DNA of 64,000 nucleotides from Streptomyces sp. NBC_01717 (GTDB lineage: Bacteria; Actinomycetota; Actinomycetes; Streptomycetales; Streptomycetaceae). This document shows positions 1 to 64,000 of this stretch, in pieces; the stretch's first letter is position 1, and each line of letters opens with the position of its first letter. The position numbers and the translations under genes are program-made. The stretch covers positions 7,068,501 to 7,132,500 of the forward strand of contig NZ_CP109178.1 in NCBI RefSeq assembly GCF_036248255.1, read 5' to 3'. The notes under the pieces were generated by a model. The model was not told where the DNA came from, did not search any database, and saw only the letters and a program-made list of their open reading frames with translations.

Positions 1-743
1 GCGAACGAGGCCTCCACCGGCCCCGCGTTGGGGCTCGGGTGCTTGCCGGCGTCGGCCCGCCAGGCCCGTACCGCCCGACGTGGATGCCCGCCGGCAACCA
101 CGGCGAGCACGGCCGTGAGCCGGGCACCGGGCCAGCCCACGACATCGTCCAGCCGGGCCGAGGCCCAGCCGTAGCGCAGATGGCGCGGTGATTTGTGTCC
201 GACCATGGCGTCGAGGGTGTTGACGGCCCGGAAGGCGACGAGTCCGGGCACGCCGCCCACCGCGCCCCACACCAGCGCGCCGACCACCGCGTCGGAGGTG
301 TTCTCGGCGACGGACTCCACCACGGCGCGTGCGATCTGCGGCCCGTCGAGGGAGTGCGGGTCGCGGCCGCACAGATGGGGGAGCCGCTCACGGGCCAGTG
401 CGATGTCACCGGCGGCCAGCGCGCCGCCGATGGCGCGGGCCTCCCGCCCCAGCGATGTGCCGCCGACGACCGACCAGGTCGCGGCCGCGGTGAGGGCGAC
501 GGATGCGGCGGGATGACGGCGTACGGCACGGGCGGCCAGCGCGGCTCCGGCCGCGGCACCTCCGGCGCAGACCAGGGTGTGCAGCGCGCCCCACCCGCGG
601 TGGTCGCGCCACAGGCGGCGCTCGACGGCCGCGGCGGCCCGTCCGAACGCGGCGACCGGATGCCGTCGGCGGGGATCACCGAGCAGCTGATCGCCGATCA
701 GACCGGCCGTGGCGCCGTACGCGAAGATGCGGTCGGCTCGCAC
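1..743 (-). CDS. cobD: Adenosylcobinamide-phosphate synthase CobD/CbiB, 5' part (runs off the left edge)
   Basis: Membrane enzyme of late cobalamin synthesis that attaches aminopropanol (or its phosphate) to cobyric acid. The reading frame starts at GTG 743, where an in-frame TGA six bases upstream rules out an earlier start, and reads VRADRIFAYGATAGLIGDQL. Later it has the family stretch NTLDAMVGHK followed by RYGWASARLDDVVGW. About 247 residues are visible; the family is usually 300-330, so the C-terminus lies outside the window. The Shine-Dalgarno is weak, but a short upstream ORF ends 3 bases before the GTG, so coupled translation is possible. A cobalamin riboswitch lies in the leader. 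Identification is confident from the conserved motifs. Confidence 0.9.
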   Translation of the reverse strand, partial: MRADRIFAYGATAGLIGDQLLGDPRRRHPVAAFGRAAAAVERRLWRDHRGWGALHTLVCAGGAAAGAALAARAVRRHPAASVALTAAATWSVVGGTSLGREARAIGGALAAGDIALARERLPHLCGRDPHSLDGPQIARAVVESVAENTSDAVVGALVWGAVGGVPGLVAFRAVNTLDAMVGHKSPRHLRYGWASARLDDVVGWPGARLTAVLAVVAGGHPRRAVRAWRADAGKHPSPNAGPVEASF

Positions 744-746
744 GGC

Positions 747-839
747 TCAGCCGGCCGTTGCGCCTCGAAGGACCTTCGTACAGCCGGCTCCCGGTGGGAG
801 CGGCACAGAAACGGACGACGACGCACGGCAGCCGGGCAT
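747..839 (-). CDS. Possible 30-codon upstream ORF between riboswitch and cobD
   Basis: An ATG at 839 preceded by a fair Shine-Dalgarno (gtgagga, about 9 bases away) opens a 30-codon frame, MPGCRASSSVSVPLPPGAGC and on, whose TGA (749-747) ends 3 bases before the cobD GTG. cobD itself has a poor ribosome site, so translation could be coupled through this ORF and the riboswitch could act on its ribosome site. It has no recognisable homology and may be chance. Confidence 0.3.
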   Translation of the reverse strand: MPGCRASSSVSVPLPPGAGCTKVLRGATAG

Positions 840-864
840 GGCGATATGTCCTCACTCAGGGTCC

Positions 865-1060
865 GCGCCCTGGTTCGACGTGACCGGCGGCGAGAGTCTC
901 CTGGCTCCCGGATCCGCAGTTCCCCCGGCCTTCCAGCCCGCCTGCGCGAGCCGTGACTTCCGGTGTGGGGGACTGCTCCCCGGTGACAGTGGCGGGACCG
1001 CGCCGGATTCGCACCGGCTTCCTCTGCTGTCGCCGTAAATGGCTCCGGCAGTCCACCACG
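865..1060 (-). promoter_or_regulatory. Cobalamin (AdoCbl) riboswitch
   Basis: Read on the minus strand, 1022-980 carries the B12-box core: GAGGAAGCCGGTGCGAATCC, then GCGCGGTCCCGCCACTGT. It is followed by GGAAGTCACGGCTC near 965-950 and by GAGCCAGGAGACTCTC near 910-895, the usual 3' half of the aptamer. It lies 5' of cobD in the right orientation, so high cobalamin is expected to switch cobD off. The outer limits are approximate because the 5' half is less conserved. The stretch between about 745 and 1188 holds only this leader, the short upstream ORF and a terminator. Confidence 0.9.
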
Positions 1061-1119
1061 CTCCGCGAATGCCCGTCAACCTGGCCTTGACCTGCGGCGG
1101 CGCAGTGTGCGCGGACGCA

Positions 1120-1158
1120 CATCGGGCCGGCCACACGCGAGGTGTGTCCGGCCCGATG
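1120..1158. terminator. Hairpin terminator between the small Pit-linked gene and the cobD leader
   Basis: Arms 1120-1136 and 1142-1158 form a 17-bp stem with one mismatch and a 5-base loop. It begins 30 bases after the stop of the 77-residue gene on the minus strand, separating the pit transcript from the riboswitch-controlled cobD transcript. There is no long U-run, as is usual in Streptomyces. Confidence 0.7.
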
Positions 1159-1188
1159 GAACCCCGATGACGGAGTGCGGCCAGGTGC

Positions 1189-1422
1189 TCAGGCGACGAT
1201 CAGATAGATCCCGTACGCGACCGCGGCCGCGCAGAGCCCGAAGCAGAGGTACGCGCCGGTGCGGGCGAGTGCCAGGGAGCCTGAGGCGGAGCCGCCCTGC
1301 GCAGCCGGTTCCGGCTGCTTGGAGAGGCCGACGATGCCCAGGGTGAAGAGGCCCACCAGCGCCACGGTGACGACGAGGGAGACGCCGAAGACGGAGCCGA
1401 GAGCTGCCCAGTCGATGTTCAT
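1189..1422 (-). CDS. Small two-helix membrane protein downstream of the Pit transporter
   Basis: A 77-residue protein with two hydrophobic segments, about residues 10-33 (VFGVSLVVTVALVGLFTLGI) and 55-76, joined by a hydrophilic loop rich in Ser, Gly and Ala. It starts 12 bases after the pit stop and is followed by a strong terminator, so it is the second gene of a pit operon. From memory, the S. coelicolor pit gene has a similar small partner. Its function is unknown; accessory subunit or stabiliser of the transporter is only an inference. Confidence 0.75.
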   Translation of the reverse strand: MNIDWAALGSVFGVSLVVTVALVGLFTLGIVGLSKQPEPAAQGGSASGSLALARTGAYLCFGLCAAAVAYGIYLIVA

Positions 1423-1434
1423 GGTGATCTGTCC

Positions 1435-2715
1435 TTACACCGTGGCGGGCCGCGCCGGATCGGCGACGGTTCCGGCCGGGGCCGGGATGGTGGTCTTGAG
1501 GTCCGTGGCTGCGGTCGCGTCCGCCGTGGTGGCCGGAGCCGCGGCCCCGGTGGGCGGCGGGGTGACGGCCGCGATGGCGGTGGTGATGACACCCGCCGGT
1601 TCGGCGGCGGGAGCGACATCGCCGTGACCGACCGGCTTGCGGCGGGACAGCAGCCAGATGGCGGCGGACCCGCCGATCAGCAGCATGGCGACGACGACGA
1701 CACCCCAGGTGCCCTGCTTGGTGAGGAACTCCGCGCCCGCACCGACCAGACCGGCGGCCGGCAGGGTCAGACCCCAGGCGACGAACATCCGGGTCGCGGT
1801 GGACCAGCGGACCACACCGCCCCGGCGGCCCAGCCCCGCACCCATCACGGCGCCGGAGCACGACTGGGTGGTGGAGAGGGAGAAGCCGAGGTGCGAGGAG
1901 GCCAGGATGACCGTGGCCGCGCTGGTCTGGGCGGCGAAGCCCTGCGGCGGCTTGAGTTCGGTGAGGCCACTGCCCATGGTGCGGATGATGCGCCAGCCAC
2001 CGAGGTAGGTGCCGAGCGCGATGGCCATGCCCGCGGAGACGATGACCCAGACCGGCGGGTTGGAGCCGGGGGACAGGACGCCGCCGGTGACCAGGGCCAG
2101 GGTGATGATGCCCATGGTCTTCTGCGCGTCGTTGGTGCCGTGGGCGAGCGAGACCAGTCCGGCCGAGGCGATCTGGCCGGCGCGGTAGCCCTTCGCGGTG
2201 GCCTTCTCCTGGGCGTCGTTACGGACCTTGCCGCCGATCCGGTACGTCAGCCTGGTCGCCAGCAGTGCGGCGAGACCGGCGACGACCGGGGCGGCGACCG
2301 CGGGGAGCAGCACCTTGGTGACGACGGTGCCGCCGTCGACCGAGGACCAGCCCGCCGACATCACCGCGGCGCCGATGAGACCGCCGAAGAGGGCGTGGGA
2401 GGAACTGGACGGCAGGCCGACCAGCCAGGTCAGCAGATTCCACAGAATGGCGCCGACGAGGGCCGCGAAGATGACTTCTGTCCGCAGCCCGTTCTCGTTG
2501 ATGATCCCGCCGGAGATCGTTTTGGCGACCTCGACCGAGAGGAACGCGCCGACCAGGTTGAGAGCGGCGGACATGGCCACCGCTGTCTTGGGTTTGAGAG
2601 CGCCGGTCGAGATGGTGGTCGCCATCGCGTTGGCGGTGTCATGGAAACCGTTCGTGAAATCGAACACTAGAGCTGTCACGATCACAATCGCGAGGAGCAG
2701 CGTGATGTGTTCCAT
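1435..2715 (-). CDS. pit: Low-affinity inorganic phosphate transporter, Pit family
   Basis: A 426-residue polytopic membrane protein (PF01384). It carries both duplicated signature regions: FDFTNGFHDTANAMATTIST near residues 20-40 and LAHGTNDAQKTMGIITLAL near 190, plus GLPSSSSHALFGGLIGAA near 100-117 and its degenerate repeat LSTTQSCSGAVMGAG. The C-terminal 80 residues are an Ala/Thr/Pro-rich tail, probably cytoplasmic. The pair of conserved GFHD/GTND motifs binds phosphate and cation in this family. It is followed by a small membrane protein gene. A PHO box with an adjacent -10 lies 37-69 bases upstream of the start, so PhoP control is likely. Confidence 0.93.
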   Translation of the reverse strand: MEHITLLLAIVIVTALVFDFTNGFHDTANAMATTISTGALKPKTAVAMSAALNLVGAFLSVEVAKTISGGIINENGLRTEVIFAALVGAILWNLLTWLVGLPSSSSHALFGGLIGAAVMSAGWSSVDGGTVVTKVLLPAVAAPVVAGLAALLATRLTYRIGGKVRNDAQEKATAKGYRAGQIASAGLVSLAHGTNDAQKTMGIITLALVTGGVLSPGSNPPVWVIVSAGMAIALGTYLGGWRIIRTMGSGLTELKPPQGFAAQTSAATVILASSHLGFSLSTTQSCSGAVMGAGLGRRGGVVRWSTATRMFVAWGLTLPAAGLVGAGAEFLTKQGTWGVVVVAMLLIGGSAAIWLLSRRKPVGHGDVAPAAEPAGVITTAIAAVTPPPTGAAAPATTADATAATDLKTTIPAPAGTVADPARPATV

Positions 2716-2751
2716 TTACCCAGGCAATCGTTCGACGTCATTGGCTCGTGG

Positions 2752-2784
2752 ACCGTAGGCAACCTGGGTGAACGGAAGATGAAC
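2752..2784 (-). promoter_or_regulatory. PHO box and -10 element of the pit promoter
   Basis: On the minus strand, 2784-2763 reads as two consecutive 11-base direct repeats, GTTCATCTTCC and GTTCACCCAGG, matching the Streptomyces PhoP direct-repeat unit pattern. Five bases further on is TACGGT (2757-2752), a plausible -10, so the PHO box sits over the -35 region as in PhoP-activated promoters. The pit start codon is at 2715. The rest of 2716-3007 shows nothing else that can be named. Confidence 0.7.
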
Positions 2785-3007
2785 TGGACGGGGCTCTGTG
2801 GTGACTCAAAACGGAGTGGCGTTGATCGTTTCGTCCGCCACGCGACAGTCGGAGGCCACCGCAGGGCGTGCGGTGGCCGGAATCCCTCGCGGCGCCGCGT
2901 CCCGTGGACCGCCGATTCCGAGGGCGAATCCGCTGGAAAATCCGACAAAGAGATGTCGGTCACCCGACGCCCTCCTGCCGCACCCGCCCCGCTGACAGGA
3001 TTGCCCC

Positions 3008-3730
3008 ATGAGCGATCGGGATGAGGACGGAAGCGGCGCAACAGCCGCGCAGGACACACAGGATGCACACGCCGCACATGATGCACAGGACGCCGTCGAG
3101 CAGGCCTGGCACGGCGTCGTCGCCACCGCTCGCAGGACCGCGGCGGAGGGCCTGGTCGTCGGGACCTCGGGCAATGTGTCGGCGAGGGTCGGCGACCTCG
3201 TCCTGGTCACGCCGAGCGGTGTGCCCTACGACCGGCTCGGCCCCGGCGACGCCGTCGCCGTCGACCTGGAGGGCCGTCAGGTCCTCGGCGAACTGGCCCC
3301 GACCAGCGAACTCCCGCTCCACCTGGCGGTCTACCGCAACAGCGACGCGGCCGCCGTCGTGCACACCCACGCCGTACACGCCACGGCCGTCTCCACCCTC
3401 GTCCACGAGGTCCCGCTCGTGCACTACGCCGCCGCCATGCTCGGCGGCCCCGTCCGTACCGCGGCCTACGCGCGGTACGGAACGCAGGAGCTGGCCGACA
3501 ACATGCTGGGCGCCCTGCGTGACCGCACCGGCTGTCTGCTCCGGAACCATGGGACCGTCACCTACGGATCCACCCTCGACGAGGCCTACGACCGCACCGC
3601 CCAGCTCGAATGGATGTGCAGGCTCTGGCTCACCTCCGTCTCCGTCCCCGGCCGTTCCCCGTCCCTGCTCACCCGGGCCCAGCTGGACGAGGTGCAGGAC
3701 GCCCTGAAGGGATACGGACAGCCAGGCTGA
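3008..3730 (+). CDS. Class II aldolase/adducin family protein (fuculose-phosphate aldolase-like)
   Basis: A 240-residue zinc-dependent aldolase-fold protein. It shows SGNVSAR at 54-60, TSELPLHL near 99-106, the metal ligands HTH at 119-121 and the third ligand His181 in RNHGTV. These match L-fuculose-1-phosphate aldolase and related sugar-phosphate epimerases/aldolases; the substrate cannot be read from the sequence. The first 30 residues (Asp/Ala/His-rich) are an unusual low-complexity extension. A very stable hairpin follows the stop codon. Confidence 0.88.
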   Translation: MSDRDEDGSGATAAQDTQDAHAAHDAQDAVEQAWHGVVATARRTAAEGLVVGTSGNVSARVGDLVLVTPSGVPYDRLGPGDAVAVDLEGRQVLGELAPTSELPLHLAVYRNSDAAAVVHTHAVHATAVSTLVHEVPLVHYAAAMLGGPVRTAAYARYGTQELADNMLGALRDRTGCLLRNHGTVTYGSTLDEAYDRTAQLEWMCRLWLTSVSVPGRSPSLLTRAQLDEVQDALKGYGQPG

Positions 3731-3736
3731 CCGGGA

Positions 3737-3797
3737 GGGGTGTACCGCACCCTGCCACCGGACGGCCCCCGCCCACTGGCAGGGTGCGGTACACCCC
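3737..3797. terminator. Perfect 21-bp inverted repeat after the aldolase gene
   Basis: Arms 3737-3757 and 3777-3797 are exact reverse complements (outer part ggggtgtaccgcaccctgcc) with a 19-base loop. It starts 7 bases after the aldolase stop and ends 14 bases before the GTG of the next gene. It is most simply a terminator, but because it also forms the leader of the downstream hydrolase it could be a regulatory hairpin. Confidence 0.75.
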
Positions 3798-3811
3798 CCG
3801 ACACTGAAGCG

Positions 3812-4939
3812 GTGCGCCCGGCTACAGCGACGGCAGCAGCCGTCATCACCGTCCTCGGCGTCGGCGCGGCAGTGGTCGCGGCCGGCCGGTACGCCAGCGA
3901 CGCCGCCCTCAGGGTGCCGTCCGGCCGTCCCCTCCCCGCCGACCGCAAGCTCACCGTGCACGCCACAGCGGCCGGACAGGTCACGCTCACCCGCTCCTTC
4001 GCCGCGCTCCGGCCCGGTACGTACGGACTGATGGGCGACGGCGTCCACGCCGTCGTCGGCCCGGTGATCGAACAGGCGCCGCACGCCGCCGACGCCGTCG
4101 TGCGCCGACTGGAACGCGTCAACAGCGGCAGCCTGGAACCCGGCACCCAGGTCCGGATCACCCCCGCGCTGCACAGCGGCGACCCGAGCACCGCCCTCGG
4201 CCTCGACCACCAGGACGTCGAGATCCCGGGCGAGCTCGGCTCCATGCCCGCCTGGTTCCTGCCCGGCCCCCGGGACACCTGGGTCATCACCGTGCACGGC
4301 CTCGGCACCACCCGCGAACACCCCATGAATGTCATGGAATGCCTGCACGGGCTGCGGCTCCCGGTGCTCGACCCGGCCTATCGCGGGGACCCCGGAGCCC
4401 CACGTTCCCCGGACGGCCTCGCCCACCTCGGCGAGTCCGAATGGCGAGACCTGGACGCGGCGATCCGTTTCGCCGTGCGGTACGGCGCCGAGAAGGTCGT
4501 CCTGCACGGCTGGTCCACCGGCGCCTCGATGGCCCTGCACGCGGCCGTCAACTCCGCGCTCCGCGACCGGATCTGCGGCCTCGTCCTGGACTCCCCGGTG
4601 CTCGACTGGGCCACCACCCTGCGCGCCCTGGCCACCGCCCGCGGCGTCCCGTCCGCACTGATGCCGCTCGCCGTCCGCGCCGCCCAGGGCCAGACCGGAC
4701 TGCACGGAGCCAGGCTCCTCGATACCTCCCTCCCGCTGGCTCTGCAGGTCCCGACGCTGATCTTCCACGGCCCCGACGACACCCTGGCCCCCTGGCAGCC
4801 GTCCCGCGATCTTGCCGCGCGCCGCCCCGATCTGGTCGCCCTGCACCCCGTACCGCAGGCTCCGCATGCGGCAATGTGGAATGCCGGCCCGGCCCGCTAC
4901 GAAGAGGCCATGCGGCGCTTCCTCACGCCCCTGATGTGA
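3812..4939 (+). CDS. Alpha/beta hydrolase with N-terminal membrane anchor
   Basis: A 375-residue protein. The first 25 residues (ATAAAVITVLGVGAAVVAAG) form a signal anchor, so the enzyme is probably extracytoplasmic. The fold markers are TVHGLGTTREH (oxyanion region), the nucleophile elbow HGWSTGAS (GxSxG) near residue 231, an acidic residue in IFHGPDDTLAP, and the late His in PQAPHAAMWN. I placed the start at GTG 3812 because a longer frame from 3740 would begin inside the hairpin. Substrate unknown; related proteins are annotated as serine aminopeptidase-like lipases or esterases. Confidence 0.85.
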   Translation: MRPATATAAAVITVLGVGAAVVAAGRYASDAALRVPSGRPLPADRKLTVHATAAGQVTLTRSFAALRPGTYGLMGDGVHAVVGPVIEQAPHAADAVVRRLERVNSGSLEPGTQVRITPALHSGDPSTALGLDHQDVEIPGELGSMPAWFLPGPRDTWVITVHGLGTTREHPMNVMECLHGLRLPVLDPAYRGDPGAPRSPDGLAHLGESEWRDLDAAIRFAVRYGAEKVVLHGWSTGASMALHAAVNSALRDRICGLVLDSPVLDWATTLRALATARGVPSALMPLAVRAAQGQTGLHGARLLDTSLPLALQVPTLIFHGPDDTLAPWQPSRDLAARRPDLVALHPVPQAPHAAMWNAGPARYEEAMRRFLTPLM

Positions 4940-4950
4940 CCTGATGCGAT

Positions 4951-4968
4951 GGATCAACCGGTTGGTCC
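4951..4968. repeat. 18-base near-palindrome after the hydrolase gene
   Basis: ggatcaaccggttggtcc at 4951-4968 is an 18-base palindrome with one mismatched pair. It lies 12 bases after the hydrolase stop and upstream of the next co-directional gene. It could be an operator or a weak terminator. Confidence 0.35.
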
Positions 4969-5046
4969 GGCCCGGTCCACCGCCCCTTCCCTCGCGAATT
5001 CGGGTTCCGTTTGGGCTTTCGGGCCGTCAGAGGCAAGACTGCTCCC

Positions 5047-6432
5047 GTGACGTCCCGTACCCCGCGCGACTCCAGGCTGCGACTTGTCCGCCCGCGACCC
5101 CTTGCCACCGCCCGCAAGGTCGTGACGACCCGGCGCACCAGGCCGGCCCCCCGCCCGCCCGAGGGCACCCCGCCCCGTGCGGAACTGGCCCGCCAGGCCA
5201 GGGCCGCGCTGGCCGACGCCGTGCGGATCGCCCGCTGGGCCGCCGACGGCGCGAGCCCCGGCACGGCCCTGCTCGCCGCCCACGCTCTCGAACGGGCCGC
5301 GGCCGCACTGGAATTGTCCCCGGCACAGGTGCGCTCCGGCTGGGACCGGGCCCGCCTGGCCGGCCTCGTGGAGCTGCACGGCGATACCGCACGCCCGGGC
5401 TGGCGACTGCGCGCCTGGGACCGCGACGACTCCGCGGTGCTCCGCGGCTGGGTGGCGCTCTTCGACGCCTGGTCGCTCGTCCACCCGGCGCCCGAGGACA
5501 TCGAGGCCACCGCGGTCGCCGAAGCCGTCGAGGCCGTGCCCCAGGTGCTCTCCCTCCTCCAGCTCTCGGCAGGCCCGGTCACCGTGCCCGCCCTGCTGGA
5601 TCTTCTCGGCCAGCGCGTCGCGGAACTCCACGAGGAGCGCTGCGAGGTGCCGTACGGGCCGCAGGCGCCGCCCGAACCCGCCGAACCGGCCCCCACCGCA
5701 CACCCCGCCGCCCTGGTGGCGCGCCTCCTCGACTGGGCCCTGGAGGGGCTGGCAGCCGTCGGCGCTCTCACGCTCGGCGTCGGCCACGCCACCCTCACCC
5801 CGCTCGGCAACTGGGCGGTCTGGGTCAAGCTGGAACAGATCTGCGTCGCCGCCCAGAGCCCGGCCGGGAACATCGAGCAGTCCGCCGCCGACATGCTGCT
5901 CGGCTGCGCCCGGCTCACCCCGGGGCCGGCCCGCGCCGAGTACCGTGCCTGGCTCGCCGCCCGCCCCGTCGGCAGCGCCGTCGCCGAACTGCTCGCCGTC
6001 GCCCGCGGTGAGGACGCACTGCTGCGCGGACTCGCCTTCGAAGCGCTCCGGGTCGTCGGCGCCCCCGCCGAGCCCGTCGTGCGTTCCGTCGTCACCGATG
6101 CGTCGCTGCGCCCGTACGCACTGATCTGGCTGGCCGAGTACGACGGAGCCGACCCCGAGGACGCCCAGGAGGTCCTCAGCCGCGAGGAATCCACCTGGCT
6201 CTGGGTCGACACCGCGGCGGCCGTCGCCGACCACGGCGAGACCGCGCTGCTGGTCCGACACCTCGACTCGGCCGTCCAGGGCACCGTCCCGGCACTGCTC
6301 GAAGAGGTACGGGCCGTCGGCCACCCGCGCACGGTCCAGGTGCTGGTGGCGCTGGCCGCCGCCCACCCGGATCCGGCGCTGGCCAAAGCCGTCCGCCGGG
6401 CGGCGTTCCAGGTGCACACCGGCGGTGCCTGA
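5047..6432 (+). CDS. Hypothetical protein, helical, HEAT-repeat-like C-terminal half
   Basis: A 461-residue Ala/Leu/Arg-rich soluble protein with no catalytic motif I recognise. A basic N-terminal tail of about 40 residues is followed by helices that include EDALLRGLAFEALRVVGAPA and a C-terminal run ending KAVRRAAFQVHTGGA, which looks like HEAT-type repeats. I chose GTG 5047 over a longer frame from 5011 because the residues from 5047 onward look like coding sequence and the preceding bases look intergenic. Function unknown. A terminator separates it from the convergent VOC gene. Confidence 0.75.
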   Translation: MTSRTPRDSRLRLVRPRPLATARKVVTTRRTRPAPRPPEGTPPRAELARQARAALADAVRIARWAADGASPGTALLAAHALERAAAALELSPAQVRSGWDRARLAGLVELHGDTARPGWRLRAWDRDDSAVLRGWVALFDAWSLVHPAPEDIEATAVAEAVEAVPQVLSLLQLSAGPVTVPALLDLLGQRVAELHEERCEVPYGPQAPPEPAEPAPTAHPAALVARLLDWALEGLAAVGALTLGVGHATLTPLGNWAVWVKLEQICVAAQSPAGNIEQSAADMLLGCARLTPGPARAEYRAWLAARPVGSAVAELLAVARGEDALLRGLAFEALRVVGAPAEPVVRSVVTDASLRPYALIWLAEYDGADPEDAQEVLSREESTWLWVDTAAAVADHGETALLVRHLDSAVQGTVPALLEEVRAVGHPRTVQVLVALAAAHPDPALAKAVRRAAFQVHTGGA

Positions 6433-6476
6433 CCGACCCGCAGCAGGCCGTCCGGGGACGCGGACGCGTCAGCGCC

Positions 6477-6506
6477 TGTCCTCGGCCGCGGGCCGGGCCG
6501 AGGACA
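6477..6506. terminator. Convergent terminator hairpin
   Basis: Arms 6477-6487 (tgtcctcggcc) and 6496-6506 form an 11-bp GC-rich stem with an 8-base loop between two convergent genes (stops at 6432 and 6514). Confidence 0.65.
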
Positions 6507-6513
6507 CAGGTGC

Positions 6514-6927
6514 TCAGTCCGCGGACCCCGGGGCGTACGTCCCGAAGCTCCACACATTGCCCTCCGTGTCCCGCGCCATGTAGTCGCGCGAGCCGTAGTC
6601 CTGGTCCGTGGGCGGCATCAGGATCTCCACCCCGTGCTCCACGGCCCGGGCATGGTGCGCATCGACCTCGTCCACCACGACGTACACACCGCTCGGCCCC
6701 GCGCTCGCCATCGCCTTGGCGAAGACCCCTTCGCGGCCCTTCGACCCCAGCATCACCCTGCCGTTGCCGCAGGACAGCTCCGCGTGCAGCACCGTGCCGT
6801 TCTTGCCCTCGTACACCGCCTCCTCGGTGAACCCGAGGCCCTCCGTGAGCGTCTTGATCGCGGCCTTCGCGTCGTCGTACAGAATCGTCGGATAGATCGT
6901 CGGAACCCCGGCCGATGCGCCTGCCAT
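6514..6927 (-). CDS. VOC-superfamily (glyoxalase/bleomycin-resistance-like) protein
   Basis: A 137-residue single-domain protein with the beta-alpha-beta-beta-beta halves typical of PhnB/YdcN-type VOC proteins: YPTILYDDAKAAIKTL at the start, LHAELSCGNGRVMLGS in the middle, and SRDYMARDTEGNVWSFGTY at the end. I chose ATG 6927 because ggggtgag sits 6 bases upstream, whereas the upstream in-frame ATG lacks such a site. Substrate unknown. Confidence 0.82.
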   Translation of the reverse strand: MAGASAGVPTIYPTILYDDAKAAIKTLTEGLGFTEEAVYEGKNGTVLHAELSCGNGRVMLGSKGREGVFAKAMASAGPSGVYVVVDEVDAHHARAVEHGVEILMPPTDQDYGSRDYMARDTEGNVWSFGTYAPGSAD

Positions 6928-7017
6928 GGCGCTCACCCCATTTCGCACTCCGCTTGACCCTCTGCTGTGATCTGCGTCTCAGTCTTTCATCGGCCACTGA
7001 CAACGGCCCGGACCGGC

Positions 7018-7908
7018 TCAGCGGAAGGTGTTGCAGTCGGCCATGTCGCCGCTGCGGAAGCCGGTGGTGAACCACTGCTGGCGCTGCGCTGCCGAGCCGT
7101 GCGTCCAGGACTCGGGGGTGACGCGGCCCTGGAACCTCTCCTGGATCCGGTCGTCGCCCACCGCCGCGGCCGCGTCGAGCCCGTCCCGGATGTCCGTCGG
7201 CGTCAGCGACGTGATCAGCGGCCGACCGGTCAACTCGTCCGGCGTGGTCGTCGCGTGGTGCGCCCAGACCCCGGCGTAGCAGTCGGCCTGCAGCTCCACC
7301 TTCACCGCGTTGCTGTTCGAGCCCGTCCGGCCGTCCTGCGACCGGCTCAGCGTCCCCATCTGGTCCTGCACATGGTGGCCGTACTCGTGCGCGACGACGT
7401 ACGCCTCGGCGAACGGGCCGCCGCTCGATCCGAACTTCGTCCGCAGATCGTCGAAGAACCCCAGGTCCAGATAGACCTGCCGGTCGCCCGGACAGTAGAA
7501 CGGCCCGACCGCCGAGGTCGCGGCACCACAGGCGGTGCCGATCCGGTCGGTGAACAGAACCGTCTTCGCGTCCGCGTACCGCGCGCCCCGCCGGGCGAAC
7601 TCCCGGCGCCAGAAGTCCTGCACGCTGTTGACCACCGCGACGGTCCGGCAGTCGTCCCGGGTGTTCGCGTCCTGGCCGGTCCGGCAGCTCTGCTCGACCT
7701 GCGCCGCCGAGGACGCGGTCGCCGTGGTGCCCGAGTCGCCCGACGAAAGGCCCAGCTGGTCGGGGCCGACACCGAAGAACAGTCCCAGGAGCAGCGCGAT
7801 GACACCGATGAGGCCGCCGCCCACCGTCGCCTTGCCGCCCGGGATCCGGCTGCCTCGAACATCCCGGACCTCGGACGTGTCCAGATCGGCGTCGTCGTCG
7901 AACTGCAT
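7018..7908 (-). CDS. Neutral zinc metallopeptidase, YpfJ family
   Basis: A 296-residue protein of PF04228. It has an N-terminal cytoplasmic segment (residues 1-30), one transmembrane helix (about 34-50, LIGVIALLLGLFFGVG), and an outside catalytic domain with the zinc motif HEYGHHVQ. Other family features are RVYLDLGFFDDL-like (here RQVYLDLGFFDDL), ELQADCYAGVWAH supplying the third ligand, and QRQQWFTTGFRSG near the end. Conserved Cys pairs (CRTGQDANTRDDC; CGAATSAVGPFYC) suggest disulfides. Start 7908 is the natural ATG. Confidence 0.9.
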   Translation of the reverse strand: MQFDDDADLDTSEVRDVRGSRIPGGKATVGGGLIGVIALLLGLFFGVGPDQLGLSSGDSGTTATASSAAQVEQSCRTGQDANTRDDCRTVAVVNSVQDFWRREFARRGARYADAKTVLFTDRIGTACGAATSAVGPFYCPGDRQVYLDLGFFDDLRTKFGSSGGPFAEAYVVAHEYGHHVQDQMGTLSRSQDGRTGSNSNAVKVELQADCYAGVWAHHATTTPDELTGRPLITSLTPTDIRDGLDAAAAVGDDRIQERFQGRVTPESWTHGSAAQRQQWFTTGFRSGDMADCNTFR

Positions 7909-8093
7909 GGGACACCACTCTCCGCTCCGGCCGCGGCTGCCTCACCGCCGTGCGCCGAGTATCGGACAGTTCATCCGCACCTGCCCCTTTTTGGTAACAG
8001 GGTGCAGTGGGCCGGCCGCACTGGGCGAGCGACCGGCGAGCCCGGCGTGAGCACGCGGAAAAGCAGTTGCACACCGCCAGTAGACTGACCCCT

Positions 8094-8117
8094 ATGGCAA
8101 TTCTCCTTGTGCACTAG
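8094..8117 (+). CDS. Putative 7-residue leader peptide upstream of the ABC-F gene
   Basis: ATG 8094 opens MAILLVH followed by TAG. A good -10 (TAGACT, 8081-8086) lies 7 bases upstream, so transcription would begin at the ATG itself and the leader would be translated without a ribosome site. It ends 64 bases before the ABC-F GTG, and the region between contains a helix that hides the ABC-F Shine-Dalgarno. A translated short leader before an ABC-F gene is a known attenuation design, but this one is inferred only from sequence. Confidence 0.4.
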   Translation: MAILLVH

Positions 8118-8130
8118 ACGGCGTCGAGAT

Positions 8131-8175
8131 AACTCCGCCCGTCGTCCCGCCCGCCGTCCATACCGCCCTGGAGTT
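8131..8175 (+). promoter_or_regulatory. Possible Shine-Dalgarno-sequestering helix before the ABC-F start
   Basis: aactcc (8131-8136) is exactly complementary to ggagtt (8170-8175), and the latter contains the ribosome site of the ABC-F GTG at 8182. A second complementary pair, acggcg (8118-8123) with cgccgt (8153-8158), starts at the leader stop codon. The two pairings interlock, as expected for a switch, though short GC-rich helices also arise by chance. Confidence 0.35.
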
Positions 8176-8181
8176 TTACCC

Positions 8182-9780
8182 GTGATCACCGCTTCCGGCA
8201 TCGAGCTGCGCGCCGGCGCCCGCATCCTCATCGAGTCCGCCTCCTTCCGTATCGCCAAGGGCGACCGCATCGGTCTCGTCGGCCGCAACGGGGCGGGCAA
8301 GACCACCCTCACCAAGTGCCTCGCCGGCGAAGGCGTGCCCGCCGGCGGCACCATCACCCGGTCCGGCGAGGTCGGCTACCTCCCGCAGGACCCGCGCACC
8401 GGCGACCTCGAAGTCCTCGCCCGCGACCGCATCCTCTCCGCCCGCGGTCTCGACGAGATCCTGCGCAAGATGCGTGAGAACGAGGAGCGGATGGCGAACG
8501 GCAAGGGCGCCACCCGCGAAAAGGCCATGAAGAAGTACGAGCGGCTGGAGACGGAGTTCCTCACCAAGGGCGGTTATGCCGCCGAGGCCGAGGCCGCCAC
8601 CATCGCCGCCGCGCTCAGCCTGCCCGACCGGGTGCTCGCACAGCCGCTCCACACGCTCTCCGGCGGTCAGCGCCGCCGTGTCGAGCTGGCACGCATTCTC
8701 TTCTCGGACGCCGACACCCTGCTCCTCGACGAGCCGACCAACCACCTCGACGCCGACTCGATCGTCTGGCTGCGCGACTACCTGAAGAGCTACCGCGGCG
8801 GCTTCATCGTGATCTCCCACGATGTCGACCTCGTCGAGACGGTCGTCAACAAGGTCTTCTACCTCGACGCCAACCGCTCGCAGATCGACGTCTACAACAT
8901 GGGCTGGAAGCTCTACCAGCAGCAGCGCGAGGCCGACGAGAAGCGCCGCAAGCGCGAGCGCCAGAACGCCGAGAAGAAGGCCGCGGCCCTCAACTCGCAG
9001 GCCGACAAGATGCGCGCCAAGGCCACCAAGACCGTCGCCGCGCAGAACATGGCCAAGCGCGCCGAGCGGCTGCTCTCCGGCCTGGAGGCCGTCCGGGTCT
9101 CCGACAAGGTCGCCAAGCTGCGCTTCCCCGAGCCCTCGCCGTGCGGCAAGACCCCCCTGATGGCGGAGGGGCTGTCCAAGTCCTACGGCTCGCTGGAAAT
9201 CTTCACCGACGTGGATCTCGCCATCGACAAGGGCTCCCGCGTCGTCATCCTCGGTCTCAACGGTGCGGGCAAGACCACCCTGCTCCGGCTCCTCGGCGGC
9301 GCCGAGAAGCCGGACACCGGCGAGGTCATCGAGGGCCACGGGCTCAAGCTCGGTTACTACGCACAGGAGCACGAGACCCTCGACCCGGAGCGCTCCGTCC
9401 TGGAGAACATGCGCTCCGCCGCCCCGGACCTCGACCTCGTCGAGGTCCGCAAGACGCTGGGTTCGTTCCTCTTCTCCGGCGACGACGTCGACAAGCCGGC
9501 CGGGGTGCTCTCCGGCGGTGAGAAGACCCGCCTCGCGCTGGCGACCCTGGTGGTGTCCTCCGCGAATGTGCTGCTCCTCGACGAGCCGACGAACAACCTC
9601 GACCCGGCCAGCCGCGAGGAGATCCTCGGCGCGCTGCGCACGTACAAGGGCGCGGTCGTTCTCGTCACGCACGACGAGGGTGCGGTCGAGGCACTCCAGC
9701 CCGAGCGGATCATCCTGCTGCCGGACGGCGTCGAGGACCTGTGGGGCGCGGACTACCGGGACCTGGTCGCGCTGGCCTGA
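8182..9780 (+). CDS. ABC-F family ATP-binding protein (ribosome-associated)
   Basis: A 532-residue protein with two ABC ATPase domains and no membrane segment. Domain 1 has Walker A GRNGAGKTT (about 35-43), signature LSGGQRRRVELAR and Walker B LLLDEPTNHLD. Domain 2 has GLNGAGKTT, LSGGEKTRLALA and LLLDEPTNNLD. Between them is the charged linker (QQQREADEKRRKRERQNAEK) that in ABC-F proteins reaches the ribosomal P-site tRNA. Members relieve stalled ribosomes or protect from ribosome-targeting antibiotics; which applies here is not decidable. Start GTG 8182 has gag at 8171-8173 as ribosome site. It is preceded by a possible leader peptide and followed by a hairpin at 9853. Confidence 0.92.
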   Translation: MITASGIELRAGARILIESASFRIAKGDRIGLVGRNGAGKTTLTKCLAGEGVPAGGTITRSGEVGYLPQDPRTGDLEVLARDRILSARGLDEILRKMRENEERMANGKGATREKAMKKYERLETEFLTKGGYAAEAEAATIAAALSLPDRVLAQPLHTLSGGQRRRVELARILFSDADTLLLDEPTNHLDADSIVWLRDYLKSYRGGFIVISHDVDLVETVVNKVFYLDANRSQIDVYNMGWKLYQQQREADEKRRKRERQNAEKKAAALNSQADKMRAKATKTVAAQNMAKRAERLLSGLEAVRVSDKVAKLRFPEPSPCGKTPLMAEGLSKSYGSLEIFTDVDLAIDKGSRVVILGLNGAGKTTLLRLLGGAEKPDTGEVIEGHGLKLGYYAQEHETLDPERSVLENMRSAAPDLDLVEVRKTLGSFLFSGDDVDKPAGVLSGGEKTRLALATLVVSSANVLLLDEPTNNLDPASREEILGALRTYKGAVVLVTHDEGAVEALQPERIILLPDGVEDLWGADYRDLVALA

Positions 9781-9816
9781 TCCACTTCGACTGGATCATT
9801 CGGCCCAGACGTGATC
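9779..9816. promoter_or_regulatory. Cluster of three GATC sites 5' of gbn
   Basis: GATC occurs at 9779-9782 (spanning the ABC-F stop), 9794-9797 and 9813-9816, with a fourth at 10059-10062 just before gbn. At this base composition a GATC is expected roughly once per several hundred bases. As the neighbouring gene encodes a Gbn-like protein whose S. coelicolor homolog is described as GATC-binding, these may be its own sites. Confidence 0.45.
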
Positions 9817-9852
9817 CATCATCTGTGTGAGGACCTCTCATACCTCGGCGCG

Positions 9853-9878
9853 GCGCCCGGCAGATACCTGCCGGGCGC
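9853..9878 (+). terminator. Terminator hairpin after the ABC-F gene
   Basis: Arms 9853-9863 and 9868-9878 (ctgccgggcgc) make an 11-bp stem with a 4-base loop, 73 bases after the ABC-F stop. The remaining bases up to 10100 hold a small inverted repeat (acggaat at 9961-9967 with attccgt at 9973-9979) that may belong to the gbn promoter. Confidence 0.7.
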
Positions 9879-10100
9879 ACCCATGTGGGGCCGAAGCCCC
9901 CCGTACGGCCCTGACCTGGCCGTTCATCTCGGACCCGCGGCCACTCGCCCCCATCGCCCTACGGAATGCCGGATTCCGTTTGTGATGGCGTATTCCCGGG
10001 GCGCCAAACCGGTTGTACGGACCTTGCCGAATGGGTGGCCAGGAAGCCCGCGAGGGGTGATCATGAGAGTCCAGAGCGCACTTCCCATGAGGAGGCACGG

Positions 10101-10322
10101 GTGGCCGAGACTCTGAAGAAGGGCAGCCGGGTAACCGGCGCCGCGCGCGACAAGCTCGCGGCAGACCTGAAGAAGAAGTACGACTCCGGTGCGAGCATCC
10201 GGGCGTTGGCCGAAGAGACCGGCCGCTCCTACGGATTCGTCCACCGGATGCTCAGCGAGTCCGGAGTCACGCTGCGAGGGCGTGGCGGAGCGACACGAGG
10301 CAAGAAGGCCGCCGCGGCCTGA
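10101..10322 (+). CDS. gbn: Small HTH nucleoid-associated protein, Gbn-like
   Basis: A 73-residue basic protein: a Lys-rich N-terminus, a helix-turn-helix at about 31-51 (SIRALAEETGRSYGFVHRML) resembling the C-terminal DNA-binding domain of Lsr2, and an RGRGGATRGKK tail with an Arg-Gly minor-groove-type element. Length and sequence fit S. coelicolor SCO1839 (Gbn), described as a GATC-binding nucleoid protein affecting development and antibiotic production; this link is from memory. GTG 10101 is supported by gaggagg 6 bases upstream. GATC sites crowd both flanks. Confidence 0.85.
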   Translation: MAETLKKGSRVTGAARDKLAADLKKKYDSGASIRALAEETGRSYGFVHRMLSESGVTLRGRGGATRGKKAAAA

Positions 10323-10391
10323 CGGCCGTCGGCGGATCGGGACACGTCGCTGGACGGACGCGTTCCGAGGGCTCACCGGTTTCGGCGGTGG

Positions 10392-10423
10392 CCACCCGGT
10401 AGATCGCGTGATCGACCGGGTGG
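10392..10423 (+). terminator. Hairpin after gbn carrying paired GATC sites
   Basis: ccacccggt (10392-10400) pairs with accgggtgg (10415-10423); inside, after one mismatch, the two GATC tetramers pair with each other around a gcgt loop. The stem is 13 bp long plus one mismatch. It may terminate gbn transcription or be a protein-binding site. Confidence 0.5.
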
Positions 10424-10431
10424 TTACTGTT

Positions 10432-10458
10432 CAGTCACTTAGCTCGATCTGCTGACTG
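10432..10458 (+). promoter_or_regulatory. Inverted repeat in the enoyl-CoA hydratase promoter region
   Basis: CAGTCA (10432-10437) and TGACTG (10453-10458) are perfect arms 15 bases apart, ending 22 bases before the ATG at 10481. The position suits an operator for a regulator of fatty-acid catabolism, but no regulator is assigned. Confidence 0.3.
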
Positions 10459-10480
10459 CACCCGATCCCGGAGGCGCCCC

Positions 10481-11272
10481 ATGACCTCGCTCGACTCTGT
10501 GCTCGACCAGGACGGCGTACGACTCACCGTCGATGACGCGGTTGCCACGGTGTCCCTGACCAACCCGGCCAAGCGCAACGCTCAGTCCCCCGCTCTGTGG
10601 CGGGCGTTGTCGGCGGCCGGAAGGGCACTGCCAGGCAGCGTGCGGGTCGTCGTGCTGCGCGGCGAAGGGAAATCCTTCTCCGCCGGCCTCGACCGGCAGG
10701 CGTTCACCCCTGAGGGGTTCGACGGTGAGCCGTCGTTCCTGGACCTGGCGCGCGGTTCGGAGTCCGACCTCGACGCGACCATCGCCGAGTACCAGGAGGC
10801 GTTCACCTGGTGGCGCCGCAATGACATCGTGTCGATCGCGGCCGTGCAGGGACATGCCATCGGTGCCGGCTTCCAACTCGCCCTCGCCTGCGATCTGCGG
10901 ATCGTCGCCGAGGACGTGCAGTTCGCCATGCGCGAGACCAGCCTGGGCCTGGTCCCGGACCTCACCGGCACGCACCCTCTGGTGAACCTGGTGGGGTATG
11001 CCCGTGCGCTCGAAATCTGCGCCACCGGCCGCTTCGTGCACGCGGAGGAGGCCGAGCGCACCGGTCTCGCCAACCTTGTCGTCCCCGCCGACCAACTCGA
11101 CGAGGCGGCCCGGGACCTGTCCGCAGCACTGCTGGCGGCCCCGCGCGACGCCGTCATCGAGACCAAGGCGCTGCTGAGCGGTGCCGTCTCGCGCACGTAC
11201 GAGGACCAGCGCACCGCCGAACGCGCGGCGCAGGGCCGCCGGTTGCGTGACCTGGCGGGCGTCACCGACTGA
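10481..11272 (+). CDS. Enoyl-CoA hydratase/isomerase family protein
   Basis: A 263-residue crotonase-fold protein. It has the substrate-binding loop GKSFSAGLDRQAF near residues 65-77, the oxyanion-hole segment AVQGHAIGAGFQLALACDLRI near 123-143, and ETSLGLVPDLTGTHPLV with the acidic residue region of hydratases. The crotonase family includes hydratases, isomerases and thioesterases, and the reaction cannot be fixed from these motifs. Ribosome site ggagg lies 8 bases upstream. A terminator follows. Confidence 0.88.
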   Translation: MTSLDSVLDQDGVRLTVDDAVATVSLTNPAKRNAQSPALWRALSAAGRALPGSVRVVVLRGEGKSFSAGLDRQAFTPEGFDGEPSFLDLARGSESDLDATIAEYQEAFTWWRRNDIVSIAAVQGHAIGAGFQLALACDLRIVAEDVQFAMRETSLGLVPDLTGTHPLVNLVGYARALEICATGRFVHAEEAERTGLANLVVPADQLDEAARDLSAALLAAPRDAVIETKALLSGAVSRTYEDQRTAERAAQGRRLRDLAGVTD

Positions 11273-11283
11273 GAGCACGGCAC

Positions 11284-11309
11284 CGGCCGGGCGACGAGCC
11301 GCCCGGCCG
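11284..11309. terminator. Convergent terminator hairpin
   Basis: ggccgggcg (11285-11293) pairs with cgcccggcc (11300-11308), one extra base pair outside, loop of 6. It separates the enoyl-CoA hydratase gene from the convergent Asp23-like gene. Confidence 0.65.
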
Positions 11310-11325
11310 CCCCTCTCAGTCCTGC

Positions 11326-12027
11326 TCAGTCCTGCTCCACCACGGCGGTGACCAGCACGGTGACCGGCGGGTGCCCGTGCACGGCTTCCGACACCGCGGT
11401 GCGCACCGCCAGCGCCACGTCGAGTGCCCGGTGATCCCCGGACGTCGCCAGTTCGACCCGCACATGGTCCGGGGCCGTATGCACCGCGCTCCCCAGCACC
11501 CGGGTCAGTGTCGCGACGCCGGGGACCCCGGCGGCCGCGGTCCCCGCCAGGCCCTCCGGCTCCGCTCCACGCACCGCGGACGACTCCGGTGCCGACCGTT
11601 CGGGGGCCGTGTCCAGCAACTCCGTCACCCGTAGGTCCACCTCGCCGACCACCAGGCCCAGCCGTTGAGCGGCGGCTGTCAGCAGCGCCGAGCGCAGTGC
11701 GGCAGCGGCGGTGGGCAGCGGCCGGTCGGCCGTTGCCGACATCGTCGCCTCGATCCGCAGCGGCCCGGGCGGCAGCGCACTGGGCGGGGACGGCAGCGCC
11801 GGCTCCGGTGCGGAGTCGGGATCCGCCACCGCGATCCGTACCTCACCGAGCACCGGGCCGGGCCCGGGCGTGTCCGCCGTCCTGCGCAGCACCGCGACGG
11901 CGGCCCGCTCGGAGATCCACGCGCCGTCCGCCGGACCGCCCAGAGGGAGCAATCGGCCCAGGCCGAGCCTCTGCCGTACCGCAGCTGTCCATCCGTCGGC
12001 CCTGTGCGGGCTGTCAGCCGTCGTCAT
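11326..12027 (-). CDS. Asp23-like hypothetical protein, opposed to the Asp23 cluster
   Basis: A 233-residue Ala/Pro/Thr-rich protein without membrane segment. Near the middle and the C-terminus it has beta-alpha stretches such as RVELATSGDHRALDVALAVR, which resemble the Asp23/Gls24 fold seen in the genes immediately to the right. ATG 12027 (MTTADSPHRADGW) was chosen over an upstream in-frame start because it has ggctgggg as ribosome site. It is divergent from the Asp23 operon with 93 bases between starts, so shared regulation is plausible. Function not established. Confidence 0.65.
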   Translation of the reverse strand: MTTADSPHRADGWTAAVRQRLGLGRLLPLGGPADGAWISERAAVAVLRRTADTPGPGPVLGEVRIAVADPDSAPEPALPSPPSALPPGPLRIEATMSATADRPLPTAAAALRSALLTAAAQRLGLVVGEVDLRVTELLDTAPERSAPESSAVRGAEPEGLAGTAAAGVPGVATLTRVLGSAVHTAPDHVRVELATSGDHRALDVALAVRTAVSEAVHGHPPVTVLVTAVVEQD

Positions 12028-12120
12028 TGCCCCAGCCTGCCGCATCCGCGGCGCGAGATGGGGCAAGCGCACTTAATGTGGGCAGCGAAGTCCGACCCTG
12101 CCCTGAAGGGAAGTGTGGCG

Positions 12121-12609
12121 ATGACCGACACCCCACAGCGGAACCGGCCCGAGAACCCCGACCAGGCGACGGGGGACGACAGCAGAAGGAGCCCGCTGAC
12201 CAAGCGCGGTGGGGGAGATCCCGCCACCCGTGGCCGTACCACCATCGCCGACGGTGTGGTCGAGAAGATCGCCGGCATGGCGGCGCGCGACGTGATCGGT
12301 GTCCATGCGATGGGAAGCGGCCTCTCCCGTACCTTCGGCGCGGTGCGTGACCGGGTCCCGGGCGGCGGCAAGTCCGTGACCCGCGGCGTGAAGGCGGAGG
12401 TCGGCGAGTCGCAGACCGCCCTCGACCTGGAGATCGTCGTCGACTACGGCGTCTCGATCTCCGATGTCGCCCGTGATGTTCGGGAGAACGTCATTGCGGC
12501 GGTGGAACGTATGACCGGCCTCGAGGTCGTCGAGGTCAATATCGCGGTCAGCGATGTGAAGCTGCCCGACGAGGAGGACGACGACCAGTCCGAGCCACGT
12601 CTCCAGTAG
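12121..12609 (+). CDS. Asp23/Gls24 family envelope stress response protein
   Basis: A 162-residue protein of PF03780. A charged, disordered N-terminus (about 40 residues) leads to the conserved core GRTTIADGVVEKIAGMAAR, VRGVKAEVGESQTALDLEIVVDYG-like strand region and SISDVARDVRENVIAAVERM, ending in an acidic tail. Asp23 proteins in Firmicutes form membrane-tethered assemblies through AmaP and respond to cell-wall stress. The ATG at 12121 has gaaggga upstream. First gene of a five-gene operon with mostly 4-base overlaps. Confidence 0.88.
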   Translation: MTDTPQRNRPENPDQATGDDSRRSPLTKRGGGDPATRGRTTIADGVVEKIAGMAARDVIGVHAMGSGLSRTFGAVRDRVPGGGKSVTRGVKAEVGESQTALDLEIVVDYGVSISDVARDVRENVIAAVERMTGLEVVEVNIAVSDVKLPDEEDDDQSEPRLQ

Positions 12610-12641
12610 GCCTCCCACCCGAGGCAGTTGAGGAGCGCACG

Positions 12642-12833
12642 ATGAGCATGGCTGTGGTCGGCCTGGTGGCCGGCATGGCGCTCGGGTTCGCCGGGTACTT
12701 CGGCGGATTTGGGGCCTTTCTGCTGGTCGCGGCGTTGGGAGCGGTCGGCTTCATCGCCGGTCGTTTCCTCGACGGCGATCTGGAACCCGGCGACTTCTTC
12801 CGGAGTCGCGAGCGCGGCGACCGACGGCGGTGA
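12642..12833 (+). CDS. Small membrane protein, DUF2273-like
   Basis: A 63-residue protein with a Gly/Ala-rich double hydrophobic segment (residues 3-42) followed by a charged, Arg-ending tail. Size, topology and position between two Asp23 genes match the DUF2273 proteins of Asp23-AmaP operons. It overlaps the next GTG by 4 bases (GTGA). Ribosome site aggag is 8 bases before the ATG. Confidence 0.75.
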   Translation: MSMAVVGLVAGMALGFAGYFGGFGAFLLVAALGAVGFIAGRFLDGDLEPGDFFRSRERGDRRR

Positions 12834-13192
12834 CGGCGTTGTCGGGGGTACTCGGCCGGATCCCCGCCGCGGAACGCGGGGAGACCAGGATCGCCGACCG
12901 GGTGGTCGCGAAGATCGCCGCACAGGCGGCGAAGGAGACGATCGACGAGCCGCCGAAGGAGGGTGCGTCCCCGCGTGCCACCGTCACGGTGCACCGTGAC
13001 ACCGCACGGGTACGGGTCAGTCTGGAGCTCGGATACCCCACCGACATCGGCCGCCAGTGCGGTGCCGTGCGTCGGCGGGTCATCGAACGGGTAAGGGCGT
13101 TGGCGGGGATGGAAGTGCCCGAAGTGGCCGTACAGGTCGAGCGTCTGCACCCCGCGGGAGCGAGCGCCGCGGCACAGGGGAGGATCCGATGA
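12830..13192 (+). CDS. Second Asp23-like protein
   Basis: A 120-residue protein with the same core order as the first Asp23 gene: ETRIADRVVAKIAAQAAKE, then ATVTVHRDTARVRVSLELGY, then RQCGAVRRRVIERVRALAGM. It is shorter and lacks the acidic tail. GTG 12830 overlaps the upstream stop, and its own TGA overlaps the next ATG, so translation is probably coupled. Confidence 0.8.
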   Translation: MTALSGVLGRIPAAERGETRIADRVVAKIAAQAAKETIDEPPKEGASPRATVTVHRDTARVRVSLELGYPTDIGRQCGAVRRRVIERVRALAGMEVPEVAVQVERLHPAGASAAAQGRIR

Positions 13193-13872
13193 CCGAACCC
13201 CAGGACCCGGGGAACAGCACGGGGCGCCTGCCCACCGACGACCGTGCGGAACACGGCGGGGCAGTCGCCCTGGACCAGTCGGCCTCCGCCGCCTCGTACG
13301 ACCCGGCGCCGACGAAGGAAGGCGGCGGCAGTGCCGGCCGCTTCTGGTCCGCGCGCCGGATCCCCGCCGGTCTCGTCGCGCTGGTGGTCCTCGGCGGCGC
13401 CGGCCTGCTGCTGTACGACGTGGCGGCGGTACGGGCCGACCATCCGGCGATGCGGTGGCGCCGCTCGCTCGCCGACGAACTGGCGCAACGCCCGCTGAAC
13501 GACGTGTGGGTGCTGGCCGGAGCGGGGGTCGCCATGGCGATCGGCCTGTGGCTGATCGTCCTCGCCGCCACGCCCGGCCTGCGCGACCTGCTGCCGATGC
13601 GCCGCGACCGTCCCGGTGTACGGGCCGGGCTCGACCGGACCGCCGCCGCCCTGGTCCTGCGCGACCGGGCGGTGGAGGTGTCCGGCGTGCAGTCGGTGCG
13701 GGTCCGGATGGGGCGTGCCAAGGTCGCGGTGCGCGCCGTGTCGCACTTCCGTGAACTCGACGACGTACGGGCCGACTTGGACACGGTACTGACCACGGGC
13801 ATCGACGGACTGGGCCTGGCGAAGCCGCCGAGCCTGTCGGTGCATGTCCGCCGTCCGGCAAAGAAGGGGTGA
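13189..13872 (+). CDS. DUF6286-type membrane protein of the Asp23 cluster
   Basis: A 227-residue protein: a polar N-terminus of about 55 residues, a first transmembrane helix near 60-80 (IPAGLVALVVLGGAGLLLYD), a second near 108-128 (VLAGAGVAMAIGLWLIVLAA), and a C-terminal domain with VRVRMGRAKVAVRAVSHFRE that resembles a degenerate Asp23 fold. Starts at ATG 13189 overlapping the previous stop (ATGA). The topology suggests a membrane anchor for the soluble Asp23 proteins. Confidence 0.75.
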   Translation: MTEPQDPGNSTGRLPTDDRAEHGGAVALDQSASAASYDPAPTKEGGGSAGRFWSARRIPAGLVALVVLGGAGLLLYDVAAVRADHPAMRWRRSLADELAQRPLNDVWVLAGAGVAMAIGLWLIVLAATPGLRDLLPMRRDRPGVRAGLDRTAAALVLRDRAVEVSGVQSVRVRMGRAKVAVRAVSHFRELDDVRADLDTVLTTGIDGLGLAKPPSLSVHVRRPAKKG

Positions 13873-14456
13873 CCGCGGTGCTCAGTACCGTCAACCGGGT
13901 ACTGCTCGGGCTCGCCGGCCTGGTGCTGATCTGCGGCGGCGGCGCGGTACTCGCCGCCGGGCTCGGTCTCTCCGTACCGTCCTGGTGGCCGTGGAGCGGC
14001 AGGACCGATGTGCTGCTCTCCCAGGCCGACCGGGACCGCTGGCGCGCCGACAGCTGGTGGTGGCCGACCGTGATCGTGGTCCTCGCCGTGCTGGTCGTCC
14101 TCGCGCTGTGGTGGTTCCTCGCCCAGCTCCGCCGCGCCCGCCTCGCCGAGGTGCTGGTCGAGAGCGGCGACGGCGAGGGGGCGCTGCTGCGCGGCCGGGC
14201 CCTGGAGGGCGTGCTCGCCGGGGAGGCGGGGACGCTGGACGGGGTGGCCCGTGCTCAGGTGATGCTGGTCGGCCGGCGCACTTCGCCGCAGGCCCGGATC
14301 AGCCTGCTCATGGAACCGCACGCGGCACCGGGCGAGGCGCTCGGCCGCCTCACGGACGAGGCGCTGGCCCATGCGCGGGACTCTGCGGGACTGGCGCAGC
14401 TACCGGCCGAGGTGCGGCTGCGGGCCGTCAAGCACCGTGCGGAACGCGTGAGTTGA
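13869..14456 (+). CDS. AmaP-like alkaline shock anchoring protein
   Basis: A 195-residue protein with two transmembrane helices (about 10-34 and 62-86) separated by a short outside loop and followed by a cytoplasmic C-terminal domain containing GVARAQVMLVGRRTSPQARI, an Asp23-like strand pattern. This is the layout of AmaP, which tethers Asp23 to the membrane. Start GTG 13869 overlaps the previous TGA; GTG 13878 is an alternative. Last gene of the operon. Confidence 0.78.
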   Translation: MTAVLSTVNRVLLGLAGLVLICGGGAVLAAGLGLSVPSWWPWSGRTDVLLSQADRDRWRADSWWWPTVIVVLAVLVVLALWWFLAQLRRARLAEVLVESGDGEGALLRGRALEGVLAGEAGTLDGVARAQVMLVGRRTSPQARISLLMEPHAAPGEALGRLTDEALAHARDSAGLAQLPAEVRLRAVKHRAERVS

Positions 14457-14498
14457 CGGCGGGGACGTCCGGCGGAGGAGCGATCCTGCCCGCCGAGG

Positions 14499-14520
14499 GG
14501 TCTCCCGTGCCCCTGAGACC
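14499..14520 (+). terminator. Weak hairpin after the Asp23 operon
   Basis: ggtctc (14499-14504) pairs with gagacc (14515-14520), loop of 10, in the 114-base gap before a convergent SDR gene. The stem is only 6 bp, so this is tentative. Confidence 0.35.
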
Positions 14521-14570
14521 ATGGGGGAGGTCGAGGACAGGCTCGGCCACCGGACGGCCCCGGCGCTCGC

Positions 14571-15326
14571 TCAGAACCCGTGCCGTACCCCGCCGTCCAC
14601 CGGCACCATGATCCCCGTCAGATACGACGCCGCGGGCGACAGCAGGAACGCCGCCGTCCGGCCGAACTCCTGAGGCGTGCCGTACCGGCGCAACGGAATG
14701 CGCGCCTCGGCCGCCGCACGGGACGCCTCCGCATCGCCGGACAGCGCGTCCAGCTCACGCACCCGGTCCGTGTCGATCCGAGCCGGCAGCACGCCCACCA
14801 CGCGGATGCCCCGCGGGCCGAGCTCGTCGGCCAGGGACTTGGCGAATCCGGCCAGGCCAGGTCGCAGACCGTTCGAAATGGTCAGCCCGGCGATCGGCTC
14901 ATGGACCGAGCCGGACAGCACGAAGCCGATCACCCCGCCCTCGCCGAGCGCCGCGGCCGCCGTACGGGCCAGCCGCACGGCACCCAGGAACACCGAATCG
15001 AATGCCGACTGCCACTGCTCGTCCGTGTTGTCCGCGACGAAGCCGGGGGCGGGCCCACCGACGCTGATCAGGATGCCGTCGAGCCGCCCGAACCGCTCAT
15101 GGGCGGCGTCCACCAGCCGCTGCGCGGCGGCGGGCTCCGCATTGTCGGCGGCGAGACCGACGGCGTCCGGCCCCAGTTCGGCGGCGGCCGCCTCGACCCG
15201 CTTCTCGTCGCGGCCGGTGATGATCACCTTCGCGCCGTCCGCCACCAGCTCCCGCGCCGTGGCGTTGCCCAGCCCCCGGGTCGCGCCCGTGACGATGTAC
15301 ACACGATCCTTCAATTCAAGATCCAT
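14571..15326 (-). CDS. SDR-family protein with altered catalytic residues
   Basis: A 251-residue Rossmann-fold protein. The cofactor motif TGATRGLG (residues 13-20) and the C-terminal PVDGG are normal. However, where classical short-chain dehydrogenases have YxxxK before GLIGFTK, this protein reads SNGLRPGLAGFAKSLADEL, so Tyr is replaced by Ser and Lys by Arg; the active-site Ser position also differs (SGSVHEP). Such divergent BKR-like SDRs are known as a subgroup without the full tetrad. It starts 5 bases after the GH15 stop, so the two are one operon. Reaction unknown. Confidence 0.82.
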   Translation of the reverse strand: MDLELKDRVYIVTGATRGLGNATARELVADGAKVIITGRDEKRVEAAAAELGPDAVGLAADNAEPAAAQRLVDAAHERFGRLDGILISVGGPAPGFVADNTDEQWQSAFDSVFLGAVRLARTAAAALGEGGVIGFVLSGSVHEPIAGLTISNGLRPGLAGFAKSLADELGPRGIRVVGVLPARIDTDRVRELDALSGDAEASRAAAEARIPLRRYGTPQEFGRTAAFLLSPAASYLTGIMVPVDGGVRHGF

Positions 15327-15331
15327 GGCCC

Positions 15332-17131
15332 CTATCCTGCCGTCTCGGCCTCCAGGATGTCCTCCCCGGTCAGTGCGATCGCGGTGCCCACCAGTCCGAT
15401 ATGGCTGAATGCCTGCGGGAAATTGCCCAACTGCCGCCGCGCCACGGTGTCGTACTCCTCGGCGAGCAGCCCGACATCGTTGCGGAGCTCGAGGAGCCGC
15501 TCGAAGAGTTCGGTGGCCTCCTCGGCGCGCCCGGTCAGGCGCAGCGCGTCAGCCAGCCAGAACGAGCACGCCAGGAACGCCCCTTCGCCGCCCGGCAGCC
15601 CGTCGATCGAGACACCCTCCGTGCTGTAGCGGCGGACCAGACCGTCGCTGCCCAGCTCGTCACGGACCGCGTCGACCGTGCCGACGAGACGCGGATCGTC
15701 CGGCGGCAGGAATCCGGTCCGGGCGATCAGCAGCGTCGCGGCGTCCAGGTCCCGGGAGCCGTACGACTGCGTGAACGTGTTCCGTACGGGGTCGTACCCC
15801 TTCTCGCACACCTCCCGGTGCACGGCGTCCCGCATCACCCGCCACCGTTCGGCGTCCCCGGCCAGCGACGGGTTCGCCTCCAGGGTGCGCACCGCGCGGT
15901 CTGCGGCGACCCAGGCCATCACCTTCGAGTGCACGAAGTGGCGGCGCTGGCCGCGGATCTCCCAGAGCCCCTCGTCCGGCTCGCGCCAGGTGGACTCCAG
16001 GAACCCGAGCAGGCTGAGCTGCAGGCTCCAGGCGTGCGGTTGATCGGCCAGGCCCGCCTCGCGCGCGAGCCGGAGCGAGTCGATGACCTCTCCGTACACA
16101 TCGAGCTGCCGTTGCCGGACCGCCGCGTTGCCGATCCGGACCGGGCTGGAGTTCTCGTATCCGGCCAGCCATGGCAGCTCCGCCTCGGGCAGCCGCCGTT
16201 CGCCCGACAGGCCGTACATGATCTGCAGGTCGGCGGGGTCCCCGGCGACCGCGCGCAGCAGCCAGTCCCGCCAGGCGGCGGCCTCCCCCACATAGCCGGC
16301 CGAGAGCAGCGCGTTGAGCGCCAGGGTGGAGTCCCGCAGCCAGCAGAAGCGGTAGTCCCAGTTCCGTACGCCGCCGATCTCCTCCGGCAGCGATGTGGTG
16401 GGGGCCGCCACGATGCCGCCGGTCGGGGCGAAGGTGAGCGCCTTGAGGGTGATCAGCGAGCGGATCACGGCTTCCCGGTACGGTCCCCGGTACTTGCAGC
16501 GGGCCGACCACTCGGCCCAGTCGGAGAGGGTGTTCTTCAGCGCCTCGTGCGGATCGACGAGATCGGGGCGCGGCGAGTGCGACGGGTGCCAGGTCAGTAC
16601 GAACGCCACCTGCTCGCCGGCGGAGACGGTGAACGACGAGCAGGTGGAGAACTCCTGGCCCCAGGTCTTGACCGGTGGCTCGCTGCGCAGCCAGACCGAG
16701 TCGGGTCCGGCGACCGCCACCCGGTGGCCCTGCGAACGGCGCATCCACGGCACGATGGAGCCGAAGTCGAAGCGCAGCCGGATCACCGAAGTCATGTCGA
16801 CGGTGCCGCTGATCCCCTCGACGATCCGCATGACATCGGGTTCCTGGTCGCGCTGCGGCATGAAGTCGATGACCTTGACGGTGCCGGTGCGGGTCTCCCA
16901 GAACGTCTCCAGGACGAGGGAGTCACCCACGTAGCCGCGCCGGGTGCAGGTGTCCGCGCCCTTCGGGGCGATGCGCCAGTGGCCGTTGTCGTCGTCGCCG
17001 AGCAGGCCGGCGAAGCAGGCGCCCGAGTCGAAACGGGGTAGACAGAGCCAGTCCACAGAACCGTTCCTGCCGACCAGGGCGGCTGTCTGCAGATCGCCGA
17101 TGAGGGCGTAGTCCTCGATGCGTGGGGTCAC
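15332..17131 (-). CDS. Glycoside hydrolase family 15 protein (trehalase/glucoamylase-like)
   Basis: A 599-residue cytoplasmic protein. The N-terminal beta domain begins IEDYALIGDLQTAALVGRNG and VDWLCLPRFDSGACFAGLLG, typical of actinobacterial GH15. The (alpha/alpha)6 barrel holds GVRNWDYRFCWLRDSTLALN (acid/base region) and PDEGLWEIRGQRRHFVHSKVMAW, with the second carboxylate near GEGAFLACSFWL. Mycobacterial relatives hydrolyse trehalose, so trehalose turnover is the likeliest role. It is the first gene of an operon with the divergent SDR. No signal peptide is present. Confidence 0.88.
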   Translation of the reverse strand: MTPRIEDYALIGDLQTAALVGRNGSVDWLCLPRFDSGACFAGLLGDDDNGHWRIAPKGADTCTRRGYVGDSLVLETFWETRTGTVKVIDFMPQRDQEPDVMRIVEGISGTVDMTSVIRLRFDFGSIVPWMRRSQGHRVAVAGPDSVWLRSEPPVKTWGQEFSTCSSFTVSAGEQVAFVLTWHPSHSPRPDLVDPHEALKNTLSDWAEWSARCKYRGPYREAVIRSLITLKALTFAPTGGIVAAPTTSLPEEIGGVRNWDYRFCWLRDSTLALNALLSAGYVGEAAAWRDWLLRAVAGDPADLQIMYGLSGERRLPEAELPWLAGYENSSPVRIGNAAVRQRQLDVYGEVIDSLRLAREAGLADQPHAWSLQLSLLGFLESTWREPDEGLWEIRGQRRHFVHSKVMAWVAADRAVRTLEANPSLAGDAERWRVMRDAVHREVCEKGYDPVRNTFTQSYGSRDLDAATLLIARTGFLPPDDPRLVGTVDAVRDELGSDGLVRRYSTEGVSIDGLPGGEGAFLACSFWLADALRLTGRAEEATELFERLLELRNDVGLLAEEYDTVARRQLGNFPQAFSHIGLVGTAIALTGEDILEAETAG

Positions 17132-17249
17132 GTTCTGCCGTGTTCCCGAACCGGGGCCTCGCTAAGCAGCCGGTGTCCCACGGGCGGCCGCAGACTCCTG
17201 CAGCGGAACCGGTCGAGCGGCCATCGGTCAGGCTGTCGTGGGCGCCGTG

Positions 17250-18089
17250 TCAGGCAGTCGCCGGCTCGGGCTGCTCCGGCTCCGACTCCGGCTCTCCGGA
17301 GGCCTCGGCCTTGGCCGCGGCCTCCACCCGGTCGCGCTTCTCGCGCCGGGCCAGCACCACATATCCGACCGGGACGCCCGAGGCGAACAGCCACCACTGG
17401 ACCGCATACGCCATGTGCGGACCGATGGAGCTGTCGTCGGGGGCCTCGATCAGCTCGGGGACGTCGCCGGACGGTTCGGGGCCGGTCTGCTCGATGTAGC
17501 CGCCGAGGACCGGCCGGGAGAGAGCCTTGGCCTGCTGGGCGCTGTTGATCAGCATCACCTGGCGGTCCGGCAGGTCCGACAGGTCCTTGATTCCGCTGGT
17601 TCCCGTCGTCTCGTCGGCCTTGAGCCGCCCTGTGACGGTCACCTCGCCCTTGGGTACGGCCGGGACGTCCGGGAAGGCGCGCTGGTCGTCGGCGGCGGGG
17701 ACCCAGCCGCGGTTGATCAGGACCGTACCGCCGCCCTTGAGGTCGAGCGGGATCAGTACGTGGAAACCGATGCTTCCGTCCGTGGAGGTCCGGCGGCGCA
17801 CCACGACCTCGTGCTCCGTGTCGTACGTCCCCGTGGCCGTCACCGCACGCCAGTAGTCGGAGCGCGGGATGGTGTGACCCGGGGAGGTGAGTGTGGCGAC
17901 CGGAACCGGCTTCGCCTTGAGGTTGTGCGAGATCAGAGCGTTCTGCGCCACCCGGTGCTCATGCCGGTGCAGCTGCCAGAAGCCCAGCTCGACCATCGTG
18001 GGAATGAGGACGAGGGTGAGGAGGGCGAGGATCAGCCACTGCCGGGTCAACAGGAAGCGGTACACCCCACGACGGTACAACTGCGTCAT
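17250..18089 (-). CDS. SURF1-family cytochrome c oxidase assembly protein
   Basis: A 279-residue membrane protein. It has an N-terminal helix near 17-37 (LILALLTLVLIPTMVELGFW), the motif WQLHRHEHR, a central extracytoplasmic domain with TGTYDTEHEVVVRRR and VLINRGWVPA, and a C-terminal helix in YAVQWWLFASGVPVGYVVL followed by a charged tail. SURF1 helps insert heme a into oxidase subunit I. It lies 47 bases after a Cys-rich small gene on the same strand. Confidence 0.88.
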   Translation of the reverse strand: MTQLYRRGVYRFLLTRQWLILALLTLVLIPTMVELGFWQLHRHEHRVAQNALISHNLKAKPVPVATLTSPGHTIPRSDYWRAVTATGTYDTEHEVVVRRRTSTDGSIGFHVLIPLDLKGGGTVLINRGWVPAADDQRAFPDVPAVPKGEVTVTGRLKADETTGTSGIKDLSDLPDRQVMLINSAQQAKALSRPVLGGYIEQTGPEPSGDVPELIEAPDDSSIGPHMAYAVQWWLFASGVPVGYVVLARREKRDRVEAAAKAEASGEPESEPEQPEPATA

Positions 18090-18136
18090 GGGGTGCCTCG
18101 CGGAGGGGGTGGCGGAACGGACCGTGCGGCCGGTGG

Positions 18137-18370
18137 TCAGACCTTGTCGATGATGCCCACCTTCCCCTCCGCCCGGGCGCAGTGACCGCCGCAGAACCAG
18201 TGCCCGTCCACCTCGACACCCTGGCCGATGACCTGGACCCGGCAGTGCTCACAGATGGGCGCCATCCGGTGAATGGCGCAGGAGAAGCAGTCGAAGACAT
18301 GCACCGCGCCCTGCGCGTGCACCTCGAACGACATGCCGTAGTCGTTTCCGCAAACTTCACAACGTGCCAT
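18137..18370 (-). CDS. Cys-rich metallothionein-like / zinc-ribbon protein
   Basis: A 77-residue protein with nine Cys and several His: CEVCGNDY, CFSCAIHRMAP, CEHCRVQVIGQGVE and FCGGHCAR. The paired CxxC motifs suggest two zinc sites; similar actinobacterial proteins are annotated as prokaryotic metallothionein. ATG 18370 is used because sequence upstream of it lacks conservation features and reads as low-complexity. Storage or zinc-dependent binding cannot be told apart. Confidence 0.72.
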   Translation of the reverse strand: MARCEVCGNDYGMSFEVHAQGAVHVFDCFSCAIHRMAPICEHCRVQVIGQGVEVDGHWFCGGHCARAEGKVGIIDKV

Positions 18371-18434
18371 GCGCCACAGGGTGGGATGCGGGGGCGCCGG
18401 GCGGCGAGCGGCGGACGGGCGAGTCGCCCCCGGT

Positions 18435-19454
18435 TCACTCCGATGACGGCGTCGGCAGGGCGGGGGCCACCGGGGCCCCGGTCGTCGTCGACACCTGTGC
18501 CACATCCCGCAGCAGATGGGTGAAGGCGCTCTCGTCCACGATCGGTGTGCCGAACGCCTTTGCCTTCACCGTCTTCGACGTCGCCGCGTCGGGGTCGTTG
18601 CTGACCAGCAGGCTGGTCAGCCGGGAGACGCTGGTCGCCACATGCAGCCCGGCCTCGATCGCCCGGTCCTCCAGCAGCTCACGGTCGATGGAGGTGTCCC
18701 CGGAGAACGCCACCCGCATGCCCTGCATGAGCGGTTTGTCCTTGTCGTACCGCCCCGGGTTCGGATACGGGCAGGCCGGCCGCTTGCGCGAAGGGCGCCA
18801 GCTGCTCTGGCTGCCGTACGACGGCTGGTGGCCGACCCGCGGGGTGACCGGGGATTCCGACCACTCGGTCAGCGGGCGGCACTCCAGCAGTGGCAGCCGC
18901 ACCCCGTCGCGCGCCGCCGCATGCAGACTCGGCCGGAACGCCTCGGCCAGCACCCGGGCGTCGTCCAGCGCGTGGTGTGCACGCTGCTGTACGACTCCGA
19001 AGTGTGCGGCCAGCGACTGCAGCTTGTGGTTGGGCAGCGGCAGCCGGAGCTCCTTGGAGAGCGCGATGGTGCAGAGCCGGTGTTCGACCGGGGCGACGAC
19101 CGCGGCGCGCGCGTACTCCCGGGCCAGCATCGACCAGTCGAAGGCGGCGTTGTGCGCGACGAGCACGCGGCCCGCGAGACGCTCGGACAGATCGGCGGCG
19201 ACTTCCGGGAAGAGCGGGGCGCCCTCCAGGACATCACTGGTCAGGCCGTGGATCCAGACGGGGCCGGGGTCCCGCTCCGGGTTGACGAGGGTGTACCAGT
19301 GGTCCTCGACGTTGCCCTGCGCGTCCAGCCGGTAGACGGCAGCGGACACTATCCGGTCGTCCCGGGCGAGTCCGGTGGTCTCCACGTCGACGACCGCGTA
19401 CCCCTGTGGGTAGGCGGTCGGCCACGGTGCTGCGGTCTGGCGGTCGTCGAGCAT
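18435..19454 (-). CDS. DEDDh 3'-5' exonuclease with C-terminal BRCT domain
   Basis: A 339-residue protein. The exonuclease domain (about 15-180) has VVDVETTGL (Exo I, DE), VAHNAAFDWSML (Exo II) and HHALDDARVLAEAF (Exo III, H..D), as in DNA polymerase III epsilon. After a linker with SYGSQSSWRPSRKRPACPYP comes a BRCT domain from about 245, QGMRVAFSGDTSIDRELLED to the end. ATG 19454 has TATTCT as a -10 eight bases upstream, suggesting a leaderless message. A role in DNA repair is inferred; no polymerase domain is present. Confidence 0.88.
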   Translation of the reverse strand: MLDDRQTAAPWPTAYPQGYAVVDVETTGLARDDRIVSAAVYRLDAQGNVEDHWYTLVNPERDPGPVWIHGLTSDVLEGAPLFPEVAADLSERLAGRVLVAHNAAFDWSMLAREYARAAVVAPVEHRLCTIALSKELRLPLPNHKLQSLAAHFGVVQQRAHHALDDARVLAEAFRPSLHAAARDGVRLPLLECRPLTEWSESPVTPRVGHQPSYGSQSSWRPSRKRPACPYPNPGRYDKDKPLMQGMRVAFSGDTSIDRELLEDRAIEAGLHVATSVSRLTSLLVSNDPDAATSKTVKAKAFGTPIVDESAFTHLLRDVAQVSTTTGAPVAPALPTPSSE

Positions 19455-19531
19455 GGTCACAGAGAATACGGGCCGGGACTGACAGCCCCCCATCCGGGAG
19501 CGTTCTGTTCGAGCCGCCCGGCGAGGCGCCG

Positions 19532-20158
19532 CTAGCTTCCACCGGTGGCGAGCAGTCCGTTCACCAGTGCCCGCATGGACGCCGTGAACAGTCGTTCCTG
19601 GTCGGCGGGGAGGGCGAGCGCGCGGGCCAGCGCCGGGTCGTGCTCGGCCGTGACCACGTCCCAGAGATCACCCTCGCCGGGGGACTGGACCGGGGAGCGT
19701 TCCCGGTTGCGTTCGACGAGCAGGAAGCCGACGGTCTGGAACTGCACCGCCCGTACCGCGTCGGCGGCCCGCGCCCCGCGCAGCCCCGCGGCGTGCACCT
19801 CGTGGACGAGGGCCTGCTGCGCGGGCAGGAACATCCGCTCCGTGAGACCGCGTTCATGGACGATCGCGATCAGGTGGGGGCGGGCGCGCAGTTCGCGGCG
19901 CAGCCCCCGGGCGACGGAGACTATCCGGGCCACCGGGGTCCGGCCGGCCGGCCGGACGGCGCCCATCTCCTGGACGGTGCGCTCCACCAGGGCGTCGAGC
20001 AGCGACTCGCGATTGCCGACATGCCAGTAGATCGAGGTGACCGCCGTGCCCAGCTCGGCGGCCAGCTTGCGCATCGTGAGGGCATCCGGGCCGTGCTGCC
20101 GCACCAGGGCGGCAGCGGCCTCCAGAACCTCTTCGCGGGTCAGCGACGATCGCGCCAC
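19532..20158 (-). CDS. TetR-family transcriptional regulator
   Basis: A 208-residue protein with the N-terminal helix-turn-helix SLTREEVLEAAAALVRQHG through MRKLAAELGTAVTSIYWHVGN (residues 5-53) and an all-helical ligand domain of the TetR_C type. It is divergent from the acetoacetate-decarboxylase-like operon; the 114-base gap contains a perfect palindrome suited as its operator. Likely represses that operon; the inducer is unknown. Confidence 0.9.
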   Translation of the reverse strand: MARSSLTREEVLEAAAALVRQHGPDALTMRKLAAELGTAVTSIYWHVGNRESLLDALVERTVQEMGAVRPAGRTPVARIVSVARGLRRELRARPHLIAIVHERGLTERMFLPAQQALVHEVHAAGLRGARAADAVRAVQFQTVGFLLVERNRERSPVQSPGEGDLWDVVTAEHDPALARALALPADQERLFTASMRALVNGLLATGGS

Positions 20159-20219
20159 AGTGCTCCCAGCTTTCCGAACTCCGTTACGTGCATGCCTATT
20201 TACCCTTCATTCCGGCCGG

Positions 20220-20234
20220 TGTAACTGTGTTACA
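20220..20234. promoter_or_regulatory. Palindromic operator in the TetR/decarboxylase divergent promoter
   Basis: TGTAACTGTGTTACA is a perfect inverted repeat (6-base arms, 3-base centre) located 39 bases before the decarboxylase ATG and 62 bases before the TetR start. A further GTTAC half-site lies near 20183. It overlaps a possible -10 (TGTAAC) of the rightward promoter, so binding would block transcription. Confidence 0.6.
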
Positions 20235-20272
20235 GAACCCGGGCACGGACAACCGAGAAGGGTGGTACGTCC

Positions 20273-21073
20273 ATGGCACGTGTACGGTACGGCGCGCGCA
20301 CCGACGCCGAGCTGGCGGCGGCCCGCACAGCCCGCTCCGAACTCCCCGACATCTGGTCCACCGGCGTGGTCGCCGTCTGGGAGAGCGACCCCGACGCGGT
20401 CGCGGCGGTCCTGCCACCGCCCCTCAAACCCGCCGAACGCCCGCTCGTCCGCGCCGCCATCAGCAAGGTCGACCTCCCCGGCTATCCGCTGGGTGCGGGC
20501 TCCGTCGCCGTCGCCGCCGTCCACGACGGGCACGAGGGCTGGTATCCGCTCGTCATGCCGATGACCCACGAGCGGGCACTGATCGGCGGCCGTGAGGTCT
20601 TCGGCGAACCGAAGAAGCTGGGCGAGGTGACCGTCGAGCGTGACGGACCCGTCGTCCGGGCCGCGCTCGTCCGGCACGGCATCGCGTTCGTCGAGGTGCG
20701 CGGCGCGGTCGGCGAGCAGCTGCCGCTGCCCGAACCGGCGGAGAAGCTCGACTTCTACTTCAAGTTCCTGCCTGCCGCGGACGGTGAGGGCTTCGACGCC
20801 GATCCCGTACTGATCCACTGCATCCGCCACGAGAAGGTCCGCAAGCTGGAACGGATCTCGGGCGATGTGGTGCTGCGCGAGTCGGTGTACGACCCGGTCG
20901 CCGACCTCCCCGTACACCGGCTGATCGATCTGACCATCGGCGAGAAGACCAGCGACCAGCGGGGCAGGGCCGTCGAGCGGGTGAGCGCCGAGGCGCTGCT
21001 GCCGTACATCCACCAGCGTTACGACGACCCGCAGCAGATCCACGACGGCCCGCCGCAGGGGAGTGTCCGATGA
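20273..21073 (+). CDS. Acetoacetate decarboxylase family protein
   Basis: A 266-residue protein of PF06314. The region GGREVFGEPKKLGEVTVERD near 103-122 holds the Lys pair that in acetoacetate decarboxylase forms the Schiff base, and YPLVMPMTHERALIGG precedes it. Other conserved parts are VLPPPLKPAERP and KFLPAADGEGFDADPVLI. The family also contains enzymes acting on other beta-keto acids, so the substrate is open. First gene of an operon running to 24468; the next ATG overlaps its stop. Confidence 0.87.
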   Translation: MARVRYGARTDAELAAARTARSELPDIWSTGVVAVWESDPDAVAAVLPPPLKPAERPLVRAAISKVDLPGYPLGAGSVAVAAVHDGHEGWYPLVMPMTHERALIGGREVFGEPKKLGEVTVERDGPVVRAALVRHGIAFVEVRGAVGEQLPLPEPAEKLDFYFKFLPAADGEGFDADPVLIHCIRHEKVRKLERISGDVVLRESVYDPVADLPVHRLIDLTIGEKTSDQRGRAVERVSAEALLPYIHQRYDDPQQIHDGPPQGSVR

Positions 21074-21954
21074 GGCTGGGGGAGGGGCAGGTCGCCGTCG
21101 TCACCGGCGCCGCGAGCGGCATCGGGCTCGCGATGGCCCGCAGGTTCGCGGCCGAGGGACTGAAGGTCGTCCTCGCCGACGTGGAGGAGGGCGCGCTCGA
21201 CAAGGCGGCGGGCGAGCTGCGCGAGGACGGCGCGCAGGTGCTGGCGCGGGTGGCCGACGTCAGCGAGCGGGACTCCGTCCAGGCTCTCGCCGACGCCGCG
21301 TACGACACCTTCGGCGCCGTCCATGTGCTGTGCAACAACGCGGGCGTCGGCTCCGGTGCCGAGGGCCGGATGTGGGAGCACGAGCCGAACGACTGGAAGT
21401 GGGCGTTCGCCGTCAATGTGTGGGGCGTCTTCCACGGCATCCAGGCCTTCGTGCCCCGGATGATCGAGGGCGGCGAGCCCGGCCGGGTCGTCAACACCTC
21501 GTCCGGCGACGGCGGCATCGCCCCGCTGCCGACCGCCTCCGTCTACGCGGTCACCAAGTCCGCCGTCGTCACGATGACCGAGTCGCTCTACGCGCATCTG
21601 AAGGCGGAGGGCGCGGCGGTCGGCGCCTCGGTGCTCTTCCCCGGCCCGCACATGCTCCGTACCGGACTGTGGGAGTCGCACCGCAACCGGCCCGAGCGAT
21701 ACGCCAAGGAGCGGCCCCGCCGGACCCCGTACCGCAGCCTCGACCAGTGGGAGTCCGCCATGAGGGCGGCGGGCCACGAGGTCGAGTTCACACCGGTGGA
21801 GGAGGTCGCGGGCACGGTCGTGGACGGGATCCGCGCCGACCGCTTCTGGCTGCTGCCGCCGAGCGAGCACAGCGACCGGCAGATCCGCGCCAGGTCGCGG
21901 TCGATGCTCGACCGGGCGAACCCGTCGTACCTGGAGAGCTTCATACTCGACTGA
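21070..21954 (+). CDS. Short-chain dehydrogenase/reductase
   Basis: A 294-residue classical SDR: GAASGIGLAMARRF cofactor motif (about 13-26), NNAGVG near 92-97, NTSSGDGGIAPLP active-site Ser, and YAVTKSAVV with catalytic Tyr and Lys. The C-terminal 60 residues, with RNRPERYAKERPRRTPYRSL, form an extension. Start ATG 21070 overlaps the decarboxylase stop. Probably oxidises or reduces a hydroxy/keto intermediate of the same pathway. Confidence 0.9.
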   Translation: MRLGEGQVAVVTGAASGIGLAMARRFAAEGLKVVLADVEEGALDKAAGELREDGAQVLARVADVSERDSVQALADAAYDTFGAVHVLCNNAGVGSGAEGRMWEHEPNDWKWAFAVNVWGVFHGIQAFVPRMIEGGEPGRVVNTSSGDGGIAPLPTASVYAVTKSAVVTMTESLYAHLKAEGAAVGASVLFPGPHMLRTGLWESHRNRPERYAKERPRRTPYRSLDQWESAMRAAGHEVEFTPVEEVAGTVVDGIRADRFWLLPPSEHSDRQIRARSRSMLDRANPSYLESFILD

Positions 21955-21964
21955 GGGGCGAGCG

Positions 21965-23239
21965 ATGACCGACCCGTATCTGATCATCTCCTCCGACTGC
22001 CACGCCGGACTGCCCACCGAGGAGTACCGGCCCTATCTGGACGCCCGCTTCCACCGGGAGTTCGACGACTTCCTTGCCGGGCGCGACCGCCGCCGTGAGG
22101 AGATGACCCGCCTCGGCGTACGCAACGAGGCCTTCGCAGACAAGTGGTTCCACGACAACGAGGAAGGGCTGAGGGGTGGTTGGGACGCCGCGCAGCGGCT
22201 CAAGGAGCTCGACGGCGACGGAGTGGCGGCCGAGGTCGTCTTCCCGGACGCGGACGCCGTCGACAGCCGGACCGCCGCCCCGTTCGGGGTCGGCCTCGGC
22301 CTCTCCGGCGACCAGGACCCGGAGCTCGGCATGGCCGGCGCGCAGGCCCACAACCGGTGGCTCGCCGACTTCGTCTCGCAGAACCCCGAACGGCACTGCG
22401 GAGTCGCCCTGTTGCCCGTCACGGGTGAGGTCGACCGTGTCGTCGCCGAGATCCACCGGGCCAAGGAGTCCGGTCTCGGGGCGTTGATGATCCCCTCCAT
22501 GTGGGTGGACAAGGCGCCGTACCACGACCGCCGTTACGACCCCGTGTGGGCGGCCGCCGCCGGGACGGGGATGCCGGTCGTCACACACTCCGGCGCGGCC
22601 CCGCGCCACGAGTACGGCGACCACCTGGGGATCTACGTCTCCGAGGTCACCTGGTGGCCGTCCCGCCCGCTCTGGTTCCTGCTCTGGTCGGGCGCCTTCG
22701 AACGCCACCCGGGGCTGAGGTTCGGCGTCGCCGAGTCCGGCTGCTGGTGGCTGCCGAACCTGCTCTGGTTCATGGACCGGCTCTACCTGGGCGCCCACGG
22801 CGGAAAGAAACTCTCGCCGTTCGCCGAGCTGAAGCGGCCCCCGCACGAATACCTGGACCGCCAGGTCTTCATCTGCGCCACCAACACCAAGCGCCGCGAG
22901 CTCGCCCAGCGGTACGAGATCGGCGTCGACAACATCCTGTGGGGCAGCGACTTCCCGCACCCCGAAGGCACCTGGCCGAACACCGCCGACTGGCTGCGCA
23001 CCACCTTCCACGACATCCCGGTGGCCGAGACCCGCCGGATGCTGGGACTCGCCGCCGCCGAGGTCTTCGGCTTCGACACGGCGAAGCTCGCGCCGATCGC
23101 CCGGCGCATCGGCCCGACCCCGCAGGAGCTGGGCCAGAGCGCCGACCAGACGGCGGTCGAAGCGTCCTGGGCACGCTCGCGCGAGGTCGGCCGGCACTGG
23201 CTGACGGACCACGACTTCCCGGTCCTGGGGGTCGGCTGA
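21965..23239 (+). CDS. Amidohydrolase (PF04909, ACMSD-like), first paralog
   Basis: A 424-residue TIM-barrel metal enzyme. The start YLIISSDCHAGLPTEEYRPY has the D-x-H metal motif; later VTHSGAAPRH and WGSDFPHPEGTWP provide the His and Asp ligands. Amidohydrolase-2 proteins include decarboxylases and hydrolases of ring-cleavage and phenolic compounds. It shares its stop with the start of a second paralog (TGATG), showing tandem duplication within the operon. Confidence 0.87.
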   Translation: MTDPYLIISSDCHAGLPTEEYRPYLDARFHREFDDFLAGRDRRREEMTRLGVRNEAFADKWFHDNEEGLRGGWDAAQRLKELDGDGVAAEVVFPDADAVDSRTAAPFGVGLGLSGDQDPELGMAGAQAHNRWLADFVSQNPERHCGVALLPVTGEVDRVVAEIHRAKESGLGALMIPSMWVDKAPYHDRRYDPVWAAAAGTGMPVVTHSGAAPRHEYGDHLGIYVSEVTWWPSRPLWFLLWSGAFERHPGLRFGVAESGCWWLPNLLWFMDRLYLGAHGGKKLSPFAELKRPPHEYLDRQVFICATNTKRRELAQRYEIGVDNILWGSDFPHPEGTWPNTADWLRTTFHDIPVAETRRMLGLAAAEVFGFDTAKLAPIARRIGPTPQELGQSADQTAVEASWARSREVGRHWLTDHDFPVLGVG

Positions 23240-24468
23240 TGTCCCGCGAGCGCTACACCGTCATCTCCGCCGACTGTCACGCGGGCGCCGACCTGCTCGA
23301 CTACAAGCCGTATCTGGAGGCGAAGTACCACGACGATTTCGACGCATGGGCGGCGGCGTACGTCAATCCGTACGCGGACCTCCTCGCCGACACCGCCGAC
23401 CGCAACTGGAACTCCGCCCGCCGCCTCGCCGAGCTGGCGGCGGACGGCATCGTCGCGGAGGTCGTCTTCCCCAACACCATCCCGCCGTTCTTCCCCTCGG
23501 CCTCCCTGATGGCCCCCGCCCCCTCACCGCAGGAGTACGAACAGCGCTGGGCGGGCCTGCGCGCCCACAACCGCTGGCTCGCCGACTTCTGCGCCGACGC
23601 ACCCGGCCGGCGGGCGGGCGTGGCGCAGATCCTCCTCAACGACCCGGCGGAGGCGGTCCGCGAGGTCCGCCGCGCCAAGGAGGCGGGGCTCACCGGCGGC
23701 ATCCTGCTGCCCGGCACCCCGCCGGGATCCGGCATCCCGGAGCTGTACTCCCAGGTGTACGACCCGCTGTGGGCGGTCTGCGAGGAGCTGGACGTGCCGG
23801 TGAACCACCACGGCGGATCGGCCTCCCCGCCGCTCGGCGACGAACCGGCGGCGCGCGCCGTCTTCATGGTGGAGACGACCTGGTTCTCCCACCGGGCGCT
23901 GTGGCACCTGATCTTCGGCGGGGCCTTCCGCCGCCACCCCGGGCTGAAACTCGTCCTCACCGAACAGGGCTCCGGCTGGATCCCGGGCGTCGTCGAGATG
24001 CTCGACTACTACCACGGCCGCCTGGTCGCTGCGGCCTCCCGGGCATCCACCGCCGAGTCCAAGTTCGGTGCGGGGCTTGCCGCTTCGATGGGAGCTAGCC
24101 CCGGCGAGGTCTGGCGCGACAACTGCTTCGTCGGCGCCAGCTTCATGCGCCCCCACGAGGTGCCGCTGCGCGACCGGATCGGCCTCGACAAGATCATGTG
24201 GGGCAGCGACTACCCGCACGACGAGGGCACCGCCCCCTATTCACGGGAAGGGCTGCGGATCGCGTACGCCGGACTCCCGCCCGACGAGATCGCGGCGATG
24301 GTCGGCGGTAACGCGGCCCGCGTGTACGGTTTCGACCTGCCCGCGCTCGACCGCATCGCCGCGACGGTCGGCCCGACGGTCGACGAGATCGCCGAGCCCC
24401 TGAAGGAGGCCCCGGCCGACGCGACCAGCCCGGCCTTCGCGCCGGGCGGCTCGGTCCGCGTCTGGTGA
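23239..24468 (+). CDS. Amidohydrolase (PF04909, ACMSD-like), second paralog
   Basis: A 409-residue paralog of the preceding protein. Matching landmarks are TVISADCHAGADLLDYKPYL, PVNHHGGSASPPLGDEPAAR and IMWGSDYPHDEGTAPYS, with ALWHLIFGGAFRRHPGLK shared with its neighbour. Its start ATG 23239 overlaps the preceding stop. The two paralogs might form a heteromer or act on successive intermediates. Substrate unknown. Confidence 0.87.
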   Translation: MSRERYTVISADCHAGADLLDYKPYLEAKYHDDFDAWAAAYVNPYADLLADTADRNWNSARRLAELAADGIVAEVVFPNTIPPFFPSASLMAPAPSPQEYEQRWAGLRAHNRWLADFCADAPGRRAGVAQILLNDPAEAVREVRRAKEAGLTGGILLPGTPPGSGIPELYSQVYDPLWAVCEELDVPVNHHGGSASPPLGDEPAARAVFMVETTWFSHRALWHLIFGGAFRRHPGLKLVLTEQGSGWIPGVVEMLDYYHGRLVAAASRASTAESKFGAGLAASMGASPGEVWRDNCFVGASFMRPHEVPLRDRIGLDKIMWGSDYPHDEGTAPYSREGLRIAYAGLPPDEIAAMVGGNAARVYGFDLPALDRIAATVGPTVDEIAEPLKEAPADATSPAFAPGGSVRVW

Positions 24469-24499
24469 CGGGACCCGGTGGGAATGAGACCATCCCCGG

Positions 24500-25213
24500 G
24501 TGACGGATACCCAGGCGCATGACGAGTCCCACGGCAACGGCCTCGGCGCGCGGCTGAACTGGCTGCGCGCCGCGGTGCTCGGCGCCAACGACGGCGTGGT
24601 CTCCACGGCGGGCATCGTCGTCGGCGTCGCCGGCGCCACCGGTGACCGCGGTGCCCTGCTGACGGCGGGCCTCGCCGGGCTGCTGGCAGGCTCCCTGTCG
24701 ATGGCGGCGGGCGAATACGTGTCGGTGTCCACCCAGCGCGACTCGGAGCAGGCCGCGCTGGCGACGGAGAGACGGGAGCTGCAGGAGACCCCGGAGGCGG
24801 AACTCGCCGAGCTGACCGGCCTGTTGGAGGGCAAGGGGCTGAGCCGGGAAGTCGCCCGCGAGGCCGCCCTCCAGCTCACCGAACGCGACGCGCTGCGCGC
24901 CCACGCGGAGGTGGAGCTGGGGATCGACCCGGACGACCTGACGAACCCCTGGCACGCCGCCGGCGCGAGCTTCCTGGCCTTCACGGCGGGAGCGCTGCTG
25001 CCGCTGCTGGCGATCGTGCTGCCGTCGTCGTCGCTGCGGCTGGTCATCACGGTACTGGCGGTACTGGCGGCGCTGGCGCTCACCGGGTGGTGGAGCGCGC
25101 GGCTGGGCGCCGCGGCGGTGGGGCGCGCGGTGCTGCGGAACATGGGCGGGGGAGCGGTGGCCATGGGAGTCACCTATGCGGCGGGGGCGTTGCTGGGAGC
25201 GGTCGGGGTCTGA
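24500..25213 (+). CDS. VIT1/CCC1-family membrane transporter
   Basis: A 237-residue protein of PF01988. It has RAAVLGANDGVVSTAGIVVG in helix 1, AGLAGLLAGSLSMAAGEYVS in helix 2, STQRDSEQAALATERRELQE in the conserved amphipathic loop, and three C-terminal hydrophobic helices. Family members move Fe2+ or Mn2+ out of the cytoplasm or into compartments. The GTG at 24500 follows the amidohydrolase stop by 31 bases, but the function suggests an independent unit. Confidence 0.88.
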   Translation: MTDTQAHDESHGNGLGARLNWLRAAVLGANDGVVSTAGIVVGVAGATGDRGALLTAGLAGLLAGSLSMAAGEYVSVSTQRDSEQAALATERRELQETPEAELAELTGLLEGKGLSREVAREAALQLTERDALRAHAEVELGIDPDDLTNPWHAAGASFLAFTAGALLPLLAIVLPSSSLRLVITVLAVLAALALTGWWSARLGAAAVGRAVLRNMGGGAVAMGVTYAAGALLGAVGV

Positions 25214-25268
25214 TCCGGTCCGTGTTGGCAGAAGTCACCAAAGGTTGCTGACATCGCGTCTCGCATAC

Positions 25269-25281
25269 TTGTTGGTAACAA
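25269..25281. promoter_or_regulatory. Palindrome upstream of the hydroxylase gene
   Basis: TTGTTGGTAACAA (5-base arms, 3-base centre) ends 40 bases before the ATG at 25322. The surroundings are AT-rich for this genome, with tactt just before it, so it is probably a promoter with an overlapping operator. Confidence 0.35.
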
Positions 25282-25321
25282 CGTCTAGTCCTCGGCCGAC
25301 CCCCCGCTCTACGGTGCTCGC

Positions 25322-26236
25322 ATGGAGCCGAACCTGCCCGATGTCGTGCTGTGGTCCATACCGGCCTTCGTCCTGCTCACCGTTGTCGAAATGGTCAGCG
25401 CCCGCATCCACCCCGACGAGGACGCCGCCGGGTACGAGACCAAGGACGCCGTCACCAGCGTCACCATGGGGCTCGGCAGTCTCGTGTTCGATCTGCTGTG
25501 GAAAGTGCCCATCGTGGCCATCTACACCGCGGTCTACGAGCTGACCCCGCTCCGCGTTCCCGTCCTGTGGTGGACGATCCTGCTGATGCTGCTCGCGCAG
25601 GACTTCTTCTACTACTGGTCCCACCGCGGCCACCACGTCATCCGGATCCTCTGGGCCTGCCATGTGGTCCACCACTCCAGCCGGAAGTTCAACCTCACCA
25701 CCGCGCTGCGTCAGCCCTGGACCTCGCTGACCGTCTGGCCGTTCTACGTTCCGCTCATCGCCTGCGGTGTCCATCCGGCGGCGCTGGCCTTCTGCTCGTC
25801 GGCCAATCTCGTCTACCAGTTCTGGGTACACACCGAACGGATCGACAAGCTGCCCAGGCCCTTCGAGTACGTGCTGAACACGCCCTCCCACCACCGGGTG
25901 CACCACGCCTCCCAGGGTGGCTACCTCGACCGGAACTTCGGCGGCATCCTGATCCTGTGGGACCGGCTCTTCGGCTCCTTCGCCGCGGAGACGGAGCGGC
26001 CCGTCTACGGGCTCACCAAGAACATCGCCACCTACAACCCGCTGCGCGTCGCGACGCACGAGTACGCCGCGATCGCCCGGGACGTGCGGGCGGCGGAGAG
26101 CTGGGGCGAGCGGGCCGGCCGGATCTTCCGCGGGCCGGGCTGGCAGCCGGCGTCGACGGCCGCCTCGGCCACCGCCTCCGGTACTGCCTCGACCACCGCC
26201 TCCACCGCTGTTCCCGTCCCGGAGAGCACCGGATGA
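25322..26236 (+). CDS. Sterol desaturase/fatty acid hydroxylase superfamily membrane protein (AGMO-like)
   Basis: A 304-residue di-iron membrane enzyme of PF04116. His boxes are SHRGHH, HVVHHSS and HRVHHASQGGYLDRNFGG with a later Asp-Arg segment (ILWDRLFGSF). About four hydrophobic helices are visible, and the motif order resembles alkylglycerol monooxygenase, which cleaves ether lipids. The C-terminal 35 residues are a Ser/Ala/Thr-rich tail. Its stop overlaps the start of a lysoplasmalogenase-like gene. TACGGT six bases before the ATG suggests a leaderless mRNA. Confidence 0.87.
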   Translation: MEPNLPDVVLWSIPAFVLLTVVEMVSARIHPDEDAAGYETKDAVTSVTMGLGSLVFDLLWKVPIVAIYTAVYELTPLRVPVLWWTILLMLLAQDFFYYWSHRGHHVIRILWACHVVHHSSRKFNLTTALRQPWTSLTVWPFYVPLIACGVHPAALAFCSSANLVYQFWVHTERIDKLPRPFEYVLNTPSHHRVHHASQGGYLDRNFGGILILWDRLFGSFAAETERPVYGLTKNIATYNPLRVATHEYAAIARDVRAAESWGERAGRIFRGPGWQPASTAASATASGTASTTASTAVPVPESTG

Positions 26237-26922
26237 CCGCCGGAGCCGTCACGGACGCCCGGGCACGGTTCGTACGCCCCCTGCTCATCGCGTTTCTCGT
26301 CGCCTCCGCCGTCGACCTCGTCGGCGTGCTCGCCGACGTGCGTCTCGCCCACCTCGTCGCCAAGCCGCTGCTGATGCCGCTGCTCGCGGGGTACGCCGCC
26401 GCCCGCCGCGGACCCCGGCTGCTCGTCGCCGCGCTGCTCTTCGGCTGGGGCGGCGACACATTCCTGCTGCCCGACGCCGATGCCGCCTTCCTCATCGGCA
26501 TGGGTTGCTTCGCCGCGGGCCATGTCTGCTATCTGTGGCTCTTCGGGCGGGCCCGCAGCTCCCTGCTGCTCGGTGCGGGGTACGCCGCGGTCCTCGTCGG
26601 CTTCGTCGCCCTCATCTGGGGCGGGCTCCCCGCGGACCTGCGGATCCCGATGGCCGGCTACAGCCTGCTGCTCGCCGCGATGGCCTACCGGTCCAGCACC
26701 CGCGGCCGGTACGCCGCGCTCGGAGGGGCGCTCTTCCTGCTGTCCGACGCGCTCATCGCCACCGGCATCGCCGACTGGCCGCAGCTGCCCGCGCCGGACT
26801 TCTGGGTCATGCTCACGTACATCGCGGCGCAGTTCCTGCTGACCGTCGGGGTGCTCGCAACGGGCCCGGACGAGGCCGCTGCCGCCCCCGGGGCGTACGG
26901 TGAACGGAGTATCAGCATCTGA
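26233..26922 (+). CDS. Lysoplasmalogenase (YhhN/TMEM86 family)
   Basis: A 229-residue polytopic membrane protein with about eight hydrophobic helices. Family markers are HLVAKPLLMPLLAGY, LLFGWGGDTFLL and GHVCYLWLFGR, with two conserved acidic residues in WGGD and LSDALIA. The family hydrolyses the vinyl-ether bond of lysoplasmalogens, giving an aldehyde and a glycerophospho-alcohol. ATG 26233 overlaps the hydroxylase stop (ATGA), which implies co-translation. Confidence 0.85.
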   Translation: MTAGAVTDARARFVRPLLIAFLVASAVDLVGVLADVRLAHLVAKPLLMPLLAGYAAARRGPRLLVAALLFGWGGDTFLLPDADAAFLIGMGCFAAGHVCYLWLFGRARSSLLLGAGYAAVLVGFVALIWGGLPADLRIPMAGYSLLLAAMAYRSSTRGRYAALGGALFLLSDALIATGIADWPQLPAPDFWVMLTYIAAQFLLTVGVLATGPDEAAAAPGAYGERSISI

Positions 26923-26943
26923 GATCAGCAAGGACCCCCACGC

Positions 26944-27987
26944 ATGCGCGCCACTGTCATCCACGCCCCCCACGACATCCGTGTCCAGGAGGTGCCGGAC
27001 CCGACGATCCAGCAGCCCACCGATGTGGTGCTGCGGGTCCTGCGGGCCTGTATCTGCGGCAGCGACCTGTGGGCGTACCGCGGCGAGGCCGCCCGCCAGC
27101 CCGGCCAGCGCATCGGCCACGAGTTCATCGGGATCGTCGAGGAGGCGGGACCGGAGGTCAGCGGCTTCGCGCCCGGTGACCTCGTCGTCGCCCCCTTCGT
27201 CTGGTCCGACGGCACCTGCGAGTACTGCGCCGAGGGCCTGACGACGTCCTGCCCGCAGGGCGGCTTCTGGGGCTCGGTCGGCTCCGACGGCGGGCAGGGA
27301 GAGGCCGTGCGCGTCCCGTTCGCCGACGGCACGCTGGTCAAGCTCCCGGCCGCCGCCGCGTCCGACGACCGCCTGCTCACGGCGCTCCTGGCGCTGTCGG
27401 ACGTGCTCGGCACGGGGCACCACGCCGCCATCGGCGCGGGCGTGAAGCCCGGCACCACGGTCGCGGTCGTCGGTGACGGGGCGGTCGGCCTGTGCGGCGT
27501 CATGGCCGCGAAGCGGCTCGGCGCCGAGCGGATCATCGCGCTCGGCCGCCACCAGGTGCGCACGGACATCGCCCGCACCTTCGGCGCCACGGACGTCGTC
27601 GCCGAGCGCGGCGAAGCAGCCGTTGCCGCCGTACGGGAACTCACCGGCGGCGCGGGCGCCCACGCCGTGATCGAGGCCGTCGGCACCGAGCAGTCGATGC
27701 GCACGGCGGTCGGGATCACCCGCGACGGCGGCTCGATCGGCTACGTCGGCGTGCCGCACGGCAGCGGCACCGGCCTGGACCTCGGCGTCATGTTCGACCG
27801 GAACATCGCTCTGCGCGGCGGCGTCGCCCCCGTGCGCACGTACATTCCGGAACTGCTCCCCGACGTCCTGGCCGGCACGATCGACCCGTCGCCCGTCTTC
27901 GACCTGACCATCGGCCTCGACGAGGTCCCCGCCGGCTACAAGGCCATGGACGAGCGCACGGCGCTGAAGGTCCTCATCAAGCCGTAG
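26944..27987 (+). CDS. Zinc-dependent alcohol dehydrogenase, MDR family
   Basis: A 347-residue medium-chain dehydrogenase. Catalytic zinc ligands are Cys in RACICGSDLWAY, His-Glu in GHEFIG, and a structural-type Cys region in CEYCAEGLTTSC (fewer Cys than in classical ADH). The cofactor-binding turn is VAVVGDGAVGLCGVMAAKRL. It starts 21 bases after the lysoplasmalogenase stop, on the same strand, and overlaps the convergent CoA-transferase 3' end by 11 bases. Likely works on aldehydes or alcohols. Confidence 0.88.
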   Translation: MRATVIHAPHDIRVQEVPDPTIQQPTDVVLRVLRACICGSDLWAYRGEAARQPGQRIGHEFIGIVEEAGPEVSGFAPGDLVVAPFVWSDGTCEYCAEGLTTSCPQGGFWGSVGSDGGQGEAVRVPFADGTLVKLPAAAASDDRLLTALLALSDVLGTGHHAAIGAGVKPGTTVAVVGDGAVGLCGVMAAKRLGAERIIALGRHQVRTDIARTFGATDVVAERGEAAVAAVRELTGGAGAHAVIEAVGTEQSMRTAVGITRDGGSIGYVGVPHGSGTGLDLGVMFDRNIALRGGVAPVRTYIPELLPDVLAGTIDPSPVFDLTIGLDEVPAGYKAMDERTALKVLIKP

Positions 27988-29428
27988 TGGTACGCCACTT
28001 CGGCGCATCCGCGCCCAACCGGCCCGGCGGACGCGACCAGTCCGCCGGGCCGCCCGCGAAGGAGACCGGCGGCAAGGCATACCGCAGCCGGCCCAGCGCG
28101 CTGTCCGTGGAGCCGAGATGCTTCTCGGGGTCGTACGTCTCCGAGAGGCCGTACGTCTCCGACGGGCCGTACGGGTCCTGGGTGCGCGTGAGGCCGCCGC
28201 AGAGCCAGCGCGCCGTCTGCCCGAGTGCCAGCCGCAGCAACCGCGAACCGCCGTCCTCGTGCTGCTCGGTCAGCGCACGCAGCACGCCCGCCGCCAGCAG
28301 ATAGCCGGTGCCGTGGTCGAGGGCCTGTGCGGGCAGTGCGCCCGGCGTCCCGGCCTCCCCCTCCACGGCCGCGATCCCGGTGGCCACCTGCACCAGACTG
28401 TCGAAGCCGCGCCGTTCGTGCCACGGCCCGTACCGCCCCCACGCGGACACCTGAGCAAGGACCAGACCGGGACGGCGTACGGCGAGCGCCTCCGGCGTCA
28501 GGCCGTACGCCTCCAGCGCGCCCGGCCGGTATCCGGTGACCAGCACATCGGCGGCGGTGAGCAGCTCGTCGAACGTCGCCCGGTCCGCCCGGTCGCCCAG
28601 ATCCAGCGAGACCGACCGTTTGCCGAACCCCGTGTCGTTGTGGGCGTCCTGGCTCTCCGGCAGCTGCGGCGCATCGATCCGCAGGACGTCCGCGCCCAGC
28701 AGCGCCAGCGTGCGGGTGGCCACCGGACCGGCCAGGACACGGGTCATGTCGAGAACCCGGAGTCCGGCGGCGGGCAGCAGCGGCGAACCCGACACGGCGG
28801 GAAGGCGGCGTGCACCCACCTGCCCCGGCCCCTCGGTCCGGTCGAGCGTCAGCAGCGGGCGTGTGGCGATTGCGGCGCCCTGCTCGTGCGCCGCCCACTC
28901 CTCCGGGGTACGCAGTGCGACGGCCAGACCGCCCGCGGCGTACACCGTCTCCTCGATCTCCACAGCCCGCCGCTCGGCGAGCACCGCGGCCACGGCGTCC
29001 ACGCCGGTATCGGCGGGCAGGCCGAGAGCGGCGAGCAACCGGGCCCGGTGGTGCGGGTAGTTGGCGTGGGTGCGGACCCAGCCGTCGGCCGTCCGCCAGA
29101 ACCGGGACAGCGGGGCGAAATTGGTCGGCGCACGCCCGTCGACCCGCAGATGGCGCTCGCTGAGGAACGCGGTGGCCACCGCACCGTCGTCGACCCGGAC
29201 CCGCTCCACCGGCCCGCCGGCGCTGCCTGCACGGCGCGCGGCCAGTTCGGCCGCGGCCAGCGCGCAGACCGCGACGGTGGAACGGGCCAGCTCCATGACC
29301 GGCAGCCGCGCGGGCAGCAGCCCGGCCGGTCCACCGCCGTCGATACGGTCCAGAAGTGCCGGATCGCCGCCGAGGGCGGCCCATGCCTGCTCCGTCCCGG
29401 AGCTCCGCGTGTCGATCACATCTGCCAT
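27977..29428 (-). CDS. CoA transferase, family III (CaiB/BaiF)
   Basis: A 483-residue protein. The family III markers are VLDMTRVLAGPVATRTLALL, GADVLRIDAP, NDTGFGKRSVSLDLGDRAD and GYRPGALEAYGLTPE, with the catalytic Asp in RRGFDSLVQVATG. It is longer than the usual 380-400 residues because of a 190-residue N-terminal part. The start is ATG 29428 (MADVIDTRSSG). Substrates not predictable. Confidence 0.86.
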   Translation of the reverse strand: MADVIDTRSSGTEQAWAALGGDPALLDRIDGGGPAGLLPARLPVMELARSTVAVCALAAAELAARRAGSAGGPVERVRVDDGAVATAFLSERHLRVDGRAPTNFAPLSRFWRTADGWVRTHANYPHHRARLLAALGLPADTGVDAVAAVLAERRAVEIEETVYAAGGLAVALRTPEEWAAHEQGAAIATRPLLTLDRTEGPGQVGARRLPAVSGSPLLPAAGLRVLDMTRVLAGPVATRTLALLGADVLRIDAPQLPESQDAHNDTGFGKRSVSLDLGDRADRATFDELLTAADVLVTGYRPGALEAYGLTPEALAVRRPGLVLAQVSAWGRYGPWHERRGFDSLVQVATGIAAVEGEAGTPGALPAQALDHGTGYLLAAGVLRALTEQHEDGGSRLLRLALGQTARWLCGGLTRTQDPYGPSETYGLSETYDPEKHLGSTDSALGRLRYALPPVSFAGGPADWSRPPGRLGADAPKWRTTTA

Positions 29429-29464
29429 GACCGCACTATGGCACCCAGTGCCACCACAATGCGA

Positions 29465-29500
29465 GGGAAGGGCCGAGGACAGTAGTCCTCGGCCCTTCCC
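29465..29500 (-). terminator. Terminator of the subtilase gene
   Basis: A 16-bp perfect stem: gggaagggccgaggac (29465-29480) with gtcctcggcccttccc (29485-29500) and a 4-base loop. It lies 17 bases after the protease stop on the minus strand. Confidence 0.85.
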
Positions 29501-29516
29501 CCGATACGCGTGGTGA

Positions 29517-31052
29517 CTACCTGCGGACCGCGTCCAGCGCGTCCACCACACCGGCACCGTAGAAGCCGTTGTGGTTCCTGGGGCCCTCGCAGACGGCGTC
29601 GATCTTGCCGTCGCCGTTGATGTCGTACGGGTCGCCGCACGCGGTGGCGTCCGCCTCGTGCACCAGCAGCGCCTTCACCGCGGCCGCCGAGGCGTGCGGG
29701 TGCGACGACTTGATCAGGGCCACCACACCCGCGACATGCGGGGAGGCCATCGACGTACCGGCCTTGTAGCCGTACTTGCCGCCCGGCAGCGTCGACAGGA
29801 TCAGCCCGCTCGTGGCCGGCGGTGCGGGCGTCTGGTAGATCGTCGAGTCGCCGCCCGGGGCGGCCACATCGATGATCCCGTCACCGTAGTTAGAGTACGA
29901 GGCCTTCAGGCCCTTGGCGCCGGTCGCGGAGACCGTGACGACACCCGGCAGCATCGTCGGGATGTCGAGGCACTCCCGCGGGTCGATCGTCCGCGTCACC
30001 GGCGTGGTGTCGTTCGGGCTGGTCGAGTCCTCCAGCGTGTCGGCGGCCAGGTCCTCGCTGCTGTTGCCGGCCGCGGCGACGTTGACCGTGCCCTTGCGCT
30101 CCGCGTACCGGCTGGCGCGGGTGACCGCTTCCACCAGGGCGCCCTGGTCGGGGTCGTTCTTGCAGTTGTACAGCCAAGGGTCGGTGTAATAGCTGTTGTT
30201 CGTGACATCGACGCCGTGCTCGGCGGCCCAGACGAAGCCGCAGACGACGGCCTCGGTGTAGAAGAACCCGCTCGAGGTCGCCACCTTGATGCCCGCCACC
30301 TTGACGCCCGGCGCGACACCGGTCACGCCGATGCCGTTCTTCGCGGCTGCGATGGTGCCCGCGACATGCGTGCCGTGGTCGCTCTCACCGGTCTGCGGAC
30401 GCCAAGCGCCGTCCGCCGTGTCCGGCGCGCCGCTCACACAGTTCGCCGATGCCCCGCGGTCGAAGTTCGGAGCCAGGTCCGGGTGCGTGTCGTCGACACC
30501 CGTGTCGATGACCGCGACCGTGACCTTCTTGCTCCCCAGCGACACCCGGTGCGCCTGGTCCGCCTTGATGGCGGGCAGATCCCACTGGAGCGGTTCCATC
30601 GGATCCTGGTCCGCCGTCGCCTCCGCGGCCGCGGCCCGCGCCTGCCCGGCGGAGAGCGACTGCTCGACCCCGATGTCCTTGGTGGCCTGCGGAACGATGG
30701 GGTTGGTGCGGGTGGCCCCCGCGGAGTCGACCCCCCTGACCCGGCGGATCGACTGCGCGAACTCCGGGTTCTGCGAGTGGACGACGATGACACCGATCTG
30801 CTCGTAGGCGATCACCACTGTGCCACCGGCCCGGGCTATCGCCTTCTTCACCTGCTTGACGGTGCCATGACCGCCACGGGTGTTGACGACGTACGACAGC
30901 TTCGGGCCGTCCGTCGAGACCGCCGCCGTGGGCAGTCCGTCCGACGGGGCGGCGGATGCGGCACTCGTCGGCAGGAAGCCGAGCGAGGCCGTGAGGGCCA
31001 GTCCGACGGGCAGCGCCAGTGCGCGCGTCCGTCTGGATCCCAGATGAGCCAT
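29517..31052 (-). CDS. Secreted S8 family serine peptidase (subtilase)
   Basis: A 511-residue protein with signal peptide (RRTRALALPVGLALTASLGF, cleavage after ASAA about residue 35). A propeptide of about 110 residues includes SYVVNTRGGHGTVKQVKKAI. The catalytic triad is Asp in VAVIDTGVDDTHPDL, His in DHGTHVAGTIAA, and Ser in GTSMASPHVAGV; the oxyanion Asn is in AAAGNSSED. The C-terminal part includes DINGDGKIDAVC, which looks like a dockerin-like calcium loop. Role in extracellular protein turnover is inferred. Confidence 0.92.
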   Translation of the reverse strand: MAHLGSRRTRALALPVGLALTASLGFLPTSAASAAPSDGLPTAAVSTDGPKLSYVVNTRGGHGTVKQVKKAIARAGGTVVIAYEQIGVIVVHSQNPEFAQSIRRVRGVDSAGATRTNPIVPQATKDIGVEQSLSAGQARAAAAEATADQDPMEPLQWDLPAIKADQAHRVSLGSKKVTVAVIDTGVDDTHPDLAPNFDRGASANCVSGAPDTADGAWRPQTGESDHGTHVAGTIAAAKNGIGVTGVAPGVKVAGIKVATSSGFFYTEAVVCGFVWAAEHGVDVTNNSYYTDPWLYNCKNDPDQGALVEAVTRASRYAERKGTVNVAAAGNSSEDLAADTLEDSTSPNDTTPVTRTIDPRECLDIPTMLPGVVTVSATGAKGLKASYSNYGDGIIDVAAPGGDSTIYQTPAPPATSGLILSTLPGGKYGYKAGTSMASPHVAGVVALIKSSHPHASAAAVKALLVHEADATACGDPYDINGDGKIDAVCEGPRNHNGFYGAGVVDALDAVRR

Positions 31053-31340
31053 GGGGTCTCCACATCATCCGTGCCAGGCGGCCGGACACGGGGTGTGTTC
31101 GGCCGTGTACATGAAGAGCGAAGCTATCGCTGATCATCCCGGCTCATCAACGAGTTGACGGAACTCCGTTCGGGAGTGAGTCCGACCGGATGAGTTCAAG
31201 AACAGGCAAACCGCGGTGAACCACTTCGCCGTTCTCTCCGTGCCGTTGTCAGGGGAGGCGCACCACCGGCCCCCCGACATCGAGGTCCTCCTATGAAATC
31301 CACCGTCCCCACCACCGCATCCGCATCGCGAGGAGATTCC

Positions 31341-31706
31341 GTGGCTACCGATGCATCGCCGCCCAAGGCCAGTCCTGACACCGGCCCTGCCCAGCCCACG
31401 ACCGAGGAGTTCGTAGAGGTCCAGAAGAGCGCGGAGTTCGCCGAACTGCGCACCGCGCACCGGTCGTTCGCCTTCCCACTGACCATCGCCTTCGTCCTCT
31501 GGTACCTGCTCTACGTGCTCCTGTCGAACTATGCGGGCGGCTTCATGGGCACCCGGTTGTTCGGCAACATCAACGTGGCTCTCGTCTTCGGTCTCGCCCA
31601 GTTCCTCACCACGTTCCTCATCGCCTGGTTCTACTCCCGCCACGCCGCCACGAAGCTCGACCCGAAGGCCGCCGCGATCAAGTCCCGTATGGAGGCCGAC
31701 GCATGA
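31341..31706 (+). CDS. DUF485 membrane protein, partner of the acetate symporter
   Basis: A 121-residue protein with two transmembrane helices (FPLTIAFVLWYLLYVLLSNY and VALVFGLAQFLTTFLIAWFY) and the DUF485 hallmark SAEFAELRTAHRSFAFPLTI. DUF485 genes regularly precede actP. GTG 31341 has aggag 5 bases upstream; ATG 31293 with ggtcctcct is an alternative 16 residues longer. Its stop overlaps the symporter start by 4 bases. Confidence 0.85.
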   Translation: MATDASPPKASPDTGPAQPTTEEFVEVQKSAEFAELRTAHRSFAFPLTIAFVLWYLLYVLLSNYAGGFMGTRLFGNINVALVFGLAQFLTTFLIAWFYSRHAATKLDPKAAAIKSRMEADA

Positions 31707-33343
31707 GCGCCGCCCACGCCGCGTACCCCACCGTCCAGCTCGCCGCCGAAGGCGCGAGCGAGCACCGGCCGCTGATCATCACGCTCTTCGCCTGCTTCGT
31801 CGTCGCCACACTGTTCATCACCGTGTGGGCAGGCCGACAGACCAAGGACGCCTCCGACTTCTACGCGGGCGGCCGCCAGTTCACCGGTTTCCAGAACGGC
31901 CTCGCGGTCTCCGGCGACTACATGTCCGCCGCGTCGTTCCTCGGTATCGCGGGCGCCATCGCGCTCTTCGGCTACGACGGCTTCCTGTACTCCATCGGCT
32001 TCCTCGTCGCCTGGCTCGTCGCCCTGCTGCTGGTTGCGGAACCGCTGCGGAACTCCGGCCGCTACACGATGGGCGACGTCCTCGCGTACCGCATGCGCCA
32101 GCGCCCGGTCCGTACCGCGGCGGGCGCCTCCACCATCGTCGTCTCGATCTTCTACCTGCTCGCGCAGATGGCGGGCGCCGGTGTGCTCGTCTCGCTGCTG
32201 CTCGGTATCACCAGCGACGGCGGCAAGGTCGCCATCGTCGCCCTGGTCGGTCTGCTGATGATCGTGTACGTCACCATCGGCGGCATGAAGGGCACCACCT
32301 GGGTGCAGATGGTCAAGGCCGTCCTGCTCATCGCGGGCACCGTGCTCATCACCTTCCTGATCCTGCTGAAGTTCCACTTCAACCTCTCCGACCTGCTCGG
32401 CACCGCGGCGGAGAACAGCGGCAAGGGCAAGGCGTTCCTGGAGCCCGGACTCAAGTACGGCGCCACCAGCACGTCGAAGCTGGACTTCATCTCGCTCGGT
32501 ATCGCCCTCGTCCTCGGCACCGCCGGGCTCCCGCACATCCTGATCCGCTTCTACACCGTGCCGACCGCCAAGGCCGCCCGTAAGTCGGTGAACTGGGCGA
32601 TCGGCATCATCGGCGCCTTCTACCTGATGACGATCGTGCTCGGCTTCGGCGCCGCGGCGATCCTCAAGCCCGGCGACATCATCGCCTCGAACAAGGCGGG
32701 CAACACGGCGGCCCCGCTGGCCGCCCTGGAGATCGGCGGCGGCTCCGGCTCCACCGGCGGTGCAATCCTGCTCGCCGTCATCTCCGCGGTCGCCTTCGCC
32801 ACCATCCTCGCCGTCGTCGCCGGCCTGACCCTGGCGTCCTCGTCGTCCTTCGCGCACGACATCTACGCCAACGTCATCCGCAAGGGCAGGGCCACCGAGA
32901 AGGAAGAGGTCCGCGCGGCGAAGTGGGCGACCGTTGCCATCGGCATCGTCTCCATCGGCCTCGGCGCCCTCGCGCGCGATCTGAACGTGGCCGGACTGGT
33001 CGCCCTCGCCTTCGCGGTCGCCGCCTCGGCGAACCTGCCGACCATCCTGTACAGCCTGTTCTGGAAGCGGTTCACCACCCAGGGCGCCCTCTGGTCGATC
33101 TACGGTGGTCTGGCCTCGTCCGTCCTGCTGGTGCTGTTCTCCCCGGTCGTCTCCTCCAAGCCCACGTCGATGTTCCCCGACGCCGACTTCGCCTGGTTCC
33201 CGCTGGAGAACCCGGGCCTGATCTCCATCCCGCTGGGCTTCCTGCTCGGCTGGCTCGGCTCCCTGCTCTCGAAGGAGGAGCCGGACAAGGGCAAGTACGC
33301 CGAGCTGGAGGTCAAGTCCCTCACCGGCGTCGGCGCCCACTGA
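31703..33343 (+). CDS. actP: Solute:cation (acetate) symporter, ActP-like
   Basis: A 546-residue SSS-family transporter with about 13 helices. Motifs are DFYAGGRQFTGFQNGLAVSG and DYMSAASFLGIAGAIALFGY near residues 50-92, AGLPHILIRFYTVP, and RSVNWAIGIIGAFYLMTIVL-like sequence near 300. These are close to ActP cation/acetate symporters, although other monocarboxylates are possible. Encoded right after DUF485 and followed by a 12-bp hairpin. Confidence 0.88.
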   Translation: MSAAHAAYPTVQLAAEGASEHRPLIITLFACFVVATLFITVWAGRQTKDASDFYAGGRQFTGFQNGLAVSGDYMSAASFLGIAGAIALFGYDGFLYSIGFLVAWLVALLLVAEPLRNSGRYTMGDVLAYRMRQRPVRTAAGASTIVVSIFYLLAQMAGAGVLVSLLLGITSDGGKVAIVALVGLLMIVYVTIGGMKGTTWVQMVKAVLLIAGTVLITFLILLKFHFNLSDLLGTAAENSGKGKAFLEPGLKYGATSTSKLDFISLGIALVLGTAGLPHILIRFYTVPTAKAARKSVNWAIGIIGAFYLMTIVLGFGAAAILKPGDIIASNKAGNTAAPLAALEIGGGSGSTGGAILLAVISAVAFATILAVVAGLTLASSSSFAHDIYANVIRKGRATEKEEVRAAKWATVAIGIVSIGLGALARDLNVAGLVALAFAVAASANLPTILYSLFWKRFTTQGALWSIYGGLASSVLLVLFSPVVSSKPTSMFPDADFAWFPLENPGLISIPLGFLLGWLGSLLSKEEPDKGKYAELEVKSLTGVGAH

Positions 33344-33382
33344 CGAGAAGGAATTCGCGTCACACACCGCGCGGATCCCGTG

Positions 33383-33410
33383 GCCGCGTCGTAGAGTCCT
33401 ACGACGCGGC
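33383..33410 (+). terminator. Terminator after the symporter gene
   Basis: gccgcgtcgtag (33383-33394) pairs perfectly with ctacgacgcggc (33399-33410), loop agtc. It lies 40 bases after the stop and upstream of moaA. Confidence 0.8.
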
Positions 33411-33516
33411 TACGCCGCCCCTCGTGTCAAACGGGCCACCTCCCTGTCACAGGTGTCGCGTAGTCTCGGGAGAGTCAGATCCGCAACCGGGGATGCACCG
33501 GGGGAGGGGGCCCACC

Positions 33517-34506
33517 ATGCTCATCGACACCTACGATCGGGTCGCCACCGACCTGCGCGTCTCACTGACCGACCGCTGCAATCTGCGGTGCACGTACTGC
33601 ATGCCCGAAGAAGGCCTGCAGTGGCTGGCCAAGCCGGACCTGCTCAGCGACGACGAGATCGTCCGGCTCGTCCGTATCGCCGTGACCCAGCTCGGGATCA
33701 ACGAGGTCCGCTTCACCGGCGGTGAGCCGCTGCTGCGCCCTGGCCTCGTCTCCATCGTCGAACAGTGCGCGGCACTGACCCCCCGGCCGAAGATGTCGCT
33801 CACCACCAACGGCATCGGGCTGAAGCGCACGGCGGCCGCCCTCAAGGCCGCCGGCCTCGACCGGGTCAACGTCTCGCTGGACACCCTGCGCCCCGACGTC
33901 TTCAAGACCCTCACCCGCCGTGACCGCCACCACGACGTACTGGCAGGCCTCGAAGCCGCCCGCGACGCCGGCCTCACCCCGGTCAAGGTCAACACCGTCC
34001 TGATGCCCGGGCTCAACGGCGACGAAGCCCCCGACCTGCTCGCCTGGGCCGTGGAACACGGTTACGAGCTCCGCTTCATCGAGCAGATGCCGCTCGACGC
34101 CCAGCACGGCTGGAAGCGCGACGGCATGATCACGGCAGGCGACATACTCAGCTCCCTGCGCACCCGCTTCACGCTCTCGGCCGAGGGCGACGGCGAGCGC
34201 GGCTCAGCCCCCGCCGAGCGCTGGCTCGTCGACGGCGGACCCCACCGTGTCGGTGTCATCGCCTCCGTCACCCGCCCGTTCTGCCGGGCCTGCGACCGCA
34301 CCCGGCTCACCGCCGACGGCCAGGTGCGGACCTGCCTGTTCGCCCGCGAGGAGACCGATCTGCGCGGCGCGCTGCGCTCCGGGGCCCCGGACGAGGAGAT
34401 CGCCCGGATCTGGCGGCTCGCGATGTGGGGGAAGAAGGCCGGATCCGGTCTGGACGACCCGTCCTTCCTGCAGCCCGACCGCCCGATGTCGGCGATCGGC
34501 GGCTGA
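33517..34506 (+). CDS. moaA: GTP 3',8-cyclase MoaA
   Basis: A 329-residue radical SAM enzyme of molybdenum cofactor synthesis. The N-terminal cluster motif is CNLRCTYCMPEEG; RFTGGEPLLRPG binds SAM. The C-terminal second cluster comes from CRACDRTRLTADGQVRTC, and the chain ends in the obligatory Gly-Gly. Start ATG 33517 has gggagg about 8 bases upstream. Immediately after its stop codon lies a copy of a mobile-type repeat. Confidence 0.95.
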   Translation: MLIDTYDRVATDLRVSLTDRCNLRCTYCMPEEGLQWLAKPDLLSDDEIVRLVRIAVTQLGINEVRFTGGEPLLRPGLVSIVEQCAALTPRPKMSLTTNGIGLKRTAAALKAAGLDRVNVSLDTLRPDVFKTLTRRDRHHDVLAGLEAARDAGLTPVKVNTVLMPGLNGDEAPDLLAWAVEHGYELRFIEQMPLDAQHGWKRDGMITAGDILSSLRTRFTLSAEGDGERGSAPAERWLVDGGPHRVGVIASVTRPFCRACDRTRLTADGQVRTCLFAREETDLRGALRSGAPDEEIARIWRLAMWGKKAGSGLDDPSFLQPDRPMSAIGG

Positions 34507-34702
34507 GCGCCGTCCCGTAATCCCTGGCGGGCGCACGACGACAGCTACGGCACCTCTCCCCCGTAGCCTCAACGGCACGGGGGTACCCCCTCCGTTGTCG
34601 GAACGCCCGAATACGCCCGGTACGAGGACGCTCCTCCGCCTTGCGATGCACCGCATCCGACGCCGCGCGCCGATCCACCAGGGGTTACGGGACAGCCCTT
34701 AG
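34507..34702 (+). mobile_element. MITE-like element, copy 1 (with internal insertion)
   Basis: About 195 bases without a coding frame, nearly identical over most of its length to 42672-42839. Its right end (34678-34702) is ccaggggttacgggacagcc plus cttag, and its left end keeps gtcccgtaatccctggcggg from 34512, with the outermost bases altered. Relative to copy 2 it carries about 28 extra bases (near 34558-34600) that form a hairpin around acggcacggggg. It begins right after the moaA stop. Confidence 0.7.
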
Positions 34703-34755
34703 GGTCTTTCGTTTGGATCAGGCGCGACCTCAGCATGATCCAAACGAAAGGCCCT
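34701..34755. repeat. Second palindromic element abutting the MITE copy
   Basis: agggtctttcgtttggatca (34701-34720) and tgatccaaacgaaaggccct (34736-34755) form a 20-bp stem with one G-T pair and a 15-base loop. It starts at the last bases of the preceding element and is also bounded by TA (34700-34701 and 34755-34756). It may be a relic of another IS or a terminator. Confidence 0.65.
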
Positions 34756-34765
34756 AGGACGGGCG

Positions 34766-35026
34766 TCAGTCCCCGGAGGCCGAAGACTCCCACTCCGCCA
34801 GCGTCACGACATCCTTCAGAAAACCGCGCACCCCCAGGAACGAGGAGAGATGTTCCCGGTGCTCGTCGCAGGCCAGCCAGGTCTTACGGCGCTCCGGGGT
34901 GTGCAGCTTCGGGTTGTTCCAGGCCAGCACCCATACGGCGGCCGCACGGCAGCCCTTGGCGGAACAGATCGGCGCGGCGGAAGCAGCGCTCTCGGCGGCA
35001 TTTTCGGGGGAGTCCGGGAAGTTCAC
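34766..35026 (-). CDS. Small Cys/His hypothetical protein
   Basis: An 86-residue protein with CSAKGCRAAAVWVLAWNNPK and TWLACDEHREHLSSFLGVRG, a Cys/His pattern that could bind zinc. Related Streptomyces proteins are conserved but uncharacterised. The start GTG 35026 (VNFPDSPENAAES) is my choice since the upstream frame is Arg-rich and repeat-like; a better ribosome site is not obvious. Function unknown. Confidence 0.65.
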   Translation of the reverse strand: MNFPDSPENAAESAASAAPICSAKGCRAAAVWVLAWNNPKLHTPERRKTWLACDEHREHLSSFLGVRGFLKDVVTLAEWESSASGD

Positions 35027-35066
35027 GGACTCAACCCTAGGCCAGCCGCGAGGTCGGCCCACTGAC

Positions 35067-35149
35067 GCATCCCCTGCCGGAGAAAAGCGACGCCGAGCAG
35101 CCACGGGGGGAGCTGCCCGGCGTCGGTCTGTCGCTCCGACGGGGGATGC
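35067..35149 (-). terminator. Structured region with minus-strand terminator
   Basis: On the minus strand, 35124-35112 (GACGCCGGGCAGC) pairs with 35101-35089 with one mismatch and is followed by GCTTTTCT, an intrinsic terminator. An outer helix, gcatcccc (35067-35074) with ggggatgc (35142-35149), encloses it. It follows the DUF3099 gene by about 120 bases and precedes the 86-residue gene, so it may be a terminator of the former or an attenuator in the leader of the latter. Confidence 0.6.
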
Positions 35150-35246
35150 GGAGCGCGTAGGAAGTATGTCACGCGGACCGGGGTGCGGTGCACCTGAACT
35201 TCATGATTGATCTGAGCTTTTCTTGAGGATTCGGCGTGCCGTGAGC

Positions 35247-35609
35247 TCAGCTGTGCTCATGCGGATCCGGGGCGCTGTGGGCGCGGTCGGAGTCCGCCGG
35301 ACCGGCCGGCGGGGCGGCCTCGAGCGCCGGTCTGGCGGGTGGCGGCACGAAGGTCGAGGGCAGTGAAGGAGTGTTCTCCCGGCCCGCGTTGGCGAGGACC
35401 ACCGCGACGTACGGGAGCAGCGCACCCAGCGCGAGCGCCACGATGGCCACAGGCTTCTCGATGTTCCACAGCACGGCGGCCAGGACCACCGAAACCGTCC
35501 GTACGGACATCGAGATCACATAGCGTCGCTGCCTGCCGCGGACATCGTCCGCGAGGCTCTGCCGGGCTCCCGTGATCCGGAAGACCTCCGCACCACTCTG
35601 CTTCCGCAT
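35247..35609 (-). CDS. DUF3099 domain membrane protein
   Basis: A 120-residue protein. The DUF3099 core is EVFRITGARQSLADDVRGRQ followed by RRYVISMSVRTVSVVLAAVL and two transmembrane helices (about 30-48 and 53-75). The C-terminal 45 residues are Pro/Ala-rich. ATG 35609 was chosen because the domain starts just after it. Function unknown; the family is widespread in actinobacteria. Confidence 0.8.
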   Translation of the reverse strand: MRKQSGAEVFRITGARQSLADDVRGRQRRYVISMSVRTVSVVLAAVLWNIEKPVAIVALALGALLPYVAVVLANAGRENTPSLPSTFVPPPARPALEAAPPAGPADSDRAHSAPDPHEHS

Positions 35610-35811
35610 CACGTTCCCGTCACCCTTCCCCTGGCTCTTCACGAGCCGTTCCACGGTACGCCCGGCATCCGGAGGCATCGAGACCGGGGCACGCAGTATT
35701 CGTGCACATCAGCACACTCATGGCACGTATGGACCTGTCCGACATGCGTCGTACGGCCTGTGCGCCAAGACTTGCGCACATGCGCGACACCGCGCCGCAC
35801 CAGGAGGCGAC

Positions 35812-36090
35812 ATGAGTTGGCTGTGGGCAATCATCGTGGGTCTGGTCCTCGGCCTGATCGCGAAGGCGATCCTGCCGGGCAAGCAGCAGATCCCACTCTG
35901 GCTGACAACCATTTTCGGCATCATCGGCAGCATCATCGGCAATGCCGTCGCGACGTGGATCGGCGTCAACGAGACCAGAGGCATCGACTGGACGCGCCAT
36001 CTGCTCCAGCTGATCGGCGCCGTGGTCATCGTCGGCGTCGGCGACATGCTCTGGACATCGATGCGCGGTACCAGAAAGCAGAAGGCCTGA
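35812..36090 (+). CDS. GlsB/YeaQ/YmgE family small membrane protein
   Basis: A 92-residue protein with three hydrophobic helices. MSWLWAIIVGLVLGLIAKAI, then TIFGIIGSIIGNAVATWIG and QLIGAVVIVGVGDMLW are the classic transglycosylase-associated (PF04226) pattern of the family. Ribosome site aggagg is 6 bases before ATG. Linked to stress in other bacteria, but molecular function is unknown. Confidence 0.85.
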   Translation: MSWLWAIIVGLVLGLIAKAILPGKQQIPLWLTTIFGIIGSIIGNAVATWIGVNETRGIDWTRHLLQLIGAVVIVGVGDMLWTSMRGTRKQKA

Positions 36091-36125
36091 GCGCAGGCGC
36101 GGCCGCAGGACGTCCGACGCGGCGA

Positions 36126-36156
36126 CGGCCGGGCACGCATGTCGCGTGCCCGGCCG
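36126..36156. terminator. Convergent terminator hairpin
   Basis: cggccgggcacgc (36126-36138) pairs with gcgtgcccggccg (36144-36156), 13 bp, loop atgtc, between the YeaQ-like gene and tyrS, which face each other. Confidence 0.8.
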
Positions 36157-36177
36157 CCGTGTGCTGTCCGCTGCCGG

Positions 36178-37446
36178 TCAGCCGGCCGTGACCTCGATGG
36201 CCGCGAGGTTCTTCTTGCCCCGGCGCAGCACCAGCCAGCGCCCGTGCAGCAGCTCCTCGCGGGCCGGTGCGGCCTCGCCGTCCACGACCTTGACGTTGTT
36301 CACGTAGGCGCCGCCCTCCTTGACCGTACGGCGGGCCCCCGACTTGCTCGGCGCCAGACCGACCTCCACCAGGAGGTCCACCAGCGGACCCAGCTCGGTG
36401 ACCTCGGCGTGCGGCACCTCGGAGAGCGCCGCGCTCAGCGTCGCCTCGTCCAGATCGCCCAGCTCACCCTGGCCGAACAGTGCCTTCGAGGCGGCGATGA
36501 CCGACGCGCACTGCTCGGCGCCGTGCACCAGCGTCGTCAGCTCCTCCGCCAGCGCCCGCTGCGCCGTCCTGGCCTGGGGACGCTCCTCGGTGAGCTTCTC
36601 CAGCTCCTCCAGCTCGGCGCGGCTCCTGAAGCTGAGGATGCGCATGTACGGGGAGATGTCGCGGTCGTCCACGTTCAGCCAGAACTGGTAGAACGCGTAC
36701 GGCGTCGTCATCTCCGGGTCGAGCCAGACGGCCCCGCTCTCGGACTTGCCGAACTTGGTACCGTCCGCCTTCACCATCAGCGGCGTGGCCAGTGCGTGCA
36801 CCTCGGCGCCCGGCTCCAGGCGGTGGATCAGGTCGATGCCCGCGGTGAGGTTGCCCCACTGGTCGCTGCCGCCCTGCTGGAGGGTGCAGCCGTAGCGCCG
36901 GTACAGCTCCAGGAAGTCCATGCCCTGCAGCAACTGGTAGCTGAACTCCGTGTAGCTGATGCCCTCCTGGGACTCCAGCCGACGGGCGACCGAGTCCTTG
37001 GTCAGCATCTTGTTGACCCGGAAGTGCTTGCCGATGTCGCGCAGGAACTCGATCGCGGACATGCCCGCGGTCCAGTCCAGGTTGTTCACCATGACCGCGG
37101 CGTTCGCGCCCTCGAAGGAGAGGTACGGCTCGATCTGGGAACGCAGTCGCGTCACCCAGTTCGCGACCGTCTCCGGGTCGTTCAGCGTCCGCTCGGCCGT
37201 CGGCCGCGGGTCACCGATCTGGCCGGTGGCCCCGCCGACCAGGGCGAGCGGCCGGTGCCCGGCCAGCTGCAGCCGACGCACGGTGAGCACCTGCACCAGG
37301 TGGCCCACGTGCAGACTCGCCGCGGTCGGGTCGAAACCGCAATAGAACGTGACGGGACCGTCCGCGAGAGCCTTGCGCAATGCGTCCTCGTCAGTGGACT
37401 GGGCGAACAGCCCGCGCCACTTCAGCTCGTCGACGATCTCCGTCAC
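36178..37446 (-). CDS. tyrS: Tyrosyl-tRNA synthetase
   Basis: A 422-residue class I synthetase. The HIGH-like motif is [13 protein letters not shown], the KMSKS-like loop is [17 protein letters not shown], and FYCGFDPTA lies at the active site. The C-terminal S4 domain (about 355-420) has [20 protein letters not shown] and [19 protein letters not shown] 37446 has agggag 10 bases upstream. Only 51 bases separate it from the tldE stop, leaving no room for a T-box. Confidence 0.95.
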
Positions 37447-37497
37447 TGTTCTGTGTCTCCCTGTTACGTGTGCTGATCTGCCACGGTCAGTCTAGGG

Positions 37498-38892
37498 TCA
37501 CACCCCGAGGCTGACCGAACTCATATTGAAGTCCGGGATCCGCAGCGCAGGCATCGCGGCCCGGGTGAACCAGTCGCCCCACTCGCGCGGCAGCGTCTTC
37601 TCGGTGCGGCCCGCCTCGACGGCCCGCGACAGAAGATCGACCGGCGACTCGTTGAACCGGAAGTTGTTCACCTCGCCGACCACCTCGCCGTCCTCCACCA
37701 GATACACCCCGTCCCGGGTGAGTCCGGTCAGCAGCAGCGTCGCCGGATCGACCTCCCGGATGTACCAGAGGCAGGTCAGCAGCAGGGCCCGGCCGCTCGT
37801 CGCCGCCACCATCTCGTCCAGCGACCGCTCACCACCGCCGTCGAGCACCAGGTTGTCGATCGCCGGAGCCACCGGCAGCCCGGTCAGTCCGGCCGTGTGC
37901 CGGGTGGTCGTCAGACGGTCCAGCCGGCCGTCCCGGATCCAGTCGGTCGACGACAGAGGCAGCCCGTTGTCGAAGACGGAAGCGCCGTCCCCTGAGGAGT
38001 GGGCGATCACGAACGGTGCGGACTCGAGCCCGGGCGCGTTCGGGTCGCTGCGCAGGGTCAGCGGCAGCTCGGACAGCGTCTCGCCGAGCCGGGTGCCACC
38101 CCCCGGCTTGGAGAAGACCGTCCGGCCCTCGGCGGCGTCCCGGGCCGTCGACGACCACAGCTGGTAGATCAGCAGATCGGCCACGGCGGTGGGCGGCAGC
38201 AGCGTCTCGTACCGCCCGGCGGGCAGCTCGATACGGCGCTCCGCCCAGCCCAGCCGCTGCGCCAGCTCCGCGTCCAGCTCGGCCGGGTCGACATCCTTGA
38301 AGTCCCTGGTGGCCCGGCCCGCCCAGGCGGATCGCGACCGGTCGGGGGACTTGGCGTTCAGCTCCAGCGTCCCGTTCGGCTGGTCGTGGCGCAGCCGCAG
38401 CCCCGTCGACGTGCCCAGATACGTCGAGGTCAGCTGGTGGTGCGCGAAGCCGTACAGCTCGCGGCCGCCGGCCCGGGCGCGGGCGAAGGCGTCACCGAGC
38501 GCCGGGGCGAACTCCGCGAACACCTCGGAACTCGTCTCGGCCGGGGCATCCGTGAAATCGGGGGACGAGGGCACGCCGGTGACCAGCGGCTGCGCGTCCT
38601 CGGCGGGTCCTGCCCCGCGCGCGGCGGCCTCGGCGGCCCGCACCAGCGGTTCCAGGTCGTCGGCGGTGACCGCGGAACGGGACACCACACCGGACGCCGC
38701 GCCCTCGGCGCCGTCCACCGTCGCGATGACCGTCAGGGTCCGCCCCCGGGTCACCCCGTTCGTGGTGAGCGCGTTGCCCGCCCAGCGCAGATTGGCGGAG
38801 GAGTCCTCGTCGGCGATGACCACACAGCCGTCGGCGGTGGACAGTTCGAGCGCGCGCTCGACGATCTCGTACGGCTTGCTGACGCGGCTCAT
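37498..38892 (-). CDS. TldD/PmbA family protein, TldE-like subunit
   Basis: A 464-residue protein of PF01523. It starts MSRVSKPYEIVERALELS and carries the C-terminal family part EMVAATSGRALLLTCLWYIR, VDPATLLLTGLTRDGVYLVE and NFRFNESPVDLLSRA. It lacks the HExxxH zinc motif of its partner, as TldE subunits do. Its ATG overlaps the TldD stop by 4 bases. Together TldD and TldE form a protease that trims unstructured peptides and RiPP leaders. Confidence 0.88.
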   Translation of the reverse strand: MSRVSKPYEIVERALELSTADGCVVIADEDSSANLRWAGNALTTNGVTRGRTLTVIATVDGAEGAASGVVSRSAVTADDLEPLVRAAEAAARGAGPAEDAQPLVTGVPSSPDFTDAPAETSSEVFAEFAPALGDAFARARAGGRELYGFAHHQLTSTYLGTSTGLRLRHDQPNGTLELNAKSPDRSRSAWAGRATRDFKDVDPAELDAELAQRLGWAERRIELPAGRYETLLPPTAVADLLIYQLWSSTARDAAEGRTVFSKPGGGTRLGETLSELPLTLRSDPNAPGLESAPFVIAHSSGDGASVFDNGLPLSSTDWIRDGRLDRLTTTRHTAGLTGLPVAPAIDNLVLDGGGERSLDEMVAATSGRALLLTCLWYIREVDPATLLLTGLTRDGVYLVEDGEVVGEVNNFRFNESPVDLLSRAVEAGRTEKTLPREWGDWFTRAAMPALRIPDFNMSSVSLGV

Positions 38893-40412
38893 CGGCCCGC
38901 CTCCTGCGTCGTGTTGAGGATGTTCACGCCTCGGAAGAGGGCGGAGGGGCAGCCGTGCGAAACGGCGGCGACCTGGCCCGGCTGGGCCTTGCCGCAGTTG
39001 AAGGCGCCGCCCAGGACGTACGTCTGCGGGCCGCCGACCTTCTCCATCGAGCCCCAGAAGTCCGTCGTCGTCGCCTGGTATGCGACATCGCGCAGCTGGC
39101 CGGCCAGCTTGCCGTTCTCGATGCGGAAGAACCGTTGCCCGGTGAACTGGAAGTTGTAGCGCTGCATGTCGATCGACCAGGACCGGTCGCCGACCACATA
39201 GATGCCGCGCTCCACGCCGCCGATCAGATCCTCCGTGGACAGCCCGCCCGGATCCGGCTGCAGCGACACGTTCGCCATCCGCTGTACGGGGACGTGGCCC
39301 GGCGAGTCGGCGTACGCACACCCGTTGGACCGGCCGAGGCCCGTCAGCTTCGCGATCCTCCGGTCGAGCTGGTAGCCGACCAGCGTCCCGTCCTTGATCA
39401 GGTCCCAGGACTGGCCCTCGACACCCTCGTCGTCGTAACCGATGGTCGCGAGACCGTGCTCGGCGGTGCGGTCGCCCGTCACATTCATCACGGGCGAGCC
39501 GTACGCCAGCTTGCCCAGCTGGTCGAAGGTGGCGAACGAGGTCCCGGCGTACGCCGCCTCGTACCCCAGCGCCCGGTCCAGTTCGGTGGCATGGCCGATC
39601 GACTCATGGATCGTCAGCCAGAGATTCGACGGATCGACGACCAGGTCGTACGTCCCCGCCTCGACGCTCGGCGCCCGCATCTTCTCGGCGAGCAGCCCCG
39701 GGATCCGCTCCAGCTCGGAGTCCCAGTCCCAGCCGGTGCCCGTGAGGTACTCCCAGCCGCGGCCCACCGGCGGCGCGATGGTCCGCATCGAGTCGAACTC
39801 GCCGGTCGTCCCGTCCACGGCGACGGCTGTGAACTGCGGATGCAGCCGCACCCGCTGCTGGGTGGTGACGGTGCCCGCCGTGTCCGCATAGAACTTGTTC
39901 TCGTGGACGGTCATGAGCGAGGCGTCCACATGCGCGACACCGTCCGCGCCGAGGAGCCGACTGCTCCACTCGGCCAGCAGCCCCGCCTTCTCCTCGTCCG
40001 GTACGGAGAACGGGTCGACGTCGTAGGCCGACACCCAGGTCCGCTCGCCGTGCACCGGCTCGTCCGCCAGCTCCACCCGCTCGTCGGACCCGGCCGCCGC
40101 GATCACCTTGGCCGACAGCTTCGCCATGGCGACCGCCTGGGACGCGACCTTCGCCGCCGCGTCCATGGTCAGATCGACGCCGGACGCGAACCCCCACGCC
40201 CCGCCGTGCACCACACGCACCGCGTACCCGAGATCGGTGGTGTCCGAAGTCCCGGCGGGCCGGGCGTCCCGCAACCGCCAGGACGCACTGCGCACCCGCT
40301 CGAAGCGGAAGTCCGCATGGACGGCGCCCAGCGCCCGGGCCCGGGCGAGCGCCGCGTCGGCGAGGGCCCGTAGTGGCAGGGCCAGGAATGACTGATCTAC
40401 CTCATGGGGCAC
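38889..40412 (-). CDS. tldD: TldD-like metallopeptidase subunit
   Basis: A 507-residue protein with the TldD zinc motif in LTIHESIGHATELDRALGYE (HExxxH) and GLATIGYDDEGVEGQSWDLI plus NVSLQPDPGGLSTEDLIGGV downstream. The C-terminal Cys near GGAFNCGKAQPGQ is a likely metal ligand in the family. I chose GTG 40412 (VPHEVDQSFLALP) with gaagggg upstream over a longer frame. Operon with the TldE-like gene. Confidence 0.9.
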   Translation of the reverse strand: MPHEVDQSFLALPLRALADAALARARALGAVHADFRFERVRSASWRLRDARPAGTSDTTDLGYAVRVVHGGAWGFASGVDLTMDAAAKVASQAVAMAKLSAKVIAAAGSDERVELADEPVHGERTWVSAYDVDPFSVPDEEKAGLLAEWSSRLLGADGVAHVDASLMTVHENKFYADTAGTVTTQQRVRLHPQFTAVAVDGTTGEFDSMRTIAPPVGRGWEYLTGTGWDWDSELERIPGLLAEKMRAPSVEAGTYDLVVDPSNLWLTIHESIGHATELDRALGYEAAYAGTSFATFDQLGKLAYGSPVMNVTGDRTAEHGLATIGYDDEGVEGQSWDLIKDGTLVGYQLDRRIAKLTGLGRSNGCAYADSPGHVPVQRMANVSLQPDPGGLSTEDLIGGVERGIYVVGDRSWSIDMQRYNFQFTGQRFFRIENGKLAGQLRDVAYQATTTDFWGSMEKVGGPQTYVLGGAFNCGKAQPGQVAAVSHGCPSALFRGVNILNTTQEAGR

Positions 40413-40531
40413 GTCGGCTTTCCCCTTCTCGACCTGTGCGATGTGTCTCCGCAGTGAATCATGCGGTGCGAGCCCGTCCGGGGCCTCTGGTTTTCCCGTA
40501 TTTTTCCGAAACGGATCCAGCGGCGCGGGGC

Positions 40532-40560
40532 GAGGCACTGTAGGAACCCCACAGTGCCTC
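40532..40560. terminator. 10-bp hairpin in the tldD-fabG intergenic region
   Basis: gaggcactgt (40532-40541) and acagtgcctc (40551-40560) are exact complements, loop of 9. It sits between two divergent starts, so a regulatory role (operator or leader structure) is as likely as termination. Confidence 0.45.
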
Positions 40561-40600
40561 GCGGAAGCCACTGTCAGGGGCCGATTCCCCGCGGAGCGCC

Positions 40601-40638
40601 TGGTACCGATAGGTTTTCGAGGTACCAGACCGCTATCG
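40601..40638 (+). promoter_or_regulatory. Interdigitated inverted repeats upstream of fabG
   Basis: TGGTACC (40601-40607) and GGTACCA (40621-40627) form one inverted repeat, while CGATAG (40607-40612) and CTATCG (40633-40638) form another, interleaved with it. They end 13 bases before the fabG TTG, a typical position for an operator of fatty acid synthesis genes. No regulator is known from this window. Confidence 0.45.
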
Positions 40639-40651
40639 AAAGGGTGATCCG

Positions 40652-41371
40652 TTGAGCCGCTCGGTTCTCGTCACCGGAGGAAACCGGGGCATCGGCCTCG
40701 CCATCGCCCGCGCTTTCGCCGACAACGGCGACAAGGTCGCGATCACGTACCGCTCGGGCGAGCCGCCCCAGGCCCTCACCGAGGCCGGCGTTCTGGCCGT
40801 CCGGTGCGACATCACCGACGGCGAGCAGGTGGAGCAGGCCTACAAGGAGATCGAGGAGAAGCACGGTCCGGTCGAGGTGCTGGTCGCCAACGCCGGTATC
40901 ACCAAGGACCAGTTGCTGATGCGGATGTCCGAGGAGGACTTCACGTCCGTACTCGACACCAACCTCACCGGCACCTTCCGGGTCGTCAAGCGCGCCAACC
41001 GCGCCATGCTGCGCGCCAAGAAGGGCCGCGTCGTCCTCATCTCCTCCGTCGTCGGTCTCCTCGGCTCGGCGGGGCAGGCCAACTACGCCGCCTCCAAGGC
41101 CGGTCTGGTCGGCTTCGCCCGGTCCCTGGCGCGCGAGCTCGGCTCGCGGAACATCACTTTCAACGTCGTCGCGCCCGGCTTTGTCGACACCGACATGACC
41201 CAGGTGCTCACCGAGGAGCAGCGCAAGGGCATCGTCGCCCAGGTGCCGCTGGCCCGTTACGCGCGGCCCGAGGAGATCGCCGCCGCGGTGCGCTTCCTCG
41301 CCTCCGACGACGCGTCGTACATCACTGGAGCCGTCATCCCCGTTGACGGCGGATTGGGCATGGGTCACTGA
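40652..41371 (+). CDS. fabG: 3-oxoacyl-ACP reductase FabG
   Basis: A 239-residue SDR. TGGNRGIGLAIARAF binds NADPH; NAGITKDQLLMRM, ISSVVGLLGSAGQANYAASK (Ser, Tyr, Lys catalytic) and DTDMTQVLTEEQR are FabG-specific, as is the ending ITGAVIPVDGGLGMGH. The start is a TTG with aaaggg 7 bases upstream. It is followed after 5 bases by inhA, the usual actinobacterial fabG-inhA pair of type II fatty acid synthesis. Confidence 0.93.
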   Translation: MSRSVLVTGGNRGIGLAIARAFADNGDKVAITYRSGEPPQALTEAGVLAVRCDITDGEQVEQAYKEIEEKHGPVEVLVANAGITKDQLLMRMSEEDFTSVLDTNLTGTFRVVKRANRAMLRAKKGRVVLISSVVGLLGSAGQANYAASKAGLVGFARSLARELGSRNITFNVVAPGFVDTDMTQVLTEEQRKGIVAQVPLARYARPEEIAAAVRFLASDDASYITGAVIPVDGGLGMGH

Positions 41372-41376
41372 CCACC

Positions 41377-42144
41377 ATGATCGGAATTCTCGACGGCAAG
41401 CGCATCCTCATCACCGGTGTGCTGATGGAGTCGTCCATCGCCTTCCACACCGCCAAGGTGGCCCAGGAGCAGGGTGCCGAAGTCATCCTGACCGCATTCC
41501 CCCGGCCCACGCTGACGGAGCGCATCGCCAAGAAGCTGCCCAAGCCCGCCAAGGTCATCGAGCTGGACGTGACCAACACCGAGCACCTGGACCGGCTCGA
41601 AGGCCTGGTCCGTGAGGAGCTCGGTTCGCTGGACGGCGTCGTCCACTCCATCGGCTTCGCGCCGCAGGACGCGCTCGGCGGCAACTTCCTCAACACCCCG
41701 TTCGAGTCCGTCGCCACCGCGATGCACGTCTCGGCGTTCTCGCTGAAGTCGCTCGCCATGGCCTGCAAGCCGCTGATGAGCGAGGGCGGCTCGATCGTCG
41801 GCCTCACCTTCGACGCACAGTTCGCCTGGCCGCAGTACGACTGGATGGGCCCGGCCAAGGCCGCGCTGGAGGCCACCTCCCGTTACCTCGCCCGCGACCT
41901 GGGCAAGGAGGACATCCGCTGCAACCTGATCTCGGCGGGTCCGATCGGCTCGATGGCCGCGAAGTCCATCCCGGGCTTCTCGGAGCTCGCGGACGTCTGG
42001 AACACCCGTTCCCCGCTCGCCTGGAACATGGCCGACCCGGAGCCGGCCGGCCGTGGCGTCGTCGCGCTGCTGTCGGACTTCTTCCCGAAGACCACGGGCG
42101 AGATCATCCACGTCGACGGTGGCGTGCACATGATGGGTGCCTGA
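41377..42144 (+). CDS. inhA: Enoyl-ACP reductase, InhA/FabI type
   Basis: A 255-residue NADH-dependent SDR-type reductase: GILDGKRILITGVLMESSIA at the N-terminus, VVHSIGFAPQDALGG, and the Tyr-x6-Lys catalytic pair in QYDWMGPAKAALEATSRYLA. NLISAGPIGSMAAKSI follows. The InhA lineage reduces trans-2-enoyl-ACP in elongation. It ends with the conserved GEIIHVDGGVHMMGA and is followed by a terminator. Confidence 0.93.
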   Translation: MIGILDGKRILITGVLMESSIAFHTAKVAQEQGAEVILTAFPRPTLTERIAKKLPKPAKVIELDVTNTEHLDRLEGLVREELGSLDGVVHSIGFAPQDALGGNFLNTPFESVATAMHVSAFSLKSLAMACKPLMSEGGSIVGLTFDAQFAWPQYDWMGPAKAALEATSRYLARDLGKEDIRCNLISAGPIGSMAAKSIPGFSELADVWNTRSPLAWNMADPEPAGRGVVALLSDFFPKTTGEIIHVDGGVHMMGA

Positions 42145-42165
42145 CCTCGTAGAACCCTGTACGAA

Positions 42166-42205
42166 ACGGCCGCGTACCACCTCCGAGCAGGTGGTGCGCG
42201 GCCGT
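42166..42205 (+). terminator. Terminator of the fabG-inhA operon
   Basis: acggccgcg (42166-42174) with cgcggccgt (42197-42205), continued inside by accacct/aggtggt, giving a stem of 16 bp with one mismatch around a ccgagc loop, 21 bases after the stop. Confidence 0.8.
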
Positions 42206-42312
42206 CGTGCGTCCCCGCCCGGCCGTTCGCCGCTCAGGTCGAAAAGATGGTCGATGCACCGCAGAATGTGGTGGAACCGGACTTTTGGTCAGGCTGCGGG
42301 GAGGAGGTCGCT

Positions 42313-42675
42313 GTGCGCCCCATACGTCGCCGAACCTGGGCCCTGCTGGCGGCCTCGGTCGCCGTCGCCGCACTTGTCGTCCCCCTGGGCATATCCGGCC
42401 TGGGGTGGCCCGGGGCGTCCGCGCCGACCGCCCCGGTCCCGGACCCGCACGGCGCCGACTGCCGTACGTCGGTCCAGGGCTCCTGGGTGGTTGCCTACTG
42501 CCACAACCCGTACCCCACCAACGACCGGGTACAGCTGCACACCGAATGCGACCGCTGGTGGGACGTGGACGCGGACGGCATACCCGTCGACGTCGCCCCC
42601 GGGCAGACGGTACGGCTCGACGATCGCTGCTGGAAGGAGGTCGCCTCCGTCTGGATCACCCACCAACGGGTCTAA
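42313..42675 (+). CDS. Small secreted or membrane-anchored Cys-containing protein
   Basis: A 120-residue protein: RRRTWALLAASVAVAALVVP is a signal peptide or anchor, after which four Cys (DCRTSV, YCHNPY, ECDRWW, RCWKE) could form two disulfides. GTG 42313 has gaggagg (42301-42307) 5 bases upstream. The TAA stop lies inside the terminal repeat of the adjacent MITE copy, so the present C-terminus may have been created by the insertion. Function unknown. Confidence 0.65.
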   Translation: MRPIRRRTWALLAASVAVAALVVPLGISGLGWPGASAPTAPVPDPHGADCRTSVQGSWVVAYCHNPYPTNDRVQLHTECDRWWDVDADGIPVDVAPGQTVRLDDRCWKEVASVWITHQRV

Positions 42676-42839
42676 GGGCTGTCCCGAAATCCCTGGCGGG
42701 CGCGCGACGACAGCTACGGCACCTCGCCGCGTTGTCGGAACGCCCGAATACGCCCACTATGAGGACGCCCCTCCGCCTTGCGATGCACCGCATCTGACGC
42801 CGCGCGCTTATCCACCAGGGATTACGGGACAGCCCTTAG
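42672..42839 (+). mobile_element. MITE-like element, copy 2 (complete ends)
   Basis: A 168-bp element with 25-base terminal inverted repeats, 42672-42696 (ctaagggctgtcccgaaatc...) and 42815-42839, differing at one position. The outer bases are C-TA-A and T-TA-G, consistent with insertion at CTAG with TA duplication, as in some IS5-group elements. The interior has no coding frame. It matches 34507-34702 in the same orientation. Confidence 0.75.
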
Positions 42840-42879
42840 ACGAAGGAATCCCTCTTCCGGCTCTTCCGGAACATTCGGA

Positions 42880-43554
42880 TCAGACCCGGTCCACCAGGCA
42901 GCTGAGCGCATGACTCGCGGCCTCGGTGGCCGCCGTCTCCGCGTCACCGGCCCGGATCGCCTCGACCAGCCGCGCATGGTCCATATGGTTCTCCGGCCGT
43001 AGCTCGTGCCCGACATCGACCCGCAGATAGTCGCGCAGCAGATCCCCCAGGTCGGCGTAGAGGCCCGTCAGTACGTCATTGTGCGAGGCGGCGACCACGG
43101 CCAGGTGCAGCGTCGCATCCGCAGCCACGAACGCCTCGGCGTCGCCCGCGGCCCAGGTCTCCTCGCGACGCGCCATGAGCGCGTCGAGCTGCTTCAGGTC
43201 CCGCTCGGTGCGGCGGGCGGCGGCCAGCCGGGCCGCTGACGACTCCAGCGTCGACCGCAGCTCGGCGACATGATGCGGGTCGGCGGAAGCGAACCGGCGG
43301 TGCATCACGCCGGCCAGCTCACTGGTGGCGACGACATATGTGCCCGACCCCTGCCGGATGTCCAGCAGCCCGTTGTGCGCGAGCGCGCGCACCGCCTCGC
43401 GGACGGTGTTACGGGCCACGCTCAGCTGCTCCACCAGCTCGGGTTCGGTCGGAATCCGCGAACCGACGGGCCACTCGCCCGAGGTGATCTGATTCCTCAG
43501 CTGTGCGATCACCTGGTCGGCGAGTGCCGACCGTCGCGGGGACGTCAAAGCCAT
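42880..43554 (-). CDS. GntR/FadR-family transcriptional regulator (FCD domain)
   Basis: A 224-residue protein. The winged helix has RSALADQVIAQLRNQITSGE and SVARNTVREAVRALAHNGLL, then RQGSGTYVV (residues 6-77). The FCD ligand domain has ELRSTLESSAARLAAARRT and AADATLHLAVVAASHNDVL with His residues for metal. Divergent from the MFS gene, whose promoter contains a matching palindrome, so it likely controls that gene. Confidence 0.9.
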   Translation of the reverse strand: MALTSPRRSALADQVIAQLRNQITSGEWPVGSRIPTEPELVEQLSVARNTVREAVRALAHNGLLDIRQGSGTYVVATSELAGVMHRRFASADPHHVAELRSTLESSAARLAAARRTERDLKQLDALMARREETWAAGDAEAFVAADATLHLAVVAASHNDVLTGLYADLGDLLRDYLRVDVGHELRPENHMDHARLVEAIRAGDAETAATEAASHALSCLVDRV

Positions 43555-43637
43555 GATGCTCCTTGCTCGGATCCTCGGGGCTTCCGGATTCTCCGGTTCC
43601 CGGGCTTCCCGGAGGTTTCCGAAGGCTCTCGGACGAG

Positions 43638-43668
43638 TGGACAACCAATCATCCCATGATTCTATGAT
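43638..43668 (+). promoter_or_regulatory. MFS promoter with palindromic operator in the spacer
   Basis: TGGACA (43638-43643) and TATGAT (43663-43668) form -35 and -10, with 19 bases between. The spacer contains the perfect palindrome AATCATCCCATGATT (43647-43661). The -10 is 7 bases from ATG 43676, so the transcript would be leaderless. The layout suits repression by the GntR protein encoded opposite. Confidence 0.55.
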
Positions 43669-43675
43669 GGACCTC

Positions 43676-44992
43676 ATGCCCGAAGACGAGACCCAGCCCC
43701 AGACCCGGACCGCTACCCGGCCCCAGAGTCCGCACACCGCCACGGCGACCGCCTCCGCCATGGACTCCCCGGCACCGCAGACCGCGCAGACCGCCTCCGG
43801 CCCGACCCCCTGGGCGCTCCGTCTGGTCGCCGTCGGTCTCGTCCTCACCGCGCTCAACCTCCGCCCCGCCATCACCAGCCTCGGCGCCCTTCTCGAAGAG
43901 GTACGGGACGGGCTGCACATGAGCGGCAGCGTCGCCGGTGTCCTCACCTCCGTGCCGCCGCTCTGTTTCGCGGTCTTCGGCATCATGGCGCCGCGTCTCG
44001 CCCGCCGCTTCGGCCCCGGTGCGGTCGTCTGCGCAGGGATGGTCGCCATCGCGGCCGGTCTGGTGATCCGGCCGTTCGTCGGCTCCACGGCCGGGTTCCT
44101 CGCCGCCAGTGCCCTCGCCCTGATGGGCATAGCCGTCAGCAACATCCTGATGCCGGTGATCGTCAAGCGCTGGTTCCCGGACCGGGTCGGCTCCATGACC
44201 GGCCTCTACTCGATGGCGCTGGCCCTCGGCACCGCGCTCGCCGCAGCCGTCACCGTGCCCATGACCGATGCGCTCGGTGGCAGTTGGAAGGCCGGCCTCG
44301 GAGTCTGGGCCGTGCTCGCCGCAGTCGCGGTCCTGCCCTGGATCCCGCTGATGCGGGAAGGTCGCGGCGCCCCCGGACACGCCACGGCCCAGCAGCACGG
44401 TGATGCCCCGGCACTGCGGATCACCCGCAGCCGCACGGCCTGGGGCCTCGCCTGCTTCTTCGGTCTGCAGGCCACCGCTGCGTACATCGCCATGGGGTGG
44501 ATGCCGCAGATCTTCCGCGACGCCGGGGTCTCGGCAGGCACGGCGGGCGTCCTGCTCGCCGTGACCATGGCCATGGGTGTGCCACTCGCCTTCGTCATCC
44601 CGCGGGTCGCCGCCCGGATGAAGAACCAGGGCCCGATCGTCGTCTTCCTCTGCGCCTGCGGCCTCGTCGGCTACGCGGGCCTCTACTTCGCACCGGCCGC
44701 CGGCGCCTGGGCCTGGGCGCTGCTCCTCGGCATTGCCAACTGTGCCTTCCCGCTCGCCCTCACCATGATCGGCATGCGGTCCCGCAGCGGCGCCGGAGTG
44801 GTCCGGCTGTCCGCGTTCGCCCAGTCCACCGGCTATCTGATCTCGATCCCCGGTCCGCTGCTCGTCGGCGTGCTGTACCAGCACAGCGGCGGCTGGGGAC
44901 TGCCGATCGCGCTGATGGCGGGCCTGATGGTGCCGCAGATGGTGGCGGGGATCCTGGCCGGGCGGGACCGGACGATCGAGGACGAATGCTGA
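43676..44992 (+). CDS. MFS transporter, CynX/NimT-like
   Basis: A 438-residue 12-helix transporter. The polar N-terminus (about 40 residues) is followed by LNLRPAITSLGALLEEVRDG, the CynX/NimT signature, and by FGIMAPRLARRFGPGAVVCA. Second half: FFGLQATAAYIAMGWMPQIF. ATG 43676 is preferred to two nearby upstream ATGs because it follows the -10 at leaderless spacing. Substrate unknown (cyanate and nitroimidazole exporters are relatives). Confidence 0.88.
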   Translation: MPEDETQPQTRTATRPQSPHTATATASAMDSPAPQTAQTASGPTPWALRLVAVGLVLTALNLRPAITSLGALLEEVRDGLHMSGSVAGVLTSVPPLCFAVFGIMAPRLARRFGPGAVVCAGMVAIAAGLVIRPFVGSTAGFLAASALALMGIAVSNILMPVIVKRWFPDRVGSMTGLYSMALALGTALAAAVTVPMTDALGGSWKAGLGVWAVLAAVAVLPWIPLMREGRGAPGHATAQQHGDAPALRITRSRTAWGLACFFGLQATAAYIAMGWMPQIFRDAGVSAGTAGVLLAVTMAMGVPLAFVIPRVAARMKNQGPIVVFLCACGLVGYAGLYFAPAAGAWAWALLLGIANCAFPLALTMIGMRSRSGAGVVRLSAFAQSTGYLISIPGPLLVGVLYQHSGGWGLPIALMAGLMVPQMVAGILAGRDRTIEDEC

Positions 44993-45009
44993 GATGCGAG
45001 ACTGGCCCC

Positions 45010-45126
45010 ATGCCAGTTCTCGATCCGAATCCCCAGAACGGTCAGAAGAAGCTTCTCCTCGTGCTCGGGGCGATGCTCCTGATCACGGTGATCATCGGAG
45101 TGATCGCCTCGGTCGCCTCCCCCTGA
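45010..45126 (+). CDS. 38-residue membrane protein linked to the MFS transporter
   Basis: MPVLDPNPQNGQKK leads into a single helix (LLLVLGAMLLITVIIGVIAS). It starts 17 bases after the MFS stop. From memory, such small proteins next to CynX-like transporters are annotated as an SGM_5486-type transporter-associated family. A stabilising or regulatory subunit is the natural guess. Confidence 0.65.
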   Translation: MPVLDPNPQNGQKKLLLVLGAMLLITVIIGVIASVASP

Positions 45127-45202
45127 CGCCTCCCGCCGCCGCCTCGGACCGCCGCCGCCTCCTTCCCGGCCCGCACTCCTCGCGCGTTCCGCCGCCGGGG
45201 CC

Positions 45203-45226
45203 GATGGTGGGGCCAGCACCACCATC
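45203..45226 (+). terminator. Hairpin after the MFS operon
   Basis: gatggtgg (45203-45210) pairs with ccaccatc (45219-45226), loop of 8, flanked by further short G and C runs, 77 bases after the small gene. Confidence 0.55.
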
Positions 45227-45295
45227 CCCTAGGGGGCCAGGGTCAGGGTGAAGTGGGTGGGTCGCCGGATGGGACCGGCACCCCCGCATCCGTAA

Positions 45296-45312
45296 GTTCT
45301 GGGTATCAGAAC
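45296..45312. promoter_or_regulatory. Palindrome upstream of the 68-residue gene
   Basis: GTTCTGGGTATCAGAAC: perfect 6-base arms around ggtat, 22 bases before the ATG at 45335. Position and symmetry suggest a regulator site. Confidence 0.35.
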
Positions 45313-45334
45313 CGACTGGCCCACGGAGGCGGAC

Positions 45335-45541
45335 ATGGCGGCCCGTACCCACACCCGATCCCCCCGCCCGGCCTCGGCCGGTGTCGAGGTCAGGCTGCCG
45401 TGGTGGGCCGTCGCGCTGCCCGCGGTCGGCTTCGCCGCACTGCTGCTGCTGATCTCCGGATCCGGCGAGGCGCACGCCGCGACGGGCGACTCGGCGATCG
45501 GTCAGCTGCTCGAGCGAATCGTGGACCTGCTGGCCCGCTGA
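45335..45541 (+). CDS. Small membrane-anchored hypothetical protein
   Basis: A 68-residue protein with one hydrophobic helix (WWAVALPAVGFAALLLLISG, residues 23-42) followed by a short Ala-rich amphipathic tail (SAIGQLLERIVDLLAR). Ribosome site acggagg lies 6 bases upstream. No family recognised. Confidence 0.6.
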   Translation: MAARTHTRSPRPASAGVEVRLPWWAVALPAVGFAALLLLISGSGEAHAATGDSAIGQLLERIVDLLAR

Positions 45542-45615
45542 CCCCGTTCACCCGCAGTGGGGGAGCCCTCCAACACCCTGCGCCGGGCGGCTCATTTCGT
45601 GCGAAGCTGAGGTGT

Positions 45616-46134
45616 ATGAGCGTCGATACACCTCGCAGGATCGTCCTACTCAGGCATGCAAAGGCGGAATGGTCGCAGGACTCCGACCATGAGCGGCCGC
45701 TCGCGGAGCGTGGCCGCAAGGATGCGCCCGTGGCAGGCCGCAAACTCGTCGACTCCGGCATCGTCATCGATCTGGCCCTGTGCTCGACCGCCGTCAGGAC
45801 GCGCGAGACCTGGAAGCTGGCGGTGCACGAGATGCCTCACCGGCCCAGGACGGTGTACGAGGAGCGACTGTACGAGGCCTCCCTCGGCGAGCTGATCGCC
45901 CTGCTCAACGAGACCCCCGACGACGTACAGAACCTGCTCCTCATCGGCCACAACCCCGGCATGCATGCCGTCGCGGACGCCCTGGCCGGTTCGGCGGAGG
46001 GCGAGACCATGGCCCGGATGACCCGTGGCGGCTTCCCGACCGCCGCGTTCGCCGTGATCGAGTTCTCCGGTTCCTGGAAGGGCGTGGAGCACGGGGTGGG
46101 CAAGCTCGTCGAGTACTGGACGCCGAACGACTGA
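45616..46134 (+). CDS. Histidine phosphatase, SixA-like
   Basis: A 172-residue protein. The catalytic motif is VLLRHAKAEW with His in RHA; RPLAERGRKDAP, the Arg in SSTAVRTRETW (CSTAVRTRETW here) and the second His in LIGHNPGMHAVAD complete the site. SixA acts on phosphohistidine in phosphorelay proteins; other short members are general phosphatases. ATG 45616 has gaggtgt upstream. Convergent with serB across a strong terminator. Confidence 0.88.
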   Translation: MSVDTPRRIVLLRHAKAEWSQDSDHERPLAERGRKDAPVAGRKLVDSGIVIDLALCSTAVRTRETWKLAVHEMPHRPRTVYEERLYEASLGELIALLNETPDDVQNLLLIGHNPGMHAVADALAGSAEGETMARMTRGGFPTAAFAVIEFSGSWKGVEHGVGKLVEYWTPND

Positions 46135-46150
46135 CCACGCCGCAGTACGC

Positions 46151-46197
46151 GGAGAGGCCCCGGCACGGGACACATGGTCACGTGCCGGGGCCTCTCC
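46151..46197. terminator. Bidirectional terminator between sixA-like gene and serB
   Basis: ggagaggccccggcacg (46151-46167) pairs perfectly with 46181-46197, a 17-bp stem with a 13-base loop, between two convergent stops. Confidence 0.9.
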
Positions 46198-46223
46198 CGT
46201 ACGCGAGGCACGAGACCGGTCGG

Positions 46224-47492
46224 TCAGTCGACGAGACCGTCGGCGGCCTCGACCTCCTCGCGGGTGATCCCGAGCAGATACAGCACGGTGTCCAGGAACG
46301 GCACGTTCACCGCGGTGTGCGCGGCCTCGCGGACGACCGGCTTGGCGTTGAAGGCGACCCCGAGGCCGGCCGTGTTCAGCATGTCCAGGTCATTCGCGCC
46401 ATCACCGATCGCGACGGTCTGCGCAAGCGGGACCCCGGCCTGTTCGGCGAAGCTGCGCAGCAGCCTGGCCTTGCCCGCCCGGTCCACGATGTCGCCGACG
46501 ACCCGGCCGGTGAGCTTGCCGTCGACCACTTCCAGAGTGTTGGCAGAGGCGAAGTCGAGCCCGAGCCGTTCCTTCAGATCGTCGGTGACCTGGGTGAACC
46601 CGCCGGAGACCACGCCTACTTGGTAGCCGAGCCGCTTCAGCGTACGGATCAGCGTGCGGGCGCCGGGCGTCAGCCGCACCTCGGCACGCACCTTGTCCAC
46701 CACCGACACGTCGAGCCCCGCCAGCAGCGCCACCCGTGCGTGCAGCGACTGCTCGAAATCGAGCTCGCCGCGCATCGCCTGCGCGGTCACCTCGGCGACC
46801 TTGTCCTCACAGCCGGCATGGGCCGCGAACAGCTCGATGACCTCGTCCTGGATGAGCGTCGAGTCGACATCCATGACGACCAGCCGCTGCGCACGGCGGC
46901 TCAGTCCGGCCGATACGACGGCGACGTCGACCCCGATCCCGGCGGCCTCGGTGGCCAGTGCGGTCCGCAGCTCGGCGGTGGCGGTGCCGGACACGGCGAA
47001 CTCGACGGCCGTGACCGGGTACTTCGCCAGCCGGAAGATCCGGTCGATGTTGCCGCCCGTCGACGTGATCGTGGCCGCTATGGCCGCGGTCGACTCGGCG
47101 GTCAGCGGGTGTCCGAGCACGGTCACATGGGAGCGCCCGTAACCACGCGGCCGGTTGTCACCGGTCCCGGAGATGATCTCGGCCTGCAGCTTCAGCGATT
47201 CGGCCCAGCTGTGCACGGTCGCCCGCAGATCGCCCTCGGTGGTGCCGGCCGCGGCGCTGCCACCGGTAGGAGCGGTGACCAGCGCGCACAGGACGATGCG
47301 GCCACGGGTGACGACCTGCTCGATGTCGACGACATCGACCGCGTAGGCGGCGAGCGTGTCGAAGAGCCCGGCGGTGATGCCGGGACGGTCCTTGCCGAAG
47401 ATCTTGACGAGAAGGGTGGGGGTGTCGATGCCCTGACGGGCCTCAGGGGGCTCAGGAGACGGGGAAGACTGAGGGGGCTGAGATGCGCTCAT
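46224..47492 (-). CDS. serB: Phosphoserine phosphatase SerB with N-terminal ACT domains
   Basis: A 422-residue protein. The ACT region covers about 20-190 (LVKIFGKDRPGITAGLFDTL and VLGHPLTAESTAAIAATITS). The HAD phosphatase domain begins VMDVDSTLIQDEVIELFAAH (catalytic Asp), then VSGGFTQVTDDLKERLGLDF and AIGDGANDLDMLNTAGLGVA. It makes serine from phosphoserine. ATG 47492 (MSASQPPQSS) was chosen over a longer frame. Similar to mycobacterial SerB2. Confidence 0.93.
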   Translation of the reverse strand: MSASQPPQSSPSPEPPEARQGIDTPTLLVKIFGKDRPGITAGLFDTLAAYAVDVVDIEQVVTRGRIVLCALVTAPTGGSAAAGTTEGDLRATVHSWAESLKLQAEIISGTGDNRPRGYGRSHVTVLGHPLTAESTAAIAATITSTGGNIDRIFRLAKYPVTAVEFAVSGTATAELRTALATEAAGIGVDVAVVSAGLSRRAQRLVVMDVDSTLIQDEVIELFAAHAGCEDKVAEVTAQAMRGELDFEQSLHARVALLAGLDVSVVDKVRAEVRLTPGARTLIRTLKRLGYQVGVVSGGFTQVTDDLKERLGLDFASANTLEVVDGKLTGRVVGDIVDRAGKARLLRSFAEQAGVPLAQTVAIGDGANDLDMLNTAGLGVAFNAKPVVREAAHTAVNVPFLDTVLYLLGITREEVEAADGLVD

Positions 47493-47542
47493 GGTGCCTC
47501 CACCGTATCGGTCCGCCTCACACGCCCGAAGCCCCGTCCCGC

Positions 47543-47593
47543 GGACCGGACACCGGGAAGGGATTCCCGACCGGCGCGTTTCCAAGCCGGTCC
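47543..47593 (-). terminator. Nested hairpin after the streptophobe gene
   Basis: Outer arms ggaccgg (47543-47549) and ccggtcc (47587-47593) enclose cgggaa/ttcccg (47554-47559 and 47564-47569). It is in the 165-base gap between the streptophobe stop and the serB start. Confidence 0.4.
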
Positions 47594-47657
47594 GGCGCTC
47601 GGGAACGGAGCTTTCACCTGGCGTTCTCGCGCCCGCCCGACGGTCGGGGAGACACGT

Positions 47658-49313
47658 TCACCCCCGCGCGGGCGGCCGGTCGGGCGGTACACCGTCCCGC
47701 GGCGCCGGCCCGGGCCCCGGGGGCGGCACCTTCGGCGCGGTGGGCGGGACGATCGGACCCGCCACCGTCGGCGCCCCATGGATCGCGTCCGCCGGATGCG
47801 GGCGCAGATACGGGTTGGTCTCCTCGTGCGACGGCCGGTACGGCCGCGACGGCGTGTACGGCCCGGGCACCGGATCACCTCCACCGCCCTCGTCGCCACC
47901 CCGGCCCGACGACCGCGCCGGAACCGCAGGCACCGCTCCCGCCCCGCATGCCACCAGTGCCCCCACCCCACCCGCACCCGCACCCCACACCGCACCCAGC
48001 ACCGCCGCCGCCCCCGGATGCCCGTGCAGCTCGATCCCGGCCCCGAACGCATCGAAGCCCAGCACCGAAAGCGATCCGTCCGCGGACACCTGCGTCAGCC
48101 ACACCAGCAGCGGCAGGGCCGCCGCCGTCACGCCTGCGAGCCGCAGCGCACACCGCCCCGCGAACCGGGCGGCGGTCGCCTCTCCCCGGTCGGTACGTGT
48201 CGCAGCCAGCACCCCCGCGTACAGCATCATCACCGCGGCGGCGACCGCCAGCAGCCAGACCCGGTGGTCCAGTTCGGCCAGCCGCCCGACCGTCACCGGT
48301 TCGTCGGCGGAGATCCGCAGCAGTTCGTCCAGCGGATCGGGAAGCAGCTCGGCCAGCTCGCCGGTCGCCTGTCCGTCCCACGGCACGAAGAGGCCGAGCG
48401 GCACCCCGAGCCACGTCCCGTTCGGCGCCCCGAGCAGCGCGGCGCCCGCGATCCGCTTCGGGTGGTCGTCACCGGCCGCCGCGTACGCCGCGGCCGCGCA
48501 CCCGGCCACCACCGCCACGAGCAGCACCGACACCAGCGCGGACACCGCCGGACGTACGGTCCGGTGCAGCCGTGCCGGACGGGACGGCAACGGCGTACGA
48601 CGCGAGGCCAGAACTGCGATCACCAGCACCCCGAGCACCCAGCAGGCCCCGCCCGCCAGCGACTTCACCGTGTCGACCGTGAAGCCGACATGGGCCTGCG
48701 CCCTTGCGAGATCCGCCAGCCGGTCCGGCAGCAGCCCGCCGAGGTCACCCAGATCGCCGAGCCCGCCGGGCAGCAGGTCCCCGATGCCCCCGGCCGCACC
48801 GGGGACATCGCCGTCCGCCCCCGGCACCTCGTCCAGACCCAGCGACGCACCGTCGATCGTCACGACATCGTGACCGGCCCAGGCCAGCCCGCCGAGCACG
48901 GCGACGAACACCACCACCACCGCCCCCGCGCGGACCGCGAGTTCGGCGCCGGGCAGGACCGCTCCCGCCCGGCGCAGCGACCGCAGGAAGAAGAAGGAGA
49001 GGAACAGCGCACCGGCCAGCCCCACCCCCAGCGGTGTGACCGACAGGGCGGCGTGCGCCTCGGCACCGTCCAGCCCGAACGCCGAGACGTCGCCCGACGG
49101 AGAGACCGATCCGCCCGCCCCCAGCACCACCACGGCCGCCGTCATCGGCCCCAGTGCCCCGGCCGAGTCGGCGCCGAGCAGATGCAGTCCCAGGGCCGCC
49201 GTGCCCGCCATCGCGACCATCGCCCACCCGACCGAGGCGATGGCGGACAACACCACGTCTCCCCAAGGGATATGACCCGTACCGTCGCCGCCCCCGCGCA
49301 CGTCCCTGGCCAT
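47658..49313 (-). CDS. Streptophobe-family polytopic membrane protein
   Basis: A 551-residue very hydrophobic protein with about a dozen helices, for example VVLSAIASVGWAMVAMAGTA and VSALVSVLLVAVVAGCAAAA, and a Pro-rich cytoplasmic tail ending in a PAPRDGVPPDRPPARG segment. It resembles the streptophobe family of actinobacteria, which has no known function. The ATG at 49313 was chosen since gaggggg lies just upstream. Divergent from the FHA-ABC exporter gene. Confidence 0.78.
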   Translation of the reverse strand: MARDVRGGGDGTGHIPWGDVVLSAIASVGWAMVAMAGTAALGLHLLGADSAGALGPMTAAVVVLGAGGSVSPSGDVSAFGLDGAEAHAALSVTPLGVGLAGALFLSFFFLRSLRRAGAVLPGAELAVRAGAVVVVFVAVLGGLAWAGHDVVTIDGASLGLDEVPGADGDVPGAAGGIGDLLPGGLGDLGDLGGLLPDRLADLARAQAHVGFTVDTVKSLAGGACWVLGVLVIAVLASRRTPLPSRPARLHRTVRPAVSALVSVLLVAVVAGCAAAAYAAAGDDHPKRIAGAALLGAPNGTWLGVPLGLFVPWDGQATGELAELLPDPLDELLRISADEPVTVGRLAELDHRVWLLAVAAAVMMLYAGVLAATRTDRGEATAARFAGRCALRLAGVTAAALPLLVWLTQVSADGSLSVLGFDAFGAGIELHGHPGAAAVLGAVWGAGAGGVGALVACGAGAVPAVPARSSGRGGDEGGGGDPVPGPYTPSRPYRPSHEETNPYLRPHPADAIHGAPTVAGPIVPPTAPKVPPPGPGPAPRDGVPPDRPPARG

Positions 49314-49557
49314 CAGGACCCCCTCAATTCGCACCGAGATGCCCTGAGTTGACCTATTCGCTCATGATCCGTACGCACTCATGGACGCTTACCACTCTCC
49401 GAGTATGTTTCTCCCGAGTCAACGGCGCGTGGGCGCAGGTCTCGTCACGGTCCCGAACCGGCCCGACTTTCGTATCGGGGACTGCTCCTGGAATAGTTCC
49501 CCACGATGTTCAGCATCCCTAGACTCCCTGTGATGGGGGTAACTCGGGGGACAACTA

Positions 49558-52137
49558 GTGGGGCGCGGAGTGCCGGAACTCGTACTGGAATTGAATGGAA
49601 GGACCTGGACGCTCGATCCGTCCAGGCCGTACACCCTGGGGCGCGATCCGCAGGGTGACCTGTCGATCGACGACGCCAGGGTGTCGTGGCGGCATGCCAC
49701 GATCAGCTGGGGGGGCCGCAGTTGGTTCATCGAGGACCACGGCTCCACCAACGGCACCTATGTGCAGGGTCAGCGGATCCACCGGATGGACATCGGGCCG
49801 GGCTCCGCCGTGTACCTGGGCAACGCCACTGACGGACCGCGGCTGAGCTTCAGCGGATCCGCCGCGGGCGCCGATGTGTACAGCGGTCAGGGTGCGGGTG
49901 CGCAGCAGGCCCCCGCCCAGCAGCCCCAGCAGGGTGGAGCCGGCTGGCCGGATCCCGCGTCGCAGCAGCCCCAGTACCAGCAGCAGGACTGGCAGCAGAA
50001 GCCGCAGGGCCGGCCGCAACAGCACGCCCAGCACCAGCAGCCTCATGTGCCGCACCAGCAGGGCATGGCACAGACACCCGGCGCAGGTGGTCCCGGCGGT
50101 GCCGCGGGGGCCCCGCCGGTCTACGGCGACCGCAGCCCGACCACGTTCCACCAGCTGGACCTCGGCCGTGTGATGCGCATCGGCCGTGCGCTGGAGAACG
50201 AACTCGTCGTCTCCGACCTCCAGGTCTCGCGCCACCACGCCGAGTTCCACGCGACCCCCGACGGCCGCTTCGAGATCCGCGATCTCGGTTCCCACAACGG
50301 CACGTACGTCAACGGTCAGCCGCTCCACAAGTCCGGCTCCGCGCTGATCGGTCCGAACGACATCGTCGGTGTCGGTCACTCGACGTTCCGTCTGGTCGGC
50401 GACCGGCTCGAGGAGTTCGTCGACACCGGTGAGGTCTCCTTCTCCGCCCGGCACCTCACGGTGACGGTCGACGGCGGGAAGCAGATCCTCAAGGACGTCT
50501 CGTTCGGCGTCCCGGAGAAGTCGCTCATCGCGGTCATCGGCCCGTCCGGTTCCGGCAAGTCCACCCTGCTCAAGGCGCTCACCGGCTACCGGCCCGCCAA
50601 CCAGGGCGACGTCCTCTACGACAACCGGAACCTGTACAAGCAGTTCGCCGAGCTGCGCCAGCGCATAGGCCTGGTCCCGCAGGACGACATCCTGCACAAG
50701 GAACTCACGGTCACCAAGGCCCTCAAGTACGCGGCCAAGCTGCGCTTCCCCGCGGACACCACCGAGGCCGAGCGCCAGTCCCGGATCCATGAGGTCCTCG
50801 CCGAGCTCAAGCTCGACATCCACAAGGACAAAAAGGTCACCTCGCTCTCCGGTGGCCAGCGCAAGCGTGTCTCCGTCGCCCTCGAGCTGCTCACCAAGCC
50901 GTCGCTGATCTTCCTGGACGAGCCGACCTCAGGCCTCGACCCGGGCATGGACCGCGATGTCATGCAGCTGCTGCGCGGCCTCGCCGACGACGGCCGTACG
51001 GTCCTCGTCGTCACGCACTCGGTTGCCGAGCTGGCGATCTGCGACAAGCTGCTCGTCATGGCGCCGGGAGGTTCCGTCGCCTACTTCGGTCCGCCGGAGG
51101 AAGCACTCAACTTCTTCGGCTACACCACCTGGGCCGACGTCTTCTCCGCGTTCGAGAACTACCGCGACTACGACTGGGCGGGCCGCTGGCGTGGCTCGCA
51201 GCACTACCAGATGTACGCCGCGGACATCGACGCCGTCGCCGCACAGTCCGTACACATGCCGCCGCCGCAGCAGATGCGCCCGCCGAAGCCGCAGGGCTGG
51301 ATGACGCAGCTGTGGACGCTGATCCGCCGATACGTGTCGGTGATCGCGTCCGACAAGGGCTTCATGGGTCTGATGGTGATCCTGCCCGCGGTCCTCGGCA
51401 TCGTCAGCGTGGTCATCCCCGCCGACTTCGGCCTGGCCCCTCCGAAGCCGCCGTCGAAGTTCAACGGAGACGCCGGAACCATCATGCTGATCCTCGCGGT
51501 CGGCATGTGTTTCTCGGGTGCGGCCAACTCCGTACGAGAACTGATCAAGGAACGCGTCATCTACGAACGGGAACGGGCCACCGGCCTCTCCCGCTCCGCC
51601 TATCTGATGTCCAAGGTGATCGTCCTCGGCATGATCACGGCCATCCAGGGCGTCATCATCTGCGGCATCGGCTTCGCCACTCGCGACCTGCCCGAAGAGG
51701 GCCTGATCATGCCGCCGGCCGTCGAGCTCTGCGTCACGATCATCGCGCTGGGCTTCACCTCGATGATGTTCGGCCTGGTGATCTCCTCGCTCGTGAAGAC
51801 CGCCGAGAAGACCATGCCGCTGCTGGTCATGTTCGCGATCGTCCAGGTCGTCTTCACCGGCATCCTCTTCCAGGTGTACGGATCGCCCGGCCTGGAGCAG
51901 TTCGCCTGGCTGATGCCGTCCCGCTGGGCCATCGCGGCCGCGGGCTCGACGCTCGACCTGGCGCACCTGATGCCGCCGTGGGACCAGAAGAACCCGACCG
52001 ACCTCGACCCGTTGTGGGAGCACACGGCCGGTCAGTGGGGGATGAACGTCGCGGTGCTGCTGTTCCTCGGCATCATCTGCGGCTTCGCGGTGGCGCGCCT
52101 CCTGCGCCGCCACGAGCCGGAGGTCATGCGCAAGTAG
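49558..52137 (+). CDS. FHA-FHA-ABC exporter fusion (ABC-G-like)
   Basis: An 859-residue protein. FHA 1 (about 5-95) has YTLGRDPQGDLSIDDARVSW and HGSTNGTYVQGQ; a Gln/Pro-rich linker (100-185) follows; FHA 2 (about 195-275) has RIGRALENELVVSDLQVSRH and SHNGTYVNGQ. ABC ATPase: Walker A GPSGSGKSTLLKAL, signature LSGGQRKRVSVALELL, Walker B FLDEPTSGLDPG. The last 270 residues are an ABC2-type membrane domain with six helices. FHA domains bind phosphothreonine, so control by a Ser/Thr kinase is expected. Start GTG 49558; GTG 49570 is possible. Confidence 0.93.
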   Translation: MGRGVPELVLELNGRTWTLDPSRPYTLGRDPQGDLSIDDARVSWRHATISWGGRSWFIEDHGSTNGTYVQGQRIHRMDIGPGSAVYLGNATDGPRLSFSGSAAGADVYSGQGAGAQQAPAQQPQQGGAGWPDPASQQPQYQQQDWQQKPQGRPQQHAQHQQPHVPHQQGMAQTPGAGGPGGAAGAPPVYGDRSPTTFHQLDLGRVMRIGRALENELVVSDLQVSRHHAEFHATPDGRFEIRDLGSHNGTYVNGQPLHKSGSALIGPNDIVGVGHSTFRLVGDRLEEFVDTGEVSFSARHLTVTVDGGKQILKDVSFGVPEKSLIAVIGPSGSGKSTLLKALTGYRPANQGDVLYDNRNLYKQFAELRQRIGLVPQDDILHKELTVTKALKYAAKLRFPADTTEAERQSRIHEVLAELKLDIHKDKKVTSLSGGQRKRVSVALELLTKPSLIFLDEPTSGLDPGMDRDVMQLLRGLADDGRTVLVVTHSVAELAICDKLLVMAPGGSVAYFGPPEEALNFFGYTTWADVFSAFENYRDYDWAGRWRGSQHYQMYAADIDAVAAQSVHMPPPQQMRPPKPQGWMTQLWTLIRRYVSVIASDKGFMGLMVILPAVLGIVSVVIPADFGLAPPKPPSKFNGDAGTIMLILAVGMCFSGAANSVRELIKERVIYERERATGLSRSAYLMSKVIVLGMITAIQGVIICGIGFATRDLPEEGLIMPPAVELCVTIIALGFTSMMFGLVISSLVKTAEKTMPLLVMFAIVQVVFTGILFQVYGSPGLEQFAWLMPSRWAIAAAGSTLDLAHLMPPWDQKNPTDLDPLWEHTAGQWGMNVAVLLFLGIICGFAVARLLRRHEPEVMRK

Positions 52138-52176
52138 CGCGGCGGCGCAGCGTGCACGGCAGCACGGCACGCACGG

Positions 52177-52222
52177 AACGCCGAAGGGCGGCACCCGGAA
52201 TGGGGTGCCGCCCTTCGGCGTT
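52177..52222. terminator. Convergent 19-bp terminator
   Basis: aacgccgaagggcggcacc (52177-52195) pairs perfectly with 52204-52222, loop of 8, between the exporter gene and the SLT-like gene. Confidence 0.9.
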
Positions 52223-52243
52223 ATGCATGGCGTATCCGGTTGA

Positions 52244-52993
52244 TCAGTACGCGCTGTTGACGTTGTCGATCGAGCCGTACCGGTCGGCGGCGTAGTTGGC
52301 CGCGGCGGTGATGTTGGCGACCGGGTCGTAGATGTTCGTCGAGGTACCGGAGACGTGGTACGCGTTGAAGGTCGGCTGGATGACCTGCAGCAGGCCGCAG
52401 GACGGGGTGCCGTTCTGGGCGTTGACGTCCCAGCCGTTGACCGCGTTCGGGTTACCGGTGGACTCGCGCATGATGTTGCGGTGCAGGCCGTCGTACGAGC
52501 CCGGGATGCCGTGGGCCTTCATGATGTCCAGCGCCTCGGTGATCCAGCCGTTCAGGTTGTCGGCGTAGACCGGGGTGCGGGCCGCGGAGCGGCTGGCGGC
52601 CTGGGAGGACCGCTTCGCGACATCGGCCTTGGCCTTCGCAGCGGCCTTCGCCTTCGTCTTCGCGGCGGCCTTGGCCTTCGCGGCGGCCTTAGCCTTGGCC
52701 TTCGCCTTGGCGGCGGCGGCGTGCTTCGCCTTGACGGCGTCAGCGGCCTTCACCAGCTTCTCGGCGGTGGAGTGCTGCTCGATGATGCTGGCCTGGATGG
52801 TCTTGGCCTGCGGGAGCCCGGCGATGACCACCGGTGCGGCGGAGGAGGCCTGCGGCTCGGCAGGGGTCTCGGCGTGAGCCGGGACGAGGGAGAGCGAGAG
52901 GGCGGCGCAGGCGGCGGCGGAGACTCCAGCGGCGGAGAGCTTCTGGGTCTTGCTCAGACGACGAAGACGGCTGTGGATGCTGAACGTGGACAT
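52244..52993 (-). CDS. Secreted SLT-type (lysozyme-like) protein with Lys/Ala-rich stalk
   Basis: A 249-residue protein: signal peptide (KLSAAGVSAAACAALSLSLV, cleavage after AHA about 41), then a long Ala/Lys helix (about 85-130, KAKAKAKAAAKAKAAAKTKA) that may bind wall polymers, and a C-terminal transglycosylase-like domain. In it the catalytic Glu is in NIMRESTGNPNAVNGWDVNA, followed by GTPSCGLLQVIQPTFNAY and ANYAADRYGSIDNVNSAY. Likely peptidoglycan remodelling. Confidence 0.85.
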   Translation of the reverse strand: MSTFSIHSRLRRLSKTQKLSAAGVSAAACAALSLSLVPAHAETPAEPQASSAAPVVIAGLPQAKTIQASIIEQHSTAEKLVKAADAVKAKHAAAAKAKAKAKAAAKAKAAAKTKAKAAAKAKADVAKRSSQAASRSAARTPVYADNLNGWITEALDIMKAHGIPGSYDGLHRNIMRESTGNPNAVNGWDVNAQNGTPSCGLLQVIQPTFNAYHVSGTSTNIYDPVANITAAANYAADRYGSIDNVNSAY

Positions 52994-53019
52994 GCAGTCG
53001 TACCTCTTCGAATTGCGGG

Positions 53020-53066
53020 GTCCTCACGGAGGACGAAGACGGATGCGACGGGTTCGCATCTCCGTC
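53020..53066 (-). promoter_or_regulatory. Two hairpins in the 5' leader of the SLT-like gene
   Basis: gtcctc/gaggac (53020-53025 and 53029-53034) and gacggatgcga (53038-53048) with tcgcatctccgtc (53054-53066, with a 2-base bulge) lie 27-73 bases upstream of the start. They do not match the actinobacterial ydaO consensus as I know it. The region to 53279 shows nothing else recognisable. Confidence 0.35.
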
Positions 53067-53279
53067 GGGGACGAGAGCAATTCTTAGCGGCCGCAAAACG
53101 CTGAGGCAATTATGTGACGTACGACCCCGGATAGTGGATCGCGGACCCGCTCGGACGTGGCGGTCCGGGCTCATCCCGACTGATGTGGGACTTGGGTATC
53201 CACTAGCGGGCTTCGTAAGTGACGTGGGTCCTATGTGCGGCCTCACATCGGCCGTGTAACAACCTCGCCGTCAGTTGCT

Positions 53280-54366
53280 TCAGCAATTCGGAGTGTCATG
53301 TTCCGGGTCGGGGAGCAGCAGGTGCACGTCCCCGAACTCGTGCCAGAGGTACCGATGGCGCAGCGCCTCCGAGTATCCGCACTGCAGCGCCGCCCGCCCC
53401 GCGACCGCCTCCAGCATCAGCAGATGAGAGGCCTCGGGCTCGTGCAGCCCGGTCAGCAGCCCGTCCACCGCACGCACGCCGCGCTGCGGCGTCACGACCA
53501 GATCCGTCCAGCCGGCGGCCGCGCGCACCACCCCGTCCGGCCCCGCCGACGACTCCAGCGCGCGTACCGCCGTCGTACCGACCGCGATGACCTTCCCACC
53601 GCCCGCCCGCGCCGCATTGACCAGCCAGGCCGTCGCGCGCGGCACGGCGAAGCGCTCCGGGTACGGCGGCTCGTGCGCCTCCGCCGACGCCACTCCTGTG
53701 TGCAGCGTCAGCGGCGCGAACTGCACGCCGCGGCTCACCAGCGCGGCCACCAGCCCCGTGGTGAACGGCCGAGCCGCGCTCGGCATCTCCGCCGATCCGC
53801 TCCCGTCGGGGGAGTCCACGGCGAAGACCGTCTGATACGCGGACAGCGGCTGGTCCCGCTCCGTATAGCCGTAACGGATCGGCCGCCCGTACCGCCGCAG
53901 CAGCCCCGGCACGTCCACCGGCACCCGCGCCCACCACAGCCTGGCCCCCACCGTCGCACCCAGCGGCCCCGCGCCGCTCAGCGGCTCCTCCAGCACCAGC
54001 TGTGAGCCGCCCGGCAGACGGACGACGGCCCCGGCCGGCCCACCGCGGCGCGGCACCGTCGTTCCCGTCCCGTCCGGGCGGCGCAGCTCCACCGCCCACC
54101 GTCCGTCCTCGCCCCGTGTCGAGAAGTGCACGACGACGCGCGCACCGCCCACCCGGCCGTTCACCGCGGCGGGCAACGTCGGTGACGTGTTGACCACGAG
54201 TACGTCCCCGGCCCGCAGCTGCGCCGGCAGCTCCCGGAACGCATGGTGCGAGACCTCCTGCCCCCGCGACACCAGCAGCCGTACGTCATCACGTCCCGCA
54301 CCCCGCTGCTCCGCCGGCCCGCGCCGAGAGCTCCGCGGGCACCCGCAACGCCTCCAGTGCGGTCAC
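53280..54366 (-). pseudogene. queA: QueA-like S-adenosylmethionine:tRNA ribosyltransferase-isomerase, frameshifted near the N-terminus
   Basis: The frame from GTG 54366 reads VTALEALRVPAELSARAGG and stops at about 54289. From about 54310 a different frame reads AEQRGAGRDDVRLLVSRGQE and continues to 53280 as a normal QueA-like protein: GDVLVVNTSPTLPAAVNGRV, EPPYPERFAVP, AVGTTAVRALESSAG and TGLHEPEASHLLMLEAVAGR. The break lies in 54311-54320 (gggccggcgg on the minus strand) and needs +1 or -2. Start GTG 54366 overlaps the SDR stop (GTGA), confirming that the N-terminal frame belongs to this gene. It is either a true mutation or an assembly error; total length would be about 361. Confidence 0.8.
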
Positions 54367-55106
54367 AGTCCCCTCCCCGACAACGCCGACCCGGCCCGCT
54401 CCGGATCGTCCGGCCCCGACTCCGCCGGCCACGGCGCCGCGTACCGCCCGCTCGCCGGCCGCCGATCCAGCAGGCGCAGGAACGTGGGCACCACACTCTC
54501 GGGAAGCGGTCGCGGATCGTCGTCGTCCGGTACCGCCGCCGCATAGAGACCGGTCTGCATGTCTCCCGGATCGACCGCCCACACCCGAAGCCCCGGCTCC
54601 TCCACCCCCAGCACCGCGGCCAGCTGGTCGAGTGCCGCCTTCGACGCCCCGTAACCGCCCCAGGTCTCGTACGGCTCCGCCGCCGCATCCGAACTCACCA
54701 CCACGACCGCGCCCGCCGCCGAGGCCCGCAGCAGTGGCAACGCCCCCTGCACCAGACCGAGCGCCGCGACCAGATTGGTCTCCAGCGCCTGCCGCAGCCC
54801 GTCAAGCGGCAGCGCGTCGAGCCGTACGAGCGGCTCGGCGCCCAGCGCACTCGCATTGCTCACCAGCAGATCGAGTCCGCCGAGCTCCCCGGCGGCGGCC
54901 ACCAGCTCCCCGCGGTGCCCGGCGTCCGTGACATCCCCGGGCACCGCGACCACTCGCCTCCCGTACCCCGCCAGCTCCTTCGCCGTCCCCTCCAGCACCC
55001 CGGCGGTCCTGGCGTCCAGCACCAGATCCCAGCCCCGCTGTGCGAGCGCCGCGGCCAGCGCACGGCCCAGCCCCTTCGAAGCACCCGTGATCATCGCGAC
55101 AGGCAT
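54363..55106 (-). CDS. Short-chain dehydrogenase/reductase
   Basis: A 247-residue SDR: MITGASKGLGRALAAALAQR cofactor turn, SNASALGAEP, VVVVSSDAAAEPYETWGGYG with Ser and Tyr, and YGASKAALDQLAAVLG. DPGDMQTGLYAAAVPDDDDP is a substrate-loop segment. Start ATG 55106 (MPVAMITGASKG) fits the usual N-terminus. Translationally overlaps the QueA-like gene. Substrate unknown. Confidence 0.87.
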   Translation of the reverse strand: MPVAMITGASKGLGRALAAALAQRGWDLVLDARTAGVLEGTAKELAGYGRRVVAVPGDVTDAGHRGELVAAAGELGGLDLLVSNASALGAEPLVRLDALPLDGLRQALETNLVAALGLVQGALPLLRASAAGAVVVVSSDAAAEPYETWGGYGASKAALDQLAAVLGVEEPGLRVWAVDPGDMQTGLYAAAVPDDDDPRPLPESVVPTFLRLLDRRPASGRYAAPWPAESGPDDPERAGSALSGRGL

Positions 55107-55298
55107 GACAACCGTCCCCTTATTGCGTCGGCAAGGGCCGATGAACCCTCGGCACAGCCAACGTAGGAATGCCTCCACGCGCCGCGCCTCGGCCGTGAGC
55201 CGCACCCCGCAAGGAACTTCGACCTAGGTCCAGCGCCCTGAGCAGCCGCCGTCCACAGGCCGATACGGCGCGGCCACCCCGCCGGTACGGTGAGGGCC

Positions 55299-56444
55299 AT
55301 GAGTCACAGCCCACCGTCGGGCCTCGCAGCGGTCAGTGCGGCGCTGCTCGCCATGAGCCGGCACCTCGAAATGCGTGACGTCCTGAAGACGATCGTCGCC
55401 TCGGCCCGCGATCTGCTGGACGCCGAGTACGCGGCCCTGGGTGTCCCCGACGACCACGGCGGCTTCGCCCAGTTCGTCGTCGACGGCGTCAGCGACGAGC
55501 AGTGGAAGGCCATCGGCCCGCTGCCCCGGCAGCACGGCATCCTCGCCGCGATGCTCCACGAGGCGAAGCCCCAGCGCCTCGCCGACGTCCGCAAGGACCC
55601 CCGCTTCGAGGGCTGGCCCGACGCCCACCCCGACATGTCCGATTTCCTCGGCCTGCCGATCAGGGACGGCGACGAAATCATCGGCGCGCTCTTCCTCGCC
55701 AACAAGCGGTGCCCCAAGCCACAGGGCGGCTGCGGCTTCACCGCACAGGACGAGGAGCTGCTGTCGATCCTCGCCCAGCACGCGGCGATCGCCCTCACCA
55801 ACGCCCGGCTGTACGAGCGCAGCCGTGAGCTCACCATCGTCGAGGAACGGTCCCGGCTCGCCCATGAGCTGCACGACGCGGTCAGCCAGAAGCTGTTCTC
55901 CCTGCGGCTGACGGCCCAGGCCGCCGCAGCCCTGGTCGACCGCGACCCGGCCCGCGCCAAGGGCGAGCTCCAGCAGGTCGCCGCGCTGGCCGCCGAGGCG
56001 GCGGACGAACTGCGCGCCGCCGTCGTCGAACTGCGCCCCGCCGCGCTCGACGAGGACGGCCTCGTCGCGACGCTCCGTACCCAGATCCAGGTCCTGGACC
56101 GCGCCCACACCGCCCGGGTCACCTTCGAGAGCCTCGGCGTGCGGGCCATGCCCGCCGCCCAGGAGGAGGCGCTGCTCAGGGTCTCCCAGGAAGCCCTGCA
56201 CAATGCGCTGCGCCACTCGGGCGCCGACCAGGTCGACGTCACGCTGGCCCGGCGCGGCTCCGGCACGGTACTGCGGATCACCGACGACGGCAGCGGATTC
56301 GAACCCACGGCAACCAGGCAGGCCGGCCGCCATCTGGGTCTGGTGTCGATGCGGGACCGCGCGAGCGGTGTCGGTGGAACGCTCACCGTTGAATCGGCGC
56401 CCGGCAAGGGCACCACGATCGAGATGGAGGTACCCGGTGGCTGA
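55299..56444 (+). CDS. GAF-domain sensor histidine kinase (NarL-type system)
   Basis: A 381-residue protein without membrane segments. The GAF domain (about 10-165) has AEYAALGVPDDHGGFAQFVV; the HisKA_3 phosphoacceptor is in ERSRLAHELHDAVSQKLFSL (about 185-205); the HATPase_c domain has EALHNALRHSGADQVDV and GLVSMRDRASGVGGTLTVES. It resembles DevS/DosT-like kinases but the GAF heme residues cannot be confirmed. ATG 55299 has TACGGT 7 bases upstream (leaderless). Overlaps the regulator gene. Confidence 0.9.
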   Translation: MSHSPPSGLAAVSAALLAMSRHLEMRDVLKTIVASARDLLDAEYAALGVPDDHGGFAQFVVDGVSDEQWKAIGPLPRQHGILAAMLHEAKPQRLADVRKDPRFEGWPDAHPDMSDFLGLPIRDGDEIIGALFLANKRCPKPQGGCGFTAQDEELLSILAQHAAIALTNARLYERSRELTIVEERSRLAHELHDAVSQKLFSLRLTAQAAAALVDRDPARAKGELQQVAALAAEAADELRAAVVELRPAALDEDGLVATLRTQIQVLDRAHTARVTFESLGVRAMPAAQEEALLRVSQEALHNALRHSGADQVDVTLARRGSGTVLRITDDGSGFEPTATRQAGRHLGLVSMRDRASGVGGTLTVESAPGKGTTIEMEVPGG

Positions 56445-57081
56445 CAAGATCATCAGGGTGCTGCTGGTCGACGACCATCAGGTGGTCCGCCGCGGTCTGC
56501 GTACGTTCTTGGAGATCCAGGACGACATAGAGGTCGTCGGCGAGGCGGCCGACGGCGCGGAGGGCGTGGCCAGAAGCGAGGAGCTGCACCCCGACGTGGT
56601 CCTGATGGACATCAAGATGCCGGGCACGGACGGCATCGAGGCGCTCCGCAAGCTCCGGCAGCTGGAGAACCCGGCCAAGGTGCTGATCGTCACCAGCTTC
56701 ACCGAGCAGCGCACGGTGGTCCCTGCCCTGCGCGCGGGTGCCTCCGGTTACGTATACAAGGACGTCGACCCGGACGCACTGGCCGGCGCCATCCGCTCGG
56801 TGTACGCGGGCCATGTCCTGCTCCAGCCGGAGGTCGCCGGAGCCCTGCTCGCCCAGGAGGACGCCGGCGGCGGTACGGGCCGGGGGAGCACCCTCACCGA
56901 ACGGGAGCAGGAAGTCCTGGGCCTGATCGCCGACGGCCGTTCCAACCGTGAGATCGCCAGGGCGCTGGTCCTCTCCGAGAAGACCGTCAAGACGCACGTC
57001 TCGAACATTCTGATGAAGCTGGATCTGTCGGACCGGACCCAGGCCGCCCTCTGGGCCGTCCGGCATGGGGTGGCGGGCTGA
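56437..57081 (+). CDS. LuxR/NarL-family response regulator
   Basis: A 214-residue protein. The receiver domain has RVLLVDDHQVVRRGLRTFLE, phospho-acceptor Asp in DVVLMDIKMPGTDG and Lys in SGYVYKDVDP. The C-terminal helix-turn-helix has TLTEREQEVLGLIADGRSNR and SEKTVKTHVSNILMKLDL. GTG 56437 overlaps the kinase gene, with ggagg 6 bases upstream. Partner of the preceding kinase. Confidence 0.93.
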   Translation: MADKIIRVLLVDDHQVVRRGLRTFLEIQDDIEVVGEAADGAEGVARSEELHPDVVLMDIKMPGTDGIEALRKLRQLENPAKVLIVTSFTEQRTVVPALRAGASGYVYKDVDPDALAGAIRSVYAGHVLLQPEVAGALLAQEDAGGGTGRGSTLTEREQEVLGLIADGRSNREIARALVLSEKTVKTHVSNILMKLDLSDRTQAALWAVRHGVAG

Positions 57082-57180
57082 TCAGGACTGAAGCGGACCG
57101 GTTCCCTCCGGGCTGAGATTCATACTGTCGGGTGTATGTCACCCATACGGCGCATCCTGTTCGGCCCGGGAGCGTTCTCC

Positions 57181-57216
57181 ATGGCGTGCTGCGGCGGCTG
57201 GCCGCAGCGACGCTAG
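57181..57216 (+). CDS. Possible 11-residue upstream ORF before chpE
   Basis: ATG 57181 reads MACCGGWPQRR then TAG, and the TAG is part of the chpE ribosome site (taggagg). A gggag lies 8-9 bases upstream. The gctgcggc/gccgcagc hairpin (57188-57195 with 57201-57208) is within it. Possible translational control of chpE, or chance. Confidence 0.25.
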   Translation: MACCGGWPQRR

Positions 57217-57228
57217 GAGGATCCTGAA

Positions 57229-57477
57229 GTGAAGAACCTGAAGAAGGCCGCTGCTGTCACCGTGATCGCCGGTGGCATCATCGCCGCAGGCGCGGGCGCG
57301 GCCTCCGCCACCGGCCACGGCGCGGGCGCCCACGGCGCAGCGACCCACTCCCCGGGCGTGGTCAGCGGCAACGTCATCCAGGTCCCGGTCCATGTCCCGG
57401 TGAACGTGGTCGGCAACACGGTCAACGTGATCGGCCTGCTCAACCCGGCCTTCGGCAACTTCGGTCTGAACGGCTGA
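57229..57477 (+). CDS. chpE: Short chaplin, ChpE-like
   Basis: An 82-residue secreted protein: signal peptide (KNLKKAAAVTVIAGGIIAAG, cleavage after ASA near 27), a His/Gly/Ala spacer, and a single chaplin domain with SPGVVSGNVIQVPVHVPVNV and GNTVNVIGLLNPAFGNFG. It lacks the two Cys that most short chaplins have, a known trait of ChpE. Chaplins form surface amyloid that lets aerial hyphae leave water. GTG 57229 has taggagg upstream. Followed by a strong terminator. Confidence 0.93.
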   Translation: MKNLKKAAAVTVIAGGIIAAGAGAASATGHGAGAHGAATHSPGVVSGNVIQVPVHVPVNVVGNTVNVIGLLNPAFGNFGLNG

Positions 57478-57490
57478 CCAGCACAAGCCA

Positions 57491-57534
57491 GTTGATGCCG
57501 GACGGTGCCCACCGAGGGCACGTCCGGCATCAAC
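57491..57534 (+). terminator. Terminator of chpE
   Basis: gttgatgccggac (57491-57503) pairs with 57522-57534, continued inside after one bulged base by gtgccc/gggcac around accga: about 19 bp in all, 13 bases after the stop. Confidence 0.9.
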
Positions 57535-57643
57535 CATGCGGCGCCGCATCCCAAGTGGCGGTCCATCAACCTGAACCATCAATCAGTTCCGGCGGTCGAG
57601 GACAACAGCGGCCACCGGACGGCCCGGTGCTCCACCCCGTCGG

Positions 57644-58426
57644 CTACCCCCGCTCCCGGCTCTCCACATAAGCGTTGTACGCGGCCACCTGAGCCCGCCG
57701 GGCCACTCGCTCCACCGGCCGCAGCGCATCCGCCCGCGCGGCGATCTCCGACGCGCTCACCGCCCCGCCGTGCCCGTTCTCGTACGCCACGGAGATCAGC
57801 AGCCCCACCCGCTGAGCCAGCTCCAGCACGCGTACCGCCCGTGGCGGATACCCGGGAGCGAGCACCTCCCGCCCCCGCTCCGCCCGCGCCCGGTACGCGT
57901 CCACCGCTGCCTCCGCCACCGGCCCCGAGCCGGCCACGTCCAGCCGCGACAACACCGCCGTCGCATCCCGCAAGGCCTCGGCGAGCTCGCGCTCCGCCTC
58001 GCTCAGCGACGGCACATCGGCCGGCGGCGCCTCCCGTACCGGCAGACAGCGCCACACCACCTCGACATGCAGATCCCCGGCCGGCCCCACCTCCCGGACC
58101 TCCGGCACCAGCCCGTACGGCACCCCGGATGCGATCACCGCCTCCTCCGACTCCAACGCCCGCGCGTTGAATTCCGGCGGACCGCTGAGCCCCAGTGGAT
58201 GCCCCGGCACCGGCAGCGCGACCCGGAAGCCTGTCGCCCCCAGCCCCCGCAGCCGCCCCAGCGCGAGCGTGAGCCCGACCGGCCCCGCCTCACCGGGCAA
58301 TCCCTCGACGCGGTGCACCGCGTCCTCTCCGACAATCGCGAGCGCCGCATCGTCCGGCGACACAAGTCCGGCCAGAAGCGCGTTGCCCCATGCGGCCAGC
58401 AGCCCTGAGCGTGGTTCCGAAAGCAT
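57644..58426 (-). CDS. Hypothetical protein, conserved Streptomyces type
   Basis: A 260-residue protein, Ala/Leu/Glu-rich, no membrane segment. It reads MLSEPRSGLLAAWGNALLAG at the start and has RLRGLGATGFRVALPVPGHP and a helical C-terminal half. No known domain is recognised. ATG 58426 has TAGGCT six bases upstream, again leaderless-like. Function unknown. Confidence 0.75.
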   Translation of the reverse strand: MLSEPRSGLLAAWGNALLAGLVSPDDAALAIVGEDAVHRVEGLPGEAGPVGLTLALGRLRGLGATGFRVALPVPGHPLGLSGPPEFNARALESEEAVIASGVPYGLVPEVREVGPAGDLHVEVVWRCLPVREAPPADVPSLSEAERELAEALRDATAVLSRLDVAGSGPVAEAAVDAYRARAERGREVLAPGYPPRAVRVLELAQRVGLLISVAYENGHGGAVSASEIAARADALRPVERVARRAQVAAYNAYVESRERG

Positions 58427-58549
58427 GGGAACAGCCTAGGGAACCGGACCTAAGAGCTGGAGCACTCCTGGGGTGGCGTAGGTTTTCCCTGGGAGCTGTG
58501 CCCACAGGCACGCGACGATCTCGAGACTGTATGGGGAGACAACGCGCTC

Positions 58550-59347
58550 ATGAGCGATGTACTGGAGCTGGTGGACGTATCCGTGGTCCGCGACGGACGC
58601 GCTCTGGTGGACGACGTCTCCTGGTCGGTCAAGGAGGGGGAGCGCTGGGTCATCCTCGGCCCGAACGGCGCCGGCAAGACCACTCTCCTCAACATCGCGT
58701 CCAGCTACCTCTTCCCGACCAAGGGCACCGCCAAGATCCTCGGCGAACAGCTCGGCGGCGTCGGCACCGACGTCTTCGATCTGCGCCCCCGGATCGGCAT
58801 CGCGGGTGTCGCCATGGCCGAGAAGCTTCCCAAGCGCCAGACGGTCCTGCAGACGGTACTCACCGCCGCGTACGGCATGACCGCCACCTGGCACGAGAAC
58901 TACGACGCCGTCGACGAGGACCGCGCCCGCGCCTTCCTCGACCGGCTCGGCATGACCGAGTACCTCGACCGGAAGTTCGGCACCCTCTCCGAGGGCGAGC
59001 GCAAGCGCACGCTGATCGCTCGCGCCATGATGACCGACCCCGAGCTGCTCCTCCTCGACGAACCCGCCGCCGGTCTCGACCTCGGTGGCCGCGAGGACCT
59101 GGTCCGCCGCCTCGGCAGGCTCGCCCGTGACCCGCTCGCCCCCTCCATGATCATGGTCACCCACCATGTCGAGGAGATCGCCCCGGGCTTCACCCACGTC
59201 CTCATGATCCGTCAGGGCAAGGTCCTTGCCGCGGGCCCCATGGAGACCGAGCTCACCTCCCGCAACCTCTCCCTCTGCTTCGGTCTGCCGCTCATCGTCG
59301 AGCACGCCGGCGAGCGATACACCGCGCACGGCCTTCCGCTGTCCTGA
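58550..59347 (+). CDS. ABC transporter ATP-binding protein
   Basis: A 265-residue ATPase: Walker A GPNGAGKTTLLN (about 42-53), Q-loop region, signature LSEGERKRTLIARAMM, Walker B LLLDEPAAGLDLGGRE and H-loop VTHHVEEIAPGFTH. No membrane partner is adjacent, so the partner is unlinked or it works as a soluble ATPase. ModF/YlmA-like proteins look similar. It opens the rightward set with NfeD and SPFH genes. Confidence 0.87.
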   Translation: MSDVLELVDVSVVRDGRALVDDVSWSVKEGERWVILGPNGAGKTTLLNIASSYLFPTKGTAKILGEQLGGVGTDVFDLRPRIGIAGVAMAEKLPKRQTVLQTVLTAAYGMTATWHENYDAVDEDRARAFLDRLGMTEYLDRKFGTLSEGERKRTLIARAMMTDPELLLLDEPAAGLDLGGREDLVRRLGRLARDPLAPSMIMVTHHVEEIAPGFTHVLMIRQGKVLAAGPMETELTSRNLSLCFGLPLIVEHAGERYTAHGLPLS

Positions 59348-59401
59348 ATGTCCTGATCGCAACCCTGTCGGCGAAGGGACCCGCGGTCCTACCATGACCA
59401 C

Positions 59402-59830
59402 GTGGACATCGACGCGTGGGTGTGGTGGCTGATCGGCGCGGTCGGACTGGGCATTCCGCTCGTGCTGACCGCGATGCCCGAGTTCGGGATGTTCGCTGTC
59501 GGAGCGGTCGCCGCGGCAGTCGTCGCGGCGCTCGGCGGCGGCATCGTGGCCCAGGTCCTGGTCTTCGTCGTGGTCTCCGTCGCGCTCATCGCGGTGGTCC
59601 GCCCGATCGCCGCCAGACACCGCGCGGACCGGCCCCGACTCGCCACCGGCATCGACGCGCTGAAGGGCCGTCAGGCCGTCGTCCTGGAGCGGGTCGACGG
59701 CAACGGCGGCCGCATCAAGCTGGCCGGCGAGATCTGGTCCGCCCGCGCGTACGACGGAGAGCAGAGCTTCGAACCCGGCCGGCACGTGGATGTCGTGGAC
59801 ATCGACGGGGCCACCGCCGTCGTCATGTGA
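59402..59830 (+). CDS. NfeD-family membrane protein
   Basis: A 142-residue protein: three hydrophobic helices (about 8-75: VWWLIGAVGLGIPLVLTAMP, FGMFAVGAVAAAVVAALGGG, IVAQVLVFVVVSVALIAVVR), then a C-terminal OB-fold with GRQAVVLERVDGNGGRIKLAG and GEIWSARAYDG. NfeD proteins partner with stomatin-like proteins. GTG 59402 has TACCAT 6 bases upstream (leaderless-like). Confidence 0.88.
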   Translation: MDIDAWVWWLIGAVGLGIPLVLTAMPEFGMFAVGAVAAAVVAALGGGIVAQVLVFVVVSVALIAVVRPIAARHRADRPRLATGIDALKGRQAVVLERVDGNGGRIKLAGEIWSARAYDGEQSFEPGRHVDVVDIDGATAVVM

Positions 59831-59956
59831 CCGAACCGCACACACGGCGGACCGCGGTCTGCCAGACTCGATGTCGATCATCATGAGATCCGGACCTCAT
59901 GAGATCCGACCCCGATCATCGCGATCCGTCGGCAACCGAAGGGCACGAGGAACACG

Positions 59957-60886
59957 ATGCAACCGATCATCATCGTCCTGATCATTCTGGTGGTGCTCGT
60001 CTTCATCGCCCTGATCAAGACGATCCAGGTCATCCCGCAGGCCAGCGCAGCCATCGTGGAGCGCTTCGGCCGCTACACCCGTACGCTCAACGCCGGCCTG
60101 AACATCGTCGTTCCATTCATCGACACCATCCGCAACCGGATCGACCTCCGTGAACAGGTCGTCCCGTTCCCGCCCCAGCCGGTGATCACCCAGGACAACC
60201 TGGTCGTCAACATCGACACCGTCATCTACTACCAGGTGACGGACGCGCGCGCCGCGACGTACGAAGTCGCCAGCTACATCCAGGCCATCGAGCAGCTCAC
60301 CGTCACCACCCTCCGCAACATCATCGGCGGCATGGACCTGGAGCGGACCCTGACCTCCCGCGAGGAGATCAACGCCGCGCTCCGCGGAGTCCTCGACGAA
60401 GCCACCGGCAAGTGGGGCATCCGCGTCAACCGTGTCGAGCTCAAGGCGATCGAGCCGCCCACCTCCATCCAGGACTCGATGGAGAAGCAGATGCGCGCCG
60501 ACCGGGACAAGCGCGCAGCGATCCTCCAGGCGGAAGGAACGCGGCAGTCCGCGATCCTCACCGCGGAGGGCGAGAAGCAGTCCGCGATCCTGCGTGCCGA
60601 AGGTGAGGCCAAGGCCGCGGCCCTGCGCGCCGAGGGCGAGGCCCAGGCCATCCGTACGGTCTTCGAGTCCATCCACGCCGGCGACCCGGACCAGAAGCTC
60701 CTCTCGTACCAGTACCTCCAGATGCTCCCGAAGATCGCCGAAGGCGACGCCAACAAGCTCTGGATCGTGCCGAGCGAGATCGGCGACGCCCTCAAGGGCC
60801 TCAGCGGCGCCTTCGGCAACCTCGGCACCGGTGTCCCGGGCTTCAACACCGGCAAGGAGCGCCGCGAGGAACCCCCGGTCGACTGA
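59957..60886 (+). CDS. SPFH/stomatin-like (band 7) protein
   Basis: A 309-residue protein: one N-terminal helix (IIIVLIILVVLVFIALIKTI), the SPFH core with AAIVERFGRYTRTLNAGLNI and NRIDLREQVVPFPPQPVITQ, and a coiled-coil tail with repeated AEGEKQSAILRAEGEAKAAA. Acts as a membrane scaffold, typically with NfeD encoded just upstream (126 bases here). Ends before a convergent terminator. Confidence 0.9.
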   Translation: MQPIIIVLIILVVLVFIALIKTIQVIPQASAAIVERFGRYTRTLNAGLNIVVPFIDTIRNRIDLREQVVPFPPQPVITQDNLVVNIDTVIYYQVTDARAATYEVASYIQAIEQLTVTTLRNIIGGMDLERTLTSREEINAALRGVLDEATGKWGIRVNRVELKAIEPPTSIQDSMEKQMRADRDKRAAILQAEGTRQSAILTAEGEKQSAILRAEGEAKAAALRAEGEAQAIRTVFESIHAGDPDQKLLSYQYLQMLPKIAEGDANKLWIVPSEIGDALKGLSGAFGNLGTGVPGFNTGKERREEPPVD

Positions 60887-60992
60887 CACGCACACCCCGG
60901 ACCTGATCAGTGCACCCCGCACCGATCAGGCCGGCAGGCGCCGGACGCCATCCTGCAACCCCGCATCGGAGAAGGTGCGTCCACAGACACAC

Positions 60993-61028
60993 GGAAGCCC
61001 GCCTTCTTACGCACGAAGACGGGCTTCC
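60993..61028. terminator. Convergent terminator
   Basis: ggaagcccg (60993-61001) and cgggcttcc (61020-61028) with cttc/gaag inside make a 13-bp stem with one mismatch. Confidence 0.75.
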
Positions 61029-61052
61029 GGTACGGCGTTGTACGTACGTCTC

Positions 61053-61559
61053 CTACGCCGCAGTCCGGTCCAGCCACTCCGGCAGCGCCGACCGCTCACC
61101 GGCTCCCATCGCCAGCAGCATCGCCTCCGCAGGCGACGGGACGAACGGCTCCCGCAGCAACGGCATCCCCGCCTGCTCCGGCGTCCGGGCCGCCTTGCGG
61201 TGGTTGTCCTCCGCGCAGGACGCCACCGTGTTGAGCCAGGTGTCCTGACCGCCCTGGGCCCGCGGCACCACGTGGTCGACGGTCGTCGCCCGCCGCCCGC
61301 AGTACGCGCACCGGTGCTGGTCCCGTATCAGCACACCTCTTCTGGACCACGGCGCCTGTCTTCGGAACGGCACCCGTACGTACCGGCAGAGCCTGATCAC
61401 GCGGGGCACCGGAATGTCCACGGCGGCGCCACGCATACGGAGATCGGGGTGCGACTGCTCGACGACAGCCTTGTCCTGCAGGATCAGCACCACCGCACGG
61501 TTCAGCGTCACTGTCGACAGCGGCTCGAAGCTCGCGTTGAGAACCAGCGTGTCCCGCAT
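61053..61559 (-). CDS. HNH endonuclease domain protein
   Basis: A 168-residue protein. RDTLVLNASFEPLSTVTLNR starts the common HNH family; zinc Cys in CAYCGRRATTVDHVVPRAQG (His of HNH) and NTVASCAEDNHRKAARTPE follow. Small proteins of this type are common in actinobacteria; many are domesticated, not restriction enzymes. ATG 61559 (MRDTLVL) used rather than a longer frame. Confidence 0.87.
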   Translation of the reverse strand: MRDTLVLNASFEPLSTVTLNRAVVLILQDKAVVEQSHPDLRMRGAAVDIPVPRVIRLCRYVRVPFRRQAPWSRRGVLIRDQHRCAYCGRRATTVDHVVPRAQGGQDTWLNTVASCAEDNHRKAARTPEQAGMPLLREPFVPSPAEAMLLAMGAGERSALPEWLDRTAA

Positions 61560-61641
61560 TTCGCCCACCTCCCGTGTGCCGCCCGCCCCCCGGCAGGCCC
61601 GGATCAACTCTGGCTGGGCAGGCCGTGATGGACAACGCAAT

Positions 61642-61683
61642 AAAAAATGCCCTGCCCTGATCTCTCCAAGACCAGGGCAGGGC
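61642..61683 (-). terminator. Rho-independent terminator of the PEBP gene
   Basis: On the minus strand GCCCTGCCCTG (61683-61673) pairs with CAGGGCAGGGC (61659-61649), loop 13, and is followed by ATTTTTTA (61648-61641). One of the few classical U-tract terminators here; it ends the PEBP-family gene. Confidence 0.92.
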
Positions 61684-61715
61684 AAACAGCAGGGGAACTC
61701 TAAGCTCACCGAGTA

Positions 61716-62246
61716 CTAGGCGGGACCGGGGTACTCACCGATCAGCTGAGCACGTCCCAGCGTGTGGAACCGCAGATTGAAGCCGACGACCGCCGGCGAC
61801 ACATCGCTGTCGGCCCCCAGCTTCCCGGTGTCCACCGCGTACACGGTGAAGACGTAGCGGTGGTTCTCCCCGGGCGGCGGCGCGGCACCGCCGAACTCCT
61901 TCGACCCGTAGTCGTTACGGACCTGAACGGCGCCCTCGGGCAGCCCGTCGAACTTCCCGCTGCCCGCACCGGCCGGCAGCTCCGTGACAGACGCCGGGAT
62001 GTCGAAGACGACCCAGTGCCAGAACCCGCTGCCCGTCGGGGCATCTGGATCGAAGCAGGTCACGGCAAAACTCTTGGTCTCCGCCGGGAACCCTTCCCAC
62101 CGCAGCTGCGGCGAGGTGTTCCCGGCCGCGAACACCTGGGCGTCGGCCAGCACGGCCCCAGGGGCGAGGTCCTCGCTCACCACCGTGAACGACGGCACCT
62201 CGGGATGGAAGTCATGCGGAAGCGGCGGCCTCTTCGGCTCGGTCAC
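61716..62246 (-). CDS. YbhB/YbcL-type PEBP (Raf kinase inhibitor-like) protein
   Basis: A 176-residue protein of the phosphatidylethanolamine-binding fold: [40 protein letters not shown], and [20 protein letters not shown]. The pocket residues DPDAPTGSG and HRY are typical. GTG 62246 has ggagagg upstream. Role in bacteria is unclear. Confidence 0.88.
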
Positions 62247-62289
62247 GTCAACACCTCTCCTGATCGGCTCCGGTAACTCGCCACCGACC

Positions 62290-63072
62290 CTAGAGCCAGT
62301 TGCGCTGACCGCCGACCTGGGCCAGCCACTGATTGAGGTATGCCGCCCAGTCGGTCCCCTGGAAGTCGTGCAGGCCGACCTTGAACGCCCGGTACGAGTC
62401 GCTGCCCTCACTGAAGAGCCCCGGCTTCTTGTCCATCTCCAGGACGACATCCATCTCGCGGTCGTCCGCGACGAACGTCAGCTCGACCTGGTTCAGTCCC
62501 CGGTACTGCTGCGGCGGGACGAACTCGATCTCCTGGTAGAACGGCAGCCGCTGACGCGTACCGCGAACGTGACCGCGCTCCATGTCCGCGCTGCGGAAGC
62601 CGAAGCCCAGCTGCCCGAACGCGTCCAGGATCGCCTGCTGCGCCGGCAGCGGGTGCACATTGATCGGGTCGAGGTCGCCCGAGTCCAGCGCCCGAGCGAT
62701 CTCCAGCTCGGTCGTCACACCGATGTTCATGCCGTGCAGGTGCTGACCGGCGAACATCGTGATCGGCGTCTCCCACGGAATCTCGAGCCCGAACGGCACG
62801 ACGTGCACCGCACCGGCCTGCACCTCGAACGCACCACCGAGCCGCAGCTTGGCGAACTCGATGTCCTGCTTCGTCTCCTGGTCAGTGCCCTCGACCTCGA
62901 CGCGCGCCTGCAGACCGACCGACAGTCCCTCGATCTGCTGCGCCACGGAACCGCCCTGGATCCGCACCTCGCCCTGGACGACCCCGCCCGGTACGACGTT
63001 GAGCTCGGTCAGCTCCGTCTCCACCGAAGCGCCACCGGCACCCATGCTCGCGAGCAGCCGCTTGAAGCCCAT
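62290..63072 (-). CDS. spo0M: Sporulation control protein Spo0M
   Basis: A 260-residue arrestin-like protein (PF07070). Start [20 protein letters not shown], then [20 protein letters not shown] and [20 protein letters not shown], with an acidic C-terminus near [20 protein letters not shown]. Spo0M is needed for normal sporulation in Bacillus and has Streptomyces homologs. ATG 63072 has aaggaggag just upstream. Confidence 0.9.
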
Positions 63073-63145
63073 GTTTACTCCTCCTTGGTCCTGACCCGTA
63101 CATACGCGCCACGACCGTAGTCGGTTCCCGGTAACCTCGATCGCC

Positions 63146-63787
63146 ATGATCGAGGGCTTGGACCGTACGCCGCTGACACGCGATTTCTTCGACCGCCCTG
63201 TTCTGGACGTGGCACCCGACCTGCTGGGCCGGACGCTGGTACGGGACACCGCCGACGGCCCCATCGAACTCCGCCTCACCGAGGTGGAGGCGTACGCGGG
63301 CGAGATCGACCCCGGCTCCCACGCCTTCCGCGGCCGCACCGGCCGCAACAGCGTGATGTACGGACCGCCCGGCCATGCGTACGTCTACTTCACCTACGGC
63401 ATGTGGCACTGCCTCAACCTGGTGTGCGGTCCCGAGGGCTTGGCGAGCGGCGTACTGCTCCGGGCCGGTGAGATCCGCGTGGGCGCCGAGCTCAGCCGCA
63501 AACGTCGATTCTCGGCCCGCAATGACAGAGAACTGGCCAAAGGTCCAGCCCGCTTGGCCACGGCCCTGGACATCGACAAAGCCCTGAACGGCACCGACGC
63601 CATCGCCCACCCGGGTGCTTCGTTGTCCGTACTCAACGGCACCCCGCCACCCCCCGACCAGGTACGCAACGGGCCTCGCACCGGCGTGGGAGGCGACGGT
63701 GCCTTGCATCCCTGGCGCTTCTGGATCGACGGCGATCCGACCGTGAGCCCCTATCGACCCCATGCGCCACGCCGCCGCGCAACTTGA
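63146..63787 (+). CDS. 3-methyladenine DNA glycosylase, AAG family
   Basis: A 213-residue protein of PF02245: [20 protein letters not shown], the catalytic Glu region [20 protein letters not shown] with Arg, [20 protein letters not shown] and [16 protein letters not shown]. It removes alkylated bases. TAACCT 8 bases before ATG suggests a leaderless message. The last residues are Arg-rich. Confidence 0.93.
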
Positions 63788-63918
63788 CTCGACCCTGCCG
63801 GCCGCCTAACGTAGTCCGAGCCGCTTGAACGGGTACTGCTGTCGGCACGGTCCATCGGACCGAGCCTGAGCACTCGGAAGCGGCCAACCACTACCTTCGA
63901 TTCACCCTGACGGGTGCG

Positions 63919-63936
63919 ATTTCGGCATGCCGAAAT
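63919..63936. repeat. 18-bp perfect palindrome in the terminal intergenic stretch
   Basis: ATTTCGGCATGCCGAAAT is fully symmetric. It lies in the AT-richer gap after the glycosylase gene (63788-64000), where TAATGT (63979-63984) could be a -10 of a gene beyond the right edge. Nothing else is identifiable in this stretch. Confidence 0.45.
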
Positions 63937-64000
63937 TCGAACCCATCGACTCGATTATGAGCCGCCAAGGAAATCGACTAATGTGGTGAACACGCCGAAA

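Follow-up and report, generated by a model that had tools for sequence, protein, structure and literature searches.

Miniature inverted-repeat transposable elements (MITEs) are usually described as remnants of one insertion sequence, in which the ends are kept and the middle drifts. REPIN and REP sequences are mobilised by Y1 (RAYT) enzymes, and the bridge RNA of IS110 and the omega RNA of IS200/IS605 are structured RNAs that serve an element-encoded protein. Insertion at CTAG-like sites with duplication of TA is a feature of IS427-like members of the IS5 family. Bacterial MITEs, including Correia/NEMIS, ERIC, YPAL and others, have been reviewed (PMC2229807, PMC10969869), and the sections of these reviews consulted deal with stem-loops within single families and do not describe a core whose ends have changed; in the main text of the 2024 review of the two, Streptomyces is not mentioned. 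A survey of structured motifs, consulted in part, reports 250 candidates, mobile or repeat motifs among them, and has Streptomyces avermitilis among the genomes studied (PMC11109978). In the literature searched, which comprised titles and the starts of abstracts and mostly did not extend to subscription papers and supplements, we found no description in Streptomyces of an element such as the one reported here.

The element is present twice in the window, the whole 64,000-nucleotide stretch of Streptomyces sp. NBC_01717 DNA that was analysed. According to the parts of the reviews consulted, it resembles bacterial MITEs in being shorter than about 200 bp, in encoding no protein, in its inverted ends and terminal TA, in its many copies and candidate partner insertion sequence with like ends, and in its stem-loop, a stable transcript in known MITEs and a predicted fold here; unlike them it is GC-rich rather than AT-rich, and it has one core, supported by covariation and with a favoured strand, that is common to several dissimilar ends (PMC2229807, PMC10969869). 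REPIN and REP sequences are likewise abundant palindromes outside genes, but in the parts of the descriptions consulted they are 20-40 bp units with GTAG or CGTC tags, whereas here the units are 162 bp with a TA duplication (PMC3733652, PMC3116915). The structured candidates of PMC11109978 also have many copies per genome and are sometimes near a transposase gene, and this core may be among the 250; it differs from MRSC-65-2, the one candidate whose description was compared, which is distributed over diverse phyla and contains a UYCCGG repeat. Insertion sequences of the IS5 family (HTH_Tnp_4, DDE_Tnp) share with the element the outer 15 bp, the TA beside the ends at CTAG-like sites and the same genome, but the element lacks a transposase, its core is not shared with them, and the match is limited to the outer ends. 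As with the RNAs of IS110 and IS200/IS605, a structured RNA, here a predicted one, lies within a mobile element, but this element encodes no protein and its ends are of the DDE-element type. Here it is the middle that is kept and the ends that change, an unusual situation among such elements.

Two copies in the window and many in the genome

The earlier note had reported two nearly identical repeats in the same orientation, and both copies were found where it had placed them. Copy 2, with its flanking C-TA...TA-G, occupies positions 42672-42839 on the plus strand; the element proper (42675-42836) is 162 bp long and carries no transposase gene, within the size of less than about 600 bp that characterises MITEs. 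Its 25-bp terminal inverted repeats lie at 42672-42696 (plus strand, including the flanking CTA) and 42815-42839 (minus strand, including the flanking TAG); read inward they are CTAAGGGCTGTCCCGAAATCCCTGG and CTAAGGGCTGTCCCGTAATCCCTGG, and the one mismatch and the TA bounds that had been noted are evident in the sequence. The left copy of the duplicated TA (42673-42674) forms, with the next base, the TAA stop of the upstream gene (42247-42675, plus strand; 142 aa, no Pfam match), a stop created at the insertion junction, and the right copy is at 42837-42838. Downstream is a convergent gene for a regulator with GntR and FCD domains by Pfam (42880-44196, minus strand). The conserved structured core of copy 2 lies at 42697-42813 on the minus strand, on which the core model scores 132.4 bits, against 34.5 bits on the plus strand.

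Copy 1, with flanking CTG...TAG, spans 34503-34702 on the plus strand (element proper approximately 34506-34699) and follows a MoaA-like gene (Radical SAM and Mob_synth_C; 32923-34506, plus strand) whose TGA stop at 34504-34506 overlaps the left junction. Its left end has decayed (CTGAGCGCCG), and its core (34563-34676, minus strand; model score 63 bits) is interrupted by a C/G-rich hairpin insert containing GGGGGTACCCCC, with approximate bounds 34559-34592. This mid-element insert, absent from the earlier note, is what makes copy 1 longer than copy 2, and it is also present in other long copies; those of 196-208 bp, measured with flanks, account for six of the 33 two-ended copies in this genome. 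At the same TA, copy 1 adjoins a distinct palindrome that lacks the core and has another type of end, GGGTCTTTCGTTTGGATCA (34700-34757; inner part 34702-34754). Among the flanking genes, which were tested with Pfam among other means, there is no transposase between either copy and its neighbours, as had been stated.

The expectation that the element would be abundant in this genome and its relatives was borne out. The 10.2-Mb genome contains at least 40 same-strand matches (E 5e-83 to 2e-39), a lower bound because 40 of 100 candidate matches were scored, and 17 matches other than copy 2 itself span all of it (1-168). The core model gives 49 matches in this genome, and the end motif AGGGCTGTCCCGNAA, with at most one mismatch allowed, was counted 48+48 times and its reversed control 2+0 times, so that the repeats greatly exceed chance expectation. 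Across the order, the core model matches in 160 of 197 genomes, with no match in the other 37. No match to the element was found in phage records.

Target site, ends and a candidate partner insertion sequence

Terminal inverted repeats are detectable in many other copies of this genome and decayed in some. Both ends were reached in 33 of its 43 elements (the other 10 did not reach both), and TA target duplications, which the earlier note had proposed to look for, are present as TA on both sides in 13 of the 33; the flanking dinucleotides are equal in 17 and differ in 16. A survey of ends was made for 120 named loci, 80 of which were supplied for one step; 14 were too near a contig end and 19 had no end repeat by score, and CTAG or CTAA stands at both ends in 48 of the 87 named copies with detectable ends. 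Empty sites were found as well: copy 2 is absent from all nine relatives fetched, which were chosen for closely spaced flanks (G029 and G070, with 1.3-2.2 kb between flanks, were left out), and relative G057 (L238) has GGGCTAGA at the same stop and no element. For the element in locus L007, three of eight orthologues end in C-TAG. Insertion of the element at CTAG is well supported, and the 25-bp inverted ends, the TA duplication at CTAG, the empty sites and the many copies together support the MITE-like nature that had been proposed. Neither of the contrary outcomes named beforehand was seen, that is, only two copies with no insertion sequence sharing their ends, or a site conserved in all relatives.

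Comparison of the ends with IS5-type elements revealed an intact insertion sequence in the same genome with the same outer 15 bp as the element. This candidate partner (L051:3630-4505) encodes a 255-aa protein with HTH_Tnp_4 and DDE_Tnp_1/4 domains and has the ends CTAAGGGCTGTCCCGTAA and CTAAGGCTTGTCCCGTAA; with such ends and a CTAG target, it presumably belongs to the IS427-like group. This kind of end, type A, is also found near relatives' transposases in many of 30 loci. A search with PF13359 covered 12 genomes, of which 10 gave matches, and 30 loci from it were inspected: five have type-A ends (L261, L268, L277, L279 and L280), and L254, L265 and L267 have single unpaired matches to other end types. 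The likeness is confined to about 15 bp in the IS5-type insertion sequences examined. No core was found inside the insertion sequences of 30 loci searched with the core model, the sole match being a neighbouring element outside the insertion sequence, and at these loci the internal sequence of the element does not appear to derive from an IS5-family insertion sequence. We propose that an IS5-type transposase would recognise the outer ~15 bp and move the unit in trans into CTAG, which would give the TA duplication.

Partners for other end types were also sought. None that is autonomous was found in the 30 DDE_Tnp_4 loci, and no wide pair of any of eight end types surrounds a transposase in 480 sequences (2.06 Mb, partly overlapping); the sole wide end pair is at L454, where the five ORFs tested have no Pfam transposase match. 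An IS1182-type parent was considered, a DUF772 relic on C2 (L063) adjoining a 29-bp element end, and rejected, since none of 29 fetched relatives of that protein (L072-L100) is flanked by the end pair; a single exact end motif lies well downstream at L076, and the others have chance-like matches only. We take the adjacency of the relic to be accidental.

A conserved core between changing ends

The core of the element, its middle 117 bp, is conserved throughout the order, whereas the ends vary, and this covarying structure, not tied to one set of ends, was missed by the earlier note. Several dissimilar terminal repeats enclose the same core, at times with two kinds in one genome, and in this genome a core-like match also occurs with a second type of end; the terminal repeats were dropped as the mark of a single family because the core occurs with other ends. 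The ends would come to match whichever insertion sequence is active. There are also palindromes with the same kinds of ends and no core, and the long forms, whose core is broken, have also increased in number (6 of 33 own copies), which together indicate that the core is dispensable for moving in cis.

The core folds as one long imperfect hairpin. From 105 distinct copies, 17 were excluded because of inserts, misplacement or divergence (14 loci and window copy 1), and of the remaining 88 the alignment took the 48 whose mutual ungapped identity is below 92%. Both sides have changed in 22 of 41 pairs, 95.7% of 1964 cells pair, and the covariation score of 0.264 exceeds those of the shuffled (0.127; 0 of 500 as good) and slid (at most 0.079) controls, as is expected of a structured RNA. 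Particular wobble pairs (G.U or U.G) are kept in this alignment (A3), at columns 23-106 in 47 of 48 sequences, 27-101 in 46, 14-117 in 42 and 28-100 in 39. Could the core be a fragment of a protein gene or a known RNA family? One frame is open through the element (ORF 42137-42913) and in some plasmid records the match is annotated as part of a protein, but covariation of two arms with indels in the loops fits no reading frame; in Rfam there is no gathering-level match over the element in the window, and a relaxed search of copy 2 and eight other loci gave 8.8-23.3 bits against cut-offs of at least 40. We regard such an origin as highly improbable.

The structure favours the minus strand. In a column test over the pairs of both folds, 27 favour minus and 8 plus, with 10 ties (p=0.002), and the minus strand is the more stable in 48/48 and 69/69 sequences, an effect that is partly one of composition, as shuffled sequences favour the same strand by a mean of 8.1 kcal/mol, against 19.2 observed. 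The fold made from the plus strand alone has no asymmetry (61 G.T, 59 A.C), and for this reason pairs common to both folds and fold-specific pairs were compared; restricted to the common pairs the column test is weak (16 vs 7, p=0.09). Counts of G.U against A.C cells are 320 to 30 and 440 to 30, or 120 to 28 without G.U-majority pairs, and are high partly because the structure was chosen on that strand.

Correction of one arm against the other (template switching) during replication of a quasi-palindrome produces compensating changes, and an ordinary MITE might owe the covariation of its core to this process only, with no structural selection. The whole unit is one inverted repeat, as this would require, and forms with a broken core or none also move; correction should, however, remove mismatches, whereas certain wobble pairs and internal loops persist, one strand is favoured, and the core outlasts the ends although these are palindromic too. 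This origin of the covariation seems distinctly unlikely. Selection might instead act on a one-strand ssDNA hairpin, for example for a strand-specific nuclease or during replication. Such a hairpin fits the strand preference, because G.T pairs are tolerated in DNA hairpins, and the many copies, in no preferred orientation to genes, would suit an element that acts as DNA; but replication direction shows no clear bias with assumed origins (20 vs 17 copies for an origin at 4.7 or 5.1 Mb, 21 vs 16 at 4.3 Mb), and both the inverted ends and the TA duplication are typical of a DDE enzyme, which acts on double-stranded DNA. A single-stranded hairpin is less likely, and unlikely in itself, and we rank a structured RNA above it as the nature of the core.

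Gene 3′ ends and a proposed explanation

Both repeats in the window adjoin stop codons, from which the earlier note had suggested that they were selected as 3′ ends or terminators. The coincidence is real and has in part a simple cause, in that the target CTAG is often itself a stop: genes stop at 4 of the 17 CTAG sites within the window. In this genome, a stop codon lies exactly at the junction in 12 of 43 elements, or 13 with window copy 2, whose short upstream gene fell below the gene score. TGA makes up 8 of the 12 junction stops, against the TAA predicted from CTAG, and mutation, another target or a new stop made by insertion would each explain the non-TAA stops.

Beyond this, the copies show a preference for gene 3′ ends and convergent gaps that exceeds that of control CTAG sites. 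Counted over the 85 of 120 named loci with 700 bp on both sides, with genes called by a crude codon score, copies are faced by 92 gene 3′ ends and 38 5′ ends, against 61 and 87 for control CTAG (p=1e-6), and lie in 25 convergent and 4 divergent gaps, against 6 and 24 (p=3e-7); copies in this genome are faced by 29 3′ ends and 11 5′ ends (p=6e-4). Relative to tandem neighbours the copies have no preferred orientation (11 sense and 12 antisense at the named loci, 2 and 4 in this genome). Part of the earlier suggestion therefore stands, and either tolerance or a 3′-end role is possible. Retention of the element as a two-way terminator or 3′-end stabiliser accords with this excess and with the full plus-strand transcript of copy 2, predicted to fold at -94.3 kcal/mol (z -8.3), but loss of promoter-proximal insertions explains the excess equally well. 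A terminator alone, moreover, would need neither a conserved core with fixed internal loops nor a favoured strand, the copies have no orientation bias, and no T run follows either hairpin in the window; we give this role a low probability.

Our favoured reading, which we hold to be reasonably probable, is a superfamily of non-autonomous, MITE-like elements in Streptomyces and its relatives, composed of a core plus ends, moved by an IS5-type transposase and retaining the core through a folded minus-strand transcript. CTAG is rare and often located at stop codons, and promoter-proximal insertions would probably be lost, leaving survivors at gene 3′ ends. The folded transcript would aid the long-term survival of the element or its tolerance by the host, and so the core would persist; the core RNA would probably bind a putative protein, with the conserved wobble pairs and the internal loops as its contact sites. 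The superfamily would in this way keep a structured RNA of putative function and change its mobilisation ends. More speculatively, and with greater doubt than confidence, the element may represent a SINE-like strategy in DNA-transposon form, in which a conserved non-coding RNA is the cargo and repeatedly adopts ends from different insertion sequences in Streptomyces and related genera, the RNA securing spread or harmless insertion at gene ends.

The CTAG target provides a simple reason for repeats that sit on stop codons in GC-rich genomes, where insertion into C-TAG yields TAA. With 49 model matches in one genome, the number of elements is sufficient to influence the 3′ ends of many genes and to cause errors in gene annotation. 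If it holds that the middle is kept and the ends change, MITEs can carry a functional RNA, and the purpose of a MITE core becomes testable in streptomycetes.

Anatomy and abundance of the element

Both repeats reported in the earlier note are present in the window. Copy 2 with its flanks spans 42672-42839, the element proper (42675-42836) lying between the two TA of a former CTAG; its inverted ends, each beginning C-TA-AGGGCTGTCCCG when read inward, are 25 bp long with one mismatch, which bears out the TA-bounded terminal repeats described from the sequence alone. In copy 1 (34503-34702), the left end is decayed, and a C/G-rich hairpin insert containing GGGGGTACCCCC lies at approximately 34559-34592, within the core (the middle 117 bp between end repeats). 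Long forms of this kind make up 6 of the 33 two-ended copies of the strain's own genome, and alignment finds the insert of copy 1 also in loci L059, L062, and L066. The inserts in these long copies carry GGGGGTACCCCC or a shortened form, and a different insert, CCCCCAGG...GGTGCCCC, occurs at L178-L180; they appear to be an additional short-hairpin family lodged within the elements. Abutting copy 1 at the same TA is a core-less 53-bp palindrome (34700-34757) with type-B ends, dissimilar to the type-A ends of the window copies. Counting this one, the matches listed include three core-less candidates (41-67 bp between motif edges) in the own genome, and two, one, and two in genomes G012, G016, and G039; type-A examples are L060:1894-1952 and L065:1507-1561, and type-B ones are also present. 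The window also contains a Cobalamin riboswitch at 895-1023 on the minus strand (72.2 bits).

The element is a real, abundant mobile element. The 168-bp copy has at least 40 same-strand matches in the own genome, 40 of 100 candidates having been scored, together with palindromic cross-hits; the end motif occurs 48+48 times versus 2+0 for a reversed control, and a structure model detects 49 copies with a threshold of E 0.01. Only 3 of the 37 listed copies on contig C1 fall within 1.75-5.6 Mb, and most therefore lie towards the arms. Abundance in related genomes, anticipated in the earlier note, extends to 79 of 150 genomes of the genus by DNA matches at E 1e-10 and, across the order, to 160 of 197 genomes from five of six genera by covariance model, 37 having no match. 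In the plasmid collection, 57 records match (56 Streptomyces and one Embleya), and phage records gave no match to the element. By record title, Streptomyces accounts for 114 of 120 named loci, from a set of at least 120 collected with a 21-base core pattern. The pattern also occurs in records labeled Microtetraspora, Frankiaceae MAG, and Actinacidiphila (L444, L392, L412, L437).

Target site and candidate partner insertion sequence

In all nine relatives fetched, which were picked for closely spaced flanks, the convergent gene pair flanking copy 2 is present and the element absent. At the empty site of genome G057, C-TAG is the end of the upstream gene; insertion into such a stop turns TAG into TAA, as found at copy 2. 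Of eight orthologues of the gene preceding the element in locus L007, three terminate with C-TAG, at the corresponding position or close by. TA flanks both sides in 13 of the 33 two-ended own copies, the two dinucleotides being equal in 17 and differing in 16. That the copies directly follow stop codons, as first noticed in the window, holds more widely in part: a neighboring stop lies exactly on the junction in 12 of 43 own elements (5 left, 7 right), and copy 2, missed by the gene score, is a thirteenth, but this partly follows from the CTAG target. CTAG occurs 17 times in the window, versus about 173 expected from base composition and 22.7 from trinucleotides, and 4 of these 17 sites are gene stops; special stop targeting is therefore not needed. 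Four of the 12 junction stops are TAA, as CTAG predicts; the other eight are TGA, for which subsequent mutation, a different target dinucleotide, or creation of a new stop by the insertion itself are possible reasons.

An intact insertion sequence of the own genome (L051:3630-4505) has the ends CTA-AGGGCTGTCCCGTAA and CTA-AGGCTTGTCCCGTAA and a 255-aa protein matching HTH_Tnp_4, DDE_Tnp_1, and DDE_Tnp_4. From its domains, ends, and CTAG target, it is provisionally filed as IS5 family, IS427-like, a group for which we take a CTAG target to be the rule. The same kind of end is often found at relatives of this protein in other genomes. Comparison of ends with the IS5-type L051 sequence gives a match over approximately the outer 15 bp, which is all that it has in common with the element, and at 30 loci the core model has no hit within the insertion sequences; the core therefore did not arise from these elements by deletion. 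The shared ends suggest that the element may be moved by an L051-type enzyme. In other loci, an element end survives as a 29-bp remnant immediately next to an IS1182-like relic (DUF772; L063, C2:344500-350000), and a pair of type-C ends, inverted relative to each other and separated by 2.85 kb (L454:1725-4574), surrounds part of an ADP-ribosylglycohydrolase gene and a gene for an S-Me-THD protein, a composite-like arrangement around chromosomal genes.

A covarying core within dissimilar ends

Many genomes match only query positions ~26-142, the stretch between the end repeats. Inspection of 40 places and scoring of inverted flanks found the same core amid quite different end repeats, mostly adjoining CTAG, for example GGTCCTGTCCGGTGGATC (L181), GGGGGTTTCGTTTGGATCAG (L185-187), GAGCGTGTTTGAGACCCCGC (L188-189), GGCCGTCTCTTTCGGATCTTG (L194-196), TGCTGTGACCGGAAAGGTT (L202-204), and GGGCGTGTCCGATGGGTCGG (L200-201). 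Grouped by eye, with ends finishing in GGATC resembling one another, the end repeats form at least five clearly unrelated groups and not a dozen. Across the at least 120 named loci, end types were A in 34, C in 30, B in 6, F in 5, D in 3, G in 3, K in 2, J in 1, and other in 3; no end repeat was found at 19, and 14 were too near a contig end. Two kinds of end occur within each of four genomes (G012, G054, G056, G069). The core model also recognizes, with scores of 26.6-52.1 bits, the five own-genome elements L313-L317, whose ends are of the ...TTTCGTTTGGATC type; four of the five reach E 0.01 genome-wide, and blastn did not detect the core in them.

From 105 cores, 88 were kept, and 48 diverse ones were aligned on either strand. 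Their common fold is a single long hairpin whose imperfections are constant: an A faces a G, three bases face a single one, and there is a GA/GACAA internal loop. The minus-strand alignment has pairing in 95.7% of 1964 cells and changes on both sides at 22 of 41 pairs. Its covariation score is 0.264; shuffled alignments score 0.127 (sd 0.006), with 0 of 500 attaining the observed value, and slid partners score no higher than 0.079. The shuffles do not preserve relatedness and the structure derives from the same sequences, but the margin over the slid control is large. With the minus-strand covariance model, copy 2 reaches 132.4 bits and copy 1 reaches 63.0 bits. Rfam searches gave no family for the core.

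In plus-strand letters, the 10 pairs specific to the minus fold contain 265 A.C versus 4 G.T, and the two specific to the plus fold 1 versus 34. For the 33 pairs shared by the two folds, the cells stand at 58 versus 27 and the columns at 16 versus 7 (10 tied; p=0.09). When all 45 pairs are taken together, the minus strand is favored by 27 columns and the plus strand by 8, and 10 are tied (p=0.002). Every sequence compared (48 of 48 and 69 of 69) folds more stably on the minus strand, with a mean difference of 18-19 kcal/mol, compared with 8.1 kcal/mol (sd 3.9) in shuffled sequences. The minus strand is thus favored, composition accounting for part of the preference, which agrees with an RNA. 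A single-stranded DNA hairpin is a less likely possibility; no clear bias by replication direction was seen with an assumed origin.

Gene 3' ends and a possible role of the core

At 85 named loci, genes facing the element present 92 3' ends versus 38 5' ends, and the arrangement is convergent in 25 cases and divergent in 4. The corresponding counts for 98 control CTAG sites of these loci are 61, 87, 6, and 24 (p=1e-6 for ends, p=3e-7 for arrangements). Own copies face 29 3' ends versus 11 5' ends (p=6e-4 against the same control), with four convergent arrangements and one divergent. The preference for gene 3' ends thus goes beyond the distribution of CTAG, in keeping with that part of the suggestion that the copies were selected as 3' ends or terminators; loss of promoter-near insertions is nevertheless the simplest cause, a tolerated or useful 3'-end role being possible. 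No orientation bias relative to neighboring genes was seen (sense/antisense 11/12 in named loci, 2/4 in the own genome), which argues against a simple function within the 3' untranslated region of the host gene itself.

In passages from two reviews, bacterial MITEs are small elements that have inverted ends, terminate in TA, and give transcripts forming stem-loops; one kind is proposed to act via RNase III (PMC2229807, PMC10969869). The present element fits this description of MITEs. A covarying core common to different end types does not figure in those passages. A literature search of titles and abstract openings found no Streptomyces case of such an element. A structured-motif study with S. 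avermitilis among its genomes counts 250 mobile or repeat candidates, among which the present motif may be an unnamed entry (PMC11109978).

Core-less palindromes, and long forms that have multiplied with a broken core, show that the core is dispensable for moving. If the core were useless filler, however, neither its covariation nor its outlasting of the ends would be expected, and it therefore probably pays in the long run. It would do so as a folded RNA, by interacting with a protein or keeping insertions tolerable, and would persist while end repeats change. The change may come about when one element inserts next to or within another, of which 34700 is an example, or may proceed gradually with the partner enzyme. 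The element is ordinary in its movement and unusual in what stays conserved, and we tentatively entertain, as a possibility short of probable, that it is an RNA living by changing ends.
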